Source: Oscillospiraceae bacterium (lineage in GTDB: Bacteria; Bacillota; Clostridia; Oscillospirales; Ruminococcaceae). From it: a DNA stretch of 64,000 nt. Below are positions 1-64,000 of the stretch, piece after piece (position 1 is the stretch's first letter; every line of letters starts with the position of its first letter). The DNA lies in the NCBI GenBank assembly GCA_009778115.1, contig WRKL01000003.1, positions 1-64,000 on the forward strand, read 5' to 3'. The notes beneath the pieces are model-generated. The model saw only the letters and a program-made list of their open reading frames with translations. It did not search any database and was not told the origin of the DNA. The translations under genes were made by a program, and so were the position numbers.

Positions 1-121
1 AAAATTAAGCCCAAATCGACATTGCAATCGGGAAAGTAGTTAAAAATTCCGAAAATTCAAAATTGGGTAACTCTAAATGGAGATATTAGAGGTTGCCTTA
101 AATCTAAAATAGACCAAATGT
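1..121. other. Left edge, no gene recognised
   Basis: All three forward frames carry stop codons within the first 80 bases and no fragment reads as a known protein end. I see nothing that can be supported here apart from the promoter-like sequence that begins at 122. Confidence 0.4.
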
Positions 122-150
122 TTGACAACTGCAGAGGCACCGGATATTTA
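122..150 (+). promoter_or_regulatory. Sigma-A-type promoter for the HTH / two-component operon
   Basis: TTGACA at 122-127, 17-base spacer, then TATTTA at 145-150. The -35 box is a perfect consensus match and the -10 box is a partial match. It lies about 80 bases before the first gene. A small inverted repeat (CTTCAT / ATGAAG, near 174-188) lies between this promoter and the gene and could be an operator or simply part of the leader. Confidence 0.5.
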
Positions 151-227
151 TTTTTGAAAAACACTTGCAATCTTCATCTTATATGAAGTATATTGATAGG
201 TAGAAATTCACAGCGGATGTGCTTGTT

Positions 228-470
228 TTGGAATATATAACGATAAAAGAAGCCGCAGAGCAATGGGGAATTTCAACACGGGCGGTCACTTATCACATTG
301 TAGCCGGTCGTATTGAAGGAGCAGTCAAAAAAGGCGGCGTGTGGTTTATTCCCGTGGCTGCGCCAAAACCGGAGGATTTAAGGAAAAAGAATATCCGCCA
401 AACCAAAAATCAAAGTAGGAGGACGCTTAGATGCAGAGCTCATCAAATAAAAACACATTCCCGGGTCTAA
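228..470 (+). CDS. Small helix-turn-helix DNA-binding protein
   Basis: An 80-residue protein beginning EYITIKEAAEQWGIS, the usual opening of MerR/excisionase-like helix-turn-helix proteins of Clostridia, followed by TRAVTYHIVAGRIEGAVKKG and a wing-like VWFIPVAA. I chose the TTG at 228 because relatives start Met-Glu-[Tyr/Phe]-Ile; a GTG at 219 is in frame. Neither start has a good Shine-Dalgarno sequence. The basic tail is out of step with the kinase gene, which begins at 431, so the two overlap by 40 bases and are probably translated together. Its targets are unknown; regulation of the adjoining two-component genes or of element maintenance is only a guess. Confidence 0.7.
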   Translation: MEYITIKEAAEQWGISTRAVTYHIVAGRIEGAVKKGGVWFIPVAAPKPEDLRKKNIRQTKNQSRRTLRCRAHQIKTHSRV

Positions 471-2338
471 CCGCAGGCACTGCCGCTGCATTCGTTTGCA
501 CACTGCTGCTGACTGTGTTTGCGGTGCTGTATTTCAGCGCGTACACAAACCCGTATATGAAAAAGAATATGGCGAACATATCCGACGGCTGGCGGTACGG
601 CGTTGGTACAGAAGACACAGACAAGCAAATGAACCTGCTTCATCAAGTGACTGTCCCGCCAAACGAAACATTGCACCTTTTTCGCGTACTGAACGAACAA
701 TTCCCCGATGCGGCGTTAATGCTGAAAAGCAATCATCAATGGCTTCGGGTTTCTTTAGATGAGGAGTTACTCTTTGAAAACCCGCGTGATCCGAATATGA
801 AGAATCCGGGTATGGGTCTTCATTTTATCACACTGCCAAACGATTATGAGGGGAAATTACTCCACATTGAAATAACCTCGCCTTACGAAGCATATTCGGG
901 TGCGCCGGGTAGTGTCTATATCGGCGATATTCCCTCTTTGCAGACATACACGCTCTTTTACCGCTCCCTGCCGCATAAACTGCTTATGGCGTACTGCGTG
1001 GCGGCGGGAGCGTTTATGATGGTGTTGGCGTTTCTTCGCCGAAAACAGAACGCCGCTTGGTGGGGAACTTTCAGCTTTGGTGTCTTTTCGGTTCTGTGGG
1101 GCTTTTACTTTCCGAGCGGAGATTATATCGCACATCAGTTTCTATCGCCGGGGTGGGTGTCGCGCATAAGCATCGGACTATATTTCTTGTATCCGCTACC
1201 GCTTATGCTGTTCTTCTATTCGCAATTTTCACGCCGCCGTAAAGTGTTTTTGCCCGCAGTCATTTTGATGGGCGTGTTTGTGGCGGCTTCTCTTGGGTTG
1301 CAAATGTCGGGTCTGATGGATTTCCCCGAAATGCTGAATGTGTTCAATCCGTTTTATATCATGTCCACCGTGTATATGATTGTGCTTGGGTGGACGGAAA
1401 TAAAAAAAGGCGGTTTCATAAAGTTTACCGTGCCGTGGATAACGCTTGTATTCCTTATCTCAATACAAAGCATGATTTCCTTTTATACTACCCGTGTTAA
1501 GCAGGACGAAACGCTGTACGAAATGGCTTTTTTCTCGTTCATTATGGTAGTATGGATATACAATGTTGTTACGTTTTTACGCACGAGAGCAAAGGAAAAG
1601 CATGACTTATTAGAGTTGAATTTCAAGAACGCCGCGCTTGGCCGCTTAAACATTGCGAAAACAGAGTTTCTGCAAGACATGAGCCACGAAATGAAAGCTC
1701 CCCTGACCGTCATAGCCACAGGCATTGATTTCGCCGATTCGGAACTTAGCGCGGAAGACGGCAGTTTTTCGGAAGCAATCGGAACGTTGGAAATGCTTAG
1801 GGCAGAAACACAACGACTCGGACGTATGGTTGGCGGTATGGCAGAATTGGCTTCTATGAACGAACTCAGCGAGAACCGTAAACGAGTGGAGTTTGCAAAA
1901 TTTCTCAAAGACAGTGCGGAAGCGTTTCAATTTGCCATAGAACGTGATAACAATACCTTGACAGTTCAAATCGCGCCGGGTATTCCGGATGCTTTCGTTG
2001 AAACCGACCGATTCACGCAAGTTATTGCAAACCTGCTGACCAACGCGGCAGAGCATACAAAGAACGGGCAAATCAGCGTTACGGCAGACTTTGACGACGA
2101 ATATATTACCGTGCGTGTAACCGACACAGGCGAGGGCATATCGCCGGAAGTTCTTCCGAACGTCTTTGAACGCGGAGTGTCGGGCAAGGGCAGCACGGGC
2201 TACGGATTGTATATCTGCAAAACCATCATAGAAGCCCACGGCGGACTCATTAAAGCCGATAGTGAACCGGGAAAAGGGACAACCGTGACATTTACCGTTC
2301 CGGTATACGGCGGTCAGGAAGCGGGGCATAATCTATGA
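431..2338 (+). CDS. Membrane sensor histidine kinase
   Basis: A 635-residue sensor kinase. One N-terminal membrane helix (about 15-38) is followed by an extracytoplasmic domain (about 40-185) and a block of several membrane helices (about 187-395), a layout like the 7TMR-DISM class. The cytoplasmic part has the HisKA H-box (MSHEMKAPL, phospho-acceptor His419), the N-box NLLTNAAEH, the G1 box DTGEGIS and the G2 stretch GYGLYICKTIIEAHGG, so all ATP-binding motifs are intact. The stop overlaps the start of the response regulator by four bases (ATGA), which indicates an operon and a cognate pair. The ligand cannot be inferred; the position next to an exported-peptide cluster makes an extracellular peptide or wall stress plausible. 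Confidence 0.93.
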   Translation: MQSSSNKNTFPGLTAGTAAAFVCTLLLTVFAVLYFSAYTNPYMKKNMANISDGWRYGVGTEDTDKQMNLLHQVTVPPNETLHLFRVLNEQFPDAALMLKSNHQWLRVSLDEELLFENPRDPNMKNPGMGLHFITLPNDYEGKLLHIEITSPYEAYSGAPGSVYIGDIPSLQTYTLFYRSLPHKLLMAYCVAAGAFMMVLAFLRRKQNAAWWGTFSFGVFSVLWGFYFPSGDYIAHQFLSPGWVSRISIGLYFLYPLPLMLFFYSQFSRRRKVFLPAVILMGVFVAASLGLQMSGLMDFPEMLNVFNPFYIMSTVYMIVLGWTEIKKGGFIKFTVPWITLVFLISIQSMISFYTTRVKQDETLYEMAFFSFIMVVWIYNVVTFLRTRAKEKHDLLELNFKNAALGRLNIAKTEFLQDMSHEMKAPLTVIATGIDFADSELSAEDGSFSEAIGTLEMLRAETQRLGRMVGGMAELASMNELSENRKRVEFAKFLKDSAEAFQFAIERDNNTLTVQIAPGIPDAFVETDRFTQVIANLLTNAAEHTKNGQISVTADFDDEYITVRVTDTGEGISPEVLPNVFERGVSGKGSTGYGLYICKTIIEAHGGLIKADSEPGKGTTVTFTVPVYGGQEAGHNL

Positions 2339-3012
2339 GCGGTCAGCTGATTTTACTTGTTGAGGACAGTAAAAAAGTGCAGAATTACAATAAAAAGATG
2401 CTTGAAAGGAGCGGCTTCACCGTTGAAGTTGCGTTGACCCTCGGCAGTGCAAAAGAGCTTCTCAGCCGCGAAACGCCGGCGGCGATTATCCTTGATGTAG
2501 GTATGCCCGACGGGAGCGGCTTGGATTTTCTGCGGGAATTTCGCCGGACTTCCAAAATCCCCGTACTGCTTTTGACAGGCTACAGTGAAACTAAAGATAT
2601 TGTAAAGGGCTTCAAAAGGGGTTGCGATGATTATCTGACAAAGCCGTATACCTTCGAGGTGTTGCTTGTAAGGCTTCGGCACCTGTTGGAACACGCAGAG
2701 CAAATACCGGAAACCATAACGAGAGGTCTGCTGACATTGCATTTAATGCCCCGAAAGGCAGTAGTGAACGGCACGGACTTGCTGCTCACGCCAAAGGATT
2801 TTGCGATGCTTCAGTTTTTTGTCCAAAACGAGGAGCGTTTATTGGCCGCCGAGTATATATATGAAAAGGTGTGGGGGCAAGGAATAGGAGAGGATTCGCA
2901 AGCACTCACCAATGCGGTATCCCGGCTACGGAAAAAGCTGTGCGGCTGCGGTTATACGATTTCGGTGGAATACGGAAGCGGATACCGATTCGAGCGCGGT
3001 GAGACTGTTTAG
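2335..3012 (+). CDS. OmpR/PhoB-type response regulator
   Basis: 225 residues. The receiver domain (1-115) has acidic residues at 10-11, the phospho-acceptor Asp54 in IILDVGMPDG and Lys103 in LTKPY. A winged-helix transcription-factor domain follows (about 130-222, with the recognition part around DSQALTNAVSRLRKKL and the wing near YGSGYRF). It overlaps the kinase by four bases and is followed by a strong hairpin at 3072-3123, so the kinase and regulator form one transcription unit. It is the presumed partner of the kinase upstream; target promoters are not identifiable from the sequence. Confidence 0.93.
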   Translation: MSGQLILLVEDSKKVQNYNKKMLERSGFTVEVALTLGSAKELLSRETPAAIILDVGMPDGSGLDFLREFRRTSKIPVLLLTGYSETKDIVKGFKRGCDDYLTKPYTFEVLLVRLRHLLEHAEQIPETITRGLLTLHLMPRKAVVNGTDLLLTPKDFAMLQFFVQNEERLLAAEYIYEKVWGQGIGEDSQALTNAVSRLRKKLCGCGYTISVEYGSGYRFERGETV

Positions 3013-3071
3013 AACCTGTTGCTAAACAATCTCTAAACAGAGCAAAATCTAAATTTTTCAATCATAAATAC

Positions 3072-3123
3072 AAAAGCAAAAGGTCAATTCTATCAATTTT
3101 GAGAGAATTGACCTTTTGCTTTT
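3072..3123 (+). terminator. Intrinsic terminator after the two-component operon
   Basis: A perfect 20-bp stem (3072-3091 with 3104-3123) and a 12-base loop. Its outer arms are A-rich on the left and T-rich on the right (CTTTT), so it can act in both directions. It separates the complete response regulator from the orphan receiver gene. Confidence 0.8.
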
Positions 3124-3192
3124 ATTCACATGATATGATAGCTGGTGTTTGGATGATAAATAGATGTGGGTATAAAGGACAAATGGGGTTTT

Positions 3193-3570
3193 ATGGGGAA
3201 AAATATGATTTTACTCGTTGAGGATAACAAAAACGTGCAAAAATTTAACAAGCGTATGCTGGAGAGAAATAATTTTGATACCGAACAGGCTATGACACTT
3301 GCGGCTGCAAGAGATTTTCTCGCACAGCGGACACCGGCGGCAATAATCCTCGACGTTGGGATGCCGGACGGTAACGGCTTAGATTTTTTGCGGGAATTAC
3401 GGCAAACTTCTCAAGTACCGGTTTTGCTCTTGACCGGTTACAGAATAGATTTGACTTTTTTGAGGGAGTTCACAACCAATCGTAACGATTATTTGAAAAA
3501 GCCGTATGAATTTGAAGTCTTGCTTGAACGTCTAAAGATTTTAATGCAAAAGGCAGGCATGAAAACATGA
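3193..3570 (+). CDS. Stand-alone receiver-domain protein (CheY-like)
   Basis: 125 residues that are a receiver domain only. It keeps Asp54 in IILDVGMPDG and Lys103 in LKKPY, the same residue numbers as in the full regulator 700 bases upstream. Long stretches are shared (TPAAIILDVGMPDG, LLLTGY), so it looks like a duplicate of that regulator without its winged helix. I start at the ATG at 3193, which aligns with the first residues of the paralogue; an upstream start at 3166 would add nine unrelated residues. It ends 15 bases before the sigma-factor gene and probably forms an operon with it. It may act as a phosphate sink, a titrating partner or a protein-interaction switch for the sigma factor. 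Confidence 0.85.
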   Translation: MGKNMILLVEDNKNVQKFNKRMLERNNFDTEQAMTLAAARDFLAQRTPAAIILDVGMPDGNGLDFLRELRQTSQVPVLLLTGYRIDLTFLREFTTNRNDYLKKPYEFEVLLERLKILMQKAGMKT

Positions 3571-3585
3571 GAGGGGGATTATCTG

Positions 3586-4167
3586 TTGAATCTAATAGAG
3601 AAACAAAGCCGTAAGGTCAGCGATTTTGAGCGGCTGTACGATGAACATTACGACAAGGTATACATCTACATATTCCGCCGGGTGAACAATCCCCACGATG
3701 CGCAGGATTTGACCGCAGACGTGTTCCTTAAAGCGTTCGCCAATCCCTACAATCCGGATCTGGCTAAATTTTCCACCTATGTCTATATGATTGCGGCGAA
3801 TTTGCTAAAAAATCACTACCGTAATTCATCAAAATCAAAAGAAATGTTTATCTGTGAGGAATATGACGAAAATCTTTTTAATGAAAGCGATATTTTGAAG
3901 GATTTAATCAACCGTGAGGAATATGCAGATCTTGCCGGTGCTTTAGTCAAATTATCCGAACGCCACTACGAGACAGTATATCGACGATATTATCTCGAAC
4001 AACCTTTTAAGGAAATCGGCGCGGCGCTGGGCGTTTCGGAGGACGCCGCGAAAAAGCTTCATAAGCGAGCTTTGGATTCTCTGAAAAATGTTTTACAAAA
4101 AGAGCGTCCCTTTTTACAACCTTGCGTGTATACACAGACAAAGGGCGGTGATGAACATTATGGCTGA
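3586..4167 (+). CDS. ECF-type sigma-70 family RNA polymerase sigma factor
   Basis: 193 residues, TTG start behind GAGGGGGA. Region 2 is clear (LYDEHYDKVYIYIFRRV, then DAQDLTADVFLKAF, the core-binding and -10 recognition helices). Region 4 is the helix-turn-helix around FKEIGAALGVSEDAAKKLHK. There is no membrane segment. The C-terminal tail (RPFLQPCVYTQT) is encoded by a 36-base sequence that recurs before the Cys-rich peptide gene at 9162. No typical anti-sigma factor follows; the next small gene overlaps its 3' end. Likely role: alternative sigma factor driving part of the downstream exported-protein cluster; this is inference from position. Confidence 0.9.
   Translation: MNLIEKQSRKVSDFERLYDEHYDKVYIYIFRRVNNPHDAQDLTADVFLKAFANPYNPDLAKFSTYVYMIAANLLKNHYRNSSKSKEMFICEEYDENLFNESDILKDLINREEYADLAGALVKLSERHYETVYRRYYLEQPFKEIGAALGVSEDAAKKLHKRALDSLKNVLQKERPFLQPCVYTQTKGGDEHYG
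4105..4140 (+). repeat. Copy 1 of a 36-base dispersed repeat containing GTGTATACAC
   Basis: It starts CGTCCCTTTT and ends with GTGTATACACAGACA. The second copy is at 9162-9197 in the same orientation; the first 10 and last 15 bases are identical. GTGTATACAC is a perfect palindrome. In this copy it encodes the tail of the sigma factor. Confidence 0.7.
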
Positions 4168-4354
4168 AGAAAGATTAAACTGTGTTCTTCCATTGATGTT
4201 CCGGCAGATTAAGGTATCGCGCCGAGCCAAAGAGGAACTAAGAATGCAACTTTTTAGCATAACGGCGCTTCCGGATGATGAGCTGTCATATATCGCGGCG
4301 GCGGGCGGTAAATTAGAGACGAAAAAAAACAAAGATAACAATCAGGAGGAATAA
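4151..4354 (+). CDS. Small hypothetical protein overlapping the sigma-factor gene
   Basis: A 67-residue protein, ATG at 4151 (an in-frame ATG at 4160 is equally possible), overlapping the last 17 bases of the sigma-factor gene in another frame. It is charged (RQIKVSRRAKEELRMQ in the middle, KNKDNNQEE at the end) with no membrane helix and no recognised domain. The overlap suggests translational coupling to the sigma factor. It could be a regulator or chaperone of it, but nothing in the sequence proves that. I do not recognise the family. Confidence 0.6.
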   Translation: MNIMAEERLNCVLPLMFRQIKVSRRAKEELRMQLFSITALPDDELSYIAAAGGKLETKKNKDNNQEE

Positions 4355-4443
4355 GTAATGTCAAAATCAAAACAATACTAAGCGAAAAGCTGCTGACAGC
4401 ATTGAACTAATGTATATGAAAATTTAATTTAGGAGAGATTAAA

Positions 4444-5190
4444 ATGAAAAAAGAAATTTCTATTCTGCTATGCATAATGATGTGCATCTTTATAACCACA
4501 TCCTGCGCTGACCGCACCTCAGATGGGTCAAGTCCTTCCGAGATATCCGGCGGCAGTATCCCGGATGAAGGGCCCATTCCGAATCAAGAGCAGTATCACA
4601 CAAAAACTCATGAAGAGGATTGGGCCGTTGTTGAGTATATTTTTGCAACAGGAATGCCCGATGAGAACATCCAGATTAAGCTGAATGAAAACCTTGAGGA
4701 ATTTTTCCTTAGCGGAATACGCGATGATGGGGCAGCCGAAACCTATACTTACGGCACGGCATCATATTATGTGGCCGGCGGCAGGTTCTTAAGTGTGGTG
4801 AAGAATTTCGATATCTACAACAATGAACATCCCGTTAACGGCTCTACCGGCCCCGCACAGCGTTACAAAGGCGCGGAGACCTTCGACCTGACCACGGGTG
4901 AACGCGCCGAAAAGCTTGTTTTCGGCGGGGCGGCGTATACAATGGCGAATGCGTTTGACCATTTTTCGCAGGTATATCCCGATGCCGGCGATACGGAAGC
5001 TAGAGCCGGATTCCATAATTATGTGCAGAGCAATGACTTTATATTCAATTATTATCTGACGGAGACAAACCTTGCAATCTATTTGCCGAATATCAGCGGA
5101 GACGATTATTTCGTTTACGAAGCGCCATACAGCATGATTGGAGAGATGCTGTCGCCTGAATTAGCGGAAGCGGTTAAACCAAGAGGTTGA
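4444..5190 (+). CDS. Lipoprotein with a DUF3298-like domain
   Basis: 248 residues. A type II signal peptide with lipobox TTSC places the lipidated Cys at residue 21, so the protein is anchored outside the membrane. The middle and C-terminal parts follow the pattern of DUF4163/DUF3298 proteins (PdaC/RsiV-like extracytoplasmic domains): YVAGGRFLSVV, NFDIYNNEHP, then AETFDLTTGE. It is a distant paralogue of the lipoprotein at 9696-10478, which shows the same ordered motifs. AGGAGA lies about eight bases before the ATG. RsiV-type relatives sense lysozyme and PdaC binds or modifies peptidoglycan; whether either role applies here is unknown. Confidence 0.8.
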   Translation: MKKEISILLCIMMCIFITTSCADRTSDGSSPSEISGGSIPDEGPIPNQEQYHTKTHEEDWAVVEYIFATGMPDENIQIKLNENLEEFFLSGIRDDGAAETYTYGTASYYVAGGRFLSVVKNFDIYNNEHPVNGSTGPAQRYKGAETFDLTTGERAEKLVFGGAAYTMANAFDHFSQVYPDAGDTEARAGFHNYVQSNDFIFNYYLTETNLAIYLPNISGDDYFVYEAPYSMIGEMLSPELAEAVKPRG

Positions 5191-5221
5191 TCTAAACACT
5201 ATATACAAGGGGGAAAACGCA

Positions 5222-6118
5222 ATGACTAAATTAATTAAACTGGTTATGTCTGTTACACTTCTAATTGCATTACTGAGCGCCTGTTCGGGCGCTGATGAGG
5301 ATTACACAAAGTTGTCATACGATGAAATGACCGAAAAACTGGTCTTGGCAAATTCGGGAGATTCAATATTCGCAGGTCACGATGTTTATGTTGCGGCCAA
5401 CGTTGACGAAAATGGCGACAAATTGTGGACACGCACCTATGCAAAACTTTCAGACGGAACATTGGCTCTTTTTGAGCATCGAATTGAGGCCGGAACACAT
5501 ACGGCAATCTTTCCCGATGCGTATTACTTAGAACATGAATCTGTGCCGTACATGATGCTGACCGCAACCGACACCGGCTATACCGAAAACTATGATGAAA
5601 TGATTGCTCTTGTCCGGTTAGATGTTGAAGAAGATGAAGAAATAATATCGGTAGAAAAATCCGGCGATAACTTTGTTTTTGTATACGAGATACCCCACAC
5701 AAGTGAAACGTACAAGAATTTAGGGTTAGACATGGACAGCGGAATATTCCGTGTGATAATCGTTGCGGATGCTAAAACATTGGAAATGGTGGAGGTTACT
5801 AACTATCATATTGCAGAGGACGGCGGCAAAAAATTCCTGCGGGGGATGAAGTTTGAATATGACATTCCTTTCACCGAGCCGGAATTTTCATTGCAATGCA
5901 AAGAAATGGCAGCTAATCCCGATGGGATTTTCACGGTCAAGCTCATTATTGACCCCGAAACGTCTGACGAAATGCGGCGTGAAATCGAGGTGCCGACAGG
6001 CATGGCGTACTGGGTTGACGGATACGAGATGTTTGCAGATGCGGCGTTTACGGAAGAACATGTCGGTTATCCGTCCGACACTGCGGGGGAAATCACGATT
6101 TACGTCAAGTCGAACTAG
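5222..6118 (+). CDS. Putative lipoprotein of unknown function
   Basis: 298 residues with a lipobox LSAC (Cys21), so probably a membrane-anchored exported protein. The mature part is acidic and looks like a mixed alpha/beta fold with repeated two-strand units (GDKLWTRTYAKLSDGTLALF and similar), but I recognise no domain. It lies 31 bases after the DUF3298-like lipoprotein and 85 bases before the TasA-like gene, behind AAGGGGG, so it is likely co-transcribed with the surface-protein genes. Confidence 0.75.
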   Translation: MTKLIKLVMSVTLLIALLSACSGADEDYTKLSYDEMTEKLVLANSGDSIFAGHDVYVAANVDENGDKLWTRTYAKLSDGTLALFEHRIEAGTHTAIFPDAYYLEHESVPYMMLTATDTGYTENYDEMIALVRLDVEEDEEIISVEKSGDNFVFVYEIPHTSETYKNLGLDMDSGIFRVIIVADAKTLEMVEVTNYHIAEDGGKKFLRGMKFEYDIPFTEPEFSLQCKEMAANPDGIFTVKLIIDPETSDEMRREIEVPTGMAYWVDGYEMFADAAFTEEHVGYPSDTAGEITIYVKSN

Positions 6119-6203
6119 TATAGCAGTTCCACAAAATGTTACGCCCTGGAAGAGGGGATTAGGGTTAACATATATTAATTATTTATAGGAGTGATATTGC
6201 ATT

Positions 6204-6734
6204 ATGACAAAAAACAAAAAACGCGGCTCCGCGCTTGTTTTGGTGTTCATGCTGGTGATTATTATGGGTGTGGTCTATGCGGCGGCCTCGGGAACGCTAA
6301 CGTTTAACGGTACCGCAACAATGGGCGCGGATTGCGAACTATGGATTTTGCCGGAAATAGCGCAGCCTGAGCTTCCAAACGGCTCAGAAGGCACGATGGT
6401 CGTTAACAGTGGCGGCCAATCCGCTACCATTACCGTGGATCTTAAGGAACCCGGCGACACGCTGACGTTTCAATTCAGCGTGCAGAACTCAGGCGCAAGG
6501 GATGCCAAGATTACTGCGGCTACCCTTAATACGGGCATAAGCAATCCTGATTTGGCACTCGCAGTCGGCGGCACTTATACCGACCTTGCAAATCATACAA
6601 TTGCTACCGGTCAAACAGTGACGGGTTACACCATCACCGTAGGTTGGAGCGACAACGAAGCGTTTGAAGACATTGATTCGGGCACTTACACCTTTACTAT
6701 CGAATTACCTTACGAAATGACGATAACAGGGTAA
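6204..6734 (+). CDS. TasA/CalY-like surface protein with SipW-type signal peptide
   Basis: 176 residues. The N-terminus is KNKKRGS followed by a long hydrophobic helix ending VVYAAASG, then TLTFNGTATM, the signature after the cleavage site of proteins processed by SipW-like signal peptidases. The rest is an all-beta domain rich in Thr, Gly and Asn, without cysteines or an LPXTG anchor. The next genes encode a SipW-type signal peptidase and a DUF5305-like protein, a common trio. Likely role: secreted surface or matrix-fibre subunit. The start resembles a type IV prepilin, but Glu5 of the mature pilin is absent. A weak hairpin terminator follows, which would make this the most abundant product of the unit. 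Confidence 0.75.
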   Translation: MTKNKKRGSALVLVFMLVIIMGVVYAAASGTLTFNGTATMGADCELWILPEIAQPELPNGSEGTMVVNSGGQSATITVDLKEPGDTLTFQFSVQNSGARDAKITAATLNTGISNPDLALAVGGTYTDLANHTIATGQTVTGYTITVGWSDNEAFEDIDSGTYTFTIELPYEMTITG

Positions 6735-6743
6735 TTACATTTT

Positions 6744-6776
6744 AAAAACAGCGAAATCCCCTCTTTGCTGTTTTTT
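6744..6776 (+). terminator. Attenuating terminator between the TasA-like gene and the signal peptidase gene
   Basis: A 9-bp stem AAAAACAGC / GCTGTTTTT with a 14-base loop, ending in a run of six T. It begins ten bases after the stop codon. Partial read-through would give a high ratio of substrate protein to peptidase. Confidence 0.6.
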
Positions 6777-6785
6777 GTGAACATT

Positions 6786-7958
6786 ATGAAAAAAACTGGA
6801 TTTCTAATGAGCATGGCTGCACTCGGCGCATTGCTCACAGAGCAAATTGTTTATCTTAGTCTTTTACCCGATATGGCCCTGTCATACAGCCAATTAAGGC
6901 CGTTATTATACGCCGGCATTGCGGCCGTCTGGTTATTCCTTTCGGGGCGGGATTTGCGCCCTATTCCCAAAGGCAAACAGTCGGCTTGGTTTTGCTTGAT
7001 TGCATCGGCAGCCTATATCACGATAATGCTGCTTACCGGAATTTTGTTCGGCTTTGATAAAAACATGATGACGCCAAACATATCGGTGGTGCTGAACAAT
7101 ATTTGGACATACGCCGCTTTTGCATTTTTATCAGAAGTCATACGATACAGACTTATTAAAGACGCAAAGATTGATTATCGCACCGTCATCGCCGCCGTGC
7201 TTGCAATAGTTTACACTATTGGTTCGCTGCGTGGCATCACGGATGCGGATATGGCACGCAGCCTGGATTTGTTTTTTATAACTGTCTTTCCCGCACTCGC
7301 CCTGAACGCGGCGCTGTCATATATAGCGTTAGAAGGCTCGTTTCGTGCACTCCTTTTTATATCCGGCGCTTATTCGCTGGGATCGGTTTTTATCCCGGTA
7401 TTGCCGAGTATCCCAAAATTGGCTTGGGCGGCGGTTTCAAGCGTTCTTTTATTTGTAACGGTGATTTTGTACCGCAAGGATATGAAAAGCGGCAGCCGAA
7501 TGTCCCGTTTGAGTGAAAAAAGGCGCGCTAAATATCACAGGGTATCCGTCTTATCTATGGCTGTGACCGTAACCGCTTTGGGATTTTTAGCCGCATTTAG
7601 CTTGAGGGTGTTTCCGTATTTCCCAACCGCCGTTATTACCGAGAGCATGAGCGGTGCAATTGAACGGGGTTCAGTTGTTTTTACCCAAAAACTAAACACG
7701 GCGGATGATGTTTATAAAAACGTACAGGAAGGGGATATTATACTCTTTACTTATAAAAACGTTGAAGTTATGCATCGGGTGGTTGAGTTTAGATTTAATG
7801 CCGAAGGCGAGCGGATTTATATTACAAAGGGTGATGCTAATCCGGATGCGGATACCAACCCGGTGGAAATGGGTCAGGTTGTGGGGCTGTCCCGCTCATT
7901 TATTCCGTATATCGGATGGTCTTTTGTTATTATTAACGCGCTAATGAATGGGGGGTAA
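6786..7958 (+). CDS. SipW/ER-type signal peptidase I with polytopic N-terminal domain
   Basis: 390 residues from the ATG at 6786. An in-frame TTG at 6765 lies inside the terminator stem, so I reject it. The first 230 residues are a block of about eight membrane helices; the last 150 are an S26B-type peptidase domain with catalytic Ser in ITESMSGAIERGS, the His in EVMHRVVEF in place of the Lys of ordinary LepB, and the GDAN(P)DAD substrate-pocket segment. It ends in a final membrane helix (FIPYIGWSFVIINAL). It is expected to process the TasA-like protein upstream. No good Shine-Dalgarno sequence is visible. The added polytopic domain is longer than in Bacillus SipW. Confidence 0.85.
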   Translation: MKKTGFLMSMAALGALLTEQIVYLSLLPDMALSYSQLRPLLYAGIAAVWLFLSGRDLRPIPKGKQSAWFCLIASAAYITIMLLTGILFGFDKNMMTPNISVVLNNIWTYAAFAFLSEVIRYRLIKDAKIDYRTVIAAVLAIVYTIGSLRGITDADMARSLDLFFITVFPALALNAALSYIALEGSFRALLFISGAYSLGSVFIPVLPSIPKLAWAAVSSVLLFVTVILYRKDMKSGSRMSRLSEKRRAKYHRVSVLSMAVTVTALGFLAAFSLRVFPYFPTAVITESMSGAIERGSVVFTQKLNTADDVYKNVQEGDIILFTYKNVEVMHRVVEFRFNAEGERIYITKGDANPDADTNPVEMGQVVGLSRSFIPYIGWSFVIINALMNGG

Positions 7959-7962
7959 GCGG

Positions 7963-9129
7963 ATGACTTCAAAAACGGGCTGGATATTGTGCGCTCTTCT
8001 CGCAACATTCATCGTAAGCTCTGCCGCGGCGATATTCGTACATATGTTCCTATCTTACACACCCGACACGGAAATTCATTTATCCGGACGTAATGATGTG
8101 AGATTTAGTGTGCATTACATTGAAAACAGCATTTTTGACAAAGCGGAAAGACCGGGTAATTTACAATATTTAATGTCGTTCACAGACTATATAGAAGTTG
8201 AAGACTCGTTTTTATGCCGGTTTAGTCAGAATGTTAATGCCATTTACAGATATTCTGTTACGGAAACATTGACGATTAAACCTTTAAAGGGTTCGGACGA
8301 CAGTAATGCACAGGGGGTTTTCGAAGATAAAACCATATTGTCAGAGTTCAGCGGCCGTTTTAAAGGTGAAAGAATAACTTGGGATAAATCTGGCACCGAT
8401 ACTCCCGGCGGTTTGTACGTTATTAATCCCCACAAGCATATAGACGCTTATAGATATTTTGTATACGAACAACGCGAACAAATGAAAAAAAATGATATGA
8501 CCGCCGAAGGGGATCTGCGTTTCACCGCAGAGATTTTGATCGGTTTTTCCTATACTGTAAAGGCCGAAGAATACGGATTGGACGAAACATTTCATTATAC
8601 GCTGAATATTCCCATTTCTAATGAAGTATTCGGCATTGCCGCTGAAGGGATACGGGACATCGAACTGTCGAGCACATCGCATGAATTTAAGATTCCCGGT
8701 ATACAGGTTGCCGTGTTGATTGTTTTGTTATTTTTACTAAATATCCTCGGGGTAGTCTTTTGTATAAGCCGGCTCATTACGGAAAAAAACAAACAACGCC
8801 GTGAAGTTAAAAGGATACTCAAAAAGTATTCGGATGAAATAATCGAGTCCGCACACAGGATAGACCTGTCTGAGTATAAAATCATTCATGTAAATCAATT
8901 CAAGGATTTGTTAAAATTAGCTGTAAATTCAAGTAAACACATAATATATTATCAAGGCGACAAACGAGCAGAGTTTTATGCTTTTTCAGACGGGTATGTG
9001 TTTTGCTTAAATTATTATATTAGCAGTGCAGACGAAGACGAAGACGATGCAGACGGACATGATTTATATGCAGATGACGCATTTACGCAAACGCATTTAG
9101 GGAACGCACCCGTTGCAGCGGAGGAATGA
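7963..9129 (+). CDS. DUF5305-like membrane protein
   Basis: 388 residues from the ATG at 7963, which has GGGGGG seven bases upstream and lies four bases after the signal peptidase stop; an ATG at 7948 is in frame but overlaps that gene. One N-terminal helix (about 8-30), a large extracytoplasmic beta-rich domain, a second helix at about 247-268, then a cytoplasmic tail rich in acidic residues near the end. This arrangement and its position after a SipW/ER-type signal peptidase match DUF5305 proteins, which I assign by resemblance only. Its role is probably accessory to export or assembly of the SipW substrate. Confidence 0.65.
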   Translation: MTSKTGWILCALLATFIVSSAAAIFVHMFLSYTPDTEIHLSGRNDVRFSVHYIENSIFDKAERPGNLQYLMSFTDYIEVEDSFLCRFSQNVNAIYRYSVTETLTIKPLKGSDDSNAQGVFEDKTILSEFSGRFKGERITWDKSGTDTPGGLYVINPHKHIDAYRYFVYEQREQMKKNDMTAEGDLRFTAEILIGFSYTVKAEEYGLDETFHYTLNIPISNEVFGIAAEGIRDIELSSTSHEFKIPGIQVAVLIVLLFLLNILGVVFCISRLITEKNKQRREVKRILKKYSDEIIESAHRIDLSEYKIIHVNQFKDLLKLAVNSSKHIIYYQGDKRAEFYAFSDGYVFCLNYYISSADEDEDDADGHDLYADDAFTQTHLGNAPVAAEE

Positions 9130-9161
9130 TGGTTTACGCAAGAAAAAAATAAAAAATAAAT

Positions 9162-9197
9162 CGTCCCTTTTCGCAGACTTGTGTGTATACACAGACA
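9162..9197 (+). repeat. Copy 2 of the 36-base repeat containing GTGTATACAC
   Basis: Same orientation as the copy at 4105-4140, with identical first 10 and last 15 bases. Here it lies in the leader of the Cys-rich peptide gene, 39 bases before its ATG, and is not in a recognised coding region. Confidence 0.7.
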
Positions 9198-9235
9198 GAA
9201 GCTTTTATTATAAAAAATATCAGGAGGAAATCACA

Positions 9236-9666
9236 ATGGAAAACACAGAAAAATTGAAACAGGCAAATTGCCGCTTACCGACGAGCAAGCAAGCGAGGTA
9301 TCGGGCGGCATAGACAGTGCGGTAGTTTCTGCATGGCGCAAGGTAGCGGAAGGCGAAGGCTGCCCCACTCATGCAGGTTGCAACGACGTCGGCGCGTTTT
9401 ATTATACATGGTATAATGCGAAATGCCCCAAATGCAATGCCCCCGAGAGTTTGTTCTGCCGAACTATGATAGCAGGGAAACTGAATAATGCTGTGTTTAA
9501 TAAACAACCCGAGAATTTCGAGTGTATCGACACAAAATGCTATGTCTGCAATTATCTCTTCGGCACTTGTGAACTATCAACCGGAGACAGACAAGGGTAT
9601 ATCCAAAACTGGGGAAGATGCCAGCATAAAAATTCAACCCACGGGGCGGAAGTCCCGAAAAAATAA
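9236..9666 (+). pseudogene. Cys-rich double-glycine leader peptide (bacteriocin-like) with a frame break
   Basis: The ATG at 9236 has a perfect AGGAGG nine bases upstream and starts MENTEK, but its frame closes at 9313. The leader continues in the -1 frame: LPLTDEQASEVSGG from 9268, then a core of about 118 residues with ten cysteines (CPTHAGC, KCPKC, FCR, FECIDTKCYVC, GTC, GRC). The -1 frame has no usable ATG. One more A in the run of five A at 9249-9253 would join both parts as MENTEKIETG followed by KLPLTDEQASEVSGG. So this is a recent frameshift, a sequencing error in a homopolymer, or slippage-controlled expression. The VSGG end is the cleavage site type of C39 peptidase exporters, and one is encoded at 11614. 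Cys pairs CxxC suggest metal binding or disulfides. Confidence 0.7.
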
Positions 9667-9695
9667 AAAATGAAAAAATTTAGGAGAAAAACGAA

Positions 9696-10478
9696 ATGAA
9701 AAAAATAATTTCAATAATAATGGCGGTTATGTTAATTTCGGGTTTACTTACCGCTTGCGATGTCAATGTTCACCCGAACAATTCGGTTATAGGAGCTGAC
9801 GGGGAAGTTATAGAACCGGAATCAAGTGGCACAGAGCCCTCTAATGAATCTTCTAATGAGTCAAACCCGAAACTCCCTGTAATAGAGGAAAAAGTTCTCA
9901 CTCAAATAGATCTCGAAAACGAAGGCAGAGTCAATGCCGAATATGTATTACTCAGCGGGCTGGAACATGACATTAAACTGCAAGGCAAAATAAACGAAGA
10001 AATACAAACATTTTGTACCTGGCCGACCTTTAACCGTGACAACGACGACAAAAACATCACCGTAAAAGTCGAATACGCTATAATCGGTAACAAGTATATC
10101 AGCATACGGGCGGCTGATTCGGTGTATGCAGACGGTGCGGCTCATCCCGAAAACAACTACAGAACCGCTACGTTCGATTTGGAAACAGGCGAACACGCGG
10201 GCAGTCTGATTGCATTTTCGAATGCGGGAGATGAATTGCGGAAGAAAATCACCGACGGCACTTTCAAGCAGATTTTCCCCGAAGAACCCATTGACGGCGC
10301 GGCGGAAGTTTTGGCGGCGGAGTTTGATGTAGACAATTTCTACCTCACCGAAGACAGTTTAGGCCTGTTTGTCACAGACCGTCCTCACGCGGCGGGAAGC
10401 TACTGGATTTTCGAGGCGAAATACAGCGACATTACGACATTGGTAGGCGACAGCTATTTTATGAAGTATGTTAAGTAA
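9696..10478 (+). CDS. Lipoprotein with a DUF3298-like domain (second copy)
   Basis: 260 residues with lipobox LTAC (Cys21). A Ser/Glu-rich linker (about 35-70) precedes an extracytoplasmic domain with the order ISIRAADSVYADGAAHPEN, then TATFDLETGE, then FKQIFPEEP, as in DUF3298 proteins. It is a paralogue of the lipoprotein at 4444. It lies 29 bases after the Cys-rich peptide gene, behind AGGAG. It may protect the producer or sense the exported peptide, but no direct evidence exists. Confidence 0.8.
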   Translation: MKKIISIIMAVMLISGLLTACDVNVHPNNSVIGADGEVIEPESSGTEPSNESSNESNPKLPVIEEKVLTQIDLENEGRVNAEYVLLSGLEHDIKLQGKINEEIQTFCTWPTFNRDNDDKNITVKVEYAIIGNKYISIRAADSVYADGAAHPENNYRTATFDLETGEHAGSLIAFSNAGDELRKKITDGTFKQIFPEEPIDGAAEVLAAEFDVDNFYLTEDSLGLFVTDRPHAAGSYWIFEAKYSDITTLVGDSYFMKYVK

Positions 10479-10526
10479 AACAACTTATTCGGCATAATTG
10501 CCCATAATAGAAAGGCGGATATTCCA

Positions 10527-10985
10527 ATGAAAAACGAATTTTTTAAGAGATTATCGGAAGATAAGGAATTCGAAGCAACCTACAAAAAATTTGAAACTAT
10601 AGAAGCTGTTTTAGAGCAGGTGGAAAAAGACGGTTATTCAATTTCGGAAGAAGTCGAATCGTTACGCAGTCAAGCCGAATTCAATCAGACAGGGCGCGTT
10701 GAACTTGATGATGCTATGTTGGAAAATATCGGCGGCGGTTTTTTGTTCCCGCAGTCTTTACTGGATTGGTTCGTTTCTTTATTCAGATACAGCGGGATAG
10801 GAGCAAGCGGGCAATCTTCGCTTGTCAATTCGGAAACTTCTGCCCCCGCCGTTAAAACCCTCGAAAAAAATTCGGCGGTTCAACCGACTGTACTCCCGCT
10901 CCCAAATGTTACGGGAACTCCTACACCTACAACCCTTCCCTTCAATCCGGCAGGGGGTAAATCAAACAAGTCAATAAATTTATAA
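10527..10985 (+). CDS. Nif11-like leader peptide precursor, Pro/Thr-rich core
   Basis: 152 residues. Residues 1-70 look like a Nif11-type helical leader (FFKRLSEDKEFEATYKKFET, then KDGYSIS), ending ELDDAMLENIGGG, a double-glycine cleavage site. The core of about 78 residues starts FLFPQSLLDWF and becomes rich in Pro, Thr, Ser and Asn, with no cysteine; so neither lanthionine nor disulfide chemistry is expected. No modifying enzyme (LanM, YcaO, radical SAM) is encoded in the cluster. It probably is a substrate of the C39 exporter at 11614. AAAGGCGG precedes the ATG. Confidence 0.75.
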   Translation: MKNEFFKRLSEDKEFEATYKKFETIEAVLEQVEKDGYSISEEVESLRSQAEFNQTGRVELDDAMLENIGGGFLFPQSLLDWFVSLFRYSGIGASGQSSLVNSETSAPAVKTLEKNSAVQPTVLPLPNVTGTPTPTTLPFNPAGGKSNKSINL

Positions 10986-11002
10986 TGAGGTATTAAGCTT
11001 AA

Positions 11003-11037
11003 ATAAGAGATGAGAAGAAAATATTCTCATCTCTTAT
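11003..11037 (+). terminator. Hairpin after the Nif11-like precursor gene
   Basis: A 13-bp stem (11003-11015 with 11025-11037) with a nine-base A/T loop, not followed by a T run. It may act as a weak terminator or stabilise the precursor mRNA. Confidence 0.5.
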
Positions 11038-11057
11038 CGGTGTCGGAAAGGGGCGTT

Positions 11058-11162
11058 ATACTAATCCCACATTAAAATCATCGTTTCAAACTTCGTTCGT
11101 CATTCGTTTTTCTTAAAAAACTACTCACTCGTTTTCAACGGTTTTTAAAATGGGATTAGTAT
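11058..11162. mobile_element. Family B miniature inverted-repeat element, copy 1
   Basis: 105 bp bounded by ATACTAATCCCA and its inverted copy TGGGATTAGTAT. It is nearly identical, in opposite orientation, to the copy at 30803-30907. It has no coding capacity. No target duplication is evident at this copy. It sits directly before the HlyD-like stub. Confidence 0.85.
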
Positions 11163-11171
11163 TATAAAAAA

Positions 11172-11372
11172 ATGAAAAACAAATTATTTCGTAAAGAAGC
11201 GGTGGAAAAAATAACCGGACCCGAAGATTTGAACGCATACGTCAAGGTGCTCAATCCCCGTGTATGGCTTATTCTTGCCGGAATTGCGGTCGCTTTTGGC
11301 GGGCTTGTGGTTTTTGTGGCTTCTACCGGATTTCCGATTTGGGATTTATTCTTCGGCGGTATGGGAGGATAA
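11172..11372 (+). pseudogene. Stub resembling the N-terminus of an NHLM-type HlyD secretion protein
   Basis: 66 residues: KLFRKEAVEKITGPEDLNAY, VKVLNPRVWL, one membrane helix, then a stop after FFGGMGG. The pattern FRKEA-x-E, PE-x-L, and N/S-PR-x-WL directly before the helix is what I recall for the start of NHLM bacteriocin secretion proteins (HlyD family), which are normally several hundred residues. Here the gene ends one codon before a family A element (11373) and starts ten bases after a family B element, so truncation by element activity is likely. A natural short membrane protein remains possible, as a Gram-positive cell does not need a periplasmic adaptor. No clear Shine-Dalgarno sequence. 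Confidence 0.55.
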
Positions 11373-11608
11373 TAGACCTCCTCGGAAATTAAAACGTGAT
11401 GTATGAACACAGATGATTTTTCGTCAAACAAGGCAATTTTGACGAGAATATCATGGATATTTGAGGATAAATTAACACCGTGTGACGGGAAATTTTCCGT
11501 TCATATGTCGCGAAATGGTTTTCGGCAATGCTAGGCAGACGACCGCCGCTGTACATGGGTACTGTAAGGTAAGATAACTGCGCAATGTGCGATTTACGAG
11601 GAGACCTA
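11373..11608. mobile_element. Family A inverted-repeat element, longest copy (236 bp)
   Basis: It begins TAGACCTCCTCGG and ends CGAGGAGACCTA, its inverted copy. Internally it holds a TCGTCAAACAAGG...TTTTGACGA hairpin shared with the copies at 40904 and 54513, plus about 70 bases near the right end not seen in other copies. The right end supplies GAGGAG, the apparent ribosome binding site of the exporter gene at 11614. Confidence 0.85.
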
Positions 11609-11613
11609 ATGCT

Positions 11614-13758
11614 ATGCCCAAAAAATGCCCTGTAATATTGCAGCTTGAAATAGTTGAATGCGGCGCGGCTTCCCTTGCTATGGTAATGGCTTACCATAGC
11701 AAGTGGGTGCCGCTTGAGCGTGTCCGGACGGACTGCGGTGTTTCCCGTGACGGAAGCTCGGCAAAAAATCTTTTGCAGGTGGCACGGCTCTACGGCTTTA
11801 AGGCGCAGGGTTACCGCGTTGAGCCGTCTCAAATCCACACAATTCCAATGCCCTGTATTATCCATTGGAACATGAACCATTTCGTGGTGCTGCGCGGTAT
11901 CACCAAAAAATTCGCCTATATAAACGACCCCGCAAAAGGCGAAGTAAAGATACCGATCGAACAGTTTGGCACCTCTTTCACCGGCATAGCCATCGCCATA
12001 ACTCCGGGAGAGAATTTTGAACCTTCGGGCAAGCCCGTCAGCATTTGGCCGTTTGCTAAATCACGCCTGAAAGGCACGGCTCCGGTCTTCTCGTTTATCA
12101 TTATTATCAGTGCTATGACTTCTGTTATAGGGATAATATCGACAATGTTCAGCCGTGTGTTTGTGGACGATCTGCTTTCCGGCAACCGTCCCGAATGGGC
12201 ATATGGATTTATAGTGTTGTTTTTGGCGTTTAATTTTCTCAGTATTCTATTGACCGTCATCAATACAAAAAGTAATTCGAAAATCACAGCCAAATTCGCG
12301 GTGGTTTCAAGCGGAATGTTTATCTGGCACGCTCTGCGATTGCCTGTAGATTTTTATTCCTCACGCAACGCAGGCGACATCGCCGCACGACAGGACGAAA
12401 ACGATGGTATATCCCTGTCGCTTATACAAATGTTCGCACCACTGTTTATCGAGGCGGCAATGATGGTATTTTACTTGTTTATCGTGCTTCAATACAGCGT
12501 CCTGCTTACAATAATCGGATTTGTGTCGCTTGTGATCAATTATGCTGTCAATAAATTTATCACCGACAAGAACGTCAACATTTCCCGCGTATCCTCCCGT
12601 GATGCGGGCAAGCTGGGCGCTATGACGGTAGCAGGCGTGGAAATGATAGAGACCATCAAGTCGGCAGGCGCGGAGGACGGTTTTTTTGAACGCTGGTCAG
12701 GGCTTCACGCTTCGGTAAACAATACAAGAATAAAGTCGATGAAACTGAATATTTCGGCGGGGATGATTCCGCAAATAGTAAGCGAAGTCATAAATATTAT
12801 TGTTTTGCTGATCGGCGCGTATTTAATTATCAAGGGTGATATGACAATCGGCATATTCTTCGCGTTTCAAGGGTTTTTAAGCGCGTTTCTTGCACCTTTA
12901 TCCACAATCATAAACACACGATTGCAAATGCAGCAGATGAAAGTGTCAATGGAACGGGTGCAGGACGTGTTTAATTATAAACCCGATGTGACATATACCG
13001 AACAGTCGGAAGTTGATGATGAACAATCGTTTTTCAAATTATCGGGGGAACTCGAGATCAAAGACCTCACATTCGGGTATAACAAATTATCGCCGCCGCT
13101 TTTGGAGAATTTTAACCTGACGTTAAAGCCCGGCGAAAGCGTTGCACTTGTCGGGGCTTCGGGCTGCGGGAAATCAACAATCGCAAAGCTCATCAGTAAC
13201 CTTTACAAGCCGTGGAGCGGAGAGGTCCTGTTTGACGGCAAAACCGCCGATGAAATATCGCGCGAAATCTTTACAAGCTCGGTGTCTGTCGTTGATCAGG
13301 ATATTATACTCTTCAAAGACAGCGTAAGCAATAACATCAAAACATGGGACAAATCTATCGAGGATTATGAAGTTATACTTGCGGCGCGGGATTCGCAAAT
13401 TCACAAAACGATTATCGAGCGCGACAGCGGTTACGATTGTGAGATTTTGGAGGGCGGCAAAAACTTTTCCGGCGGCGAACGCCAACGTCTCGAAATAGCA
13501 GGCGCACTTGCCAAAGACCCGACTGTAATTATTTTGGACGAAGCCACAAGTGCGCTCGATGCGAAGACAGAATACGATGTGATCAACGCCATAAAAAACA
13601 GAGATATTACAACGGTTGTAGTCGCGCACCGTTTGTCAACAATTCGTGACTGCAACGAAATCATCGTGCTTGACAAAGGCAAGGTGGTACAGCGGGGAAC
13701 TCATGACGAGTTGTACGCCGTGGAAGGTAAATACAGAGAGTTGGTGAGCTTGAATTGA
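11614..13758 (+). CDS. NHLM-type ABC exporter with C39 peptidase domain
   Basis: 714 residues from the ATG at 11614; an in-frame GTG at 11587 would read through the family A element, so I reject it. The N-terminal C39 peptidase is intact: Gln10, Cys16 (IVECGAASLAM), His89 (NMNHFVVL) and Asp105 (INDPAKG). It is followed by six membrane helices (about 150-430) and an ABC ATPase with Walker A GASGCGKST, signature FSGGERQR and Walker B VIILDEATSALD. It cuts double-glycine leaders and exports the core; candidate substrates are encoded at 9236 and 10527. Its ribosome binding site lies in the end of a mobile element. The last four bases overlap the second exporter gene. Confidence 0.92.
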   Translation: MPKKCPVILQLEIVECGAASLAMVMAYHSKWVPLERVRTDCGVSRDGSSAKNLLQVARLYGFKAQGYRVEPSQIHTIPMPCIIHWNMNHFVVLRGITKKFAYINDPAKGEVKIPIEQFGTSFTGIAIAITPGENFEPSGKPVSIWPFAKSRLKGTAPVFSFIIIISAMTSVIGIISTMFSRVFVDDLLSGNRPEWAYGFIVLFLAFNFLSILLTVINTKSNSKITAKFAVVSSGMFIWHALRLPVDFYSSRNAGDIAARQDENDGISLSLIQMFAPLFIEAAMMVFYLFIVLQYSVLLTIIGFVSLVINYAVNKFITDKNVNISRVSSRDAGKLGAMTVAGVEMIETIKSAGAEDGFFERWSGLHASVNNTRIKSMKLNISAGMIPQIVSEVINIIVLLIGAYLIIKGDMTIGIFFAFQGFLSAFLAPLSTIINTRLQMQQMKVSMERVQDVFNYKPDVTYTEQSEVDDEQSFFKLSGELEIKDLTFGYNKLSPPLLENFNLTLKPGESVALVGASGCGKSTIAKLISNLYKPWSGEVLFDGKTADEISREIFTSSVSVVDQDIILFKDSVSNNIKTWDKSIEDYEVILAARDSQIHKTIIERDSGYDCEILEGGKNFSGGERQRLEIAGALAKDPTVIILDEATSALDAKTEYDVINAIKNRDITTVVVAHRLSTIRDCNEIIVLDKGKVVQRGTHDELYAVEGKYRELVSLN

Positions 13759-15965
13759 ATTGGTTTGAAAATCAAGTCAAAAATCGCATGAAAAATGACG
13801 AGGATGATTTTTCGGGTGCGTTCGCCGAACTTTCTTCTATTGTTATGGGCGAGACAGCGGCGAAAGCAGGACTTGTCACCGCACGGCAAAAGACCCATAA
13901 CGCCGTGCAGGAAATATTAAAATTTTTCGGACAGGACATAATACCCGTCCCCGAAAGTGTTACCGACACATCGGAATACATAAACTTCTGCATAAAACCG
14001 TCCGGCATTATGAAACGCAAAGTTGAACTGAGCGGTAAATGGTGGACGGATGCTTTCGGTCCGATGCTCGGCTTTTTAAACCACCCCGGCACCTCCAAGG
14101 AGGGGAACAGCGTTGTTGTGGCGCTTTTGCCGTCACAGAAAGGGTATTCCTACTTTGATTATGAGAGCGGTAAGAAAGTCGTACTTAATTCCGAGACCGC
14201 AAAAAACATAGAAAGTTTCGGCTATTGCTTTTATAATCCGTTCCCGAATCGTGAGTTGTCTATCATTGATTTAGTTAAATATATGTTCAAAACCGTAACG
14301 AGAAACGACATGTTTTTCTATCTTTTCATCATGACCGTGACCACGCTTATGGGGCTTATCCAACCGAAAATATCACTAATTTTGTTCTCGCACATCATAC
14401 CTCAGAGCAATGCGAGCGTGTTGTGGGCTCTCGGTGTATTGATGATTTCGATGGTGTTCGCGACACAGCTTTTGGGGATAGGGCAAAGTTTGATTATGAG
14501 CCGGCTTACCATGCGCCTGTCAAACACAATCGAACCCGCCGCCATGATGAGGATGCTGACCCTCCCCGCCGAGTTTTTCAAGAAATATGCAGCCGGGGAG
14601 CTTTCCCAGAAGTTTTCACTGATCCCGTCAATTTGTAGTACGATTTTTTCGGTCGTCACCGGAACACTGTTAACTTCGCTGTTTTCGCTTGCGTACTTCA
14701 CGCAGATTGCAAACATCACTCCCGCATTAATGCTGCCGTCATTAGCAATTATCGGCACGACACTTGTTATAAATATTATCACCACATTGGCAAGTATACG
14801 AATACAGAAGAAATCATTGGAAGCGGGTGCAGATTTGTCCGGCATGACTTATTCCATCTTGTCGGGCATACAAAAAGTCAAACTGACCGGCTCGGAAAAG
14901 AGGATTTTCGCGCAGTGGGCATTAAAGTATAAAACCTCTGCTAATTTTACTTACAATCCGCCGTTTGTGTTGAAATATTCGGGCGTAATCAGCACTGTTA
15001 TTTCCACTATCGGGATTGCCGTTGTTTATTTTTTCGCCATTCAGTCACAAATGGGCGTCGGCGAGTATATGGCGTACAACACCGCTTATGGCATGGTGTC
15101 GGCTTCTATTTTGGCTCTCGGTTCAATTACCACCGTTTTTTCAGGGTTAAAACCGCAGCTTGACACAGTAGCGCCGTTCATGAAAACCGTCCCCGAAATA
15201 AGCGGGAATAAAAAAGTTGTAACAAACCTTTCAGGCGGCATCGAAGTACAGAGTTTGACCTTCCGTTATGATGAGGGCGGCAAGAATATTCTCAATGACA
15301 TTAATATTAAAATCCGCCCGGGACAGTATGTGGCGATCGTCGGTAAGACCGGCTGCGGAAAATCTACATTAGTACGGCTTTTACTGGGTTTTGAAAAGCC
15401 GAATAAAGGTGCGGTTTACTATGACGGCAAGGATATATCCAAACTTGATTTACCGTCACTCCGCCGCAAAATCGGAGCGGTTATGCAGGGCGGTAAACTG
15501 TTCACAGGGGATGTTTGGGGTAATATTATTATATCCGCGCCCAACCTGACAATGGACGATGCGTGGGCGGCGGCGCGGATCGCGAGCATTGACAAGGATA
15601 TTGAGGATATGCCGATGGGTATGCACACTATTATAACCGAGGGCAGCGGCGGCATTTCCGGCGGGCAAAAGCAGCGGTTGATGATTGCACGGGCTGTTGC
15701 GTCGAAGCCGAAAGTGCTGATTTTTGACGAATCTACAAGTGCGCTCGACAACATCACGCAAAAGCAGGTAGCCGATGCATTAGCGGGTTTAAAATGCACT
15801 CGCATTGTAATCGCACACAGGCTGTCCACGATCAAAGACTGCGATAAAATTTATGTATTAGATGGCGGCAAAGTCGCCGAAGAAGGCACATTCGATGAAC
15901 TCTACGAAAACAAAGGATATTTTCACGGGCTCGTAAGCCGGCAGATGCTTGGTGAGAAATTATAG
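13755..15965 (+). CDS. NHLM-type ABC exporter, second subunit
   Basis: 736 residues from a TTG at 13755 overlapping the first exporter by four bases. Residues 1-165 are a family-specific N-terminal region without C39 catalytic residues. About six membrane helices follow (190-450), then an ABC ATPase with Walker A GKTGCGKST, signature ISGGQKQR and Walker B VLIFDESTSALD (catalytic Glu kept). The size and two-domain form match the ATP-binding partner that accompanies the peptidase exporter in NHLM loci. The two very likely form a heterodimer. Confidence 0.9.
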   Translation: MNWFENQVKNRMKNDEDDFSGAFAELSSIVMGETAAKAGLVTARQKTHNAVQEILKFFGQDIIPVPESVTDTSEYINFCIKPSGIMKRKVELSGKWWTDAFGPMLGFLNHPGTSKEGNSVVVALLPSQKGYSYFDYESGKKVVLNSETAKNIESFGYCFYNPFPNRELSIIDLVKYMFKTVTRNDMFFYLFIMTVTTLMGLIQPKISLILFSHIIPQSNASVLWALGVLMISMVFATQLLGIGQSLIMSRLTMRLSNTIEPAAMMRMLTLPAEFFKKYAAGELSQKFSLIPSICSTIFSVVTGTLLTSLFSLAYFTQIANITPALMLPSLAIIGTTLVINIITTLASIRIQKKSLEAGADLSGMTYSILSGIQKVKLTGSEKRIFAQWALKYKTSANFTYNPPFVLKYSGVISTVISTIGIAVVYFFAIQSQMGVGEYMAYNTAYGMVSASILALGSITTVFSGLKPQLDTVAPFMKTVPEISGNKKVVTNLSGGIEVQSLTFRYDEGGKNILNDINIKIRPGQYVAIVGKTGCGKSTLVRLLLGFEKPNKGAVYYDGKDISKLDLPSLRRKIGAVMQGGKLFTGDVWGNIIISAPNLTMDDAWAAARIASIDKDIEDMPMGMHTIITEGSGGISGGQKQRLMIARAVASKPKVLIFDESTSALDNITQKQVADALAGLKCTRIVIAHRLSTIKDCDKIYVLDGGKVAEEGTFDELYENKGYFHGLVSRQMLGEKL

Positions 15966-16060
15966 CAATGCGTAATGCGCAATGCCTAAATCCTATCACA
16001 TCCCCGCTGGCGGGGAGCGAAAAGACCGCACAATGCGTAATGCATAAATATTATATAGGG
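15966..16060 (+). repeat. Short AATGCGTAATGC repeats and a GC hairpin
   Basis: CAATGCGTAATGCGCAATGC opens the gap and CAATGCGTAATGCATAA closes it, with a TCCCCGC / GCGGGGA hairpin between. I read it as a small dispersed repeat in the gap between the exporter genes and the partner-switching genes; it may reduce read-through. Confidence 0.5.
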
Positions 16061-16072
16061 GGAATTTGAGTA

Positions 16073-16372
16073 ATGACTATTATCAAAACAGGGGAAAACG
16101 ACAAAATCACCCTCACTGTCGAGGGGAAATTGAACACAGGAGCATCACAGCAGTTTCAGGAAGCGGTAATGGCGGCACTTGAAGAAGCAAACGAGTTAAT
16201 TTTAGACTTTACGCAGCTTGTTTATTTGGCATCATCGGGAATACGGGTATTGGTTTTGGGGGCGCAAACAGCTGAGGTGTCGGGAAAGACATTGGTGCTT
16301 ACCAATGTCAACGACGACGTGATGGAAGTGTTTGAAATTACAGGGCTAACCGATGCCTTGACGATTCTGTAA
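16073..16372 (+). CDS. STAS-domain anti-sigma-factor antagonist (SpoIIAA/RsbV-like)
   Basis: 99 residues, a single STAS domain. The phosphorylatable serine motif is present as YLASSGIRVL (Ser54/Ser55), the site phosphorylated by HATPase kinases and dephosphorylated by PP2C phosphatases in partner switching. It starts behind AGGGGG and lies first in a group of four genes encoding antagonist, second STAS, phosphatase and kinase. The switch target, normally a sigma factor, is not adjacent; the sigma factor at 3586 is of ECF type and is not a classical target. Confidence 0.9.
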   Translation: MTIIKTGENDKITLTVEGKLNTGASQQFQEAVMAALEEANELILDFTQLVYLASSGIRVLVLGAQTAEVSGKTLVLTNVNDDVMEVFEITGLTDALTIL

Positions 16373-16386
16373 AGGGGGAGTGTCTT

Positions 16387-16731
16387 ATGATGCAAGAAAG
16401 AAACGGGGTTCAAAAGAAAATGCAGGAATTTGGGTTTACCGAAGATAAGCGTGACGGCGATACATACTATTTTACACTAAAAGGCCGGGTGAGCGTAAAT
16501 GAATCGTTGTATATGGAGCAGGAACTCAAAAAAGCCGTACAGCAGGGCTGCACCCATATCATTATCAATATGTGCCGGGTTACTGTGTTCCCTTCCGCTG
16601 CAATCAGGGTAATACTTGCAATGTATCAAAAACTGAAAAACATGAGCGGAACGTTGCAAATAGAAAACCCGTCGGAGAATGTACAGAACGTCATCGGTAT
16701 GACCGCTTTAGAGGAATTATTGCTTAAGTGA
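16387..16731 (+). CDS. Second STAS-domain protein with altered phospho-site
   Basis: 114 residues, 14 bases after the first STAS gene and overlapping or abutting the phosphatase gene. The STAS fold is readable (FTLKGRVSVNESLYMEQEL, then CTHIIINMCRVT) but the conserved Ser-Ser-Gly is replaced by PSAAIRV (Ser70-Ala-Ala). It may therefore be a constitutively binding or differently regulated antagonist. Two cysteines lie near the core strands. Confidence 0.8.
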   Translation: MMQERNGVQKKMQEFGFTEDKRDGDTYYFTLKGRVSVNESLYMEQELKKAVQQGCTHIIINMCRVTVFPSAAIRVILAMYQKLKNMSGTLQIENPSENVQNVIGMTALEELLLK

Positions 16732-16748
16732 TGGGAAAGGAAATCATT

Positions 16749-18392
16749 ATGCCCGCAAACAAAATAAAAACCCGAAAAACAATAGGGTTGAAAATGACCG
16801 CGCTTTTTGTGCTGTTTGCTTTGCTGTTTTGCCTTGCTCTCAGCATTTTTGCATATAGAGCTTCGTGGGATTCATACACCGATGTGTATGCGAGAAACGC
16901 TCTTGAAATCGCCGAAATGACGGCTTCTTTCGTAGACGGTGAGCAAATTTCAAGCTATTTGAAAACGATGAAAACGGACGCTTATTATGACGAATTACAA
17001 GAAAAGTTGAATAACATCAAGCGTGACCTCAACCTTATGTATTTATACATTTTCAAACCAGGGGACGAATCGTATTTTACTTTTATTATGGAAGCTAAGT
17101 TAGATACAGATAATCCCGAGATGATAAACGAACTCGGCGAAATCTACGAAACTTATATTATTTACGATTTTTTCATGCAGGAAAGTGTATCTGCTGTTCC
17201 AAAAGAACTTTCGCGACGCGGTTCTGTTCGCAAAGTCATTTTACCCGACGAAAATTACGGACACGCGGTATGGGCTTACGCACCGATATATTCCGAAAAC
17301 GGTGAAATAACGGCGATGACAGGGGTAGAAATTTCATTGAAATCGGTAGAGGAAAGGCAAGCGGCTTTTTTCAAAACGATTATTATGCTCTCAATCATGA
17401 TAACCGTTATTTTAGTTATCGGAATGATGTTTGTAACCCGCCGTATAATATCAAGACCGCTGAGGAAGCTGACAAACAACGCACTTAATTTTGCAAGCGG
17501 CGATAGGCTTTTAAGTTTTGATTGCAATATTAAAACCGGCGATGAAATGCAAACTTTGTCCGAAGCGTTTGGAAAAATGGCGGATGATATTAAAGATTAT
17601 ATCGAAAATTTAGCGGCTATAACGTCCGAAAAAGAACGCATCGGCGCAGAACTTGATATTGCCACTCGAATACAGGCAAGTCTGCTGCCCTGCATATTTC
17701 CCGCGTTCCCGGAAAAAGAAGAAATTGACATATATGCCTCAATGTTCCCCGCAAAAGAAGTTGGCGGCGACTTTTATGATTTCTTCTTTATTGATGAAAA
17801 TACCCTTGCCGTAGTCATAGCAGACGTTTCGGGCAAAGGCGTTCCTGCAGCATTGTTTATGGTTATTGCAAAGACTTTAATCAAGAATAATGCACAGCTC
17901 GGCAAAAGCCCGAAAGAAGTATTCGAGACGGTTAATAGCACTCTCTGCGAGAATAATCACGAGCGTATGTTTGTAACGGCGTTTATGGGTTATCTCGATT
18001 TAAAAAGCGGAAAATTCACCTACGTTAATGCCGGACATAATCCGCCGTTAGTCAAGAAATTGGGCGGTGAATATAGGTTTATAGAAACAAAACCCTCGAT
18101 TATTCTTGCGTGTTTCAGAGGGCGCGAATACAAAGAACACGAAATTAATTTTTCGGCAGGCGATATAATTTATCTGTACACCGACGGCGTTACCGAAGCC
18201 GAAAACGTAGACGGTGACTTGTTTTCAGCCCCAAAATTAGAAAAAATTGTCAATAAAACTACAGACTGCACGATGAAAGAATTGCTCGAATTTGTCAAGC
18301 AGGAAGTTGACATTTGCGCCGACGGAACGGAACAAGCCGACGACATCACCATGCTCGGATTATTGTACAAAGGAGACGACTGCCATGAATGA
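16749..18392 (+). CDS. Membrane-bound SpoIIE-family PP2C phosphatase
   Basis: 547 residues from the ATG at 16749, which has AAAGGA eight bases upstream; an in-frame GTG at 16728 is less well placed. A membrane helix (about 12-35), an extracytoplasmic sensor domain (about 36-205), a second helix (about 210-230), a HAMP linker, a short coiled coil and then the SpoIIE/PP2C domain follow. Metal-binding motifs are present: EVGGDFYDFF, ADVSGKGVPAALF, VNAGHNPP and YTDGVTEAEN. It probably dephosphorylates the STAS proteins in response to an outside signal. It overlaps the kinase gene by eight bases. Confidence 0.92.
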   Translation: MPANKIKTRKTIGLKMTALFVLFALLFCLALSIFAYRASWDSYTDVYARNALEIAEMTASFVDGEQISSYLKTMKTDAYYDELQEKLNNIKRDLNLMYLYIFKPGDESYFTFIMEAKLDTDNPEMINELGEIYETYIIYDFFMQESVSAVPKELSRRGSVRKVILPDENYGHAVWAYAPIYSENGEITAMTGVEISLKSVEERQAAFFKTIIMLSIMITVILVIGMMFVTRRIISRPLRKLTNNALNFASGDRLLSFDCNIKTGDEMQTLSEAFGKMADDIKDYIENLAAITSEKERIGAELDIATRIQASLLPCIFPAFPEKEEIDIYASMFPAKEVGGDFYDFFFIDENTLAVVIADVSGKGVPAALFMVIAKTLIKNNAQLGKSPKEVFETVNSTLCENNHERMFVTAFMGYLDLKSGKFTYVNAGHNPPLVKKLGGEYRFIETKPSIILACFRGREYKEHEINFSAGDIIYLYTDGVTEAENVDGDLFSAPKLEKIVNKTTDCTMKELLEFVKQEVDICADGTEQADDITMLGLLYKGDDCHE

Positions 18393-18783
18393 AATTTATA
18401 TCGAGGCAAAGTTAGAAAACGTAGATGCAGTCTTAGATTTTGTGACCCGGCAGTTGGAAGATTACCCACTGAAAATTCAAAGCCAAATTGAAATCGCGGT
18501 TGACGAAATCTTTTCCAATATCGCCCGCTATGCTTATCACCCCAATATCGGCGCGGCAACGGTTCGTATTGCCGTGGATAATGAAATAACGATTGAATTT
18601 GAAGACAGCGGTATGCAGTACGACCCGCTTTCCGAAAGAGACCCCGACATCACCCCACCTGTAGGCAAGCGAAAAATCGGCGGGCTTGGGATATTTATGG
18701 TTAAGAATATCATGGATTCGGTGGAATATCGGCGAGAGGGGAGTAAGAACATTTTGACGATTAGGAAGATAGTTGCAGAATGA
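18385..18783 (+). CDS. HATPase anti-sigma-factor kinase (SpoIIAB/RsbW-like)
   Basis: 132 residues from the ATG at 18385 (AAAGGAG lies eight bases upstream). The GHKL fold is clear: N-box IEIAVDEIFSNIARYAY, G1-like FEDSGMQYDP and GGLGIFMVKNIMD. It is the kinase arm of the partner-switching module with the two STAS proteins and the SpoIIE phosphatase directly upstream. It would phosphorylate STAS1 and, when the antagonist is phosphorylated, hold an unknown target. Confidence 0.88.
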   Translation: MNEIYIEAKLENVDAVLDFVTRQLEDYPLKIQSQIEIAVDEIFSNIARYAYHPNIGAATVRIAVDNEITIEFEDSGMQYDPLSERDPDITPPVGKRKIGGLGIFMVKNIMDSVEYRREGSKNILTIRKIVAE

Positions 18784-18990
18784 ATAAAGAAGCAAAAAAC
18801 ATCGGTGTATCACTTGAAATGTATAATGAAAAAGAAAGTATGTGTAAAAGTTGGAAAGGAAACTATAAAAATGAAAAAGCTAAATAATCACTCACACAGA
18901 TACAAATATAATCGAATAATTTTTTACCGCTCCTTGAAAAAGGGGCGATTATTTTTATGGTTGCGAAATTTATCGAAATTTAGCAAATAA
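18784..18990. other. Gap at the end of the export cluster
   Basis: A 61-codon frame at 18805-18990 is very basic, has no ribosome binding site and no family signature, so I do not call it. An imperfect CGCTCC / GGGGCG hairpin followed by ATTATTTTTAT near 18920-18958 could be the terminator of the cluster. Nothing else is visible. Confidence 0.35.
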
Positions 18991-19395
18991 TCAAAACCCA
19001 CGGGGTTTAACAACCCATTGCCCATTCTTCCCCGCGCCCTCGCGTTCTAACAATCCCTTTTCCTTCAACCGCGCAATAGCTTCTTGAACGCCGCGCCGTG
19101 TTTTCCCAATCGCCGCTGCGAATTCAATTTGCGTAGCGCGCGGGTGATTGCTTAAATATTCCAATATCGCTCTCTCGGTTAAAGCACAATCATCGTCGCC
19201 ATTACTACGCTTTAACTGTGCTTTATTTTGTGCTTTATCTATTCTTTCATCATACGAATACTCACCATCAAGCGGAACAATAATCCTAAACACGTCGCCG
19301 TCAATCAATTCCGACGGCTTGCCGGAATAACGCGGGACATAATGGTGCAATTTTCTCACGTCGGAGCAGTTGCAAAATTTCATCGACAGCCGCAA
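18991..19395 (-). pseudogene. C-terminal fragment of an AlbA_2/AAA_4-type ATP-binding protein
   Basis: 134 codons reading as the C-terminal end of putative transcriptional regulators with an AlbA_2 (Schlafen-like) domain. The visible parts are VRKLHHYVPRYSGKPSEL, DVFRIIVPL, a linker with EYSYDERIDKAQNKAQ, and a winged helix (ALTERAILEYLSNHP, TQIEFAAAIGKTRRGVQEA, GLLEREG). The N-terminal several hundred residues with the AlbA_2 domain are missing; upstream sequence on this strand runs into a different broken gene on the other strand. I judge it a remnant, although a separate winged-helix protein cannot be excluded. Confidence 0.7.
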
Positions 19396-19444
19396 CGCTC
19401 ATCGACAGGAATTGGAACGTTAACGTAGCAAGGTCTACAACCGC

Positions 19445-19678
19445 ATGAAATCCGCTAAAACTCCCGAAAAATTAGCGGAATTGAAAGCCGAGCGGGATGA
19501 CTTGTCAGCAAAAATTAAAGATGTTCGTGCGGATTTATTTTTAGCGGGCGGCGTTCAAAAAGAGCATAGGGAAATACGAGGTAAAATCTTAGCGCAACGG
19601 GAGTTGGATGCCCGGCGGCTTGAAGCCGAAAAATCCAAAACACAAAATATTATGAAGGATAGAGGTTATTCACGATGA
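19445..19678 (+). CDS. Coiled-coil protein, probable C-terminal remnant of an element gene
   Basis: 77 residues, almost entirely charged helix (PEKLAELKAERDDLSAKIKD). The same frame is open for 19 bases upstream of the ATG (R-S-K-V-Y-N-R) to a TAA and then loses meaning, so the gene probably is the tail of a longer protein of a conjugative element. The upstream ORF region joins directly to the AlbA_2-type fragment on the other strand, suggesting a deletion junction near 19400-19425. Its stop overlaps an in-frame start of the ParB-like gene. Confidence 0.5.
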   Translation: MKSAKTPEKLAELKAERDDLSAKIKDVRADLFLAGGVQKEHREIRGKILAQRELDARRLEAEKSKTQNIMKDRGYSR

Positions 19679-19806
19679 CAGAGAAAACAACCAAAACCAC
19701 GTCCGCCGCTGATACGGCGGATATTTTATTGTCCGCTGAAAAAGCAGACAAAGGTATTACACCCACCCTAAAAACAAAAACAACAAAAATCAAGGAGGAC
19801 AACACT

Positions 19807-20664
19807 ATGCAAAATGAAAAAATTATATCCCTGCCGCTTAACAAATTGGCGGCGTTTGAGAACCACCCATTTCAAGTGAAGCAAGATGAGGACTTTCAAA
19901 AACTTGTTGACAGTATCAAAGAAAACGGAATTTTAATCCCGGCGGTCGCTCGCCCGATTGGGGACGGCTATGAGTTAATCGCCGGACACCGTCGCAAATT
20001 CGCCTGCCAAATCCTCGGCATTGAAGCCATGCCGGTACTGGTTCGGGAATTAACCAACGAACAGGCGGTTATCGCGATGGTGGACAGCAACGTTCAGCGG
20101 GAGAATATCCTACCAAGCGAAAAAGCGTTTGCTTATAAGATGAAGTTGGAGGCGATAAAAAAGCAGGGAAAAAGGACAGATTTAACTTCTGTTCCAGTGG
20201 GGCAGAAGCTGGCGAGGAGCGTAATTGCAAAGGAAAATGGCGAAAGCCAAAGCCAAATACAGCGATATGTACGGCTGACTGAGCTGATTCCAGAGTTATT
20301 GCAGTTAATTGATGACGGTAAAATCGCTTTTCGCCCCGCGGTTGAATTATCTTATCTGTCAAAAGAACAGCAGACCCTGTTGTTATTAGCAATGGAAGCC
20401 GAGCAGTCAACGCCATCATTGTCGCAGGCGCAGAAACTCAAAGCTATGAGTGCCGAGGGTGCATTGACCGAGGATTCCATGATGGAAGTAATGCGGGAGC
20501 CGAAAGCTAACCAGAAAGAACAGGTGCGTATTCCGTATGATAAAATCAAGGCTATCACCAAAAAAGATATGCTTCCGAAGGAATTAGAAGATTTTGTTTT
20601 AGAAGCTGTTAAACGGTATCAATCCTATTTGAACCGACAAGCCAAAGATAAAGGCGCCCGCTAA
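19807..20664 (+). CDS. ParB/RepB/Spo0J-family partition protein
   Basis: 285 residues. ParB N-terminal domain: PLNKLAAFENHPFQV, DSIKENGILIPAVARP, the CTP-binding GHRRKFA and NVQRENILPSEKA; then the helix-turn-helix region SVIAKENGESQSQIQRYVRL. I choose ATG 19807 because AGGAGG lies seven bases before it and the conserved domain starts there; an ATG at 19675 overlapping the upstream gene adds 44 low-complexity residues. ParB relatives of this form are common in Tn1549-type integrative elements, where they help maintenance. No ParA is nearby. Confidence 0.88.
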   Translation: MQNEKIISLPLNKLAAFENHPFQVKQDEDFQKLVDSIKENGILIPAVARPIGDGYELIAGHRRKFACQILGIEAMPVLVRELTNEQAVIAMVDSNVQRENILPSEKAFAYKMKLEAIKKQGKRTDLTSVPVGQKLARSVIAKENGESQSQIQRYVRLTELIPELLQLIDDGKIAFRPAVELSYLSKEQQTLLLLAMEAEQSTPSLSQAQKLKAMSAEGALTEDSMMEVMREPKANQKEQVRIPYDKIKAITKKDMLPKELEDFVLEAVKRYQSYLNRQAKDKGAR

Positions 20665-20693
20665 ACTGTAAACTCACAGTTAGCGGATTTTTT
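20658..20693 (+). terminator. Intrinsic terminator at the end of the ParB-like gene
   Basis: CCGCTAAACTG pairs with CAGTTAGCGG (one bulged A) and is followed by ATTTTTT. The left arm overlaps the stop codon. A second stem (ACCGCCTCGG / CCGGGGCGGT) follows 10 bases later. Confidence 0.75.
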
Positions 20694-20814
20694 ATACCGC
20701 CTCGGTTTGCACATTTGCACTCCGGGGCGGTTTCATTAAAATAAAAGGGACTCGTTATGATGTAATAACCGTTCCTTTTATTGCCAATAATATATTTAAG
20801 AGGACGGTGATATT

Positions 20815-21042
20815 TTGGAAATTAACGTTGATAACGATTTGCGCCTTGTTAGTGTTTGGCTTACTAACGCCGAAAAGCAAAACAAAAGCGTTAGACAAGA
20901 GCTAAAAGCACTTTGTGAAAAAAACAAAGAACGTAAGTATAAAACAGCCCTTATGCTTTCGGGTGAGCGAGATTTGGTAGATTGCACACAAAACCTTTTG
21001 TTGCACAACAGATACCCAAAATCGCAGGGGACAAGCCGATAG
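20815..21042 (+). CDS. Small hypothetical protein of conjugative-element type
   Basis: 75 residues from a TTG at 20815 behind GAGGACGGTGA. It starts EINVDNDLRLVSVWLTNAEK, then a charged helix and a Cys in DLVDCTQ. I recognise the general type as a small gene found in Clostridial conjugative elements near ParB-like genes, without a known function. It ends just before the hairpin shared with the convergent ATPase gene. Confidence 0.55.
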   Translation: MEINVDNDLRLVSVWLTNAEKQNKSVRQELKALCEKNKERKYKTALMLSGERDLVDCTQNLLLHNRYPKSQGTSR

Positions 21043-21052
21043 CATAACCCCC

Positions 21053-21075
21053 GGATTGACCATCACGGTCAATCC
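21053..21075. terminator. Hairpin between convergent genes
   Basis: GGATTGACC pairs with GGTCAATCC over a five-base loop. It lies exactly between the convergent small gene and the ATPase gene and probably ends transcription from both sides, although neither side has a T run. Confidence 0.5.
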
Positions 21076-21076
21076 A

Positions 21077-22459
21077 TTACATACCATCATAGCTTATAAG
21101 CGTAACATTTCCCATTTTATCTGCCCGTTCCATACAACCGACTGTGAATCCGTTTTTGGCAAAAAGATAAAAATATTTCTTACCGAATGAAAATAAGTTG
21201 CTTCGCTCGACAAGTGTTTCCAACGTAGACAAATCCACATCATCATTCGTCCATTTGCACTCGCAGAAGATAGCGGTATCCTTGTCGGCAGTAGCTAAAA
21301 TGTCAATCTCCGCTTGTGTTTGGTTTTCGGGGTCATTGCCCCACCAACGCCCCAAATCCATGAAGGTAACAGCGGCTTTACCCTCACGGTTGAGCTTCCA
21401 AAGATACTGCTTGCAAATTTCCTCAAACACCGCGCCCATATACGACGGCAGATGCTCAGATATATTTTTGTAAGCAACCTCAATCATTACGTTTTGAATC
21501 ACCGACATATTACCCGGCACAAACCGATACCAAAAGCGGAACATATTATCAGCGATGACATAAATAGTTTTTTTGGATGTCTTTTCGGTGATCGGCGTTT
21601 CTTTTTTGATAATACCGAGGGAGATTAAGTTTTTCAGATATGCAGAGCAGGCACTTGTTTCCTCGCCGACCTTGCCCGATATTTCCGAAAGTTTGGTGCT
21701 GCCGGTAGCGACTGCTGTAATGATTGCGTTATAAATTGCAGGCTCACGAACCTCTTGTTTCAAGAGATTATTCGGCTCTTCAAACAAATAGGATGTAGTT
21801 TTAAGAAAATTGTTTTTAATGTTATCCTCTACGCTCAGACTGTCGTTCATCTGCAAAAGATACTGCGGAGTGCCGCCGACAATACCGTATATTAACGCCA
21901 TATCGAGAGCGGAAAAATTCTTGAAATAACGGCAGCACTCAAAGAAATCAAAGGGCAATACTTTAAGCTGTGCCGTTCTTCTGCCGTAAAGCGGGCTTTT
22001 ATAACCGAGAACTTTCTCCTCCATAAACGACATTGACGAACCGCATAAAATCAAAAACATATTTGATGTATCCTTGTATTTATCAATCAGCACTTGTAAA
22101 ACCGAAGCGAACCCCTTGTATGATTTGGCGACATAGGGGTATTCATCTATGACCAACACGATTCGTTTTTCTTTTGATAAAGCAAAAACATACTCCAATG
22201 CCACCCCGAAATTCTGAAATACCGGAGCCGTGCCAAAGCCGCTCGTGTAATTAAAAACCGCTTTGCTGAAATTTTCGAGGTTTTGTTTGGAATTTGTTTC
22301 AAGCCCGGTAAAAAATATCGTGTCCTTGCCCTTAACAAATTCGTTTATGAGCGCGGTTTTACCCACACGGCGGCGACCGTACATAACAGACATTTGAAAT
22401 TTACCTGTTTCGTATAGCTCATTTAATTCACTGAGTTCTCGATTTCTTCCTACAAACAT
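21077..22459 (-). CDS. AAA ATPase of the archaeal-type / DUF234 family
   Basis: 460 residues. It begins MFVGRNRELSELNELYETGK with Walker A GRRRVGKT (28-35) and Walker B LVIDEYPYV (about 100-108). A winged helix follows (TKLSEISGKVGEETSACSAY) and a DUF234 nuclease-like C-terminal domain with ETQAEID-type residues (NQTQAEIDILATADKDTAIF, then ECKW), resembling a PD-(D/E)XK core. AGGAGGA lies before the start. The family is common on mobile elements; role unknown, possibly defence or regulation. Three CTAAGATA-type boxes sit in its promoter. Confidence 0.85.
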   Translation of the reverse strand: MFVGRNRELSELNELYETGKFQMSVMYGRRRVGKTALINEFVKGKDTIFFTGLETNSKQNLENFSKAVFNYTSGFGTAPVFQNFGVALEYVFALSKEKRIVLVIDEYPYVAKSYKGFASVLQVLIDKYKDTSNMFLILCGSSMSFMEEKVLGYKSPLYGRRTAQLKVLPFDFFECCRYFKNFSALDMALIYGIVGGTPQYLLQMNDSLSVEDNIKNNFLKTTSYLFEEPNNLLKQEVREPAIYNAIITAVATGSTKLSEISGKVGEETSACSAYLKNLISLGIIKKETPITEKTSKKTIYVIADNMFRFWYRFVPGNMSVIQNVMIEVAYKNISEHLPSYMGAVFEEICKQYLWKLNREGKAAVTFMDLGRWWGNDPENQTQAEIDILATADKDTAIFCECKWTNDDVDLSTLETLVERSNLFSFGKKYFYLFAKNGFTVGCMERADKMGNVTLISYDGM

Positions 22460-22473
22460 AATGTATCCTCCTG

Positions 22474-22522
22474 CTAAGATATGTATTACTTAATCGTATC
22501 TTAGTAAAATATATCTTAGTAA
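22474..22522 (-). promoter_or_regulatory. Repeated TAAGATA boxes upstream of the ATPase gene
   Basis: ATCTTAGTAA occurs twice (22498-22507 and 22513-22522, 15 bases apart) and an inverted CTAAGATAT is at 22474-22482, just before the ribosome binding site. The spacing and sharp conservation suggest operator sites, perhaps for the ATPase itself or for an element regulator. Confidence 0.5.
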
Positions 22523-22554
22523 TTATTATTTGTCAAGCATTTTATTTTATTATC

Positions 22555-22583
22555 TTGCTTTTCTATAAATTCTATGATACAAT
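22555..22583 (+). promoter_or_regulatory. Promoter of the recombinase gene
   Basis: TTGCTT at 22555-22560, 17-base spacer, TACAAT at 22578-22583, 34 bases before the start codon. Confidence 0.55.
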
Positions 22584-22617
22584 ATTATCTATCATCACAA
22601 AGAAAGTAGTGTCATAA

Positions 22618-24795
22618 TTGCAACAGAAATTAAATATAGCCGCCTACTGTCGTATATCAGTAGACGAAGAAATGGATAGGGAAAATACGTCTATCGAAAA
22701 CCAAAAGTCCATAATTGAAGACTTCGTGAAGCGAAAATTCCCCGGTTCTACTCTTGATTTTTACGAAGACCGCGACCGTTCCGGTTATACTTTTGAGCAG
22801 CGGGAGGGATATCAACAGCTCCGTCCACAGCTGATGGATTTGACCTACGACATCCTGATCGTCAAAGACTTCTCCCGTTTCTCCCGCCGCAACAGCAAAG
22901 GATTGGTGGAGTTAGAGGACTTGCGTGACGCCGGATTGAGAATTATTGCCATCGGCGACAGCATTGATTATCCTACTTACGATGACTGGACGGCGATACA
23001 ATTCCGTTTCCTTATAAATGAAATGCCGGTGACTGATACCAGCAAAAAGGTCAAGTCTGTTATCAAGCGGCGGCAGAGCGAGGGTAAATGGATTTGCTCC
23101 GTGCCGTATGGCTACGTCATCACCAACAGCAAAACGATGGCGTTTGAAATGGACGAATCTTCCGCTGAGGTAGTGCGTCAGGTTTTTGAACTTTATAATG
23201 GCGGTTGGGGTTATAAAAAAATCGCCAATCACCTCACAGATAAAAACATCCCCACACCAAGAATGACGGAGAAACTGCGAAAGGAAGCGAAGGGTGAGGA
23301 ATACAGAGCCGAAGTCAAGCAGGCTTGGAGTATCGTAACCATATCTGAAATCTTGTGCAACGATTTTTATATTGGCACTCTGCGGCAGGGGAAATATAAA
23401 CGCAAAAAAATTAACGGCTCAGATGTAAAGACCGACGAAATGGATCATGTAGTATTTGAGAACAACCACGACCCCGTCATTGATTACCGCACCTTCGCAG
23501 TCACGCAGGAGCAGTTGAAACAACGCTCAACATCCCACTACCGTGGGATAAGAAAAAACGACAACGTATATTCCGGTTTTATTTATTGCGGTGATTGCAA
23601 CAATCCCATGTTCGCCATGAGCCGCCGGGATTTGAAACCCGCTTACACCTGCGGCACGTATCATTCGCGAGGGCTGAAAGGATGCACATCCCATCACACG
23701 CGGGTAGATGTACTGGACAAGCTGCTTAAATCATACGTTGAAAAAGTGCGGGATAGCTCAAAGGATATGTTAGACAAGCTGAATGAATCACTGAAAAATG
23801 AGCAGGAGGTTGTCAAAGAAAGCACCACATCGTTGGAAATTTTGCAAAGCCAGATCGACGATGCCCGGCAGGAAATGAAAATTCTTACCCGGCAGCAAGC
23901 GAAAGAGATAGCCCGAAGTCCGGACAGGGAGACTGTCATAGATGGTATATACCGCGAGATGTTGGACGAGTTAGCAGACAGGGTTGACGGGCTGACCCAA
24001 CAACTTGAATTGACATCCGATCGGCGAAACACTATCATACGGGTCAATCGCATCGCAAAAACCGCATTGGACATCTTCGATGACATCCTTAATAAAGAAA
24101 AGCTGGACAAAACGGACTTGCAACTCATCATTGATCGAATCGTCGTCTACGAGGACAGAATCGAAATCCAGTTAAAAGCAGACATCGACACCATCCTCAA
24201 AACAGGAACCATCCCGGAGGACGCGCTAAATTTTCCGCATGACACTGGGGATATCGAAAGAGCCGCATACCAAAGCGGCAGCCTGATCCAAAAAAGCAGG
24301 AACCATTTGGATAAGGTTCTCAGTGTCCATGTTATCAGCAACGGCGACCCGCTTGAAATTTATACAAACAACGAGGGTGAAGTAATTTTCAAAAAATACA
24401 GCCCCATAGGCGAGATAGCGAATTTCGCATCGCAGTATGCTGATGTTTTGAGTAAAACCGGAAATATGCCGGCGATAGTGTGCGACAAGGACCATGTTAT
24501 TGCGGCGGCAGGCATCCCCAAAAAGGAAGTACTGGAACGACGGGTTTCCGGAGCGCTCGAGGATATAATGGAATCGCGTAAAACTTATATCCACGAAAAC
24601 GGAAATGCGAAACCGTTGAAACCGATCGAAGGGATGGATAAGCATACGCTGGTATGCGCACCTATCGTAACGGCGGGCGATGTCGGTGGCGCGATAATGT
24701 TTATGTCAACCGACGAAGTAGGAGTCGCTAACGAAACTTTGAATAAGCTCGCACAGTCGGCGGCATTGTTTATCGGAAAGCAAATGGAAGAATAA
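22618..24795 (+). CDS. Large serine recombinase fused in frame to SpoVT (residues ~31 to end)
   Basis: 725 residues from a TTG start. The N-terminal resolvase domain has the catalytic Ser14 (YCRISVDEE) and the DFSRFSRRNSKG motif; a recombinase domain (SEGKWICSVPYGYVI), a zinc-ribbon (CGDCNNPMF, TCGTYHSRGLKGC) and a long coiled coil follow to about 500. From Gly576 on (GDPLEIYTNNEGEVIFKKYSP) the protein is SpoVT to its normal end (FIGKQMEE): the second half of the AbrB domain plus the GAF-like sensor domain. The first ~30 residues of SpoVT are missing. Inference: an element integrated inside spoVT, with the attachment core near 24343-24362; excision would restore spoVT. The other spoVT half is not in the window. 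Confidence 0.9.
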   Translation: MQQKLNIAAYCRISVDEEMDRENTSIENQKSIIEDFVKRKFPGSTLDFYEDRDRSGYTFEQREGYQQLRPQLMDLTYDILIVKDFSRFSRRNSKGLVELEDLRDAGLRIIAIGDSIDYPTYDDWTAIQFRFLINEMPVTDTSKKVKSVIKRRQSEGKWICSVPYGYVITNSKTMAFEMDESSAEVVRQVFELYNGGWGYKKIANHLTDKNIPTPRMTEKLRKEAKGEEYRAEVKQAWSIVTISEILCNDFYIGTLRQGKYKRKKINGSDVKTDEMDHVVFENNHDPVIDYRTFAVTQEQLKQRSTSHYRGIRKNDNVYSGFIYCGDCNNPMFAMSRRDLKPAYTCGTYHSRGLKGCTSHHTRVDVLDKLLKSYVEKVRDSSKDMLDKLNESLKNEQEVVKESTTSLEILQSQIDDARQEMKILTRQQAKEIARSPDRETVIDGIYREMLDELADRVDGLTQQLELTSDRRNTIIRVNRIAKTALDIFDDILNKEKLDKTDLQLIIDRIVVYEDRIEIQLKADIDTILKTGTIPEDALNFPHDTGDIERAAYQSGSLIQKSRNHLDKVLSVHVISNGDPLEIYTNNEGEVIFKKYSPIGEIANFASQYADVLSKTGNMPAIVCDKDHVIAAAGIPKKEVLERRVSGALEDIMESRKTYIHENGNAKPLKPIEGMDKHTLVCAPIVTAGDVGGAIMFMSTDEVGVANETLNKLAQSAALFIGKQMEE
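24343..24362 (+). other. Probable attachment-site core (attR) at the recombinase-spoVT junction
   Basis: These bases encode Gly-Asp-Pro-Leu-Glu-Ile, where recombinase-specific sequence changes to SpoVT sequence. In large serine recombinase systems the crossover core is shared by attL and attR, so a short copy should be present at the element's left end. I did not find one in the window; the exact core cannot be set from one end. Confidence 0.45.
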
Positions 24796-24807
24796 AAGCC
24801 CGAAGAA

Positions 24808-24848
24808 AAAAACAACCTTTTCGGTTTTGCACTGAAGAGGTTGTTTTT
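24808..24848 (+). terminator. Terminator after the recombinase-SpoVT gene
   Basis: An 11-bp stem AAAAACAACCT / AGGTTGTTTTT with a 19-base loop, 12 bases after the stop codon; works in both directions. Confidence 0.75.
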
Positions 24849-24898
24849 CTACGTTAGTATTTCGCATTACAAATTTACATTTTTAATTGGGATTAATA

Positions 24899-26650
24899 TC
24901 AATCCCACCCGTGTTTGCTGCGGGGTTTGTAACTTGTGTGCAGTAATTCGTGCGCTTTATGACTGCCGGGTTTTCCCAGAAAATCACTGTAGAGCTTTTT
25001 GATCGACGGATTTTCGTGGGATTTGCGTAATGGTGTGTCCGCATCCTGCCGGTAAACTGTTTTAGCCCGCTCACCGCGAAGATCTACAAAGTTGTAAACC
25101 GATGCCGGTTGTATCGGCTGCCCGCCGCCGTTCACGCAACCGCCTTTACACGCCATGATTTCAATAAAATGATAATCCTTTTCCCCGCTTTTCACCTTTT
25201 CCAGCAATTGATGGGCGTTAGCGAGCCCCGATGCGACAGCGACATTAACATCAAGATCACCGATTTTGTATGTCGCTTCCTTGATCCCTTTGGTTCCGCG
25301 AACTTCATGGAAATCCACCGACTTTAATTCCTCCCCGGCTATCCATTCGGATGCAGTACGCAGCGATGCTTCCATGACTCCGCCCGTAGCTCCGAAAATC
25401 GTTCCGGCGCCTGTTGCTTGCCCCAGCGGATCGTCGAAATTCTCATCAGGTAAACCTACAAAGTCAATTCCTGCTTTTTTCACCATGTTTGCAAATTCCC
25501 GGGTAGTAAGAACTATGTCCACATCAGGAACCCCGGCTGCGTTTTGATCGTCGCGCTCTTTCTCCAGTTTTTTGGCGGTACAGGGCATCACCGAAACCAC
25601 AACTATATTTTTTGCATCGATACCGTTCTTTTGCGCGTACCATGTTTTAACGATCGCGCCGAACATCTGATGAGGGGATTTGCAGGTCGAAAGATTAGGC
25701 AGCATTTCGGGGAAGTTATGCTCGGCATACTTAACCCAGCTCGGAGAACACGATGTGATTATAGGCAAAACGCCGCCGTTTTTAATGCGTTCCACAAACT
25801 CGTTGGCTTCCTCCATTATCGTGAGATCTGCTCCGAATTCGGTATCGAATACAGCATCGAAACCCAGACGGCGCAATGCCGCGACCATTTTCCCCTTTAC
25901 ATTCGACCCTACGGGCATACCAAAAGCTTCGCCGGCAGTAAATCTGATCGCAGGCGCAGGCTGTACCACAACGTGTTTTGTTTCATCGCTTAACGCCGCC
26001 CATACTTCTCCGGAATGATCTTTTTCGGATAACGCGCCGGTCGGGCATACAACAATACACTGTCCGCATCCGACACAGGCGGTTTCTCCCAGCCCCTGAT
26101 CAAACGCGCTCCCTATATATGTCTTGAATCCGCGTTCGTTAGCTCCGATAACCCCCACATCCTGGTCTTGGGAGCAAACAACGGTGCAGCGGCGGCACAA
26201 AATACATTTGGAGTTATCGCGATACATATGCCCTGCCGTTTGGTCGATTTCGCTTTCAGGTATCGCGCCGGCATATCTGTCTTCATCCTCTACGCCGTAT
26301 ATTTGCGACAGATCCTGTAATTCGCACTGACCGCTTCGGACGCAGGACAAGCATTTTTTATTATGAGTTGAGAGAATGAGTTCTAAATTCTTCTTGCGCG
26401 CATCCATAATTCTCGGGCTTGTAGTCGTAATTTCCATTCCGTCGGCAACGGGTGAAACACAAGCCGCAACAAGTCCGCGCTGACCCTTGATTTCGACCAA
26501 GCATATCCTGCACGCTCCGATTTCGCTGACTCCGCGCAGGTAGCATAATGTAGGGATATCTATTCCGGCTTCCCTGACCGCTTCGAGTACGGTAATTCCT
26601 TGATTTGCGGTATACGACACGCCGTTGATTTTTATATTAACAGTTCCCAT
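24899..26650 (-). CDS. hydA: [FeFe] hydrogenase catalytic subunit of a bifurcating complex
   Basis: 583 residues from the ATG at 26650, with GGAGG seven bases upstream; an in-frame start at 26665 is less well placed. An N-terminal [2Fe-2S] domain (TLCYLRGVSEIGACRICL), a His-Cys [4Fe-4S] segment, a two-cluster ferredoxin domain (CILCRRCTVVC, CVGCGQCIVVC) and the H-cluster domain with TSCSPSW, MPCTAKK and MACKGGCVNGGGQP. It reduces protons or oxidises H2 in the cytoplasm, with electrons from NADH and reduced ferredoxin through HydB and HydC. Last gene of the hydC-hydB-hydA operon. Confidence 0.95.
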   Translation of the reverse strand: MGTVNIKINGVSYTANQGITVLEAVREAGIDIPTLCYLRGVSEIGACRICLVEIKGQRGLVAACVSPVADGMEITTTSPRIMDARKKNLELILSTHNKKCLSCVRSGQCELQDLSQIYGVEDEDRYAGAIPESEIDQTAGHMYRDNSKCILCRRCTVVCSQDQDVGVIGANERGFKTYIGSAFDQGLGETACVGCGQCIVVCPTGALSEKDHSGEVWAALSDETKHVVVQPAPAIRFTAGEAFGMPVGSNVKGKMVAALRRLGFDAVFDTEFGADLTIMEEANEFVERIKNGGVLPIITSCSPSWVKYAEHNFPEMLPNLSTCKSPHQMFGAIVKTWYAQKNGIDAKNIVVVSVMPCTAKKLEKERDDQNAAGVPDVDIVLTTREFANMVKKAGIDFVGLPDENFDDPLGQATGAGTIFGATGGVMEASLRTASEWIAGEELKSVDFHEVRGTKGIKEATYKIGDLDVNVAVASGLANAHQLLEKVKSGEKDYHFIEIMACKGGCVNGGGQPIQPASVYNFVDLRGERAKTVYRQDADTPLRKSHENPSIKKLYSDFLGKPGSHKAHELLHTSYKPRSKHGWD

Positions 26651-26678
26651 ATTACAGTCCTCCATATAACTTAAATTC

Positions 26679-28565
26679 TTATTTCCTGATTATCGCTCCC
26701 GGTTTGCATTTCTCCACACAAACGCCGCATTTTATACACTTGTCCGGATCAATGATATGTTTTTCTTTAACTTTGCCCGATATAGCGTTAGTGGGACAGA
26801 CACGCGCGCACAGAGTGCATCCGATACATTTTTCAGCTATTATAAAGTATGTCAGCAAATCTTTGCAAACACCGGACGGGCATTTATGATCAACGGCGTG
26901 TGCTACATATTCATCCCGGAAATATTTCATCATCGAAATTACGGGGTTGGATGCTGTTTGTCCCAGGGCGCACAGTGAACTCACATTGATATGTTGGCAT
27001 AATTCTTCTATTTTATCCAGGTCCGCCGCCTCGCCTTTGCCCTCGATGAGTTTGTCCAGAAGTTCAAGCAGACGCTTGGTTCCGATACGGCAGGGAGCGC
27101 ATTTTCCGCAACTTTCATCCACCGTGAAGTCTAAAAAGAACCTCGCCATATCTACCATGCAGTTATCTTCGTCCATTACTATCAAACCGCCGGAACCCAT
27201 CATGGAACCGATTTCGACTAAATTGTCATAGTCGATCGGAACATCATAATGGATATCGGGAATACAACCGCCGGAAGGACCTCCGGTTTGTGCGGCTTTG
27301 AACTTTTTACCGCCGGGAACACCGCCGCCGATTTCCTCTACAACTTCGCGCAGTGTAATTCCCATCGGCACTTCGATAAGCCCGGTGTTTGTGACTTTCC
27401 CGCCGATGGCAAAAACTTTGGAACCTTTAGATTTTTTTGTACCCATAGATGCGAACCAATCCGCTCCCCTGAGTATGATCGGAGGTATATTCGCATAAGT
27501 TTCAACATTGTTAAGCAAAGTCGGTTTACCGAAAATGCCCTTAACCGCCGGATATGGCGGACGCGGACGCGGCTCACCGCGCTTGCCTTCAATAGATGCG
27601 ATCAGCGCAGTTTCTTCACCGCATACAAACGCCCCGGCTCCCAACCGGATCTCTATATCAAAATTATAGCCTGTCCCTAAAATGTTTTTACCCAAAAGTC
27701 CGCGCTCGCGAGCATTTTTTATAGCGCGCTCCAGCCGTTTTACCGCTACGGGATATTCCGCACGGATATAAATATAACCGTGATCCGCACCCACAGCGTA
27801 ACCCGCTATCGCCATTGCTTCAACAACAACGTGCGGCGCTCCCTCTATTATTGCCCGATCCATAAAAGCGCCCGGATCACCCTCGTCGGCATTACAAGCG
27901 ACATATTTTTGCTCAGATTGGACTTTGCGCGTAAATTCCCATTTCAATCCTGTAGGAAAACCGCCGCCGCCGCGTCCCCGCAGTCCGGAGTCCCTGACGG
28001 TTTTGATCACTTCATCCCGGGTCATTTCGCTTAAAGCCTTAGCCAGCGCCATATAGCCGTCGTTACCTATATATTCGTTGAGATTATCCGGTTCGATTAT
28101 ACCGCAGTTACGCAGAGCGTTGCGTTCCTGTTTTTTATAAAACCCCGTTTGTGCGAAAGGTATGATTTCTTCGCCGCTAACGGTTTCCTTATACAATAAT
28201 TCTTTAACCGGGGTATCGCCCATAAGATGTTCGGTAACTACCCGTTCCATTTCTTCCGCTTTACATTCACCATAAAAATATCCGCCCGGATACACTATAA
28301 CTATAGGTCCGAGCGAACATATTCCAAAACAACCCACGGTCAGAATATTCACATCTTTTTCCAGTTTATGTTTCGTCACGGATTCATTCAGGGCATCTAT
28401 AATGGCTTTGCATCCCGAAGTAAGGCAACCCGTGTCGCCGCATACAAGTACATTGTATTTATAATCCATCATAACGGCGGGATCATTTTTTTCCAGCGAA
28501 AAGCGTATTCCCATTTTTAAGCGTTGTTCGTCGCGTAATTTTTTCAGGTTTTCAACAGTTAACAT
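26679..28565 (-). CDS. hydB: NADH-binding flavoprotein subunit of bifurcating hydrogenase (NuoF-like)
   Basis: 628 residues from the ATG at 28565, behind AAGGAGG; the in-frame GTG at 28577 lies too close to that site. N-terminal thioredoxin-like [2Fe-2S] domain (CGDTGCLTSGC, CFGICSLGP), then the NuoF core with NADH/FMN motifs (GLRGRGGGGFPTGLKW, GAGAFVCGEETALIASIEGK), the [4Fe-4S] motif ESCGKCAPCRIGTKR and a C-terminal two-cluster ferredoxin domain (CIGCTLCARVCP, CIKCGVCVEKC). Site of NADH oxidation and flavin-based electron bifurcation in HydABC complexes. Confidence 0.95.
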   Translation of the reverse strand: MLTVENLKKLRDEQRLKMGIRFSLEKNDPAVMMDYKYNVLVCGDTGCLTSGCKAIIDALNESVTKHKLEKDVNILTVGCFGICSLGPIVIVYPGGYFYGECKAEEMERVVTEHLMGDTPVKELLYKETVSGEEIIPFAQTGFYKKQERNALRNCGIIEPDNLNEYIGNDGYMALAKALSEMTRDEVIKTVRDSGLRGRGGGGFPTGLKWEFTRKVQSEQKYVACNADEGDPGAFMDRAIIEGAPHVVVEAMAIAGYAVGADHGYIYIRAEYPVAVKRLERAIKNARERGLLGKNILGTGYNFDIEIRLGAGAFVCGEETALIASIEGKRGEPRPRPPYPAVKGIFGKPTLLNNVETYANIPPIILRGADWFASMGTKKSKGSKVFAIGGKVTNTGLIEVPMGITLREVVEEIGGGVPGGKKFKAAQTGGPSGGCIPDIHYDVPIDYDNLVEIGSMMGSGGLIVMDEDNCMVDMARFFLDFTVDESCGKCAPCRIGTKRLLELLDKLIEGKGEAADLDKIEELCQHINVSSLCALGQTASNPVISMMKYFRDEYVAHAVDHKCPSGVCKDLLTYFIIAEKCIGCTLCARVCPTNAISGKVKEKHIIDPDKCIKCGVCVEKCKPGAIIRK

Positions 28566-28582
28566 ATTAATATTCACCCTCC

Positions 28583-29074
28583 TTAATCATATTTTTTGAG
28601 TATTTCAGCAATATCCGAAACCGATATACGTCCGTACGGGTCACCGTTAATAATGATGAGCGGTGCTAATCCGCAAGCTCCTACGCAGCGGCACGCATCC
28701 AACGACCATTTTCCGTCCGGTGTGCATTCACCGTCCTTGATTTTCAGCCTTTCGCAAAGATCGTTGTAAAGATCACCCGCGCCTTTTACATAGCACGCTG
28801 TTCCCATACACACTGAAACTATGTTGCGCCCCCTTGGATAAAGCGAAAATTGTGCGTAAAAAGTAACTACCCCGTAAATGTCTTCCAAGGGTAAGCCCAA
28901 GCCGTCCGCGATCATTTCCTGCACCTGAATCGGCAAATAACCATAAATATCCTGCGCCTTTTGCAAAACCGTCATTAATGCGCCGCGAACATTTGCGTTT
29001 TCTTCGATAACCTTGTAAAGCTCCGATTTTTGCTGTGCTGTACCTTTGAATGGAATCTTAACCGCTGTTCCCAT
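28583..29074 (-). CDS. hydC: NuoE-like [2Fe-2S] subunit of bifurcating hydrogenase
   Basis: 163 residues of the thioredoxin-like [2Fe-2S] family. The four cysteine ligands are in VCMGTACYVKGA and CRCVGACGLAP. GGGGAGGT precedes the ATG. First gene of the operon; a promoter lies at 29117-29145. It transfers electrons between HydB and HydA. Confidence 0.95.
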   Translation of the reverse strand: MGTAVKIPFKGTAQQKSELYKVIEENANVRGALMTVLQKAQDIYGYLPIQVQEMIADGLGLPLEDIYGVVTFYAQFSLYPRGRNIVSVCMGTACYVKGAGDLYNDLCERLKIKDGECTPDGKWSLDACRCVGACGLAPLIIINGDPYGRISVSDIAEILKKYD

Positions 29075-29116
29075 TATTGCATTTTACCTCCCCTGTATCA
29101 TTTTTAATATGAAAGT

Positions 29117-29145
29117 ATTGTATCATACGTTATATGTTTTGTAAA
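29117..29145 (-). promoter_or_regulatory. Promoter of the hydCBA operon
   Basis: On the minus strand TTTACA (29140-29145), 17-base spacer and TACAAT (29117-29122), about 43 bases before the hydC start. No Rex-type palindrome is obvious to me around it. Confidence 0.6.
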
Positions 29146-29261
29146 GATGTATGATCTCACTTTTGAGAATCTTTATAAAAAACCGTAATAATTAACGAGC
29201 ATTTACCGAAAAAATTGTTTTGCCTGACGGAAAACATCTCTGTTAATTCGGAAATCTCCCA

Positions 29262-30722
29262 TTATGAGAATATATTTTTTGTTTTTATATCCATATTTTT
29301 TATTATGTGTTTGTGCCGTTTTGCAAAATCCGGGTATACAACAATATGGCAGAGTCCGGCTTTTCGGTGCAATAAATTTTGACGGATCACTATTTTCAAC
29401 GATTTTCCACGCAAAACAGACACTTTAAAAAACTTGAAATTCTTCTGATAATAAAGGGTAAGCGTATCGTCCTTGATACCTATTCCGCTATAGTAGAAAC
29501 TTTGCACTTTGATGCGAAGTAACCACCCAAGAGGAAAGAGTGCCGATAAAAAAACGAAGCTTACTGTATGTTTATAAAATTCGACAGGGATAAGCTGCGC
29601 CGCTGTTGTTGCTGATACCGTCACTAAAACACTTATTGCCGCAGGGAAGATATAATATATAAGAGCTCGTTTCGGCGGGCTTATTTGTTTTTCTACCGGT
29701 TTTATTTCCGGCAGAAGTGAGGACATGACATCCAGAGCCTTATCTTCCTGTGCCGCCGGCACAAGAACTGCCAGTTCGCCTTTTCCCGAAGCATACCCTG
29801 TGCTGTGCAAAAACACCGAAACTCGTTTTTGTTTGGCTGTTTTCGCAATCCGTGAATTTATTATACTGATATAATCTACCCGTTCGGGCTTTATGGAATA
29901 TTCCCTGACCGAAAGCATACCCCAGCGCGCATAAAGAGATCCCCCCTGTCTTATCACTTTTAATTCCCGGTAACGCAATAAATTAATGATAAAGGAAACT
30001 ATCCATCCGCCCGACAACAAAACAGAAACCACGGCGGCAAAATGCGGGATAGATGCGGACAACGCAACAGCTTTAGCACCGTAGTCAAGATTTTCCAACA
30101 CCATATCCTGAAGTTCACGCCCTATAAGCTTTCCGCCCAGCATGGTCAGTGATACGGCGATCAATATTCCGCGCAACCCGCTGGAATGTTTCAGGGACAT
30201 ATCAGCCACATCCGAAAATTGGGGGGAATACGACATTTTTTCCGCTGCTTCGGTACGGTTTTGCTCCAGCGAACGGCGCATTATCTCTATCCCGTAAATT
30301 CGTTTCACCGTTAAAGACAGGATCCCTTTCTTTGCAAGGCGCGTATCGCAGGCAATTTTAATTCGGACAGCACCCAGCCCCGCAAGATAGAACGGTTTTT
30401 CCAATAATATAGATGTAACGCTGTCATAAGAGAACGAATATCCGGATATTCGAAATAATCCTTTACGCACAAAAATCCCTTCGCTGTTTATAACGAAAGA
30501 AACCGAGAGCCATTTTATAAAACCCGGCGTTATAATAAGAGCGGCAATCAGAAAGTCGAGCCATATTGATTGCAGCCAGATGTTTATCATATCCGGCGTA
30601 AGACCCTGTTTCATCAAAGCTGCGGCACTTCGCAGCGCCGGAAGAATGAATAACAGCAAATATTTAAATATACCCTCGATTATTTTTACAGGGTGCTGGC
30701 GGAGAGCAGCGTTTCTATCCAT
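29262..30722 (-). CDS. Membrane protein with bacterial PH (YdbT-like) domains
   Basis: 486 residues. Repeated units of paired membrane helices followed by a bacterial PH-like segment (bPH_2, DUF304): FVINSEGIFVRKGLFRISGY with SFSYDSVTSI, then GGSLYARWGMLSVREYSIKP, then a third weaker one near FYYSGIGIKDDTLTLYYQK. This matches YdbT of Bacillus. The partner gene ydbS usually found next to it is absent. Probably membrane-located and involved in stress resistance, but its mechanism is unknown. Confidence 0.8.
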   Translation of the reverse strand: MDRNAALRQHPVKIIEGIFKYLLLFILPALRSAAALMKQGLTPDMINIWLQSIWLDFLIAALIITPGFIKWLSVSFVINSEGIFVRKGLFRISGYSFSYDSVTSILLEKPFYLAGLGAVRIKIACDTRLAKKGILSLTVKRIYGIEIMRRSLEQNRTEAAEKMSYSPQFSDVADMSLKHSSGLRGILIAVSLTMLGGKLIGRELQDMVLENLDYGAKAVALSASIPHFAAVVSVLLSGGWIVSFIINLLRYRELKVIRQGGSLYARWGMLSVREYSIKPERVDYISIINSRIAKTAKQKRVSVFLHSTGYASGKGELAVLVPAAQEDKALDVMSSLLPEIKPVEKQISPPKRALIYYIFPAAISVLVTVSATTAAQLIPVEFYKHTVSFVFLSALFPLGWLLRIKVQSFYYSGIGIKDDTLTLYYQKNFKFFKVSVLRGKSLKIVIRQNLLHRKAGLCHIVVYPDFAKRHKHIIKNMDIKTKNIFS

Positions 30723-30802
30723 AGGCTTATTCTTACCTGATGCGACCGATTATATGCCTTTTATGAACAAATCAAAATTAAGAATTGAGGGTTTACGAGC
30801 TT

Positions 30803-30907
30803 ATACTAATCCCATTTTAAAAACCGTTGAAAACGAGAGAGTAGTTTTTTAAGAAAAACGAATAACGAACGAAGTTTGAAACGATGATTTTAATGTGGGA
30901 TTAGTAT
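30803..30907. mobile_element. Family B miniature inverted-repeat element, copy 2, with target duplication
   Basis: 105 bp from ATACTAATCCCA to TGGGATTAGTAT, nearly identical to the inverted copy at 11058-11162. It is flanked by a 9-bp direct repeat TACGAGCTT (30794-30802 and 30908-30916), as expected for transposition. No coding capacity; a transposase supplied in trans is needed. Confidence 0.9.
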
Positions 30908-31027
30908 TACGAGCTTGCGCATAGAGCTTACCTTGAAAATTTACCGCAAGGGGCGTTGAAAAAGCCGCCCGCAAAAAATATTGCGGCTATATTATAGCGA
31001 TACATGAACCCTACTATTTAAACACTT

Positions 31028-31268
31028 ACGCTTTAATTTTATTTATGTTATAATAACCTCACCCGTTACCTAAATCAGAGATTTAGAACAGGTCCCGAGA
31101 ACATTGAAACATGATTTGGCGGTTAGGGATATTGATATAATCATGTTATAATAACCTCATCCCTAACCGGAATTTTATCAAAATCCCGGTCGGGAACGTT
31201 CGTGTAACGAACTTGAGAACATTGAAACATAAATAAAACGCATACGCTTTAATTTTATTTATGTTATA
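31028..31268 (+). repeat. Two structured repeat units upstream of the antiporter gene
   Basis: Unit 1 (31045-31112) and unit 2 (31143-31230) both begin ATGTTATAATAACCTCA and end GAGAACATTGAAACAT, but their interiors differ and each folds back: CTAAATC/GATTTAG in unit 1; ACCGGAATTTT with AAAATCCCGGT, and GTTCGT/ACGAAC in unit 2. A 25-base sequence ending TTTATTTATGTTATA is repeated exactly at 31028-31052 and 31244-31268 and frames the region, and CGGTTAGGGAT (31120-31130) can pair with ATCCCTAACCG in unit 2. Strongly structured RNA or DNA element; I do not recognise it. It ends 50 bases before the antiporter start. Confidence 0.65.
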
Positions 31269-31319
31269 GCTAATCATATTTTATTATGTTTTGGGAAAAA
31301 GCAGGGGGAATTATTTAAT

Positions 31320-32483
31320 ATGAATCTCATTTTATTATTCGGCGGAATTTTGATTGTCAGTGTTTTGTCTTGTAAAATAACCAATAAAACCGGATTACCT
31401 GTGCTGGTAGGTTTTATTTTAATAGGAGCGTTCATAGGAAGAAAGTTCGACTTTTTAGATGTGGCTAACGCGGAGCGTATATGTAATTACGCCCTCCTGT
31501 TTATTATATTCGCGGGCGGTTTTCAAACGGATTTTAAGCGTTCCAAACCTGTGTTGACCGTTTCCGCAACGCTCGCGACAGTAGGTGTGGTTTTGACGGC
31601 GGCGGCAGTGGCGGCTTTTGCTTACTTCGTTTTAAATATAGGACTTTATGCGGCCATATTGCTTGGTGCGGTAATGTCGCCTACGGATGCCGCTTCGGTT
31701 TTTTCTGTACTCAGTTCTAAAAAACTAAACCTAAAAAACAATCTCGGCCAGGTATTAGAAATGGAAAGCGGTTCTAACGATCCCCTCGCATATATGCTGA
31801 CGATTGTGTTTTTAGCCATTGCTACGGGCGAATCCGTAAATGTGCCGCTTTTATTGGTTATGCAAATTTTGATAGGCGCATCCATAGGCTTTGCCGCCGG
31901 GATGTTGGGGCGGCGCATGATAAACAAGCTGAATCTGGAAATAGACGGGATTTATTCTGTGTTAATATGCGGAATCGCTATGTTTATATACGGCTTGACG
32001 GGCTTGCTGCATGGCAACGGTTTTCTGGCGGTTTATATCGGCGGGATTGTGTTAGGCAGCGGTAAAATAGTACATAAAACATTTCTTTCAAAAACCTGCG
32101 GCTCTGTTTCCATGCTGATGCAAATAGTGCTGTTCATTGTGTTGGGTATACTTTGGATACCCTCGTCTTTTGTTTCGGTGTTGATTTCCGGTTTGCTGTT
32201 TGCCGTGTTCTTAATTTTTATCATAAGACCCTCCGTTGTTTTTTTATTAATGAAACCGTTCGGATATAAGCTGAAGGAAATTTCGCTCGTATCATGGGCA
32301 GGGTTCAGGGGTGCTTCTTCAATTGTTTTTTCCACATATTTACTGGCGGCAAAACTGGCCTATGCAGAATACATATTCAGTGTTGTGTTTTTTGTATGTT
32401 TGCTGTCGGTTATTTTGCAGGGATCATTTCTTGCGCCGCTCGCGAAACGGCTTGGTCTTACCGATGATTCAATCTGCGAATAA
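31320..32483 (+). CDS. CPA-type cation:proton antiporter (NhaP-like)
   Basis: 387 residues, about 12 membrane helices, AGGGGGA before the ATG. Family features: the N-terminal GLPVLVGFILIGAFIG and the ion-binding region (MSPTDAASVFSVL, then MESGSNDPLAYML, where the Asn-Asp pair of the CPA fold is seen), and WAGFRGASSIVFSTYLL near the end. It resembles the K+/H+ or Na+/H+ antiporters of the NhaP2/CvrA type but lacks the C-terminal TrkA_C regulatory domain. Exchanges Na+ or K+ for protons at the cytoplasmic membrane. Confidence 0.9.
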   Translation: MNLILLFGGILIVSVLSCKITNKTGLPVLVGFILIGAFIGRKFDFLDVANAERICNYALLFIIFAGGFQTDFKRSKPVLTVSATLATVGVVLTAAAVAAFAYFVLNIGLYAAILLGAVMSPTDAASVFSVLSSKKLNLKNNLGQVLEMESGSNDPLAYMLTIVFLAIATGESVNVPLLLVMQILIGASIGFAAGMLGRRMINKLNLEIDGIYSVLICGIAMFIYGLTGLLHGNGFLAVYIGGIVLGSGKIVHKTFLSKTCGSVSMLMQIVLFIVLGILWIPSSFVSVLISGLLFAVFLIFIIRPSVVFLLMKPFGYKLKEISLVSWAGFRGASSIVFSTYLLAAKLAYAEYIFSVVFFVCLLSVILQGSFLAPLAKRLGLTDDSICE

Positions 32484-32539
32484 AAAAATCAGAGAAGTTC
32501 ACAAAACATTTTCACGATAAATTTGGACACAATAAAAAT

Positions 32540-32887
32540 ATGACGGTTTATTATTGTTTGCTGGGACTTACTGCAGGGATCCTCAACGGTTTTTTCGGTG
32601 CCGGCGGCGGGTTAATAACGGTTCCGTTATTAAGGAGGACGGGGTTGGAGGCGAAAAAATGTCACGCTACATCAATCGCCGTTATCCTGTCCCTTTGCGT
32701 ATTGAGCGGTCTTGCATACTTCAAAGCAGGGAACCTTGATTTGCTTTCAGCGGTTTCATATCTTCCGGGCGGTATGGCAGGCGCGGTTTTAGGCGCGGTA
32801 TTATTGAAAAAAATCGACAACAGTATTTTGCGCCGGATTTTCGGGCTTGTATTGGTGTTTTCTGCCGTGAGGATATTTTTACCCTAA
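32540..32887 (+). CDS. Half-size TSUP (TauE/SafE) permease, first half
   Basis: 115 residues with about four membrane helices. GILNGFFGAGGGLITVPLL is the glycine-rich signature of the sulfite exporter TauE/SafE family (DUF81), and KKCHATSIAVI follows as usual. Full-length members are about 250 residues with two such halves; here the halves are separate genes. It is probably joined with the protein at 32965 as a heterodimer. The ribosome binding site is not clear. Confidence 0.85.
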   Translation: MTVYYCLLGLTAGILNGFFGAGGGLITVPLLRRTGLEAKKCHATSIAVILSLCVLSGLAYFKAGNLDLLSAVSYLPGGMAGAVLGAVLLKKIDNSILRRIFGLVLVFSAVRIFLP

Positions 32888-32920
32888 AAATATTCGGAAA
32901 AAACCAAGCCGGCGAATATT

Positions 32921-32964
32921 TCATTTGTGTTCATACATCACATTTTAATTCCCGAGGAGATATA
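32921..32964. repeat. Family A element, partial copy providing a ribosome binding site
   Basis: The left third of the family A element in reverse orientation (TGTTCATACATCACATTTT, then CCGAGGAGATATA). Its end is directly followed by ATG of the second half-TSUP gene, with GAGGAG seven bases before that ATG. The other end of the element is missing. Confidence 0.75.
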
Positions 32965-33339
32965 ATGACGATATATGATTTTTTAGTTTCGCTGTTATCC
33001 GGGACAGCCGCGTCCATGGGGATTGGCGGCGGTTTTATACTTCTGCTGTATCTTACTGTTATAAAAGGAATACCGCAATTCCCGGCGCAAGGCGTTAACT
33101 TGTTGTTTTTTATACCGATTGCTGTTTTGTCTTTGATATTTCATGTCAAAAACAAACTTGTCGTAACAAAACCCTTGCTTCCGGCGTTGCTGTGCGGCGC
33201 GGCGGGTGTAGGCATAGGTGTTTTTTTATTGAGATTTGTTCCGGAGCAAACGGTGTCCCGGTTGTTTGGGGTGCTGGTAATGTTTGTCGGCGTGAACGAA
33301 CTTTTTCATAAGAGTAAAAACGAAAACAAATGCTCTTAA
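32965..33339 (+). CDS. Half-size TSUP (TauE/SafE) permease, second half
   Basis: 124 residues, about four membrane helices; SGTAASMGIGGGFILLLYLT is the family's glycine-rich signature, followed by QFPAQGVNLLFFIPIAV. It complements the half-size protein encoded 78 bases upstream. Its start codon and Shine-Dalgarno sequence adjoin the end of a family A element remnant. Predicted export of sulfite, sulfonate or another organic acid anion; the substrate is not determinable. Confidence 0.85.
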   Translation: MTIYDFLVSLLSGTAASMGIGGGFILLLYLTVIKGIPQFPAQGVNLLFFIPIAVLSLIFHVKNKLVVTKPLLPALLCGAAGVGIGVFLLRFVPEQTVSRLFGVLVMFVGVNELFHKSKNENKCS

Positions 33340-33512
33340 CCGCTGACAACATCTTCTTCAAATCACGATTATATAATTATGATTTGTATTTATTTATGAT
33401 GTATAAATTATGATTTGTCAAGTCGTGATTTGTAAAAAGTTCAATTCGTACATTTGCAATTATTTTTATTATTGCCGCTATTGCCGCTGCTTTTGCTGCC
33501 GCCTTGTTATAA

Positions 33513-33585
33513 TAGACCTCCTCGGAAATTAAAACGTGATGTATGAACGCGTCATACGCTGCGCAATGATTTTCGAGGAGGTCTA
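33513..33585. mobile_element. Family A inverted-repeat element, short copy (73 bp)
   Basis: TAGACCTCCTCGG at the left, CGAGGAGGTCTA at the right; the middle is the minimal form of the family. It lies six bases from the 3' end of the XRE-regulator gene. It is the cleanest short copy and defines both ends. Confidence 0.9.
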
Positions 33586-33591
33586 ATGTTT

Positions 33592-33921
33592 TTAATAATT
33601 TTCTTTTATCAGCAGGGCGATAAACTCCAGCACAAGTTGTTTTTGCTTATCCGTACATAACAAAGACTTTTGGGCAATATCAGCCACCGGGGCATCATCC
33701 ATACTCTTAACGATGCCGAGCAAAAAATAATCCGGTGTGACCTTTAATGCTTCGCTCAACTTCAAAATGGTTTCCACGGTGGGGACAGAACGGTTATTTT
33801 CAAGATTGGATAGTTGATTAATGCTGATATTAGTTAAATTTGTAACGGCTTCTTGCGTAAAACGCAGTTCCTTCCGCCTTGCAGCGATCCTATCGCCGAT
33901 TTCATGGTATCGGATTTTCAA
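33592..33921 (-). CDS. XRE-family helix-turn-helix regulator
   Basis: 109 residues from a TTG at 33921, which has GAGGTGA six bases upstream; a start at 33960 is in frame but unsupported. The Cro/C1-type helix-turn-helix is IGDRIAARRKELRFTQEAVT, NISINQLSNLENNRSVPTVE, TILKLSEALKVTPDYFL. A short C-terminal helix region may dimerise. It is divergent from the leucine-rich-repeat surface protein, so it may control that gene. Confidence 0.9.
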   Translation of the reverse strand: MKIRYHEIGDRIAARRKELRFTQEAVTNLTNISINQLSNLENNRSVPTVETILKLSEALKVTPDYFLLGIVKSMDDAPVADIAQKSLLCTDKQKQLVLEFIALLIKENY

Positions 33922-33995
33922 TGCAATCACCTCACACCAAATAGAGTACAGGAAATACAAACAGATTATAATTCAATGCGTTTGGAAAAATCCTA

Positions 33996-34024
33996 TTGCA
34001 TTTTGAATTTAGATGTGATATGAT
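33996..34024 (+). promoter_or_regulatory. Promoter of the leucine-rich-repeat protein gene
   Basis: TTGCAT at 33996-34001, 17-base spacer, TATGAT at 34019-34024, then GGAGG before the ATG at 34053. Confidence 0.6.
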
Positions 34025-34052
34025 AGGTGAAAATTAATTAGGAGGCTTTAAA

Positions 34053-36641
34053 ATGGAAAGGAATATTCAAAAAAAGAAAAGATTCGGGGCAGTAGTCCTG
34101 GCGTTGATAATGGTGCTGTCATTGATCCCGGCAGCAACGTTGAACGCATCGGCAATCCGGTCAGGTGATTGGGAGTACGTCGTTGACGGTGCTTCTGCAA
34201 GAATTACCGATTATTACGGCAATGCCGAAAATGTCAGCATCCCATCAACGCTTGACAGCTTTCCGGTTACAAGTATCGGCACAGGAGTTTTTGAGGGCAA
34301 AACCATTGTAACGGTAACAATTCCCAGTAGCATCACAAGCATTGGTAATGAAGCATTCCGCGACTGTGCGGGGTTGACTTCGGTTACAATTCCCAGCAGC
34401 GTTATAAGCATAGGGCATAGTGCATTTCGAGGTTGTGCATGGCTTACATCAATCACAATCCCAAACAGCGTTACAAGTATTGGTGAATACGCATTTTCCG
34501 GTTGCATATGGCTTACATCAGTTGTAATTCCCGACAGCGTAACAAGTTTAGGTCAATATGCCTTTTCCGATTGTACATGGCTTGAATCGGCCACACTCAG
34601 CAAAGGGTTGACAAGAATAGCCATCGGCACATTCCAAAATTGCACAGCACTTACCTCGATTACAATACCGCCACGGGTTACAAGCATAGAAGGAGGAGGT
34701 TCCTACACCAGCCAGCGAGGTGCATTTAGTGGCTGCACATCGCTTGCAACTGTCACATTCATGTCGGCGAGGCCCCCTACAAGTGTTACTAATAGTAACA
34801 CTAACCAAAATAATAGTTTCTACAATTGCCCTGTTACAAAAGTCAATGTTCCTACAGGCTCAAGGACATTTTACGCCACGACTGATGTAATCGGAAAAAC
34901 CGGGTATCAAATTGAAGAAATCGCTATGGAACAACCGGGGACAATCAATGTCAATACAGGGGACGGCGGTTCGTCTGCGGGGGGCGGCGATTATTATGTT
35001 GGCGAAAATGTCACTGTTTCTGTAGAGCTAAATCCGGGATATACCTTCGATGGCTGGTATATTGGGAACCAAAGAGTTTCGATAAATGTGATATACACTT
35101 TTGTCGTGACGAACGATATGGTTAATAACGGTCTGAACTTGGAAGCACGTTTTACGATTGAAAGGTATACCATTACCGCAACAGCGGGAACAGGCGGTAC
35201 GGCCACTGGCGGCAATACCTACAACCACGGCGCAAATGTCACCCTGACTGCCACACCGGGTAGCGGAAATACCTTCGATGGTTGGTATGAAGGTGAAGCG
35301 CGGGTTAGCACGGAAGCAATTTATAGTTTTACCGCAACAGCTAACCGGATATTACAAGCGCGGTTTAAGATACCAATAACCCTATCACTCAATACATCTG
35401 CAAGCGTGACTATAACCTCCGGCGGAAGGATGGAAGTTAGGTTTACTGCTCCCTCAACAGGGGCGTATAACTTTGAATCGTCAAACAATAGTTCGTTAGA
35501 CCCCACTGCATATACTGCGCTAACCGGGGGTAACATCATTGACGATGATGGTGGAGATGGCAATAATTATTTGTTCCAACGCACATTATCTGCTGGGGAA
35601 ACATTCACTTTCTATTCCGGCGTTTATAATAATAACAACGTAAACGGCACTTACATTTTGACAGTTACACAAGCAATCAATCCACCGAGTGCACCACAAA
35701 ATTTCACAGCCACACCTGGTAATAGACAAGTTATGCTCTCATGGACAGCCCCGACAAGTAATGGTGGCGGCACAATCATAAGGTACCAAGTTTCAAATAA
35801 TAACGGCAATTCATGGGTAACGGCTTCAAGCAACACAAGCCACACATTTACCGGTTTAACAAACGGCTTAAGCTATAATTTTAGGGTTCGTGCTGTCAAC
35901 AGTGCTGGGAACGGTGCGTCAGTATCAAGATCGGCTACCCCACAAGCTCCACCAGTCACCCGCTATACAATAACCGCCATAGCACAAACAGGCGGTATCG
36001 TCAGAGGAGGAGGTATATACAGCTCCGGCGCAGCAGTTACTCTGACTGCTACAGCCATTACAGGCTACACTTTTAATGGTTGGTATGAGGGTAATACAAG
36101 GGTCAGCACAAGTACAACTTACAGATTGTTCGCAACAACCGGACGAGCATTTCAAGCGCGGTTCGTCTTGACAACATATACTGTAACATTCAAGAACGGT
36201 AACACTAATTTGAAAAATCAGACTAATATAAAATATGGTGCGGTTGCCGTCGCCCCGCCTAACCCAAAGAGAAAAGGTTTTATTTTTACCGGGTGGGATA
36301 AAAAATTCAACAAAATCACCAAGAATCTAACCGTCAATGCGAGATTCGAACGTAACCCTGCAAGTCCTACAAAGATGAAAGCGACACGTTTCAAGCGTAA
36401 AGCTAAAGTAAGCTGGAAGAAGCAGAACGGCGTAACGGTAGAGATCCAACAGAGGATCGGAGCTAGGGGCAAGTGGACGAGAACCGGAACGACCAAGAAA
36501 GCCGGAGCAAACAGCTTCACGACCAAAAACCTCAGAAAGGGCAGAAGATACCAATTCAGAGCCCGCGCGATCAAACGCATCGCAGGCAGAGTTGTGAGAA
36601 GCGCATGGACCGGAGCATCCAATGAACTTTTAATTAAATAG
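34053..36641 (+). CDS. BspA-like leucine-rich-repeat surface protein
   Basis: 862 residues. Signal peptide 1-34 (LALIMVLSLIPAATLNASA). LRR_5/BspA repeats from about 60 to 235, with the recurring 23-residue unit (VTIPSSVTSIGxxAFxGCxx). Then repeated 70-residue beta units with GWYxGxxRVS at about 290-365, 366-440 and 645-710 (InlB B-repeat/Listeria-Bacteroides type), a fibronectin type III domain at about 548-640 (PSAPQNFTATPGNRQVMLSW), another B-repeat-like unit and a basic Lys-rich C-terminal domain (765-862). No LPXTG anchor. Probably a secreted adhesin attached to the wall by the basic end. Confidence 0.88.
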   Translation: MERNIQKKKRFGAVVLALIMVLSLIPAATLNASAIRSGDWEYVVDGASARITDYYGNAENVSIPSTLDSFPVTSIGTGVFEGKTIVTVTIPSSITSIGNEAFRDCAGLTSVTIPSSVISIGHSAFRGCAWLTSITIPNSVTSIGEYAFSGCIWLTSVVIPDSVTSLGQYAFSDCTWLESATLSKGLTRIAIGTFQNCTALTSITIPPRVTSIEGGGSYTSQRGAFSGCTSLATVTFMSARPPTSVTNSNTNQNNSFYNCPVTKVNVPTGSRTFYATTDVIGKTGYQIEEIAMEQPGTINVNTGDGGSSAGGGDYYVGENVTVSVELNPGYTFDGWYIGNQRVSINVIYTFVVTNDMVNNGLNLEARFTIERYTITATAGTGGTATGGNTYNHGANVTLTATPGSGNTFDGWYEGEARVSTEAIYSFTATANRILQARFKIPITLSLNTSASVTITSGGRMEVRFTAPSTGAYNFESSNNSSLDPTAYTALTGGNIIDDDGGDGNNYLFQRTLSAGETFTFYSGVYNNNNVNGTYILTVTQAINPPSAPQNFTATPGNRQVMLSWTAPTSNGGGTIIRYQVSNNNGNSWVTASSNTSHTFTGLTNGLSYNFRVRAVNSAGNGASVSRSATPQAPPVTRYTITAIAQTGGIVRGGGIYSSGAAVTLTATAITGYTFNGWYEGNTRVSTSTTYRLFATTGRAFQARFVLTTYTVTFKNGNTNLKNQTNIKYGAVAVAPPNPKRKGFIFTGWDKKFNKITKNLTVNARFERNPASPTKMKATRFKRKAKVSWKKQNGVTVEIQQRIGARGKWTRTGTTKKAGANSFTTKNLRKGRRYQFRARAIKRIAGRVVRSAWTGASNELLIK

Positions 36642-36810
36642 ATTAAAAACGATATACCACAAAACGATATCCTTCTGGCGAACGACACAAGATAAAATAT
36701 GAAATATATGACAAACAGAAAAACGGAAAAGAGAAAATCAGGTCGTTGAAAAGAGCCATTTGAATATTAAAAATGAAACCGTTTGCTGTCCGTATTTGTC
36801 AAATAAAATC

Positions 36811-36856
36811 AAAACCCCATCTATTGACAATTATAATTTTCAATAGATGGGGTTTT
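36811..36856. terminator. Bidirectional intrinsic terminator
   Basis: A perfect 16-bp stem AAAACCCCATCTATTG / CAATAGATGGGGTTTT with a 14-base loop, 170 bases beyond the surface-protein gene. The intervening sequence from 36642 shows nothing else. Confidence 0.85.
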
Positions 36857-36981
36857 GTTCTGCTCGGGTATTACCATAAAATGTCTTTGGGGATAATTCG
36901 AAATCCGTCTCAATTTCGCTTTGCATTTCGGCAAATTCTTTTGCTATATGTTTTTATTACTCACTTATTGCACAGGTGATC

Positions 36982-37024
36982 TCAAAAAAATGTAAAAAAC
37001 GCAGATCAAAAAAATGTAAAAAAC
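36982..37024 (+). repeat. 19-bp direct repeat before the DHH gene
   Basis: TCAAAAAAATGTAAAAAAC at 36982-37000 and again at 37006-37024, five bases apart. It lies about 100 bases before the DHH-family gene and could be a protein-binding pair; otherwise this 480-base gap holds only the terminator at 36811. Confidence 0.6.
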
Positions 37025-37125
37025 TCAAAAAACGTTGACTTTTTTATGGTTGTATGTTAGTCTTTAATGAGTGCCAATATGGAAGATTTTTGAAAAATAT
37101 TATAAGATTAACAAGGGGTGTTTGT

Positions 37126-38028
37126 ATGAATTTATTGACAAGATCGGACTTTGACGGACTGGCTTGCGGGGCTATACTCAAGGAAGTAGGAGTTATAGAT
37201 TCCTGGAAATTTGTGCATCCGAAAGATTTGCAAGACGGCGTTGTAGAGGTTACATCAAATGATGTACTCGCAAATGTTCCTTATGTTGAGGGATGCGGAA
37301 TGTGGTTTGATCATCATAAAAGCGAAGCGGAACGTCTTGGAGAGATAAAGTTCACAGGCTCGGTGCGTTATCTGGATAGTGCGGCTCATGTAATTTATGA
37401 TTATTATAAAGATAAGCACGACCTTTCCAAATTCGAGGAACTAATCGGTGCGGTAGATAAAATTGATGCGGGAAAACTTTCGGTAAGCGAAATACTTAAT
37501 CCGGAAAGCTGGGTTCTGCTCGGGTTTATTATGGATCCGCGTACCGGGCTCGGGCGTTTCAGGAACCTAAAGATCAGCAATTACCAGCTTATGGAAGAAT
37601 TGATGGAATGCTGCAGATCTCAAACTATTGATGAAATATTGAATAACCCGAACGTACAGGAAAGAATTGATTTATACAAAGAACAAACCGGTTTGTTCAT
37701 CCGAATGGTAAAAAAACATACCGTTGCCAAGGGTTCCGTTATAGTGACGGATCTGCGCGGTGTAGAAACTATATATTCCGGGAACCGGTTTATAATTTAC
37801 AGCCTGTTCCCCGACCAAAATATTTCGGTTTGGATCGTGGACGGCAGAAACAAACAAAACTGTTCGATAGCGGTCGGGCACAGCATACTCAATCGCACTT
37901 CGGCTGCCAATGTCGGCTCGATCCTTTTATCTTACGGCGGCGGCGGGCACAAACAAGTCGGAACGTGTCAGATTCCTTATGAAGACAGTGACCGCGTAAT
38001 AAACGAGCTTGTGGATAAGTTGCAATAA
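37126..38028 (+). CDS. DHH-family phosphoesterase
   Basis: 300 residues from the ATG at 37126, with AAGGGG nine bases upstream; an in-frame start at 37054 lacks a ribosome binding site. N-terminal DHH domain with metal-binding Asp in RSDFDGLACGA and WFDHHKSE, and C-terminal DHHA1 domain with YGGGGHKQVGTCQIP. Family members hydrolyse oligonucleotides, cyclic dinucleotides (GdpP/NrnA-like) or polyphosphate; the short single-gene form without PAS/GGDEF domains speaks against a GdpP. Substrate unresolved. Confidence 0.85.
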   Translation: MNLLTRSDFDGLACGAILKEVGVIDSWKFVHPKDLQDGVVEVTSNDVLANVPYVEGCGMWFDHHKSEAERLGEIKFTGSVRYLDSAAHVIYDYYKDKHDLSKFEELIGAVDKIDAGKLSVSEILNPESWVLLGFIMDPRTGLGRFRNLKISNYQLMEELMECCRSQTIDEILNNPNVQERIDLYKEQTGLFIRMVKKHTVAKGSVIVTDLRGVETIYSGNRFIIYSLFPDQNISVWIVDGRNKQNCSIAVGHSILNRTSAANVGSILLSYGGGGHKQVGTCQIPYEDSDRVINELVDKLQ

Positions 38029-38081
38029 TGACGGAATAATGGCAATATAAATCTTGTCTTTTATAAATAAGTCGGGAATAT

Positions 38082-38114
38082 GGGATTACAGGGTTGCAGG
38101 GTTGCAGGGTTACA
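38082..38114 (+). repeat. Short tandem GGGTTGCA units
   Basis: Four head-to-tail units (GGGATTACA, GGGTTGCA twice, GGGTTACA) between the DHH gene and the family A element. Probably replication-slippage debris. Confidence 0.55.
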
Positions 38115-38154
38115 AGAGATACCCGGATTTAATTATATTCCGGTTTGGAGTATT

Positions 38155-38229
38155 TAGACCTCCTCGAAAACCACTTCGCGACGTACGACCTGTGTTCATG
38201 CATCACGTTTTAATTTTCGAGGAGGTCTT
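38155..38229. mobile_element. Family A inverted-repeat element (75 bp, reverse orientation)
   Basis: Left end TAGACCTCCTCGAAAA, right end TTTTCGAGGAGGTCTT. The right end lies at the start of the transferase gene and gives it GGAGG. Confidence 0.88.
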
Positions 38230-38238
38230 TTGTATATT

Positions 38239-40095
38239 ATGATAAAAATGAAGGATAAGTCGGAGCAAAAAAAAATTTCCGCCAAACTTCTCAGTGTCCG
38301 GTGGGAACGGATATATTTGTACATGGAAATAAAGCTGGAACAGGCCGGGCAAGCCGATTCCGGTAAGCCTGAGTTTGAAAAAAAACCTTTAGACTTTTAT
38401 ATGCTCAATGCCCACCGCGTACCCGTGGTAAAACTTCAGGTTTCGGATATAAACGGCGATGTATATACCATGCGGCTGAATATCACAAATGACGGTGCAA
38501 ACCGTTGTGTCCCTCTGGGAACATATAATATAGCTGTTTGCCGGGACGAGGATTTTTACGCTTTTTGTGAAGTAGATATGGACAGGGTGGATCATCTTGA
38601 CCAAAGCTCCAAAAACTTTTTGTATTCAAGCAGGGCGCGGGTTTTCGTAGTAACATTTTTCGCTTACGACGATAACGACCGTGCGTTTTTCCAACTGCAC
38701 ATAACCGCGGCGGAAAGATGCAAAACAGACTTCAGGGAATTCCCCAAAATGTATAAAATAATCCTGAATTTTTTCAAAAGCATATTCAAGTATATTTTAA
38801 ATACCAAGCTTCATGTTAAACGATATTACAAATTCAAAAGAAGAAAGTACGACAAAAAGCCGCCCTTGAAAAAGACGGTACTTTTTATGACAGAACAAAC
38901 CGATACGTTAGGAGCAAACCTGACAGCGGTGATAGACCGTATGCGCGCCAGAGGAATGGACAGGGATTATCAAATCCTAACTTCGGCGAGAACGGCATCC
39001 TCAAACGGAAAATCTGTCGGAAGCTGGCTAAAACTTGCAAAAAAGGTGGCAAAAAGCGATATTGTGGTTCTGGACGACCATGTTTCTGCGTTCGATTGGA
39101 TGATTTTATCAAAGAAGACCAAGATCATACAGCTGTGGCACGCGGGCGCGGGATTTAAATCATCAGGCTACAGCAGATGGGGGCGTTTAGGGTGTCCGCC
39201 GCCCGCTTCCTGTCATCGGCAATATGCCTATGGTATAGCCGGTTCGAAGCATATCGCCCCGTTTTTTTCCGAAGTGTGGGGGATCAACGATGAGCAGACC
39301 TTACCCACCGGAATGCCCAGAATGGACAAGTTCCTCGATCCGGATTACCGCGCCGAAAAAACAGCCGAGCTTTGTGCGCAATTCCCGTTTGCCGAAGAAA
39401 AAGTCAAAGACGGTGGATTAAATGAACCCACAAAAGGTAAAAAAATCATTTTATTCGCACCCACATACAGGGGCAGGAACCGGAGAGAAGCGTATTACCC
39501 ATATAATCTAATCGACTTCGATATGTTGTATGAAACCTGCGGCGATAAATATGTCGTATTGTTTAAGGTTCATCCGTGGGTGGATGAAGGTGTACCCATT
39601 CCGGAAAAATACGCTGACAAGTTTATTGATGTAGGAAATTATCCGGACATCAACGACCTGTTTTATATTACGGATCTGCTGATAACCGATTATTCTTCGA
39701 ATATTTATGAATATTCTTTGATGTTAAAACCTATGCTTTTCTATGCATTCGACAAAACGGCGTATTCGTTTTCCAGAGGTTTCCATCGCGATTATGAAGA
39801 AGCCGCTCCGGGCAAGGTTTGTTATAATTTTAATGATTTGATAACCGCGATAAAAAACGAGGATTTCGATTTTGAAAAAGTGGACAATTATATCGCGCAT
39901 CATTTTGATAATATTGATTCCAAAGCATCGGACCGTGTGATAGATTGGCTGATCAAAGGGGATATACCCGAAAATTTACAAAAAGCGATAAAAGCAAAAG
40001 AAAGAGAGATTAAAAGATTAAACCAACTCGATTTTTCCTGCCTGATAGATGCAGAACTGGCGACGGCAATAAAAGAGGGTTTGATAAAACCATAA
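38239..40095 (+). CDS. TagF/TagB-like CDP-glycerol (or ribitol) phosphotransferase
   Basis: 618 residues. N-terminal 200 residues unassigned beta-rich, then the glycerophosphotransferase domain: WHAGAGFKSSGYSRWG, LPTGMPRMDKF, FAPTYRGRNRREAYY, KVHPWVDEG and ITDYSSNIYEYS, all as in poly(glycerol/ribitol phosphate) polymerases. Acts at the inner membrane face on a wall teichoic-acid-like polymer. The start is uncertain: ATG 38239 (13 bases from GGAGG of the mobile element) or TTG 38230 (4 bases). It is followed closely by a TarI/IspD-like gene. Confidence 0.9.
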   Translation: MIKMKDKSEQKKISAKLLSVRWERIYLYMEIKLEQAGQADSGKPEFEKKPLDFYMLNAHRVPVVKLQVSDINGDVYTMRLNITNDGANRCVPLGTYNIAVCRDEDFYAFCEVDMDRVDHLDQSSKNFLYSSRARVFVVTFFAYDDNDRAFFQLHITAAERCKTDFREFPKMYKIILNFFKSIFKYILNTKLHVKRYYKFKRRKYDKKPPLKKTVLFMTEQTDTLGANLTAVIDRMRARGMDRDYQILTSARTASSNGKSVGSWLKLAKKVAKSDIVVLDDHVSAFDWMILSKKTKIIQLWHAGAGFKSSGYSRWGRLGCPPPASCHRQYAYGIAGSKHIAPFFSEVWGINDEQTLPTGMPRMDKFLDPDYRAEKTAELCAQFPFAEEKVKDGGLNEPTKGKKIILFAPTYRGRNRREAYYPYNLIDFDMLYETCGDKYVVLFKVHPWVDEGVPIPEKYADKFIDVGNYPDINDLFYITDLLITDYSSNIYEYSLMLKPMLFYAFDKTAYSFSRGFHRDYEEAAPGKVCYNFNDLITAIKNEDFDFEKVDNYIAHHFDNIDSKASDRVIDWLIKGDIPENLQKAIKAKEREIKRLNQLDFSCLIDAELATAIKEGLIKP

Positions 40096-40120
40096 TTTTA
40101 CTACAGGGGGGATATAAACC

Positions 40121-40906
40121 TTGAATATTGGGGTTATATTTGCCGGCGGCAAAGGTGTGAGAATGGGCGCGGGGTTACCCAAGCAATTTCTGGAAATTAA
40201 CGGCAAACCCATCATAATCCACACCATTCAATTGTTCGAATATCATGCCGAAATAGACAGGATATATATATCTGTACTGGAAGACTATATTCCGTATATG
40301 CAGGAGCTAATTGAGGAATATCGCATACGGAAAGTCGGAGCGATCGTCGAGGGCGGCGAAACTACTCAGGATTCAATATATAATGCCCTCAAAGCGATTG
40401 AGCGCGATAATAACGAAAACCCGGTAGTGCTTATTCACGATGGGGTAAGACCTTTCGTTTCTTATGAAGTAATAACAAAAAACATACAAAGCGTAAAGAG
40501 CAAAGGAAACGCCATAACGTGTATTCCGTGCAGTGAAACCATTCTTTTGAGCAGGAACGGCGAAACGGTAGAAAATGTCCCGTACAGAAAAGAAACCCAT
40601 GTTGCTCAAGCTCCCCAGAGTTTTTATTTAAAGGATATTATCGCGGCGCATGATGTAGTTCGTTCAAGGCCGGATGGTTATGAAAACATGGTGGATGCCT
40701 GTACGATTATCCGCAGTCTGGGGATAGATGCCAACATGATCACGGGCAACCGCGGAAATATAAAAGTAACTACACCCGAGGATGTTTATCTCTTTAGAGC
40801 ATTATTGCAATATAAAGAAAATGAACAGGCTTTCGGGCTGGGGTTGACTGATTTAATAGAAACAAGAATAAACAAAGCTAAGACTAAGAATGCGGAGGAC
40901 ATTTAA
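40121..40906 (+). CDS. IspD/TarI-family cytidylyltransferase
   Basis: 261 residues from a TTG behind GGGGGG. Nucleotide-binding loop FAGGKGVRMGAGLPKQF, IIIHTIQLF, LIHDGVRPFVS and RKETHVAQAPQSF place it in the IspD/TarI family. VRPFVS in place of the usual IspD AARP and the linkage to a TagF-like transferase favour D-ribitol-5-phosphate cytidylyltransferase (CDP-ribitol supply), but isoprenoid IspD cannot be excluded. The stop TAA is formed by the first three bases of the next family A element. Confidence 0.85.
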   Translation: MNIGVIFAGGKGVRMGAGLPKQFLEINGKPIIIHTIQLFEYHAEIDRIYISVLEDYIPYMQELIEEYRIRKVGAIVEGGETTQDSIYNALKAIERDNNENPVVLIHDGVRPFVSYEVITKNIQSVKSKGNAITCIPCSETILLSRNGETVENVPYRKETHVAQAPQSFYLKDIIAAHDVVRSRPDGYENMVDACTIIRSLGIDANMITGNRGNIKVTTPEDVYLFRALLQYKENEQAFGLGLTDLIETRINKAKTKNAEDI

Positions 40907-41065
40907 ACCTCCCCGGAGATTAAAATGTGATGTATGAACGCAGATGATTTTTCGTCAAACAAGGAAATTTTGACGAGAATATCATGGATATTTGAAGATA
41001 AATTAACGCCGTGTGACGGGAAATTTTCCGTCCATACGTTGCGAAATAATTTTTGAGGAGGGCTA
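40904..41065. mobile_element. Family A inverted-repeat element, long copy (162 bp)
   Basis: Left end TAAACCTCCCCGG, right end TTGAGGAGGGCTA; middle shares the TCGTCAAACAAGG...TTTTGACGA hairpin and GTGTGACGGGAAATTTTCCG with the 11373 copy. Left end gives the upstream gene its stop codon, right end gives the next gene GAGGAGGG before its ATG at 41072. Confidence 0.88.
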
Positions 41066-41071
41066 CTATAG

Positions 41072-41932
41072 ATGGGAAAAAATAATTTTGAATTTTGTGC
41101 GTTTGCGGACGAAGCGGCGGCGGATTTACAGGGTCAGATCAAAGCGATGACCGATAACGGGATCACAATGCTGGAGATTCGCGGAATAAACGGTAAAAAC
41201 ATATCAGACACAACAAAGGATGAAGCAAAAAAAATCAAACGGGAGTTAGATGATAACGGGATCAAAGTTTGGGCGATCGGTTCGCCTACCGGTAAATCCG
41301 AACTTGGTAACGACGATTTTAACGAGGTTTTTGAAAAATTTTGTTATATGCTTGAGCTTGCCGGGATCCTGGGTGCGCAGCGTTATCGTTTGTTTAGTTT
41401 TTACGGGATCTCAAGCAGAATGCCCGAGACGGATTTTAAATCGAAACGGGATGAGCTGATAGAACGCCTGAATCGGTTCGCACAAAAAGCAAAGGATAGT
41501 TCCGTTGTGCTTTGTCATGAAAACGAAAAAGATATTTACGGCGAAAAAGCTCCGGAATGTTTGGATATACACAAATCTATACCCGGGATAAAAGCGGTGT
41601 TCGACCCTGCGAATTTTATACAAGCCGGGGAAGATGTCTTGCAAGCATGGGAAATGTTAGAGCCTTATGTTGATTATATTCATATAAAGGATGCAAAAAA
41701 GGACGGATCGGTTGTACCTGCGGGTTACGGAATAGGTTCGTTACCGGAAATCGTCCGGCGTTTCGCTAAAATCGGCGGCAAGGTTTTGACGTTGGAACCG
41801 CATCTTTCGGTGTTCAGCGGAAGCGATGGCTTGGAGCGCGGTGAAACAAAAATAGAAAATTTCGTTTATCCGTCACAGCGCGCGGCGTTCGATGCAGCGG
41901 CAAAAGCGATGAAGAAAATTGCAATGAAATAA
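41072..41932 (+). CDS. Sugar phosphate isomerase/epimerase (xylose-isomerase-like TIM barrel)
   Basis: 286 residues, AP endonuclease 2 / xylose isomerase-like fold: FADEAAADLQGQ, LEIRGING, AIGSPTGKSE, LCHENEKDIYGE (metal Glu), VFDPANFIQAG, YIHIKDAK and LTLEPHL. It could make a sugar precursor for the wall polymer encoded around it; its substrate is unknown. The ribosome binding site is the end of the mobile element. Confidence 0.85.
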   Translation: MGKNNFEFCAFADEAAADLQGQIKAMTDNGITMLEIRGINGKNISDTTKDEAKKIKRELDDNGIKVWAIGSPTGKSELGNDDFNEVFEKFCYMLELAGILGAQRYRLFSFYGISSRMPETDFKSKRDELIERLNRFAQKAKDSSVVLCHENEKDIYGEKAPECLDIHKSIPGIKAVFDPANFIQAGEDVLQAWEMLEPYVDYIHIKDAKKDGSVVPAGYGIGSLPEIVRRFAKIGGKVLTLEPHLSVFSGSDGLERGETKIENFVYPSQRAAFDAAAKAMKKIAMK

Positions 41933-41954
41933 TACAAAGCGAAAGGTTACATCA

Positions 41955-43286
41955 ATGGCAAAAAATGTGGAAGTAATAGAAAAAAAATCTAAACTGCGCA
42001 GTTTTTTATTGCGTGTATACCGAAAGATTTGCCGGATTTTGGATCGCAAGCCGAAAGTCGATATTTTGTTGCTTACAAACCGCGATTCGGATAATGTCGG
42101 CGATCAGGTAATTGAAGCGTGTGACATAAGTCTTATCGCGGCGATTATGAAAAATTTGAACATAAAGAAAAAAGGTTATAAGATACGGAGCCGGGCGGCA
42201 TCCTTTATTAAAAATGAAAACGATGCAGTTATCCGGAAAACTATAAAAGAAACAGATGTAATCCTGTTCGGCGGCGCACCTCTGTTTAATTATGATCACC
42301 AATCCTTTTATGCGAATACCGCAAAAACTATAAAATTCGCGCAAGAGCAAAACAAACCGGTTGTTTTTTCGGCGATCGGCATCGAGGGCTACAGCGACAA
42401 AAACAAAAAATGCCAGATATTAAAGGAAGCGTTAAACCTGCCTTGCGTAAAACAAATAACCACGCGCGATGATGTGGATTCATTGAAAAAATACAACAGC
42501 ACGGTTCCGACGGGGCTGGTTTCCGATCCCGCAGTGTTCAGTTCGACGGTGTTTAAGCGTATCGCATCAACGCACAAATCCGGCACGAAAAGAATCGGCT
42601 TATTCGCTGCACGCAAAGGGTTATGCCTGGATAACCGCATTTCATTTGATGCGAAATCCCAAATGAACCTCTGGGAAGAAACCGTCGCTGTACTCGAAGA
42701 AAAAGGATACGATTACCGATTCATAACTACCGGGCATTTTTCGGACGAATCGTTTATGGTGCATATGTCAGACAGCGGAAAATTTAAAAACGAAAAATTC
42801 GTCTTTAATATGAACACACCCGAAGACCTTATAAAAGAGATAGCCCGGTGTGATGCGATAATCGCTTTCCGTCTGCACGCAAATATTATAGCGTATTCAT
42901 ATGATATTCCGGCGGTAGGACTAATATGGAATCCGAAAATCCCGTTTTTTTATGAAAGGATCGAGTACCCCGAAAGAGCGGTTAATGTTGTCGGCTGCAA
43001 TGGGGAATTGCTTGTTGCCGCTTTAGAGGATGCTATAGAAAACGGCGTTAAAAAAAGCCCCGGCTATCTTATGAGCGTGTACGGGACTTTGTTCAAAGCG
43101 TTCAAGGAAATATTCCCTGCAGATAAAAAAACCGAACCTTATTCATACGAAGCATTGCTTAAAAAGATTCCGGAGTTCGCAGGGACACCGAGAAGAGAGA
43201 AAAAAGCAAAACTCCGGCGAAAGTTTCTGCGAACCTATCGCAGCTATAATAAATTGCAAAACAAACTTGAGGAAGTGGCACTGTAA
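41955..43286 (+). CDS. Polysaccharide pyruvyl transferase family protein
   Basis: 443 residues. The core (about 35-370) shows the family pattern: DILLLTNRDSDNVGDQVIE near the start, the DVILFGGAPLFNYDHQ loop, KQITTRDDVDSLKKY, and the C-terminal DAIIAFRLHANIIAYSYDIP, where the Arg-Leu-His of the pyruvyl transferases is kept. It follows the isomerase after 22 bases with AAAGG. Predicted to add ketal pyruvate to, or a related step on, a surface glycopolymer. A basic coiled-coil tail follows. Confidence 0.8.
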   Translation: MAKNVEVIEKKSKLRSFLLRVYRKICRILDRKPKVDILLLTNRDSDNVGDQVIEACDISLIAAIMKNLNIKKKGYKIRSRAASFIKNENDAVIRKTIKETDVILFGGAPLFNYDHQSFYANTAKTIKFAQEQNKPVVFSAIGIEGYSDKNKKCQILKEALNLPCVKQITTRDDVDSLKKYNSTVPTGLVSDPAVFSSTVFKRIASTHKSGTKRIGLFAARKGLCLDNRISFDAKSQMNLWEETVAVLEEKGYDYRFITTGHFSDESFMVHMSDSGKFKNEKFVFNMNTPEDLIKEIARCDAIIAFRLHANIIAYSYDIPAVGLIWNPKIPFFYERIEYPERAVNVVGCNGELLVAALEDAIENGVKKSPGYLMSVYGTLFKAFKEIFPADKKTEPYSYEALLKKIPEFAGTPRREKKAKLRRKFLRTYRSYNKLQNKLEEVAL

Positions 43287-43322
43287 TTGCTGTCCCCCGG
43301 CCTGCAACGGATTTATGCGGAT

Positions 43323-44408
43323 TTATTTCGAAGCTTGCAACATGCTTGCTACAGTGCGTTTAAACATTTCGTCCAGATTTACAGCGGGTCTCCAGCCGAG
43401 CCCCGCTAATTTTTTACTGTCCAGCCTAACCACCATTTCGGGATTGAAGCCTAACGGGGATATGTCCGCCGCTATATCGAACCTGACCTTGATGTTTGAA
43501 TCCGGGAAAATATCGCATACTAATTTAGCCATGTCTTTTATTGAGATTTGTGTGTCCATGTTAGTAACATTATATGCCTGTCCGTTTTTGCCCGAAACCA
43601 GAATACGCAACAACGCCGAAACCGCATCCGAAGTATAGCAATAACTCCTTACCGTCGCGCCGGATGTTCGCAGGACAATATTCTTTTTTTCGATCACGCT
43701 GCGGGCAAATTCGGCGAATACCCGTCCGTCGCCGTATTCTACGCCTGCCCCGAAGGTTTGGGACAGCCTTGCGATTTTCACGCCGACACCGTATTGGCTG
43801 CAATACGAAGCACACAAGCATTCCGCCATTCTTTTACTTTCAGAATAACTGCTGCGCACGCTCAGCGGGTCAATATATCCGTAATCATCTTCGCTTATCA
43901 ACGAAGTTTCCGATGGTGTTCCGTATACCTCCAGCGAGGATAGATACAGCATGGAATTTACGTTTTTAATGCGGGCAAATTCCAATATGTTACGGGTTCC
44001 GCCGATGGCCGTCATTATCGTTTCCACAGGATTTGACACAAAATACCCCGAGCTTGTTGCGCTAGCTCCGTGAATGATATAATCAACGCCGCCGTCATAC
44101 ACTACCGTTTGATTAATATCACCGGTACACAGGCTTATATCAGCGCGCTCCAACAATTGCCCCAACCTGCGTTCCGCTTTTTCCGGATTCCGCGCAAAGG
44201 CTACAAGTTTGATCTTTTTTCCCTTCAATCGGTTATAGCAAGCCAGAGCCCGGACAATTTGTGAACCCAAAAGTCCGGTAGCTCCGGTAACGAATACCAC
44301 GCTTCCGTCGAGCGATCCGAGATCAATCCCATTCTTAACCAGCGAATCAAGATCTTCCTGCAATATCAGGTCGTCCGGACTTTCAGTAAAACATCTGTCT
44401 ATTTGCAT
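43323..44408 (-). CDS. NAD-dependent epimerase/dehydratase (extended SDR)
   Basis: 361 residues. Rossmann motif VFVTGATGLLGSQIV, LYLSSLEVYG, and the catalytic YSESKRMAE (Tyr-x-x-x-Lys). It is the last gene of the minus-strand dlt-like operon and converges with the pyruvyl transferase gene 37 bases away. It resembles UDP-sugar epimerases and the reductase-type SDRs acting on carrier-bound acids; with a carrier protein gene next to it, either is possible. Confidence 0.88.
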   Translation of the reverse strand: MQIDRCFTESPDDLILQEDLDSLVKNGIDLGSLDGSVVFVTGATGLLGSQIVRALACYNRLKGKKIKLVAFARNPEKAERRLGQLLERADISLCTGDINQTVVYDGGVDYIIHGASATSSGYFVSNPVETIMTAIGGTRNILEFARIKNVNSMLYLSSLEVYGTPSETSLISEDDYGYIDPLSVRSSYSESKRMAECLCASYCSQYGVGVKIARLSQTFGAGVEYGDGRVFAEFARSVIEKKNIVLRTSGATVRSYCYTSDAVSALLRILVSGKNGQAYNVTNMDTQISIKDMAKLVCDIFPDSNIKVRFDIAADISPLGFNPEMVVRLDSKKLAGLGWRPAVNLDEMFKRTVASMLQASK

Positions 44409-44450
44409 ACTTATACCCTATCTTTATCCATAAGAATTATCAGATAATGG

Positions 44451-44672
44451 CTATTGGTATTTTTGAATAAGTTCCCACATAGCCGAAACGCTGTTCATAT
44501 TTTCAGGTATAAGATCCCCAACCTTGATATTAATATCATAAGCGTCGTTGATTTCAGAAACAGCGGTGATAATGTCGAATGAATCAAAAACTTTATCATC
44601 GATCAGTTTATCCTCGGTTTCAAAATCCAGATCCGGACGCAGGTCGGTTAAAATTTCCATCAATTTTTCCAT
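44451..44672 (-). CDS. Acyl/aminoacyl carrier protein (DltC-like)
   Basis: 73 residues. The phosphopantetheine site is Ser of VFDSFDIITAVSEI. It fits DltC or acyl carrier proteins by size and acidic character. In an operon with an AMP-forming ligase, MBOAT and DltD-like genes, it should carry the activated acid. ATTATCC... the ribosome binding site is GAAAGGA eight bases before ATG. Confidence 0.88.
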   Translation of the reverse strand: MEKLMEILTDLRPDLDFETEDKLIDDKVFDSFDIITAVSEINDAYDINIKVGDLIPENMNSVSAMWELIQKYQ

Positions 44673-44739
44673 TTTTAAATTATCCTTTCAATTGTGTATT
44701 ATAGCCGGGTAATTGCAAATTCTGAGATTTGACAACTAC

Positions 44740-45579
44740 CTAGTATATATATTGTGCCATGATTCTGCCGTCGAACTCAAATCCGAACTTCTTGTGAAAA
44801 TTAACGGCGCGATCATGTGTTTCTATAACGTACAAAAATATGCGTTCCACTTCTCTTTTTCCGGCAGCATCCAAAAAGAACCCTGACATAGCGGAACCGA
44901 TTTTTTTACCGCGGAATTCGGGTAAAACGGCTTCATGCCGTATCCAGCCGGCTTCTTTATTAAATCCGACCTGCAAAGCACCGATAACCTGGTTACCGAT
45001 AACCCGGTTATCCTCATTTATAGCGCATATAACGTTCCCGTCACGGATAATTTCGGCGAGTTCGTTTGCGGCAGGCAGTAAGTTTACCGCCGGGTCAAAC
45101 GAATTCTCCCATACCTCCATAATCGCTGCGGTATGTTCAGGAACTGCAAACATAACCTTATAACCCATTGTTTTTGTATCTACAGGCTTTTTGTTGTTTA
45201 TGAATTCCCGGGTTTTTACTACCATGCGGCGCGTAACCGCACTGGCTTTAAAATTGAATTTTTCAAGGCGCGTTATCATGGATGCACTTTTTGCGGAAAG
45301 TTTATTAAATCCCTGGAATTCCGTTACAACGGGCTTATTTTTGGGTTTCATATAAAACGGGCTTTCTTTATCCGAAAAAACCGACAATATGTAATATTTT
45401 TCGCGGTCATGAAAGAACGATAATCCACCATCAAATTCTTCATAATAAAGTGTTCCCGCGCGTGTCAGAGATTCCAATTCATCCGGCAGCAGCAGACAAT
45501 TGATATTCCCCGTATTTTTGCGCTCCCTGCAACCTGAAACCAATTCATCGAAATGTTCGATATTTTTCACGCTATTCAC
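44740..45579 (-). CDS. GNAT-type N-acetyltransferase
   Basis: 279 residues. The C-terminal half (about 145-279) has the acetyl-CoA loop AVLPEFRGKKIGSAM (Arg/Gln-x-x-Gly-x-Gly/Ala pattern, here RGKKIGSA) and the following FLDAAGKREVERIFLYV, with FHKKFGFEFDGRI at the end. The N-terminal half is unassigned. It lies in the dlt-like operon, so it may acylate the amino acid or sugar passed by that system, or self-protect the cell. Confidence 0.8.
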   Translation of the reverse strand: MNSVKNIEHFDELVSGCRERKNTGNINCLLLPDELESLTRAGTLYYEEFDGGLSFFHDREKYYILSVFSDKESPFYMKPKNKPVVTEFQGFNKLSAKSASMITRLEKFNFKASAVTRRMVVKTREFINNKKPVDTKTMGYKVMFAVPEHTAAIMEVWENSFDPAVNLLPAANELAEIIRDGNVICAINEDNRVIGNQVIGALQVGFNKEAGWIRHEAVLPEFRGKKIGSAMSGFFLDAAGKREVERIFLYVIETHDRAVNFHKKFGFEFDGRIMAQYIY

Positions 45580-45607
45580 AAATGCCGTGCCCCTCGTATA
45601 GATATTT

Positions 45608-47113
45608 TCAATTCATGCTCTTTTTAAGTTTATTTGAATCGATTTTTCCGCTTTGAGTACGCGGCATATCTTCGACATACACAAATTTTCGCGGAACCAT
45701 ATAGCCCGGAAGCCGTTTTCTCAGATGTCCCGCCAGATCTTTTTTGGTTACGCTGCCGGAATAGAACATCCATATCATTTCTTTTTCCGGTTTATACAAG
45801 CAACAAACGCTGTCCAATCCGGGAAGAGATAATGCCGCGGCTTCGATTTCGGGCAACTCTATCCTGTGCCCCATATGTTTGATCTGCGAATCGAGTCGAC
45901 CGTGGAAGGTGTAGTTTCCATCGGGTAACCTGCACCCTAAATCCCCGGTTTTATACATGATTTCATTGATATACGGCTGAGCGGGATTAATAACAAAAGC
46001 CTCTTCGGTTTTTTTGCTGTCGCGGAAATATCCCGGAACAACTCCGGCACCGCAGACACAAATTTCGCCCATCTTGTTGTCTTCACCGATGATTTTTCCG
46101 TCTTGATCCAATAATAATATACCCGTATTTCTGAAAGGGATTCCTATAGGTATTGTTTCATCGTCCGAAACTTTGTGTTCCGTTTTATAATATGTGCAGC
46201 TCGCTGTGATTTCGGTTGGTCCGTAGTGGTTAACAAAAACCGTACCCGGCAGATTTTCCTGCCATATCTTAAGATGCCGGCACGGAAAAACCGATCCCGT
46301 AAAAAACACCTTGTTTACGGTTTCCAGTTTTATTTCGCTGAACACACCCAATTCGGCGCATAACGAAAATGCTGATGCGACCCAGCACAAAATCGTGCAT
46401 TTGTTTAAATTTATTTCGTTGAACAGTATTTTAGGCATAGAAAATAAGGATTTGTCGAACAATACGGTCATCGCACCGGTACGAAGCGGCAGATAAAGAT
46501 CGCGTAAAGCGGCGACATAATCCAGCGGTGCCTGATTACCGAATATGTCTGAATTGCATATTCCGAAAGTTTCGGCGAAAACGTCAATATAGTCAATTAC
46601 ATTGCGATGTGATGTGACAACGCCCTTGGGTGTGCCGGAAGAACCTGAGGTAAAAAGCACATACAAAGGGTCGGTATCGCGCCATTTTTCACGCCGATTC
46701 CGCAGCATCGCAGAGTCGGTTTCTGCTTTAAGACATTCGTCGAGGGTTAGGATATTTCCGTTATAGTTCAGCTCATCAGGCAGAGTGAACTCCCCATCTG
46801 TCAGCACAAAATCCGGTTTTATAGTTTCAAATATAATCCTAAGCCGATGAACCGGCAGATCCGCATCCAGCGGGATATAGAAGCAGCCTGCCTGTGCGAC
46901 CCCAAGATACATAGAAGCAACATACACACTTTTGGCGGCAAAAACTATCACCGGACTTCCCTGCGGTACTTTTGCACACAGCAAGCTCGCAATCCGATCG
47001 CTCATATCCTTAACGCCGGCAAAAGTTACCGAATTATCCTTGTCTTTATATACGGTTTTTTCAGGCCAAAGCCGGGCGGCCTGTTCCAGGTACTCAACTA
47101 TGTTTCTTTGCAT
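45608..47113 (-). CDS. AMP-forming acid:carrier ligase (DltA/adenylation-domain family)
   Basis: 501 residues. Adenylation motifs are complete: LFTSGSSGTPKGVVTSH (P-loop-like A3), NHYGPTEIT (A5), YKTGDLGCRLPDGNYTFHGRLD (A7/A8) in pieces and the catalytic Lys near the end (TQSGKIDSNKLKK). Single-module length and neighbours (carrier, DltD-like, MBOAT) suggest it loads an amino or carboxylic acid on the carrier protein. It is DltA-like but need not use D-alanine; substrate-pocket residues were not analysed. Confidence 0.88.
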   Translation of the reverse strand: MQRNIVEYLEQAARLWPEKTVYKDKDNSVTFAGVKDMSDRIASLLCAKVPQGSPVIVFAAKSVYVASMYLGVAQAGCFYIPLDADLPVHRLRIIFETIKPDFVLTDGEFTLPDELNYNGNILTLDECLKAETDSAMLRNRREKWRDTDPLYVLFTSGSSGTPKGVVTSHRNVIDYIDVFAETFGICNSDIFGNQAPLDYVAALRDLYLPLRTGAMTVLFDKSLFSMPKILFNEINLNKCTILCWVASAFSLCAELGVFSEIKLETVNKVFFTGSVFPCRHLKIWQENLPGTVFVNHYGPTEITASCTYYKTEHKVSDDETIPIGIPFRNTGILLLDQDGKIIGEDNKMGEICVCGAGVVPGYFRDSKKTEEAFVINPAQPYINEIMYKTGDLGCRLPDGNYTFHGRLDSQIKHMGHRIELPEIEAAALSLPGLDSVCCLYKPEKEMIWMFYSGSVTKKDLAGHLRKRLPGYMVPRKFVYVEDMPRTQSGKIDSNKLKKSMN

Positions 47114-47151
47114 TTAGGCAATCCAACTCCTTTCGTTCACCCCGGGGTCTG

Positions 47152-48465
47152 TTAACTGATTTCGTATACATCCCATTGTTCTCTTTTGACATCAGAACCT
47201 TTGGATCTGCAATTTACGCGGATAAAACCCCCGTCATACTGCGCGACCGGAATTTTGTCGCTGAATCCGTATTCTTGTATGGTCACATAATCGCTCTGTT
47301 CATCCGGTTTATAACGAAATTCATACTCCGGTTCAACTCCGTCACCGTGATATGAGAGTGCCGTTAATATTTTTGCGTCTTTGTTATAATACATCCACGT
47401 ATTGAAAATTTTCGGATTTGCCGCCATTGTTTCTTCATAAGAGGAATAAAAATATTCATTTTCATCCAGTGTATCGTTCAGGTATTCATTCGTAAAACGG
47501 GCGATAACACGCGAAAAAACCGGAAGACCTATATGATTGATATGCTTGCGGTCGTAAAAATAAATATCTTTACGCTCAAAAGCGGAATCCTTAACATATC
47601 CGAAGTTATAAAACGGCACACCGTGTTCATCTGCGATATTTTGCACGAATTTTTCATATTCCGCATATCCTGATTGTGAACGAATGGCTGCCAGCGGTGT
47701 CGGGGCATCCAGAAGGATCACCGGAGTTCCTTTGGATTTGCACAATTCGATCGCTTTGTGAAAAAACCTGAGTTTCTTGGAATCCACTTCTTCTTCGGTC
47801 CATTTACGGGTTGCCGTGTGTCCGACTCTTCCCTCGCTTTTGGTTCTGCGGTTGGATACCGCTCCTTTGCCGACATAGGTTCTGTTCGGAGTACTGCCGT
47901 ATTTGTAGCTGTAATTTTTATACGGCTGTGATTGCTTTTCCAAAAATTTTTCCCATATGTCGTAATCACCGGAAAATAGATGAATACGGTTGACACTGGA
48001 TAAAACGGGAAAGGTTGTTCCTATATAATGGCTGGGGGCGATCGCATCGAACGTATATAAAAGTTTTTCCTTGGAAAATTTCATTTCCGGCAAATATACT
48101 TTAGCAGGTGTGTTCGGTCTTCCCTCAAAACTGGTATAGCTCACATCTATCACGACGAGTTCGGGTGTATAATATTTATACATTTCAAGCAGCATATAAT
48201 AATTATCAATGGGGGTTTGGGAACCTGCCGCCGAAACATAGGTGTTCTTTCCCAGCTCCCTGTCTATGATCACGGGTGCTATAGCAAACCTGAAACGCGA
48301 AGCGCCTATAAAGAAAATATCAATATTATCCTGTGTGTAAAATTCATGCATCGCGATCCGTGTGGTAGCGCGCGGCATATCAATATAATGGATAAAAGCC
48401 GCAAAGATAAAACAAAATATCACGCTGAAAGCAACACATTTCAATGCAATTTTAAAATTGCGCAT
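47152..48465 (-). CDS. DltD-like membrane-anchored SGNH-type protein
   Basis: 437 residues from the ATG at 48465, overlapping the MBOAT gene by 14 bases; an upstream in-frame start at 48492 lies deeper in that gene. One N-terminal helix (about 8-30), then an extracytoplasmic domain with IDIFFIGASRFRFAIAP (SGNH block I-like Gly-Ala-Ser), VIDVSYTSFEG, PVILLDAPTP and YFYDRKHINHIGLPVFSRV (the Asp/His block). This is like DltD or AlgX-type acyl transfer partners of MBOAT proteins. Role: final transfer of the acid to a wall polymer outside. Confidence 0.8.
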   Translation of the reverse strand: MRNFKIALKCVAFSVIFCFIFAAFIHYIDMPRATTRIAMHEFYTQDNIDIFFIGASRFRFAIAPVIIDRELGKNTYVSAAGSQTPIDNYYMLLEMYKYYTPELVVIDVSYTSFEGRPNTPAKVYLPEMKFSKEKLLYTFDAIAPSHYIGTTFPVLSSVNRIHLFSGDYDIWEKFLEKQSQPYKNYSYKYGSTPNRTYVGKGAVSNRRTKSEGRVGHTATRKWTEEEVDSKKLRFFHKAIELCKSKGTPVILLDAPTPLAAIRSQSGYAEYEKFVQNIADEHGVPFYNFGYVKDSAFERKDIYFYDRKHINHIGLPVFSRVIARFTNEYLNDTLDENEYFYSSYEETMAANPKIFNTWMYYNKDAKILTALSYHGDGVEPEYEFRYKPDEQSDYVTIQEYGFSDKIPVAQYDGGFIRVNCRSKGSDVKREQWDVYEIS

Positions 48466-50137
48466 ATAAGAACTCACCCAGCCCCTCTCCAAAATCAGAA
48501 GACAAGAATAGTATCGCGAATATGAGTGCGTAATATACCGCCCACCTGACAGCGATATTTCGCCGTGAAATAAATTTTCGCACCTCTATTTTATTTTCCT
48601 GCATAAGGCTGACGGCAAAGAAAACGGCACAAGCGGCTGCAAGAACATAGAAATTTCTTATCCCGAATCCTATTTTTGAGAGAAACGCTATCGAGACCGA
48701 GCCGATTTCAAATTCGGCGAAAGTTCGGTATATCATCGTAAAAGCTTCGCTCAAATCGTTTGCCGCCGCGAAAAACTTGCTGATATATATGATAAAACAA
48801 GTTCCCAAAGTCAAAAGTATTCTGAATACAATTATTTTTGATGTAAACCACGGCGCCTTTTTTTGTATCTTTTGGATAGGGCTTGCAAGCATTATTCCCA
48901 AAACTATAAAAAAGCCGTTGTATGCACCGAACATTATATGCTTCAAACCGGCTCCGTGCCAGATACCGACGGCAAAGAACACCACGGTCATCGCAAGACA
49001 AGCGGGAATCATTTTTCCTATATCCCTGCCGAAACGTTTCCGCGCTCCCTTTCCGATAGCGGTGAAAGCTTTGGACAACGACAGCGGATACATCAGATAA
49101 TCGCGCATCCATGTGCCGAGGGTAATATGCCAGCGCCGCCAATAATCCCCGATACCAACGGCAAAATGCGGCCGTTCAAAGTTTTGCGCCATATCAATTC
49201 CCAGACACTGCGCGACACCGCGGGCTATATCAATACCGCCCGAAAAATCAGCATATACCTGGAGCATAAACATAAAAACGCCGATACCGATTTCCGTCCC
49301 GGAAAATTCGGTATAATTCGGTATTACAGCGGCGACTATTATCCCTGCCCGGTCGGCTATAATCAGTTTTTTGAAAAACCCCCAGAGTATCAGCAATAAA
49401 CCGTTTTTAAACCGTTCGTATTCAAATTTGTTAGGCGCGAAAAGCTGATGCGCCAGTTGATCGTACCTGCTGATAGGTCCTTGAATTATCTGCGGGAAAA
49501 ACGACACGAACAGCGCAAATTTTGCCGGATTTTTTTCAGCGTTGTATTTGTCGCGGTATACGTCTATGATGTAACCCAGTGATTGAAAAGTGTAAAACGA
49601 TATACCCAGCGGCAGCAATAAATCGAAAGTTTCAGCGGACGCGCCGGCGGAAAAATTGTTCATCAGCGAGTTGACGGTACTGACGAAAAAACCGGAATAC
49701 TTAAAAAATGCAAGAATCCCGAAATTTATCAACAAAGCCAGCAAAAGTATCCAGCGTTTGGAAATGTCGGTTTTTGAACGTATTTTTTTTCTCTCCCGGC
49801 GAATTTCGTCATCCATGTTTAAATTATCGCCGTGCTTAACAGGCTTGTCCGCCGCATCCGTTTCACCGGACACATCGAAGGTCTCCGGCAATGTAAGAAG
49901 ATGAAGACGATGATCCCGCCTTTTGTTCAGCGCGCTCAAAATCATCCCGCAACCGTATACCGATAAGGTGGTGATGGCGAGATATATTGCAAGCGACGCA
50001 TCCGAAATTATATAGTAAAAATAGCTTCCCGCTAAAAGGACTACCCAGCGTACTTTTTTCGGAGCTGCAAAATACAGTAGGAAAACTAACGATATGAATA
50101 GTAAGAATTGAACTGATACAAATGACAATGATATCAC
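48452..50137 (-). CDS. MBOAT-family membrane O-acyltransferase (DltB/AlgI-like)
   Basis: 561 residues, about 11 membrane helices. Core motifs: PLGISFYTFQSLGYIIDVYR, GPISRYDQLAHQL, GDYWRRWHITLGTWMRDY and the catalytic His in GIWHGAGLKHIMFG. A charged cytoplasmic loop (about 95-125) is extra. First gene of the dlt-like operon. It moves the activated acyl or aminoacyl group across the membrane from the carrier protein to a wall polymer or to the DltD-like protein. Confidence 0.93.
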   Translation of the reverse strand: MISLSFVSVQFLLFISLVFLLYFAAPKKVRWVVLLAGSYFYYIISDASLAIYLAITTLSVYGCGMILSALNKRRDHRLHLLTLPETFDVSGETDAADKPVKHGDNLNMDDEIRRERKKIRSKTDISKRWILLLALLINFGILAFFKYSGFFVSTVNSLMNNFSAGASAETFDLLLPLGISFYTFQSLGYIIDVYRDKYNAEKNPAKFALFVSFFPQIIQGPISRYDQLAHQLFAPNKFEYERFKNGLLLILWGFFKKLIIADRAGIIVAAVIPNYTEFSGTEIGIGVFMFMLQVYADFSGGIDIARGVAQCLGIDMAQNFERPHFAVGIGDYWRRWHITLGTWMRDYLMYPLSLSKAFTAIGKGARKRFGRDIGKMIPACLAMTVVFFAVGIWHGAGLKHIMFGAYNGFFIVLGIMLASPIQKIQKKAPWFTSKIIVFRILLTLGTCFIIYISKFFAAANDLSEAFTMIYRTFAEFEIGSVSIAFLSKIGFGIRNFYVLAAACAVFFAVSLMQENKIEVRKFISRRNIAVRWAVYYALIFAILFLSSDFGEGLGEFLYAQF

Positions 50138-50184
50138 CCTGTGTAAATTTTATTACGAAACTAATGATAACATAAAAGGTCAAT

Positions 50185-50730
50185 TTATGCAAGAACTGTT
50201 TTGCTCAGCGTATCGGATTTTTCTTTGCCGGCAAGAAGGGTTATCAGTGTTAACGCAAATTCGAGGGCTGTACCCGGACCTCGGCTTGTAATTATATTTC
50301 CGCTTACAACACAGCGTTCCGTTGACGGAACCGCTCCGCCGAGCTGATCTTCAAATCCGGGATAACAAGCGGCTTTAACGCCTTTAAGGATCCCGGCTTT
50401 ACCCAAAACGATGGGAGCGGCGCATATCGCGGCGATATATCTGCCGGTTTGGTTAAAGCTCCTGATAAGCTCGGTAAGTGCCGATGATTTCATAAGATTT
50501 TCCGTTCCGGGCATACCGCCGGGCAAGATCAGCATATCAACAGCCGAATAATCCGCATCTTCGTGTAAAATATCGGCGGTGAGCAGGATGCGGTTTTTGC
50601 CGGCGACTTGTATATTCCCGGTCAACGAAACAATATTGACACCGATGCTTGCCCGGCGAAGCATATCGGCGGCGGTTACCGCCTCGATTTCTTCAAATCC
50701 GTTTGCAAGAAATATACACACATTCTTCAT
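50185..50730 (-). CDS. DJ-1/PfpI-family protein
   Basis: 181 residues from the ATG at 50730 (KNVCIFLANGFEEIEAVT); the longer in-frame start at 50820 adds an unrelated extension. Nucleophile Cys in YIAAICAAPIVLGKAG and Glu in the FEEIEA motif match DJ-1/YajL/ThiJ-type proteins. Role: deglycase or chaperone-like protection, debated for this family. It is 47 bases from the dlt-like operon and may be separate. The 275 bases to the next gene hold nothing I recognise. Confidence 0.88.
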   Translation of the reverse strand: MKNVCIFLANGFEEIEAVTAADMLRRASIGVNIVSLTGNIQVAGKNRILLTADILHEDADYSAVDMLILPGGMPGTENLMKSSALTELIRSFNQTGRYIAAICAAPIVLGKAGILKGVKAACYPGFEDQLGGAVPSTERCVVSGNIITSRGPGTALEFALTLITLLAGKEKSDTLSKTVLA

Positions 50731-51005
50731 GATAAAATCATCTCCGTATTTAAGTATATCGAAAGCTTCTGAATGGCGATGTTGTTTTTTTACTATAACA
50801 GATTTGCCGGCAACTTTCAAGTTTTGTCCACTTTTATTTTACGCTAAGCAAATTGAAATAGGCTTTGAAACCCGCCCGGCGGTAAAATGTTTTATTGCTC
50901 TATATCAGCGTATATCACATATCCCATTCGGAGATTCACCATAACATTATAAGTTTTTTCTTAAGCCCCTAACTTTTTTTGAGAATCGCTTGTGATATAC
51001 TCTGC

Positions 51006-52895
51006 TCAAAAGTCAGTGGGGCCGTTGTTACCCGTATCATCTATTCGCCCGGTTGCCATGCTGAAATAATCATCAAACCGCTCCGGCTCTTTGAGTAAAT
51101 CAAGTGCTGTATCAGCTTCTTTGATTTTGAAATCCATACGACTTATGATATAGTCACTGTCGGCGATGACTTGAAGGCTGCCTTTTTCAATTGAAAATAA
51201 CGCGTTATAATTTCTAAAGTCTGACGACAAATTTATCCAACAATATTTCATAAGGTCTTTCATGGTTAATTCAGATATATTTTTAACGATTTCACGGAGT
51301 TCATCAATCGTCATCTCGTTATCGTCAAAATTACCGAACCATTTGGAATTACCGAACCATTCGGAAGGGATTGTGAAAGTTTCCTGTTTCGGAGCATTCT
51401 TGTCTATTTTAAATTCTGCCCATACAGTGTGTCTTATCCATCCGGTAGCAGTCATATGCGGAGTCTGTGAAGCGGGATATAAATATGTAACGATTCGGTA
51501 TTGCCCCTCGTCAAGTTTGACCGCTAATTTTTCCGGTGTGATTATATAATTAAAACTGCTGCCAATTTCTAAATCGTAAGAAACAGGGTTAATCTTAGCC
51601 TTGTTTGCGAAAGGCACGATTTTCCACTCGTCCCCAATCTGCTTGACCAGTATAAACGCTTCTTCATAACCAATACCGTTTTTTATTTGGGTATTCATGA
51701 GTTGTGCGTCAATAGAAATATATTCGGGATTGTACGGAGAATCGTTACACTCAAAAAACACTCTTTTATAGTTTTCATCAGCGAAAGTATAAATTTCCCA
51801 ATTTGAAGTTGAAAAATTGCCACCGGATGCAGTTAAAAATAAAATCGCTGTTCCGGCAATTATAGCAGCAGCGCAAACGGCGATTATTAACCGCCGCCTT
51901 TTGAAAAATTCACCCAGCTTAATCATATTTATCCGGCGCATCATATTTTTTTCGCTGTCCACCATGCAAAGCAACCGGGGCGTAAGCGCGGGCTTGCTGT
52001 ATCCGACCAAAACCTCAACAAGCGAAAGGCTGTATTCCTTTTGTTCTTCTGCGTTCATGCCTTTTAACACAGCGGCATCATTCGCAAGCTCCATATCCTC
52101 GCGGATAAATTTAAATAAAACCCAAGTCAGCGGATTAAACCAATACACCGTTTGCAACGCGAGTAAAAGCGTATTTACAATACTATCACCGCGTTTCAAA
52201 TGGGACAATTCATGCAAAATAACATATTCCAAATGCTCGTCACTAAGGCTTTCAACATATTCCGGCAGAATGATTTTAGGACGGAATAAACCGAACAGTG
52301 CAGGGGTTTTCACATAATTTTGCATGACAATCTGAACCCGGCGTTTTATTCCAAGCCTTTGCTTGCAGCTTTGCAAGATATTTTCGTATCGCTCTGTTTC
52401 TAAAGAAATTTCTGAGCCTCTGATTTTTCTGCCGATCCGCAGACCGCTGAATAACATAAATAAAGCTATAAGAATTGCGCCGGACAGCCAAGCGACCGGG
52501 ATAATTTCATCGAAAATCAGCGTTTTTATATAAAGCAAATTCATTTTCGCTTTTGCTTCTGTCACTTGTTCAGACGGCTCGGGGGCTATAATCTTACCGC
52601 CAACGTGCGCTATTTGCGCATCTTGATATTCGGTTATTGCTTGATTATATTCTTCATAAAAAGAAATTTGCTGTATTTTTTCGGTTGTATTCATTACCGC
52701 TAAATTGCTTTGCGGCCGCCACGGCATGATAAGTGCAAACAAAACAAGTACCCACATGGTATATTTCCAAAAAGGCGAAAATCGTTTGTCGGCAAACCGC
52801 CTGATAAGCATGATAATCATGCCGGCCACAAGGGCGGTGACGGACATATACAGCAGCTTATAAAATATCGGTGCGATTGTATTAGCAATCAACAT
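51006..52895 (-). CDS. M56-family (BlaR1-like) membrane metallopeptidase
   Basis: 629 residues from the ATG at 52895 with GAGGGG seven bases upstream, four bases after the BlaI-like stop. Four membrane helices in the first 370 residues; zinc site HELSH with the following EDMELANDAA. The C-terminal extracytoplasmic part (about 375-629) does not look like the penicillin-binding sensor of BlaR1 but is a region of two unassigned domains. It should sense an outside signal and cut the BlaI-like repressor. Confidence 0.88.
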   Translation of the reverse strand: MLIANTIAPIFYKLLYMSVTALVAGMIIMLIRRFADKRFSPFWKYTMWVLVLFALIMPWRPQSNLAVMNTTEKIQQISFYEEYNQAITEYQDAQIAHVGGKIIAPEPSEQVTEAKAKMNLLYIKTLIFDEIIPVAWLSGAILIALFMLFSGLRIGRKIRGSEISLETERYENILQSCKQRLGIKRRVQIVMQNYVKTPALFGLFRPKIILPEYVESLSDEHLEYVILHELSHLKRGDSIVNTLLLALQTVYWFNPLTWVLFKFIREDMELANDAAVLKGMNAEEQKEYSLSLVEVLVGYSKPALTPRLLCMVDSEKNMMRRINMIKLGEFFKRRRLIIAVCAAAIIAGTAILFLTASGGNFSTSNWEIYTFADENYKRVFFECNDSPYNPEYISIDAQLMNTQIKNGIGYEEAFILVKQIGDEWKIVPFANKAKINPVSYDLEIGSSFNYIITPEKLAVKLDEGQYRIVTYLYPASQTPHMTATGWIRHTVWAEFKIDKNAPKQETFTIPSEWFGNSKWFGNFDDNEMTIDELREIVKNISELTMKDLMKYCWINLSSDFRNYNALFSIEKGSLQVIADSDYIISRMDFKIKEADTALDLLKEPERFDDYFSMATGRIDDTGNNGPTDF

Positions 52896-52899
52896 ATCG

Positions 52900-53256
52900 T
52901 CACCCCTCAATCAAATCGACTAATCGCCGTAATGCGTCAGCCGATATGTTTTCTTCTTTCACAAAATTAAGCAGCATTTTTTCGGTCGAGCCATTAAAAA
53001 CTTTATTGAGAAAAGTTTTGCGCTGTCCCTCGATATAATCATCTTCCGAAACAACAGCAAAATAGCGGTATGTACGCTGATTGATTTCTTCAACCCGTAC
53101 CGCTCCGCGTTCGACCAATCTGCCAAGCAGGGTTTTCAAGGTGCTTTTATTCCCGGTAACATTGGATAAAAGTTCCGTTGAGGTTCTTCCGTCTTTTTCC
53201 CATATGGCTTTCATAATCGGAAGTTCGGAATCGTTTATAACAATTTTTTTTGGCAT
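52900..53256 (-). CDS. BlaI/MecI/CopY-family repressor
   Basis: 118 residues, winged helix: SELPIMKAIWEKDGRTSTEL, TGNKSTLKTLLGRLVERGAV, then the dimerisation helices. It forms a two-gene operon with the M56 peptidase. AGGAGGTT lies before the start, and palindromic operators overlap the promoter at 53276-53327. It probably represses its own operon until cleaved. Confidence 0.92.
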   Translation of the reverse strand: MPKKIVINDSELPIMKAIWEKDGRTSTELLSNVTGNKSTLKTLLGRLVERGAVRVEEINQRTYRYFAVVSEDDYIEGQRKTFLNKVFNGSTEKMLLNFVKEENISADALRRLVDLIEG

Positions 53257-53275
53257 TAGGACAACCTCCTTAAAC

Positions 53276-53327
53276 GATTACTGCGGTAATCCAACATTAG
53301 TTTACTACAGTAATCTTTGGTTGTCAA
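53276..53327 (-). promoter_or_regulatory. BlaI-type operator and promoter
   Basis: On the minus strand TTGACA (53322-53327), 17-base spacer and TAAACT (53299-53304). Two palindromes overlap or follow it: TTACTACAGTAA at 53302-53313 and GATTACTGCGGTAATC at 53276-53291. This fits autorepression by the BlaI-like protein. Confidence 0.7.
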
Positions 53328-53462
53328 GATATTTTTATTTCATTTCAACACATAAAAACATGAATCAGGAAACCGGACAATTAAAGTTACAACCGAAGTT
53401 CAACACCCCATTCTTTAAAAACATTGATATTTTTTTAATTGTGTGTTATCATGCTTTAGTAA

Positions 53463-53538
53463 TAAACCTCCCAGGGAATTAAAACGGGGCGAGAAATCTT
53501 TTGTCCATACATTGCGAAGTGATTTTCGAGGAGGTCTA
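53463..53538. mobile_element. Family A inverted-repeat element (76 bp)
   Basis: Left end TAAACCTCCCAGGG, right end TTTTCGAGGAGGTCTA. It lies in the 333-base gap between the BlaI-like gene and tpiA, which holds nothing else beyond the BlaI-type promoter. The tpiA gene has its own ribosome binding site further on. Confidence 0.85.
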
Positions 53539-53589
53539 ACGGAAGCAAAAATCGTTATTAATTATTTATCAGAAAGGAATATAAAAACA

Positions 53590-54351
53590 ATGAAAGAAAA
53601 AAGAAGCTATGTTATCGCAGGGAACTGGAAGATGAACAATAATCGTTCACAAACAAAGGGTTTGATAACGCAGATAGTGCCGCTGGTTCCGCAGGCCGGA
53701 TGTGAGGTTGTCGTTTGCGTGCCTTTTACGAATCTTGAAACCGCAATAAAGGCTGTGTCCGGAACAAACATTAAAGTTGGGGCGCAGAATGTGCATTTCG
53801 AAAAATCCGGAGCGTACACCGGCGAAATATCGGCGGAGATGCTTATTGAAATGGGCGTGGAATATGTAATTATAGGACATTCTGAACGCCGGCAATATTT
53901 TGGCGAAACCGACGAAACCGTAAATTTGCGTGTTAAAGCTGCACTGAACGCAGGACTTACAGTAATCCTTTGTGTGGGTGAAAGACTTCCCGATCGCGAG
54001 AAGGGCTTGACAAACGAATTGGTTGCGCTCCAAACCAAGGCCGCGTTAATCGGGGTAACGGCGCAACAACTTGATAAAATCGTAATAGCCTACGAGCCGG
54101 TCTGGGCAATAGGTACGGGTAAAACCGCAACAAGCGAGCAAGCTGATGAAGTATGTGAATTAATACGCAGTGTTATCCGGGATTTGTACGGTGATGAAAA
54201 ATCGGATAAAATGACGATCCAGTACGGCGGCTCGATGAACGCGGCAAATGCGGAAGAGCTTTTGAGTAAGCCCAATGTGGACGGCGGACTTATCGGCGGA
54301 GCATCCTTGAAAGCGAAAGATTTTGCGGAAATTATCAGTTGCGCAAAATAA
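53590..54351 (+). CDS. tpiA: Triosephosphate isomerase
   Basis: 253 residues from the ATG at 53590 (AGAAAGGA is 11 bases upstream); an in-frame ATG-like start at 53443 would run through the mobile element. VIAGNWKMNN, IIGHSERRQYFGE (catalytic His) and AYEPVWAIGTGKTA (catalytic Glu) are complete. Interconverts dihydroxyacetone phosphate and glyceraldehyde 3-phosphate. It stands alone, not in a glycolytic operon. Confidence 0.97.
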   Translation: MKEKRSYVIAGNWKMNNNRSQTKGLITQIVPLVPQAGCEVVVCVPFTNLETAIKAVSGTNIKVGAQNVHFEKSGAYTGEISAEMLIEMGVEYVIIGHSERRQYFGETDETVNLRVKAALNAGLTVILCVGERLPDREKGLTNELVALQTKAALIGVTAQQLDKIVIAYEPVWAIGTGKTATSEQADEVCELIRSVIRDLYGDEKSDKMTIQYGGSMNAANAEELLSKPNVDGGLIGGASLKAKDFAEIISCAK

Positions 54352-54471
54352 TGGAATCAAGACGGGTTATTAATAACATAAACAAGCTGGAAGCATGAAT
54401 TACAAATTTTATAATGTTGAAATTAAATTGCAGGTATAGATAAAGATGCGGTAAGCGGTAAAGGATGACAA

Positions 54472-54512
54472 AACGACCCCCGGTTCACAAATAGCAAGAA
54501 CCGGGGGTCGTT
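54472..54512. terminator. Strong hairpin downstream of tpiA
   Basis: A perfect 15-bp stem AACGACCCCCGGTTC / GAACCGGGGGTCGTT with an 11-base loop, no T run; directly followed by a family A element. Confidence 0.7.
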
Positions 54513-54592
54513 GATATTCTCGTCAAAACTGCCTTGTTTGACGAAAAATCATTTGTGTTCATACATCACGTTTTAATTCCCGAGGAGGTCTA
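54513..54592. mobile_element. Family A element, truncated copy entering a gene
   Basis: Reverse orientation; matches the left 80 bases of the 11373 copy (TTGTTTGACGAAAAATCAT, TGTTCATACATCACG, CCGAGGAGGTCTA). The far end is missing. Its last 20 bases are the 3' end of the ECF S-component gene on the minus strand. Confidence 0.8.
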
Positions 54593-55271
54593 TTTTCGTC
54601 AAAGGAACTACGATCGCCGCCGAAAGAAGTGCAGCAACTATTGCTTCTGCGATACCGTTGCTGAGAACAGTTGTCCTGATAATATCTGCCATCGTGAACG
54701 GAGCATCGTTGAGTATAGAATACCCCACGCTGTAGGCATTACCGAAAAATAATGAAATGCCGCTCATAACCAGAACTGTATTTGTGGCGGCACCCAGCAA
54801 ACCGGCAACACCGCCCGCTATTCCGATCATACCTGCGGAGGGAAGCTTTTTTGCGCTGTTTATTCGCATTATATACTTAAAAACAAGACCCGCTATAAGT
54901 CCTACCATTATACGGGGGACAAAGCAAATTATTAAACTTCCGAAATTACCGCCGAAAGCTATATCATTGCCGTTGCCCGCAAAATCAGAAGGAGCGGTAT
55001 AAAACGGAGTAAAAACAAAGGAGAACGGACCGGGTGCGATAAAGGAGTTGTTGATAAAGCTTGCCAGTCCGAACATACCCCCCAGAAACGCTCCGGATTT
55101 CCAACCCATTAGGCACGCGCCGATTATAACCGGGATGTGCAGTGTCGTCACTTTTGGCGAGAAAGGAAAAACCGGTTGGATCATACCCAGCCCACTGACA
55201 AGCATCAAAAATATTATCGCGGTAAATATCCCGAGACGGGTCATTTTTTGAATGTCGATTCTGTTTATCAT
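54573..55271 (-). CDS. ECF transporter S component
   Basis: 232 residues with about six membrane helices: KMTRLGIFTAIIFLMLVSGL, IIGACLMGWKSGAFLGGMFG, ICFVPRIMVGLIAGLVFKYI, in the manner of substrate-binding S components (RibU/PanT/BioY-like, ECF_trnsprt family). It would work with a shared EcfAA'T module elsewhere. The last seven residues (KIDLLGN) and stop are encoded by the end of a family A element, so the original C-terminus was replaced. Substrate (a vitamin) not determinable. Confidence 0.85.
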   Translation of the reverse strand: MINRIDIQKMTRLGIFTAIIFLMLVSGLGMIQPVFPFSPKVTTLHIPVIIGACLMGWKSGAFLGGMFGLASFINNSFIAPGPFSFVFTPFYTAPSDFAGNGNDIAFGGNFGSLIICFVPRIMVGLIAGLVFKYIMRINSAKKLPSAGMIGIAGGVAGLLGAATNTVLVMSGISLFFGNAYSVGYSILNDAPFTMADIIRTTVLSNGIAEAIVAALLSAAIVVPLTKIDLLGN

Positions 55272-55422
55272 AGTTTTAAATCATCCTCACTGAAGTTAAT
55301 AATGTTTTACATAATAGCACAAGTAATTCTGCAATGCAACTTTTTTTATTTTGTTAGCATAGCAAGATGCGTCACGCATACCCTTTGCGGATATTTTATA
55401 ATTCAAACAAGAGGTGAAACTG

Positions 55423-56928
55423 ATGGCAAATAACAATCCTATATTTCGCTCCTTAGAATTTATCGAAAACCAAATCTCAGAAAAATTGACCGTTAAAAAT
55501 ATCGCAGACAACATTTATTTTTCCAAACATCACTATTCCCGCTTGTTTCATGAAATTGTCGGAGATAGTGTGATGAGATATGTAAGCAGGCGGAAACTAA
55601 CCCTTGCCGGCAAAGCTTTATTGGAAACCGATGCGAACATAATCGACATTGCGATGGATTACGGTTATAATTCCCGCGAGGGGTTTTCGCGGAGCTTCAA
55701 AGCGTATATGGGTGTATCGCCTACGGAATACAGAAAATACGGTCTTACCTATATAAAACAAAATATAATAAAGGAGCGGTCAAGTATGGCTTATTCAAAA
55801 ATCACCGACGAGATTGTCCGGGAACTTAACGGCTTTATCGTTATAGCAAGAGAAACGGCCGACCATGCCCGAAAATGTGATGTGCAACCATACAAAGCAT
55901 TTTGGGAGCATATTGCAAGCAGAACTGACGACTTAGCTGATAGGTTAAAATTCGCACTGGAACGTATTTCCATTATCGCAGAGCGTTCCGACGAAATCAC
56001 CGCCCGGCTTGCAATAATAAAAACTCTGGAAAATATTAACTTTGAGTCAAGCCTAATGTGCTTTAATATAAAGCTCATGATTTCGCGGGGAAAAGCGGAG
56101 CATATAGAATATCAAATGCCATTATGCCGTAAGTTTGAAGAGTTAGCATATGCCGCCGGGGGTAAAACGGAAAAGATAGTGCAATATTTCAACGAATTGG
56201 CGGCTCTTATATTTAAAGATATGAAAAAAGCTGCTGCCGGAAAAATCGAAGAAGTTATTTGTAAAGGAAGATCCGCTGCTGATAACATTAACGGCTATCC
56301 TTGCATAAAAGAGGAAGTAACAAGCAGGGTAAAAGAACTTTCGATACCGATCGGGGAGATTACAGAGACGTTATTAGAAGATTGTCTGTTTAAGCTGGAT
56401 ATAATTATTTTCGCGGCAGATATGGAGATATTCCGCAGCGGCGGCGCGGATAAAGAAATGTTTGATGGGTTAAAATCGTTCAATGAAAGCCTTTCGGATG
56501 CAATCGAATTTTTCCGTTCTTTATCAAATATACCGTCTATACCGGAGATATCGGAGAATAACCCTGTTTTAGAACGTACAATCCGCAAGCGTTCCGCCGA
56601 CATAGCATATCAAGGGAACATAATGCTTTTTTACACAAAAAGCGAAATAGAGAAGCTGACGGGCGTTCGGTCAAGCAGCGAAAGTTTGCTAAACGATAAG
56701 CAAAAAGCCGATTTTAACGAAATTTGCGGAATGATGGACGATTTTATCCGGTTTTCGTATAATGCCGATAATGAAGCGGCGTATAAGGAACTCAAAATTA
56801 TGGCAACGAATATTTATCACGCATTAGACAGGCAAGCAGATATATTAAACAGTTATGGCGGCGCAGTCAGATTTTTGGGAAATGAATTTAAATTTTTAGC
56901 GGACAATTTAACGGGCATTAAGCTTTGA
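55423..56928 (+). CDS. AraC-family regulator with a long helical C-terminal region
   Basis: 501 residues from the ATG at 55423 (AAGAGGTG is nine bases upstream). The double helix-turn-helix AraC domain is N-terminal (about 5-108): LTVKNIADNIYFSKHHYSRL, then DIAMDYGYNSREGFSRSFKA and GVSPTEYRK. The remaining 390 residues are alpha-helical with no clear domain. An N-terminal AraC domain is the reverse of the classical order. Divergent from the ECF S component and located before the rhamnose genes; either could be its target. Confidence 0.85.
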   Translation: MANNNPIFRSLEFIENQISEKLTVKNIADNIYFSKHHYSRLFHEIVGDSVMRYVSRRKLTLAGKALLETDANIIDIAMDYGYNSREGFSRSFKAYMGVSPTEYRKYGLTYIKQNIIKERSSMAYSKITDEIVRELNGFIVIARETADHARKCDVQPYKAFWEHIASRTDDLADRLKFALERISIIAERSDEITARLAIIKTLENINFESSLMCFNIKLMISRGKAEHIEYQMPLCRKFEELAYAAGGKTEKIVQYFNELAALIFKDMKKAAAGKIEEVICKGRSAADNINGYPCIKEEVTSRVKELSIPIGEITETLLEDCLFKLDIIIFAADMEIFRSGGADKEMFDGLKSFNESLSDAIEFFRSLSNIPSIPEISENNPVLERTIRKRSADIAYQGNIMLFYTKSEIEKLTGVRSSSESLLNDKQKADFNEICGMMDDFIRFSYNADNEAAYKELKIMATNIYHALDRQADILNSYGGAVRFLGNEFKFLADNLTGIKL

Positions 56929-56988
56929 CCGGATAGCTAAAGCGGTGAAAATCCAATATTGGTTTATTTTTGTTCTTAGTGATAACAT

Positions 56989-57064
56989 TAGACCTCCTCG
57001 AAAACCACTCCGCGACATTATGATCTGTGTTCATACATCACGTTTTAATTTCCAAGAAGGTCTA
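56989..57064. mobile_element. Family A inverted-repeat element (76 bp, reverse orientation)
   Basis: Left end TAGACCTCCTCGAAAA, right end TTCCAAGAAGGTCTA, where two changes weaken the Shine-Dalgarno sequence. A possible short frame follows at 57068 but has no support. Confidence 0.85.
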
Positions 57065-57323
57065 TTGAATGATAAAAGAACAAATTTAAGATTTTATTTT
57101 TTTCATTGCGCAAAAAGTTGATTTGTCTGAACTTTGTATGTTATACTGTAAAAAACCGTGTAGCGCAACCGTGTCGCGCAACCGTGAAATCGGGATTTCC
57201 CGGGCAATTTAAAACGCTTTGCAACAAGTTTCCGGTAAAGGCTGTGCAGGTTTTGGCGTTACCTTATCACCTTATTACCTTGTTACCTTGTTATTTTGTG
57301 GCTGGCGAAAATGGGGGTCTTCT
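57065..57323 (+). other. Leader region of the rhamnose genes with short tandem repeats
   Basis: CGTGTAGCGCAAC / CGTGTCGCGCAAC at about 57159-57184, and TTACCTTGTTACCTTGTTATT with related ACCTTAT units at about 57260-57294. No gene is supported; frames that cross it are upstream extensions of rhaB. A catabolite-repression site was not recognised. Confidence 0.4.
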
Positions 57324-58697
57324 ATGCCGTCGTATTATTTGGCTATTGATATTGGGGCTTCGGGCGGACTTCATATGCTGGGATGGAAGTCGGACGGACA
57401 AATCAAGCTGGAGGAAATTTATCGTTTTCCGAACGCTCCTGTCCGTAATGATTATAGCCGAAACCTCCCTGATAAGAACAACCTAATGATTCCGGATGAA
57501 AAAGATCAGCTTAGCTGGGATATAGATGCCTTGTTTACGCACATCCTGCGCGGAATGGAGCTTTGTGCGCAAAAAGGGAAAATCCCGGTAAGCGTGGGAA
57601 TTGATACCTGGGGAGTCGATTTTGTTTTGCTCGATGGCGGGGACCAAATGATGGGGAACGCCGTATGTTACCGTGACAAACGCGGTTCGAGAGCTATATC
57701 CGCTGTGGAAGCCGTCTGTTCGGAGCAGGAACTTTATCGGCGCACCGGAATACAAAAACAGCCTTTCAATACAATATATCAACTGGCCGCCGTGCAAAAA
57801 GAAAACCCGGAGCTATTGGAAAACGCTGAAAGCTTGATGATGATACCCGATTATTTGAATTTTTTACTCACGGGACAAAAACGGCAGGAATATACTAACG
57901 CCACCACAACAGGTCTGGTTCACGCAAAACGCAGGGAGTGGGATCGGGAACTGTTGTCCCGGTTGGAATATCCGCAAAAGCTATTCGGCAGTCTGTCTAT
58001 GCCGGGTGAAACCGTAGGGACTCTGTTGCCCGAAATAAAAAACCGTGTGGGATATGATTGCAGCGTTATTCTGACTGCAACCCATGATACCGCAGGTGCG
58101 TTCCTTGCGGCGGAAACACAGACCGGCGAAATTTGTCTTTCCAGCGGAACCTGGAGTTTGCTGGGTGTTGAGCGCAAAGAGCCGGATGTCCGTGAAATAT
58201 GCCGGACGGCGAACTTTACCAATGAAGGTGGTTATGGATTTCGTTATCGGTTTATAAAAAACATCATGGGTTTATGGATGCTGCAATCTATACGGCGCGA
58301 ATTACCGGGGAATCCGGATTACGATACGTTGCAGGAAGAAGCGAGAAAAAACAGCTCTTTTGCATCCATAGTGGATGTAAACAACGAAATATTTTTAGCG
58401 CCTGCGGATATGACCGGAGCGGTGCGGCGTTTGTGCCGTGAAACAAATCAGCCCGTGCCTGAAAATACCGGACAGGTTCTGCAGTGCGTTTATCAAAGTT
58501 TGGCGGACAGCTATCGTGCCGCAATCGGGCAATTACAGGAATGTACGGGGGATAAATACCATACTGTTCGTATTGTGGGCGGCGGGAGCCGGGACAGCTA
58601 TTTGAACGAACTGACCGCAAAGGCGACCGGATTGTATGTGCATACCGGTCATGCCGAAGCTTCGGCTTTGGGGAATTTGATGGCGCAAATGCCGTGA
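57324..58697 (+). CDS. rhaB: Rhamnulokinase
   Basis: 457 residues from the ATG at 57324 (GGGGG seven bases upstream; the frame is open from 57219 but the protein family starts at YYLAIDIGASGG). FGGY-kinase motifs: LAIDIGASGG, GIDTWGVDFVLLD, ATHDTAGAF, LSSGTWSLLG and VGGGSRDSYLNELTAKATG. Phosphorylates L-rhamnulose at C1. First gene of rhaB-rhaA-rhaD. No transporter or RhaR/RhaS pair directly adjoins. Confidence 0.93.
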   Translation: MPSYYLAIDIGASGGLHMLGWKSDGQIKLEEIYRFPNAPVRNDYSRNLPDKNNLMIPDEKDQLSWDIDALFTHILRGMELCAQKGKIPVSVGIDTWGVDFVLLDGGDQMMGNAVCYRDKRGSRAISAVEAVCSEQELYRRTGIQKQPFNTIYQLAAVQKENPELLENAESLMMIPDYLNFLLTGQKRQEYTNATTTGLVHAKRREWDRELLSRLEYPQKLFGSLSMPGETVGTLLPEIKNRVGYDCSVILTATHDTAGAFLAAETQTGEICLSSGTWSLLGVERKEPDVREICRTANFTNEGGYGFRYRFIKNIMGLWMLQSIRRELPGNPDYDTLQEEARKNSSFASIVDVNNEIFLAPADMTGAVRRLCRETNQPVPENTGQVLQCVYQSLADSYRAAIGQLQECTGDKYHTVRIVGGGSRDSYLNELTAKATGLYVHTGHAEASALGNLMAQMP

Positions 58698-58711
58698 AAG
58701 GGGAATTAAGA

Positions 58712-59959
58712 GTGGGTAATTACAAAGATGCTGAATTAAAATATGCAAAACAAGGGATCGATACCGAAAACGCTTTGAAAAAATTGGGGGATAAGCCTAT
58801 TTCAATTAATTGCTGGCAGGGGGATGATGTTGCCGGATTTGACAGCCCGGAAAACGATGTAGTGGACGGATTGCGGGCTACGGGAAACTATCCGGGTAAG
58901 GCACGGAATTTTGCCGAACTTACCGCAGATTTTGATAAAGCCTGCGAGCTTATACCCGGCAAAAAACGATTAAACCTCCATGCCAGCTATGCTGTGTTCG
59001 AACCCGGCGAAAGGGTCAGCCGGGACCGGATCGAATACCGGCATTTCGCACCGTGGGCCGGGTATGCGAAAAAACGGGGAATAGGGCTCGATTTTAATCC
59101 GACTTGTTTCGGACATTCAAACGTGCGGGACGGACTTACGCTATCCAGCCCCGATCAGCATATACAGCAGTTTTGGATCGGGCATTGCATTCAGAGCCGC
59201 CGGATTGCCGATGCTATCGGACGGGAGCTTTCGGATGTGGTGTTGTGTAATGTTTGGATCCCCGACGGATTCAAGGATATTCCGGCTGACAGGATCGGAC
59301 CGCGCCTGCGTTTGAAGTCTGCGCTGGACAGAATATTCGAACAGCCGCTTGAAAATGTTGTTGATTGTGTGGAGAGCAAGCTGTTCGGTGTAGGGTTGGA
59401 AAGCTGCACGGTAGGTTCGCTGGAATTTTATCTGGGATACGCATCAAGAAGAAAAGGAGTGTATTGCTTGCTGGATAACGGGCATTTCCATCCTACCGAA
59501 ACCGTCAGCGATAAAATATCATCTCTGCTTTGTTTTTTTGACAAACTTCCGTTGCATATTACACGCCCGGTTCGCTGGGACAGTGATCATGTTCCGTTGT
59601 TTGATGATGAAACCCGTGATATTTGCAAAGAGATCGTGCGCTGCGGCGCATTGGATAAAGCATTGATCGGACTTGACTTTTTCGACGCATCAATAAACCG
59701 TATCGCGGCATGGGTACTCGGAACACGCAGTGTACACAAGTCATTATTATACGCTTTGCTGCAACCCGACGACAAATTGGTTGAATTACAGGATGCCGGG
59801 GATTTCACACAAAAACTGGTTAGGATGGAGGAAATGAAAACCTTGCCTTTCGGAGATGTCTGGAATGAGTACTGCGCACGGAATAATGTCCCGTATGACG
59901 GTGAATGGATGAGCGAGATCGTAAAATATGAACAAAATGTTTTGAGAAAACGGGGTTGA
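58712..59959 (+). CDS. rhaA: L-rhamnose isomerase
   Basis: 415 residues from a GTG at 58712 with AAAGGGG nine bases upstream; a GTG at 58694 overlapping the rhaB stop is an alternative. ISINCWQGDDVAGFD, LNLHASYAVFEPGE, LDFNPTCFGHSNVRDGLTLS and HFHPTETVSDKISSLL are typical, with the metal ligands in the TIM barrel. Converts L-rhamnose to L-rhamnulose. Confidence 0.95.
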   Translation: MGNYKDAELKYAKQGIDTENALKKLGDKPISINCWQGDDVAGFDSPENDVVDGLRATGNYPGKARNFAELTADFDKACELIPGKKRLNLHASYAVFEPGERVSRDRIEYRHFAPWAGYAKKRGIGLDFNPTCFGHSNVRDGLTLSSPDQHIQQFWIGHCIQSRRIADAIGRELSDVVLCNVWIPDGFKDIPADRIGPRLRLKSALDRIFEQPLENVVDCVESKLFGVGLESCTVGSLEFYLGYASRRKGVYCLLDNGHFHPTETVSDKISSLLCFFDKLPLHITRPVRWDSDHVPLFDDETRDICKEIVRCGALDKALIGLDFFDASINRIAAWVLGTRSVHKSLLYALLQPDDKLVELQDAGDFTQKLVRMEEMKTLPFGDVWNEYCARNNVPYDGEWMSEIVKYEQNVLRKRG

Positions 59960-59963
59960 TGGT

Positions 59964-60785
59964 TTGAAAGCGGAAAAATCAAAAGCGGTGCAGGGATTTA
60001 TAAGAATGTGCGATGACGGCTGGAATGCGGGATGGCACGAACGCAACGGAGGGAACCTTACCTATCGGATGACGGCGGAGGATGTTTCCGTTTGCCGTGA
60101 CGATTTTTGTTGCGGCGGCGAATGGAAGGATATGGGGGTTACGGCGAAAAATTTGGCGGATGAATTTTTTCTGACCACGGGCAGCGGTAAATATTTCCGG
60201 AATGTTAAAGCTTCTCCGGATGAAAATATCGGCATCATTGAGATTTCCCCGAATGCCGAAAAGTATAGAATAGTGTGGGGACTGAGCGGCGGCGGTATGC
60301 CTACCAGTGAATTTCCCAGTCATTTTTTAAACCACAGTGCCCGGCTTAAAGTCACGGGAGGAAATTCACGGGTAATATACCATGCACACACTCCTGACAT
60401 AATCGCACTGACATATATATTGCCGTTGACGGACAAGGCTTTTTCCCGCGTGTTGTGGCAATGCGCAACCGAATGCCCGGTGGTGTTCCCGCAGGGTGTC
60501 GGTGTAGTCGAGTGGATGGTTCCGGGCGGTGCAAATATCGCGCACGCGAGCATGAAGCTGATGGAAAAATACGAAGCCGTGGTTTGGGCGCATCACGGGC
60601 TTTTTTGTGCCGGAGCAGACTTTGACGAAACTTTCGGATTAATGCATACCATAGAAAAAGCCGCCGGTATCTATCTCAGAATTTTATCCAGCGGAAAAAA
60701 CATAAAACAAACTATTACAGAGCAAAATCTTTGTGATGTTGCGGCGGCGTTCGGAGTTGAAATTAACAAGGAAAACCTAAATTAG
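59964..60785 (+). CDS. rhaD: Rhamnulose-1-phosphate aldolase
   Basis: 273 residues from a TTG four bases after the rhaA stop. Class II aldolase/adducin fold with zinc ligands in VIYHAHTPDIIALTY and VVWAHHGLFCAG; WNAGWHERNGGNLTYR and FLTTGSGKYFRN near the start. Splits L-rhamnulose 1-phosphate into dihydroxyacetone phosphate (processed by TpiA) and L-lactaldehyde. Confidence 0.94.
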   Translation: MKAEKSKAVQGFIRMCDDGWNAGWHERNGGNLTYRMTAEDVSVCRDDFCCGGEWKDMGVTAKNLADEFFLTTGSGKYFRNVKASPDENIGIIEISPNAEKYRIVWGLSGGGMPTSEFPSHFLNHSARLKVTGGNSRVIYHAHTPDIIALTYILPLTDKAFSRVLWQCATECPVVFPQGVGVVEWMVPGGANIAHASMKLMEKYEAVVWAHHGLFCAGADFDETFGLMHTIEKAAGIYLRILSSGKNIKQTITEQNLCDVAAAFGVEINKENLN

Positions 60786-60856
60786 TTATCTGTTCTGTTT
60801 TCCGCAGCCTACAAAATGCAAAAACAGCCTTAAAAAACCTTAGAAAGGGAATCGAC

Positions 60857-61519
60857 ATGGCGGTAGAATTGGGTAATGACTGGGATGAATTACTGCGGGA
60901 AGAATTTGACAAGCCGTATTATCAAAAACTGCGCCGTATTCTGGCACATGAATATAAAAAATATAAGATTTGCCCGGACATGAGCGACATATTTAATGCG
61001 TTGAAATTAACTGCATATGAAAAAACAAAGGTGGTTTTGCTGGGGCAGGATCCTTATCATGGTGAAAATCAGGCGCATGGTCTTGCTTTTTCGGTAAAGG
61101 AAGGGATACAGTTTCCGCCGTCGCTGGTAAATATTTTTAAGGAGATTCAAAACGACCTGGCCAGAAGTTTTCCGGAAACCGGCTGTCTTACGCAATGGGC
61201 GGAGCAGGGTGTACTGCTGTTGAACACAACGCTGACGGTACGCTCCGGACAGCCGAATTCGCATAAAGCCATCGGTTGGGAAATTTTTACCGATAAAGTG
61301 ATATCTCTGCTGGCAGAACATAAAAAACCTTTGGTTTTTCTGCTTTGGGGAGCGCACGCGAGATCCAAGATGAAGCTGCTTGAATTTACAAACCACAAAA
61401 TTTTGATTGCGCCGCACCCAAGCCCGCTGTCGGCACACCGCGGGTTTTTCGGTTGCAAACATTTCTCTGCAAGCAATTCATTTTTAGAAAATACCGGGCA
61501 AAAACCTATACAGTGGTAA
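60857..61519 (+). CDS. ung: Uracil-DNA glycosylase
   Basis: 220 residues, AGAAAGGGA before the ATG. Water-activating VVLLGQDPYHGENQAHGLAFS, the uracil pocket, and the DNA-intercalating HPSPLSAHRGFFG loop are all present. Removes uracil from DNA. Separate from the rhamnose operon, after 71 bases. Confidence 0.96.
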   Translation: MAVELGNDWDELLREEFDKPYYQKLRRILAHEYKKYKICPDMSDIFNALKLTAYEKTKVVLLGQDPYHGENQAHGLAFSVKEGIQFPPSLVNIFKEIQNDLARSFPETGCLTQWAEQGVLLLNTTLTVRSGQPNSHKAIGWEIFTDKVISLLAEHKKPLVFLLWGAHARSKMKLLEFTNHKILIAPHPSPLSAHRGFFGCKHFSASNSFLENTGQKPIQW

Positions 61520-61563
61520 TACTACCGCTTGTTTTGGCGGCTAATTTAAAAATAATTACGGGG

Positions 61564-61592
61564 TTGATTTTTTCGATAAAATGAATTATAAT
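61564..61592 (+). promoter_or_regulatory. Promoter of the tkt-nadK unit
   Basis: TTGATT at 61564-61569, 17-base spacer, TATAAT at 61587-61592. The leader that follows contains a GCGATAAAC direct repeat (near 61639-61656). Confidence 0.65.
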
Positions 61593-61697
61593 CACAACGG
61601 AACAATAAATTTCAGGCATCCTTTATGAAAACCTGTTTTGCGATAAACTGCGATAAACGGAGTTTTTGAAGTTGCCTTTGGAAAGATGGTTAGGTGA

Positions 61698-63683
61698 ATG
61701 AAAGCGATCGAACAAAAAGTGATTGATACAGTGCGTGTGGTCTGCGCTGACGGCGTGGAAAAAGCCAATTCAGGACACCCGGGAATCGCTTTGGGCGCGG
61801 CTCCCGCTTTTTATGCCCTCTGGAAGAATATGTCTCACAACCCCAAAAACCCTGCCTGGGTCAACCGTGACAGGTTTGTACTGTCCGCCGGACACGGCTC
61901 TATGCTTTTATATACTATGATGCATCTTTTCGGATACGGCTTAACCATGGACGATCTCAAAAGTTTCCGGCAGCTGGGCAGCAAAACTCCCGGACACCCT
62001 GAATACTCCTTTGTCCCCGGAATAGAAACCACAACCGGTCCTTTGGGTCAGGGAATAGCCAACGGTGTAGGTATGGCCATAGCTGAAGCCCGTTTGGCGG
62101 CGCAGTTCAACAAACCCGGTCATGAAATAGTTGATCATTTCACATATGTACTGTGCGGAGACGGCTGTATGATGGAGGGAATATCCTACGAAGCCGCATC
62201 GCTTGCGGGCACACTGAAACTGGGTAAACTTATAATTATATATGACTCTAACGATGTTTCTATTGAGGGTGATATCAGCATTGCCTTCACCGAAAATGTA
62301 GGTGACCGCTTTAAAGCCTGCGGCTGGCAGGTACTCAGGGTAGAAAACGGCAACGATATAGGAGCCGTGGAAAAAGCGCTGGAAAAAGCGAAATCGGATA
62401 CTTCAGCGCCCACGATGATCGAAGTTAAAACGATTATCGGCTACGGATCGGATAAAGCGGGAAGCGAATCCTCCCACGGAGAACCCTTGGGCGGCGCAGT
62501 TCTGGCAGGTCTTAAAAAGAATCTCGGTATGCCGGAGCAGAACTTTTGTGTTGACAGTGATGTGTATGAATACATGAAAACAGTTACAGCGGATTTGGCA
62601 GAAAACGAACAGAAATGGAACGCTGTTTTAGATGAATATAAATTAAAATTTAAGGATTCCTACAATACTTTCTGTAGATGGATATCCGGAGAATTTCCCG
62701 TTGGTGAATTGGATAGTCCCGAATTTTGGGAGTTTTCGGACAAGCCGGCTGCCACCCGAAACTCTTCGGGGGAAATGATCAACCGGCTTCGCAAAATATT
62801 TCCGAACATGATAGGAGGGAGCGCCGATCTCGCTGCATCAAACCGGGCGGTAATGGAGGAAGCCGGGGTATTTTCCGCCGAAGATTATACCTGTGCGAAC
62901 ATTTATTTTGGCGTGCGTGAACACGTTATGGCGGCTATCGCAAACGGTATCGGTGTTCATGGCGGGTTATTGCCGTATATTGCGACTTTCTTCGTTTTTT
63001 CAGACTACCTAAAACCGGCTATGCGTATGTCCGCAATAATGAATCTTCCCGTGACCTATGTTTTCACCCACGACAGTATCGGGGTCGGGGAGGACGGATC
63101 AACCCACCAACCCATAGAACAGCTGGCGGCCATGCGGTCTATTCCGGGTTTTATTGATTTTCGTCCCGCTGATGCCCGGGAAACGGCTGCCGGATGGTAT
63201 ACTGCGGTCACAAACGGTAAAAACCCGGTCGGTTTGGTTCTGACCCGGCAGACTGTACCCCAATACCCTTTTTCATCGGGCAGAAAAGCCCTGCGCGGTG
63301 CGTATATAATAAAAGAGAGCAAAAAAGATATACCCGATGTAATTTTGATAGCATCGGGGAGCGAAGTTGAGCATATATGCAACGCCGTTGACATGCTGGA
63401 AAAACAGGGTATCGGTGCGCGCGCTGTCAGTATGCCGTCGATGGCATTGTTCGAAAAACAGGACGACGATTACAAGGAATCTGTTCTCCCGCGAAGCGTT
63501 ACGGCGCGTGTAGCAGTGGAAGCGGCGTCGAGTTTCGGATGGCACAAGTATATCGGGTTTGACGGCGGAATTGTGTGTATGGATACTTTCGGGGTATCGG
63601 CACCGTCAGATGTGTTATTTAAACATTTCGGATTTACGTCGGAAAATGTTGCGGAAAAGGCGAAAGAAGTAATAAATAGATGA
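61698..63683 (+). CDS. tkt: Transketolase
   Basis: 661 residues, the full-length family size. N-terminal thiamine-diphosphate domain with GHPGIALGAAP, TGPLGQGIANGVGMA, CGDGCMMEGISYEAA (Mg2+/TPP motif) and IIYDSNDVSIEG; the pyrimidine domain has GVREHVMAAIANGI and FTHDSIGVGEDGSTHQPIEQL. Pentose phosphate cycle enzyme exchanging two-carbon units. Its stop overlaps the next start (ATGA). Confidence 0.96.
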   Translation: MKAIEQKVIDTVRVVCADGVEKANSGHPGIALGAAPAFYALWKNMSHNPKNPAWVNRDRFVLSAGHGSMLLYTMMHLFGYGLTMDDLKSFRQLGSKTPGHPEYSFVPGIETTTGPLGQGIANGVGMAIAEARLAAQFNKPGHEIVDHFTYVLCGDGCMMEGISYEAASLAGTLKLGKLIIIYDSNDVSIEGDISIAFTENVGDRFKACGWQVLRVENGNDIGAVEKALEKAKSDTSAPTMIEVKTIIGYGSDKAGSESSHGEPLGGAVLAGLKKNLGMPEQNFCVDSDVYEYMKTVTADLAENEQKWNAVLDEYKLKFKDSYNTFCRWISGEFPVGELDSPEFWEFSDKPAATRNSSGEMINRLRKIFPNMIGGSADLAASNRAVMEEAGVFSAEDYTCANIYFGVREHVMAAIANGIGVHGGLLPYIATFFVFSDYLKPAMRMSAIMNLPVTYVFTHDSIGVGEDGSTHQPIEQLAAMRSIPGFIDFRPADARETAAGWYTAVTNGKNPVGLVLTRQTVPQYPFSSGRKALRGAYIIKESKKDIPDVILIASGSEVEHICNAVDMLEKQGIGARAVSMPSMALFEKQDDDYKESVLPRSVTARVAVEAASSFGWHKYIGFDGGIVCMDTFGVSAPSDVLFKHFGFTSENVAEKAKEVINR

Positions 63684-64000
63684 AGATTTTATTATACCCT
63701 AATCTAAAAAAACAAAACGCCGGGGATTGTGTCGTGCAAACTGCGGAAGAAATTTCACGGCTGGGAGCTTCACCTTTGCTCTCGCTCGAATATAAGGACA
63801 GGTTCAGCAATTACGGTTTTTTAAATTTCACGGATTTCGATGAGGCGCTGGCGGAATGCGATATTATAATCGCGATCGGCGGTGACGGAACTATAATTCA
63901 CGCCGCTCACCATGCGATGACTGCGGATAAACCCGTGATCGGAATAAATACGGGACGTTTGGGTTTTCTTGCGGGTTTAGAACCGGCACAACCGGCACAG
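63680..64000 (+). CDS. nadK: NAD kinase, 5' part (cut by the window end)
   Basis: 107 codons to the window end, starting KILLYPNLKKQNAG. The ATP-NAD kinase signature IAIGGDGTIIHAAHHA and GINTGRLGFLAG are present. Overlaps tkt by four bases, so the two are probably co-translated. Makes NADP+ from NAD+. Confidence 0.92.
   Translation, partial: MKILLYPNLKKQNAGDCVVQTAEEISRLGASPLLSLEYKDRFSNYGFLNFTDFDEALAECDIIIAIGGDGTIIHAAHHAMTADKPVIGINTGRLGFLAGLEPAQPAQ

Follow-up and report, generated by a model that had tools for sequence, protein, structure and literature searches.

An open reading frame of 725 codons in an Oscillospiraceae genome (positions 22618–24795) raises the question of how a site-specific recombinase comes to end in the sequence of the sporulation regulator SpoVT, and whether the acquired segment serves the recombinase. 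The frame lies in a 64,000-nt stretch of DNA that was analysed as a whole and is termed the window here; it corresponds to C3:1-64000 and starts at base 1 of contig C3. The answer proposed, which is considered highly probable, is that the window contains the attR of a site-specific mobile element integrated in spoVT, with attP and attB in the same phase, so that crossover exchanges C-terminal tails. In relatives, the element boundaries, a dyad in attP, the in-frame exchange of tails, repeated independent integration and conservation of the native tail at the protein level are established by comparison of sequences.

The recombinase-SpoVT open reading frame

The frame has a TTG start, is read on the + strand and contains no stop codon. 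Its translated sequence displays the Pfam domains Resolvase (aa positions 7–158), Recombinase (182–303) and Zn_ribbon_recom (318–373), followed by SpoVT_C at aa positions 599–724 (E-value = 1e-36). The NCBIfam SpoVT model TIGR02851 aligns aa positions 573–724 of the fusion with model positions 27–180, and the SpoVT structure PDB 2w1t matches positions 573–725. The SpoVT portion extends from the codons for GDPLEIYT to the normal SpoVT end. An earlier note, made from the window sequence alone, had described an in-frame serine recombinase-SpoVT fusion with a catalytic Ser14; the open frame and the Pfam, NCBIfam and PDB matches confirm the fusion, and Ser14 is present without exception in 36 fused proteins. 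Its placement of the SpoVT start near residue 31 also holds (about 31–34), whereas the mere loss of a DNA-binding strand does not describe the junction, which cuts the AbrB-type domain in two.

The fusion has the parts of a large serine integrase, i.e. a catalytic domain with its active-site Ser, a recombinase domain, a zinc ribbon and a coiled coil. An AF2 model displays long helices at aa positions 363–492 and an ordered SpoVT domain behind a disordered/flexible linker; model confidence is low (mean pLDDT 68.5, pTM 0.30), and it served for domain limits only. By curated profile the best named relatives are the large serine recombinases CcrB/CcrC and XisF, but membership in either group is rejected, as the scores are far under the curated cut-offs (122 of 900 bits and lower). 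The recombinase has 53–68% identity to eight fused relatives. The two closest recombinases (77 and 76%) come from MAGs labelled Oscillospiraceae and Bacillota. An assembly chimera or a chance junction is ruled out, as dozens of further genomes have the in-frame junction at this very codon; a complete replicon and isolates are among them (e.g. R. bicirculans 80/3 chromosome II and A. massiliensis AT3). Features of the window are listed in Table 1.

Table 1. Coordinates of the element and of its predicted features in the window
Feature	Positions	Strand	Basis
Probable extent of element in contig; left end (attL and spoVT 5′ half) beyond contig start	1..24347	.	No 5′ half in contig or assembly; bounded relatives
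ParB/Noc-like partition protein, probably element-borne	19675..20664	+	Pfam and NCBIfam
~75-aa protein of a small family; candidate directionality or accessory factor by position	20815..21042	+	Usually adjoins recombinase
ATPase_2/DUF234 protein, probably cargo	21077..22459	-	Pfam; homologue in G003 element
Element-encoded large serine recombinase part, to core; start TTG	22618..24342	+	Pfam Resolvase/Recombinase/Zn ribbon; identity of relatives
attR: P arm GTCCATGTTATCAG (24325-24338) and core GGCGACCC (24343-24350)	24325..24350	+	Same arm and core in relatives
Predicted crossover dinucleotide GA	24346-24347	+	Dyad centre of rebuilt attP
Host spoVT 3′ part (AbrB domain end, GAF-like sensor domain, natural stop), forming recombinase C-terminus	24343..24795	+	SpoVT_C, TIGR02851, model

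The two parts of spoVT in related genomes

Seventeen relatives (G003, G064, G201, G294, G415, G418, G422, G424, G425, G426, G430, G433, G437, G438, G442, G443 and G444) carry two spoVT halves on one contig and on the same strand, 11–57 kb apart. One example is G003, from another genus and 99% complete. Its spoVT 5′ half has CGAAGGCGACCCGTT as its last bases; these 15 bases recur 32.8 kb onward, within a 700-codon recombinase-SpoVT gene. Joining the halves in seven genomes gives a spoVT of normal length (179–181 codons), and the joined sequence of G201 displays 82% identity to the intact SpoVT of its genus. In relatives, a sporulation gene is thus split by an element that has short repeats of a core; the window offers the right half only. 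Because relatives show both halves flanking inserts, the window fusion is assigned as attR by homology. The 5′ halves and the shared core bear out the proposal of the earlier note that the element integrated within spoVT and has its recombinase at the right-hand end. A separate intact spoVT with no 5′ half at any attL, which would speak against integration, is not the pattern found, as 5′ halves are present in relatives.

The spoVT 5′ end and a second copy of the core, expected to the left of the window, are found in relatives but not in the contig or the assembly of the source genome (1.45 Mb in 87 contigs, 65% complete), in which the window lies at a contig start. No second SpoVT C-part is present in this 65% complete assembly either. 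A match to the SpoVT N-terminus on C51 of the source genome belongs to an AbrB paralogue that has a C-part of its own, and is not the missing half. The window has one attL-like site, with two mismatches, at position 56267 on the other side of spoVT; this was judged a chance match. In G001, a genome of the same genus, spoVT is intact.

Occurrence of the fusion and its repeated formation

A scan of 84,980 genomes yielded 431 relatives of the recombinase. Among the best 80 of these in named genomes, 73 have the in-frame fusion at the same codon (70 closed fusions and three that run off the contig inside SpoVT). The others are L161 and L163, located at spoVT with a frameshifted recombinase; L130, with an inverted junction; L159 and L167, with native-type tails in spoVT-anchored arrays; and L126/G416 and L146/G427, which have an odd end and an intact spoVT in the same genome. 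In the order to which the window belongs, the recombinase is present in 23 of 295 genomes (E-value below 1e-200), in about 20 of them in frames of at least 700 codons. One of the three shorter copies is a SpoVT fusion cut by the contig end. In the other two, L259:2292-4256 (G544) and L258:692-2536 (G603), the core GGCGA is joined to unrelated sequence, and in G544 the recombinase continues in frame for about 90 further codons past this core. Both junctions appear to represent rare integration at other sites. The spoVT-fused recombinase is thus a widespread integrase family of gut and rumen Clostridia, and is not peculiar to the source genome.

Close pairs of fusions show that these were not inherited as a unit. 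In L151/L153 the recombinase parts differ by a dS of 0.01 and the SpoVT parts by a dS of 0.97, and identity breaks at the core. In L145/L148 the recombinases are about 99% identical and the SpoVT parts about 80%, again with the break at the core. Near-identical recombinases are thus joined to diverged SpoVT parts, from which it follows that the fusion is re-made at each integration.

Several rearranged copies were also observed. In L251 (G420 C11) the P arm is followed by the spoVT 5′ half in antisense, by inverted orientation or a rearrangement at the core. L167/L242 (G436 C12) has a native-type tail slightly unlike the attL tail of the same contig, which ends there; this suggests two related elements arranged in tandem in spoVT. 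Extra copies, 207–245 bp in length, of the spoVT upstream region and 5′ half are present in L111/L112 (G349 C25), L236 (G426 C12), L239 and L252 (G431 C107). In G431, where the extra copy is joined to the 3′ half, the gene is whole again downstream of the element; such copies look like secondary units that restore spoVT.

A search of plasmids gave distant recombinases only. The 4.2-kb virome contig MT839487.1 ends just ahead of the P arm, which is a hint only. Four IMG/VR entries (L203-L206), catalogued as viral, contain the recombinase at 59–67% identity, at least three with the SpoVT fusion; some of these are probably non-viral integrated elements.

Reconstruction of attP and the exchange of tails

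The attP was rebuilt from the element-side arms of attR and attL of the same genome; in G064 it reads GTCAATGTTATCAG-CAGCGGTGACCCGTTA-CAGATAACATTGAC. Large serine integrases are expected to have an attP dyad around a central dinucleotide, and this is found in 25 relatives: the dyad match of the rebuilt attP is 0.715 when centred on the GA of GGCGACCC, and 0.13–0.37 at other centres. The attB gives a dyad match of 0.39 at the same GA centre. An intact attP was not found in 397 genomes of the family, nor was a circular excised form or an unoccupied site observed within the same strain.

The attP sits within the reading frame of the recombinase, in phase with attB, and integration therefore swaps tails. 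As read from the rebuilt sites, in the free form about 21–38 residues would follow GDP at the end of the recombinase, e.g. GDPLQITLTQWERFCTGMMGLEKQIHT. After integration, the spoVT 5′ half carries the integrase tail in a frame of roughly 60 codons. Native tails collected from 29 attL sites display an amphipathic pattern (F/Y-C...hydrophobic...hydrophobic..R) that is kept past the attP arm, and their hydrophobic codons have low second-position diversity (pooled pN/pS 0.66, with synonymous sites near-saturated). Because of this pattern and the low diversity past the attP arm, the native tail looks selected as protein and not as DNA alone. That attP and attB agree in phase could be a historical accident with one shared origin.

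Proposed mechanism

The attB would be the most conserved stretch of spoVT, the codons for Arg-Glu-Gly-Asp-Pro with the core GGCGACCC. On crossover, the integrase would give up its conserved helical tail of 24–30 residues and take the last ~150 residues of SpoVT, and the 5′ part of spoVT would take the integrase tail, yielding a peptide of ~60 residues with its AbrB domain cut. The free circle would encode the native-tail integrase, and this form would carry out integration. The exchange of tails may alter integrase activity, and would most likely hold the integrated state: the SpoVT-tail integrase would be restrained or redirected pending the action of a directionality factor, for which the ~75-aa neighbour of the recombinase is a candidate. 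Excision would then rejoin spoVT and reset the integrase tail. In this scheme spoVT would be off as long as the element resides in it and back on when the element leaves, with no mother-cell timer.

Does the captured SpoVT domain control the integrase?

A possible but doubtful alternative, raised in part by the earlier note, is that the captured domain is a sensor of host origin and gates the integrase, making the chimera responsive to a host signal and tying excision to the sporulation state of the host. In its favour are the complete SpoVT domain, in frame, in 73 of the best 80 relatives, and the predicted ordered fold of this domain after a flexible linker; the available text on engineered systems also reports that fusion of a partner to the C-terminus changes the direction of a serine integrase (PMC5737554). 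An in-frame fusion, however, follows automatically from the site and the phase, and the domain is absent from copies integrated at other sites. The conservation of the SpoVT part is older than the insertion; most of the divergence likewise predates it, so that dN/dS of this part is uninformative on the fused state. The frameshifted copies L161 and L163 are integrated at spoVT, thus the chimera is dispensable once integration has occurred. Should the sensor reading be true, each integration would give the element a read-out of the sporulation state of its host.

Comparison with skin-like elements

In Bacillus, SpoVT is a forespore regulator under sigma-G; B. cereus requires it for sporulation, and in B. 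subtilis it is important without being essential (PMC5061766). The earlier note had suggested a skin-like element, with excision in the mother cell or in a subpopulation restoring spoVT. Precise excision during sporulation that supplies SpoVT when it is needed is rather unlikely. The hosts look like spore formers, since spoIVA is kept in 24 of 25 genomes with a split spoVT; this leaves loss of sporulation by the host unsupported as a cause of the tolerated split, and agrees with a developmental role. Both spoVT halves remain open and conserved, but a sharp signal of recent transfer can alone explain this. Elements in sigK, spsM, gerE and yabG work by excision in sporulation or are thought to do so, according to the available text of the reports (PMC5595907, PMC4191935, PMC10747680). 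The target of such an element is needed in the mother cell, so that its loss is not inherited; by the literature this does not apply to spoVT (PMC5061766), and excision in the mother cell is not borne out by the 397 family genomes either, none of which has an intact attP. Residence of a mobile element, with passive restoration of spoVT on its exit, is favoured, because mother-cell excision would not supply SpoVT to the forespore, and forespore excision would be heritable and cure the lineage.

The likeness to the skin-type elements of sigK, gerE, spsM and yabG is that a serine recombinase element splits a sporulation gene at a short repeated core (PMC5595907, available text). In the same available accounts, those of known timing act in the mother cell, unlike spoVT, a forespore gene, and none is said to fuse its recombinase to the target gene; the spoVT elements are known here from sequence.

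That a SpoVT-like domain belongs to the recombinase family independently of integration can be dismissed: fusions occur often (about 20 of 23 order-level matches are in frames of at least 700 codons), but the spoVT 5′ half at the other element end (the attL partner) and the identity break of close pairs at the core rule out an intrinsic domain or vertical inheritance, and some copies have native-type tails or are at other sites.

Related systems and significance

The spoVT elements offer a natural case in which integration itself appears to rewrite the integrase. One parallel is phage Mx8 of Myxococcus, whose enzyme is a tyrosine integrase. In Mx8, attP lies in the int coding sequence, and integration creates a new 3′ end and an altered enzyme (PMC6070905). 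The native tails and the new ends described above show the same arrangement, an attP inside the integrase gene whose end is exchanged on integration. The new end in Mx8, however, is not described as a host sensor domain, and there is no reciprocal split of a sporulation gene (PMC6070905). Engineered fusions of a serine integrase with its recombination directionality factor (RDF) also join a partner protein to the integrase (PMC5737554; PDB 9dxd); as far as the available descriptions go, these are man-made and use the phage's own directionality factor, whereas the spoVT elements capture a host protein by integration itself. In the literature searched, no description of tail exchange at spoVT and no paper on spoVT as an insertion site was found; work beyond it may exist.

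As a widespread insertion site, spoVT joins the few sporulation genes split by mobile DNA; about 8% of the sampled species of the order (23/295) have the recombinase. Many Clostridia of gut and rumen, among them cultured isolates, have the split gene, and this affects predictions of spore formation from genomes. Pairs of native-tail and SpoVT-tail proteins form a natural series for asking what sets the direction of a serine integrase.

Genes carried by the elements

In 40 of the 55 loci that have sufficient flanking sequence, the gene for the ~75-residue protein lies upstream of the recombinase. The protein displays the motif VEIWLTNAEK...KKY.VAVF.SG..DL...T..LL.HN (homologues e.g. L125:2564-2758 and L123:2694-2891) and matches no Pfam or PHROG family and no credible NCBIfam one. 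By position only, it is the best candidate for the directionality factor. The homologue of the ATPase_2/DUF234 protein in the G003 element is L046:16900-18291, the likeness being judged by eye.

Other contents, named from open reading frames, vary by element, e.g. type I restriction systems (G294, G003) and polysaccharide genes (G201). A relaxase is present in the G294 element and NikA/MobC in that of G442; to judge from gene content, the element is mobilizable in at least some relatives. No relaxase or mobilization gene was recognised among the scanned open reading frames of the window, where the left end of the element is missing.

Window positions 9268–15965 contain an open reading frame for a Nif11-like leader peptide and two ABC exporters, of which one carries a C39 peptidase domain, and are a probable peptide-export locus inside the predicted element. 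In the G003 element (L047:740-9215), the specificity genes of a type I restriction system are duplicated in inverted orientation on either side of a tyrosine recombinase gene, an arrangement that is likely a phase-variable specificity switch.
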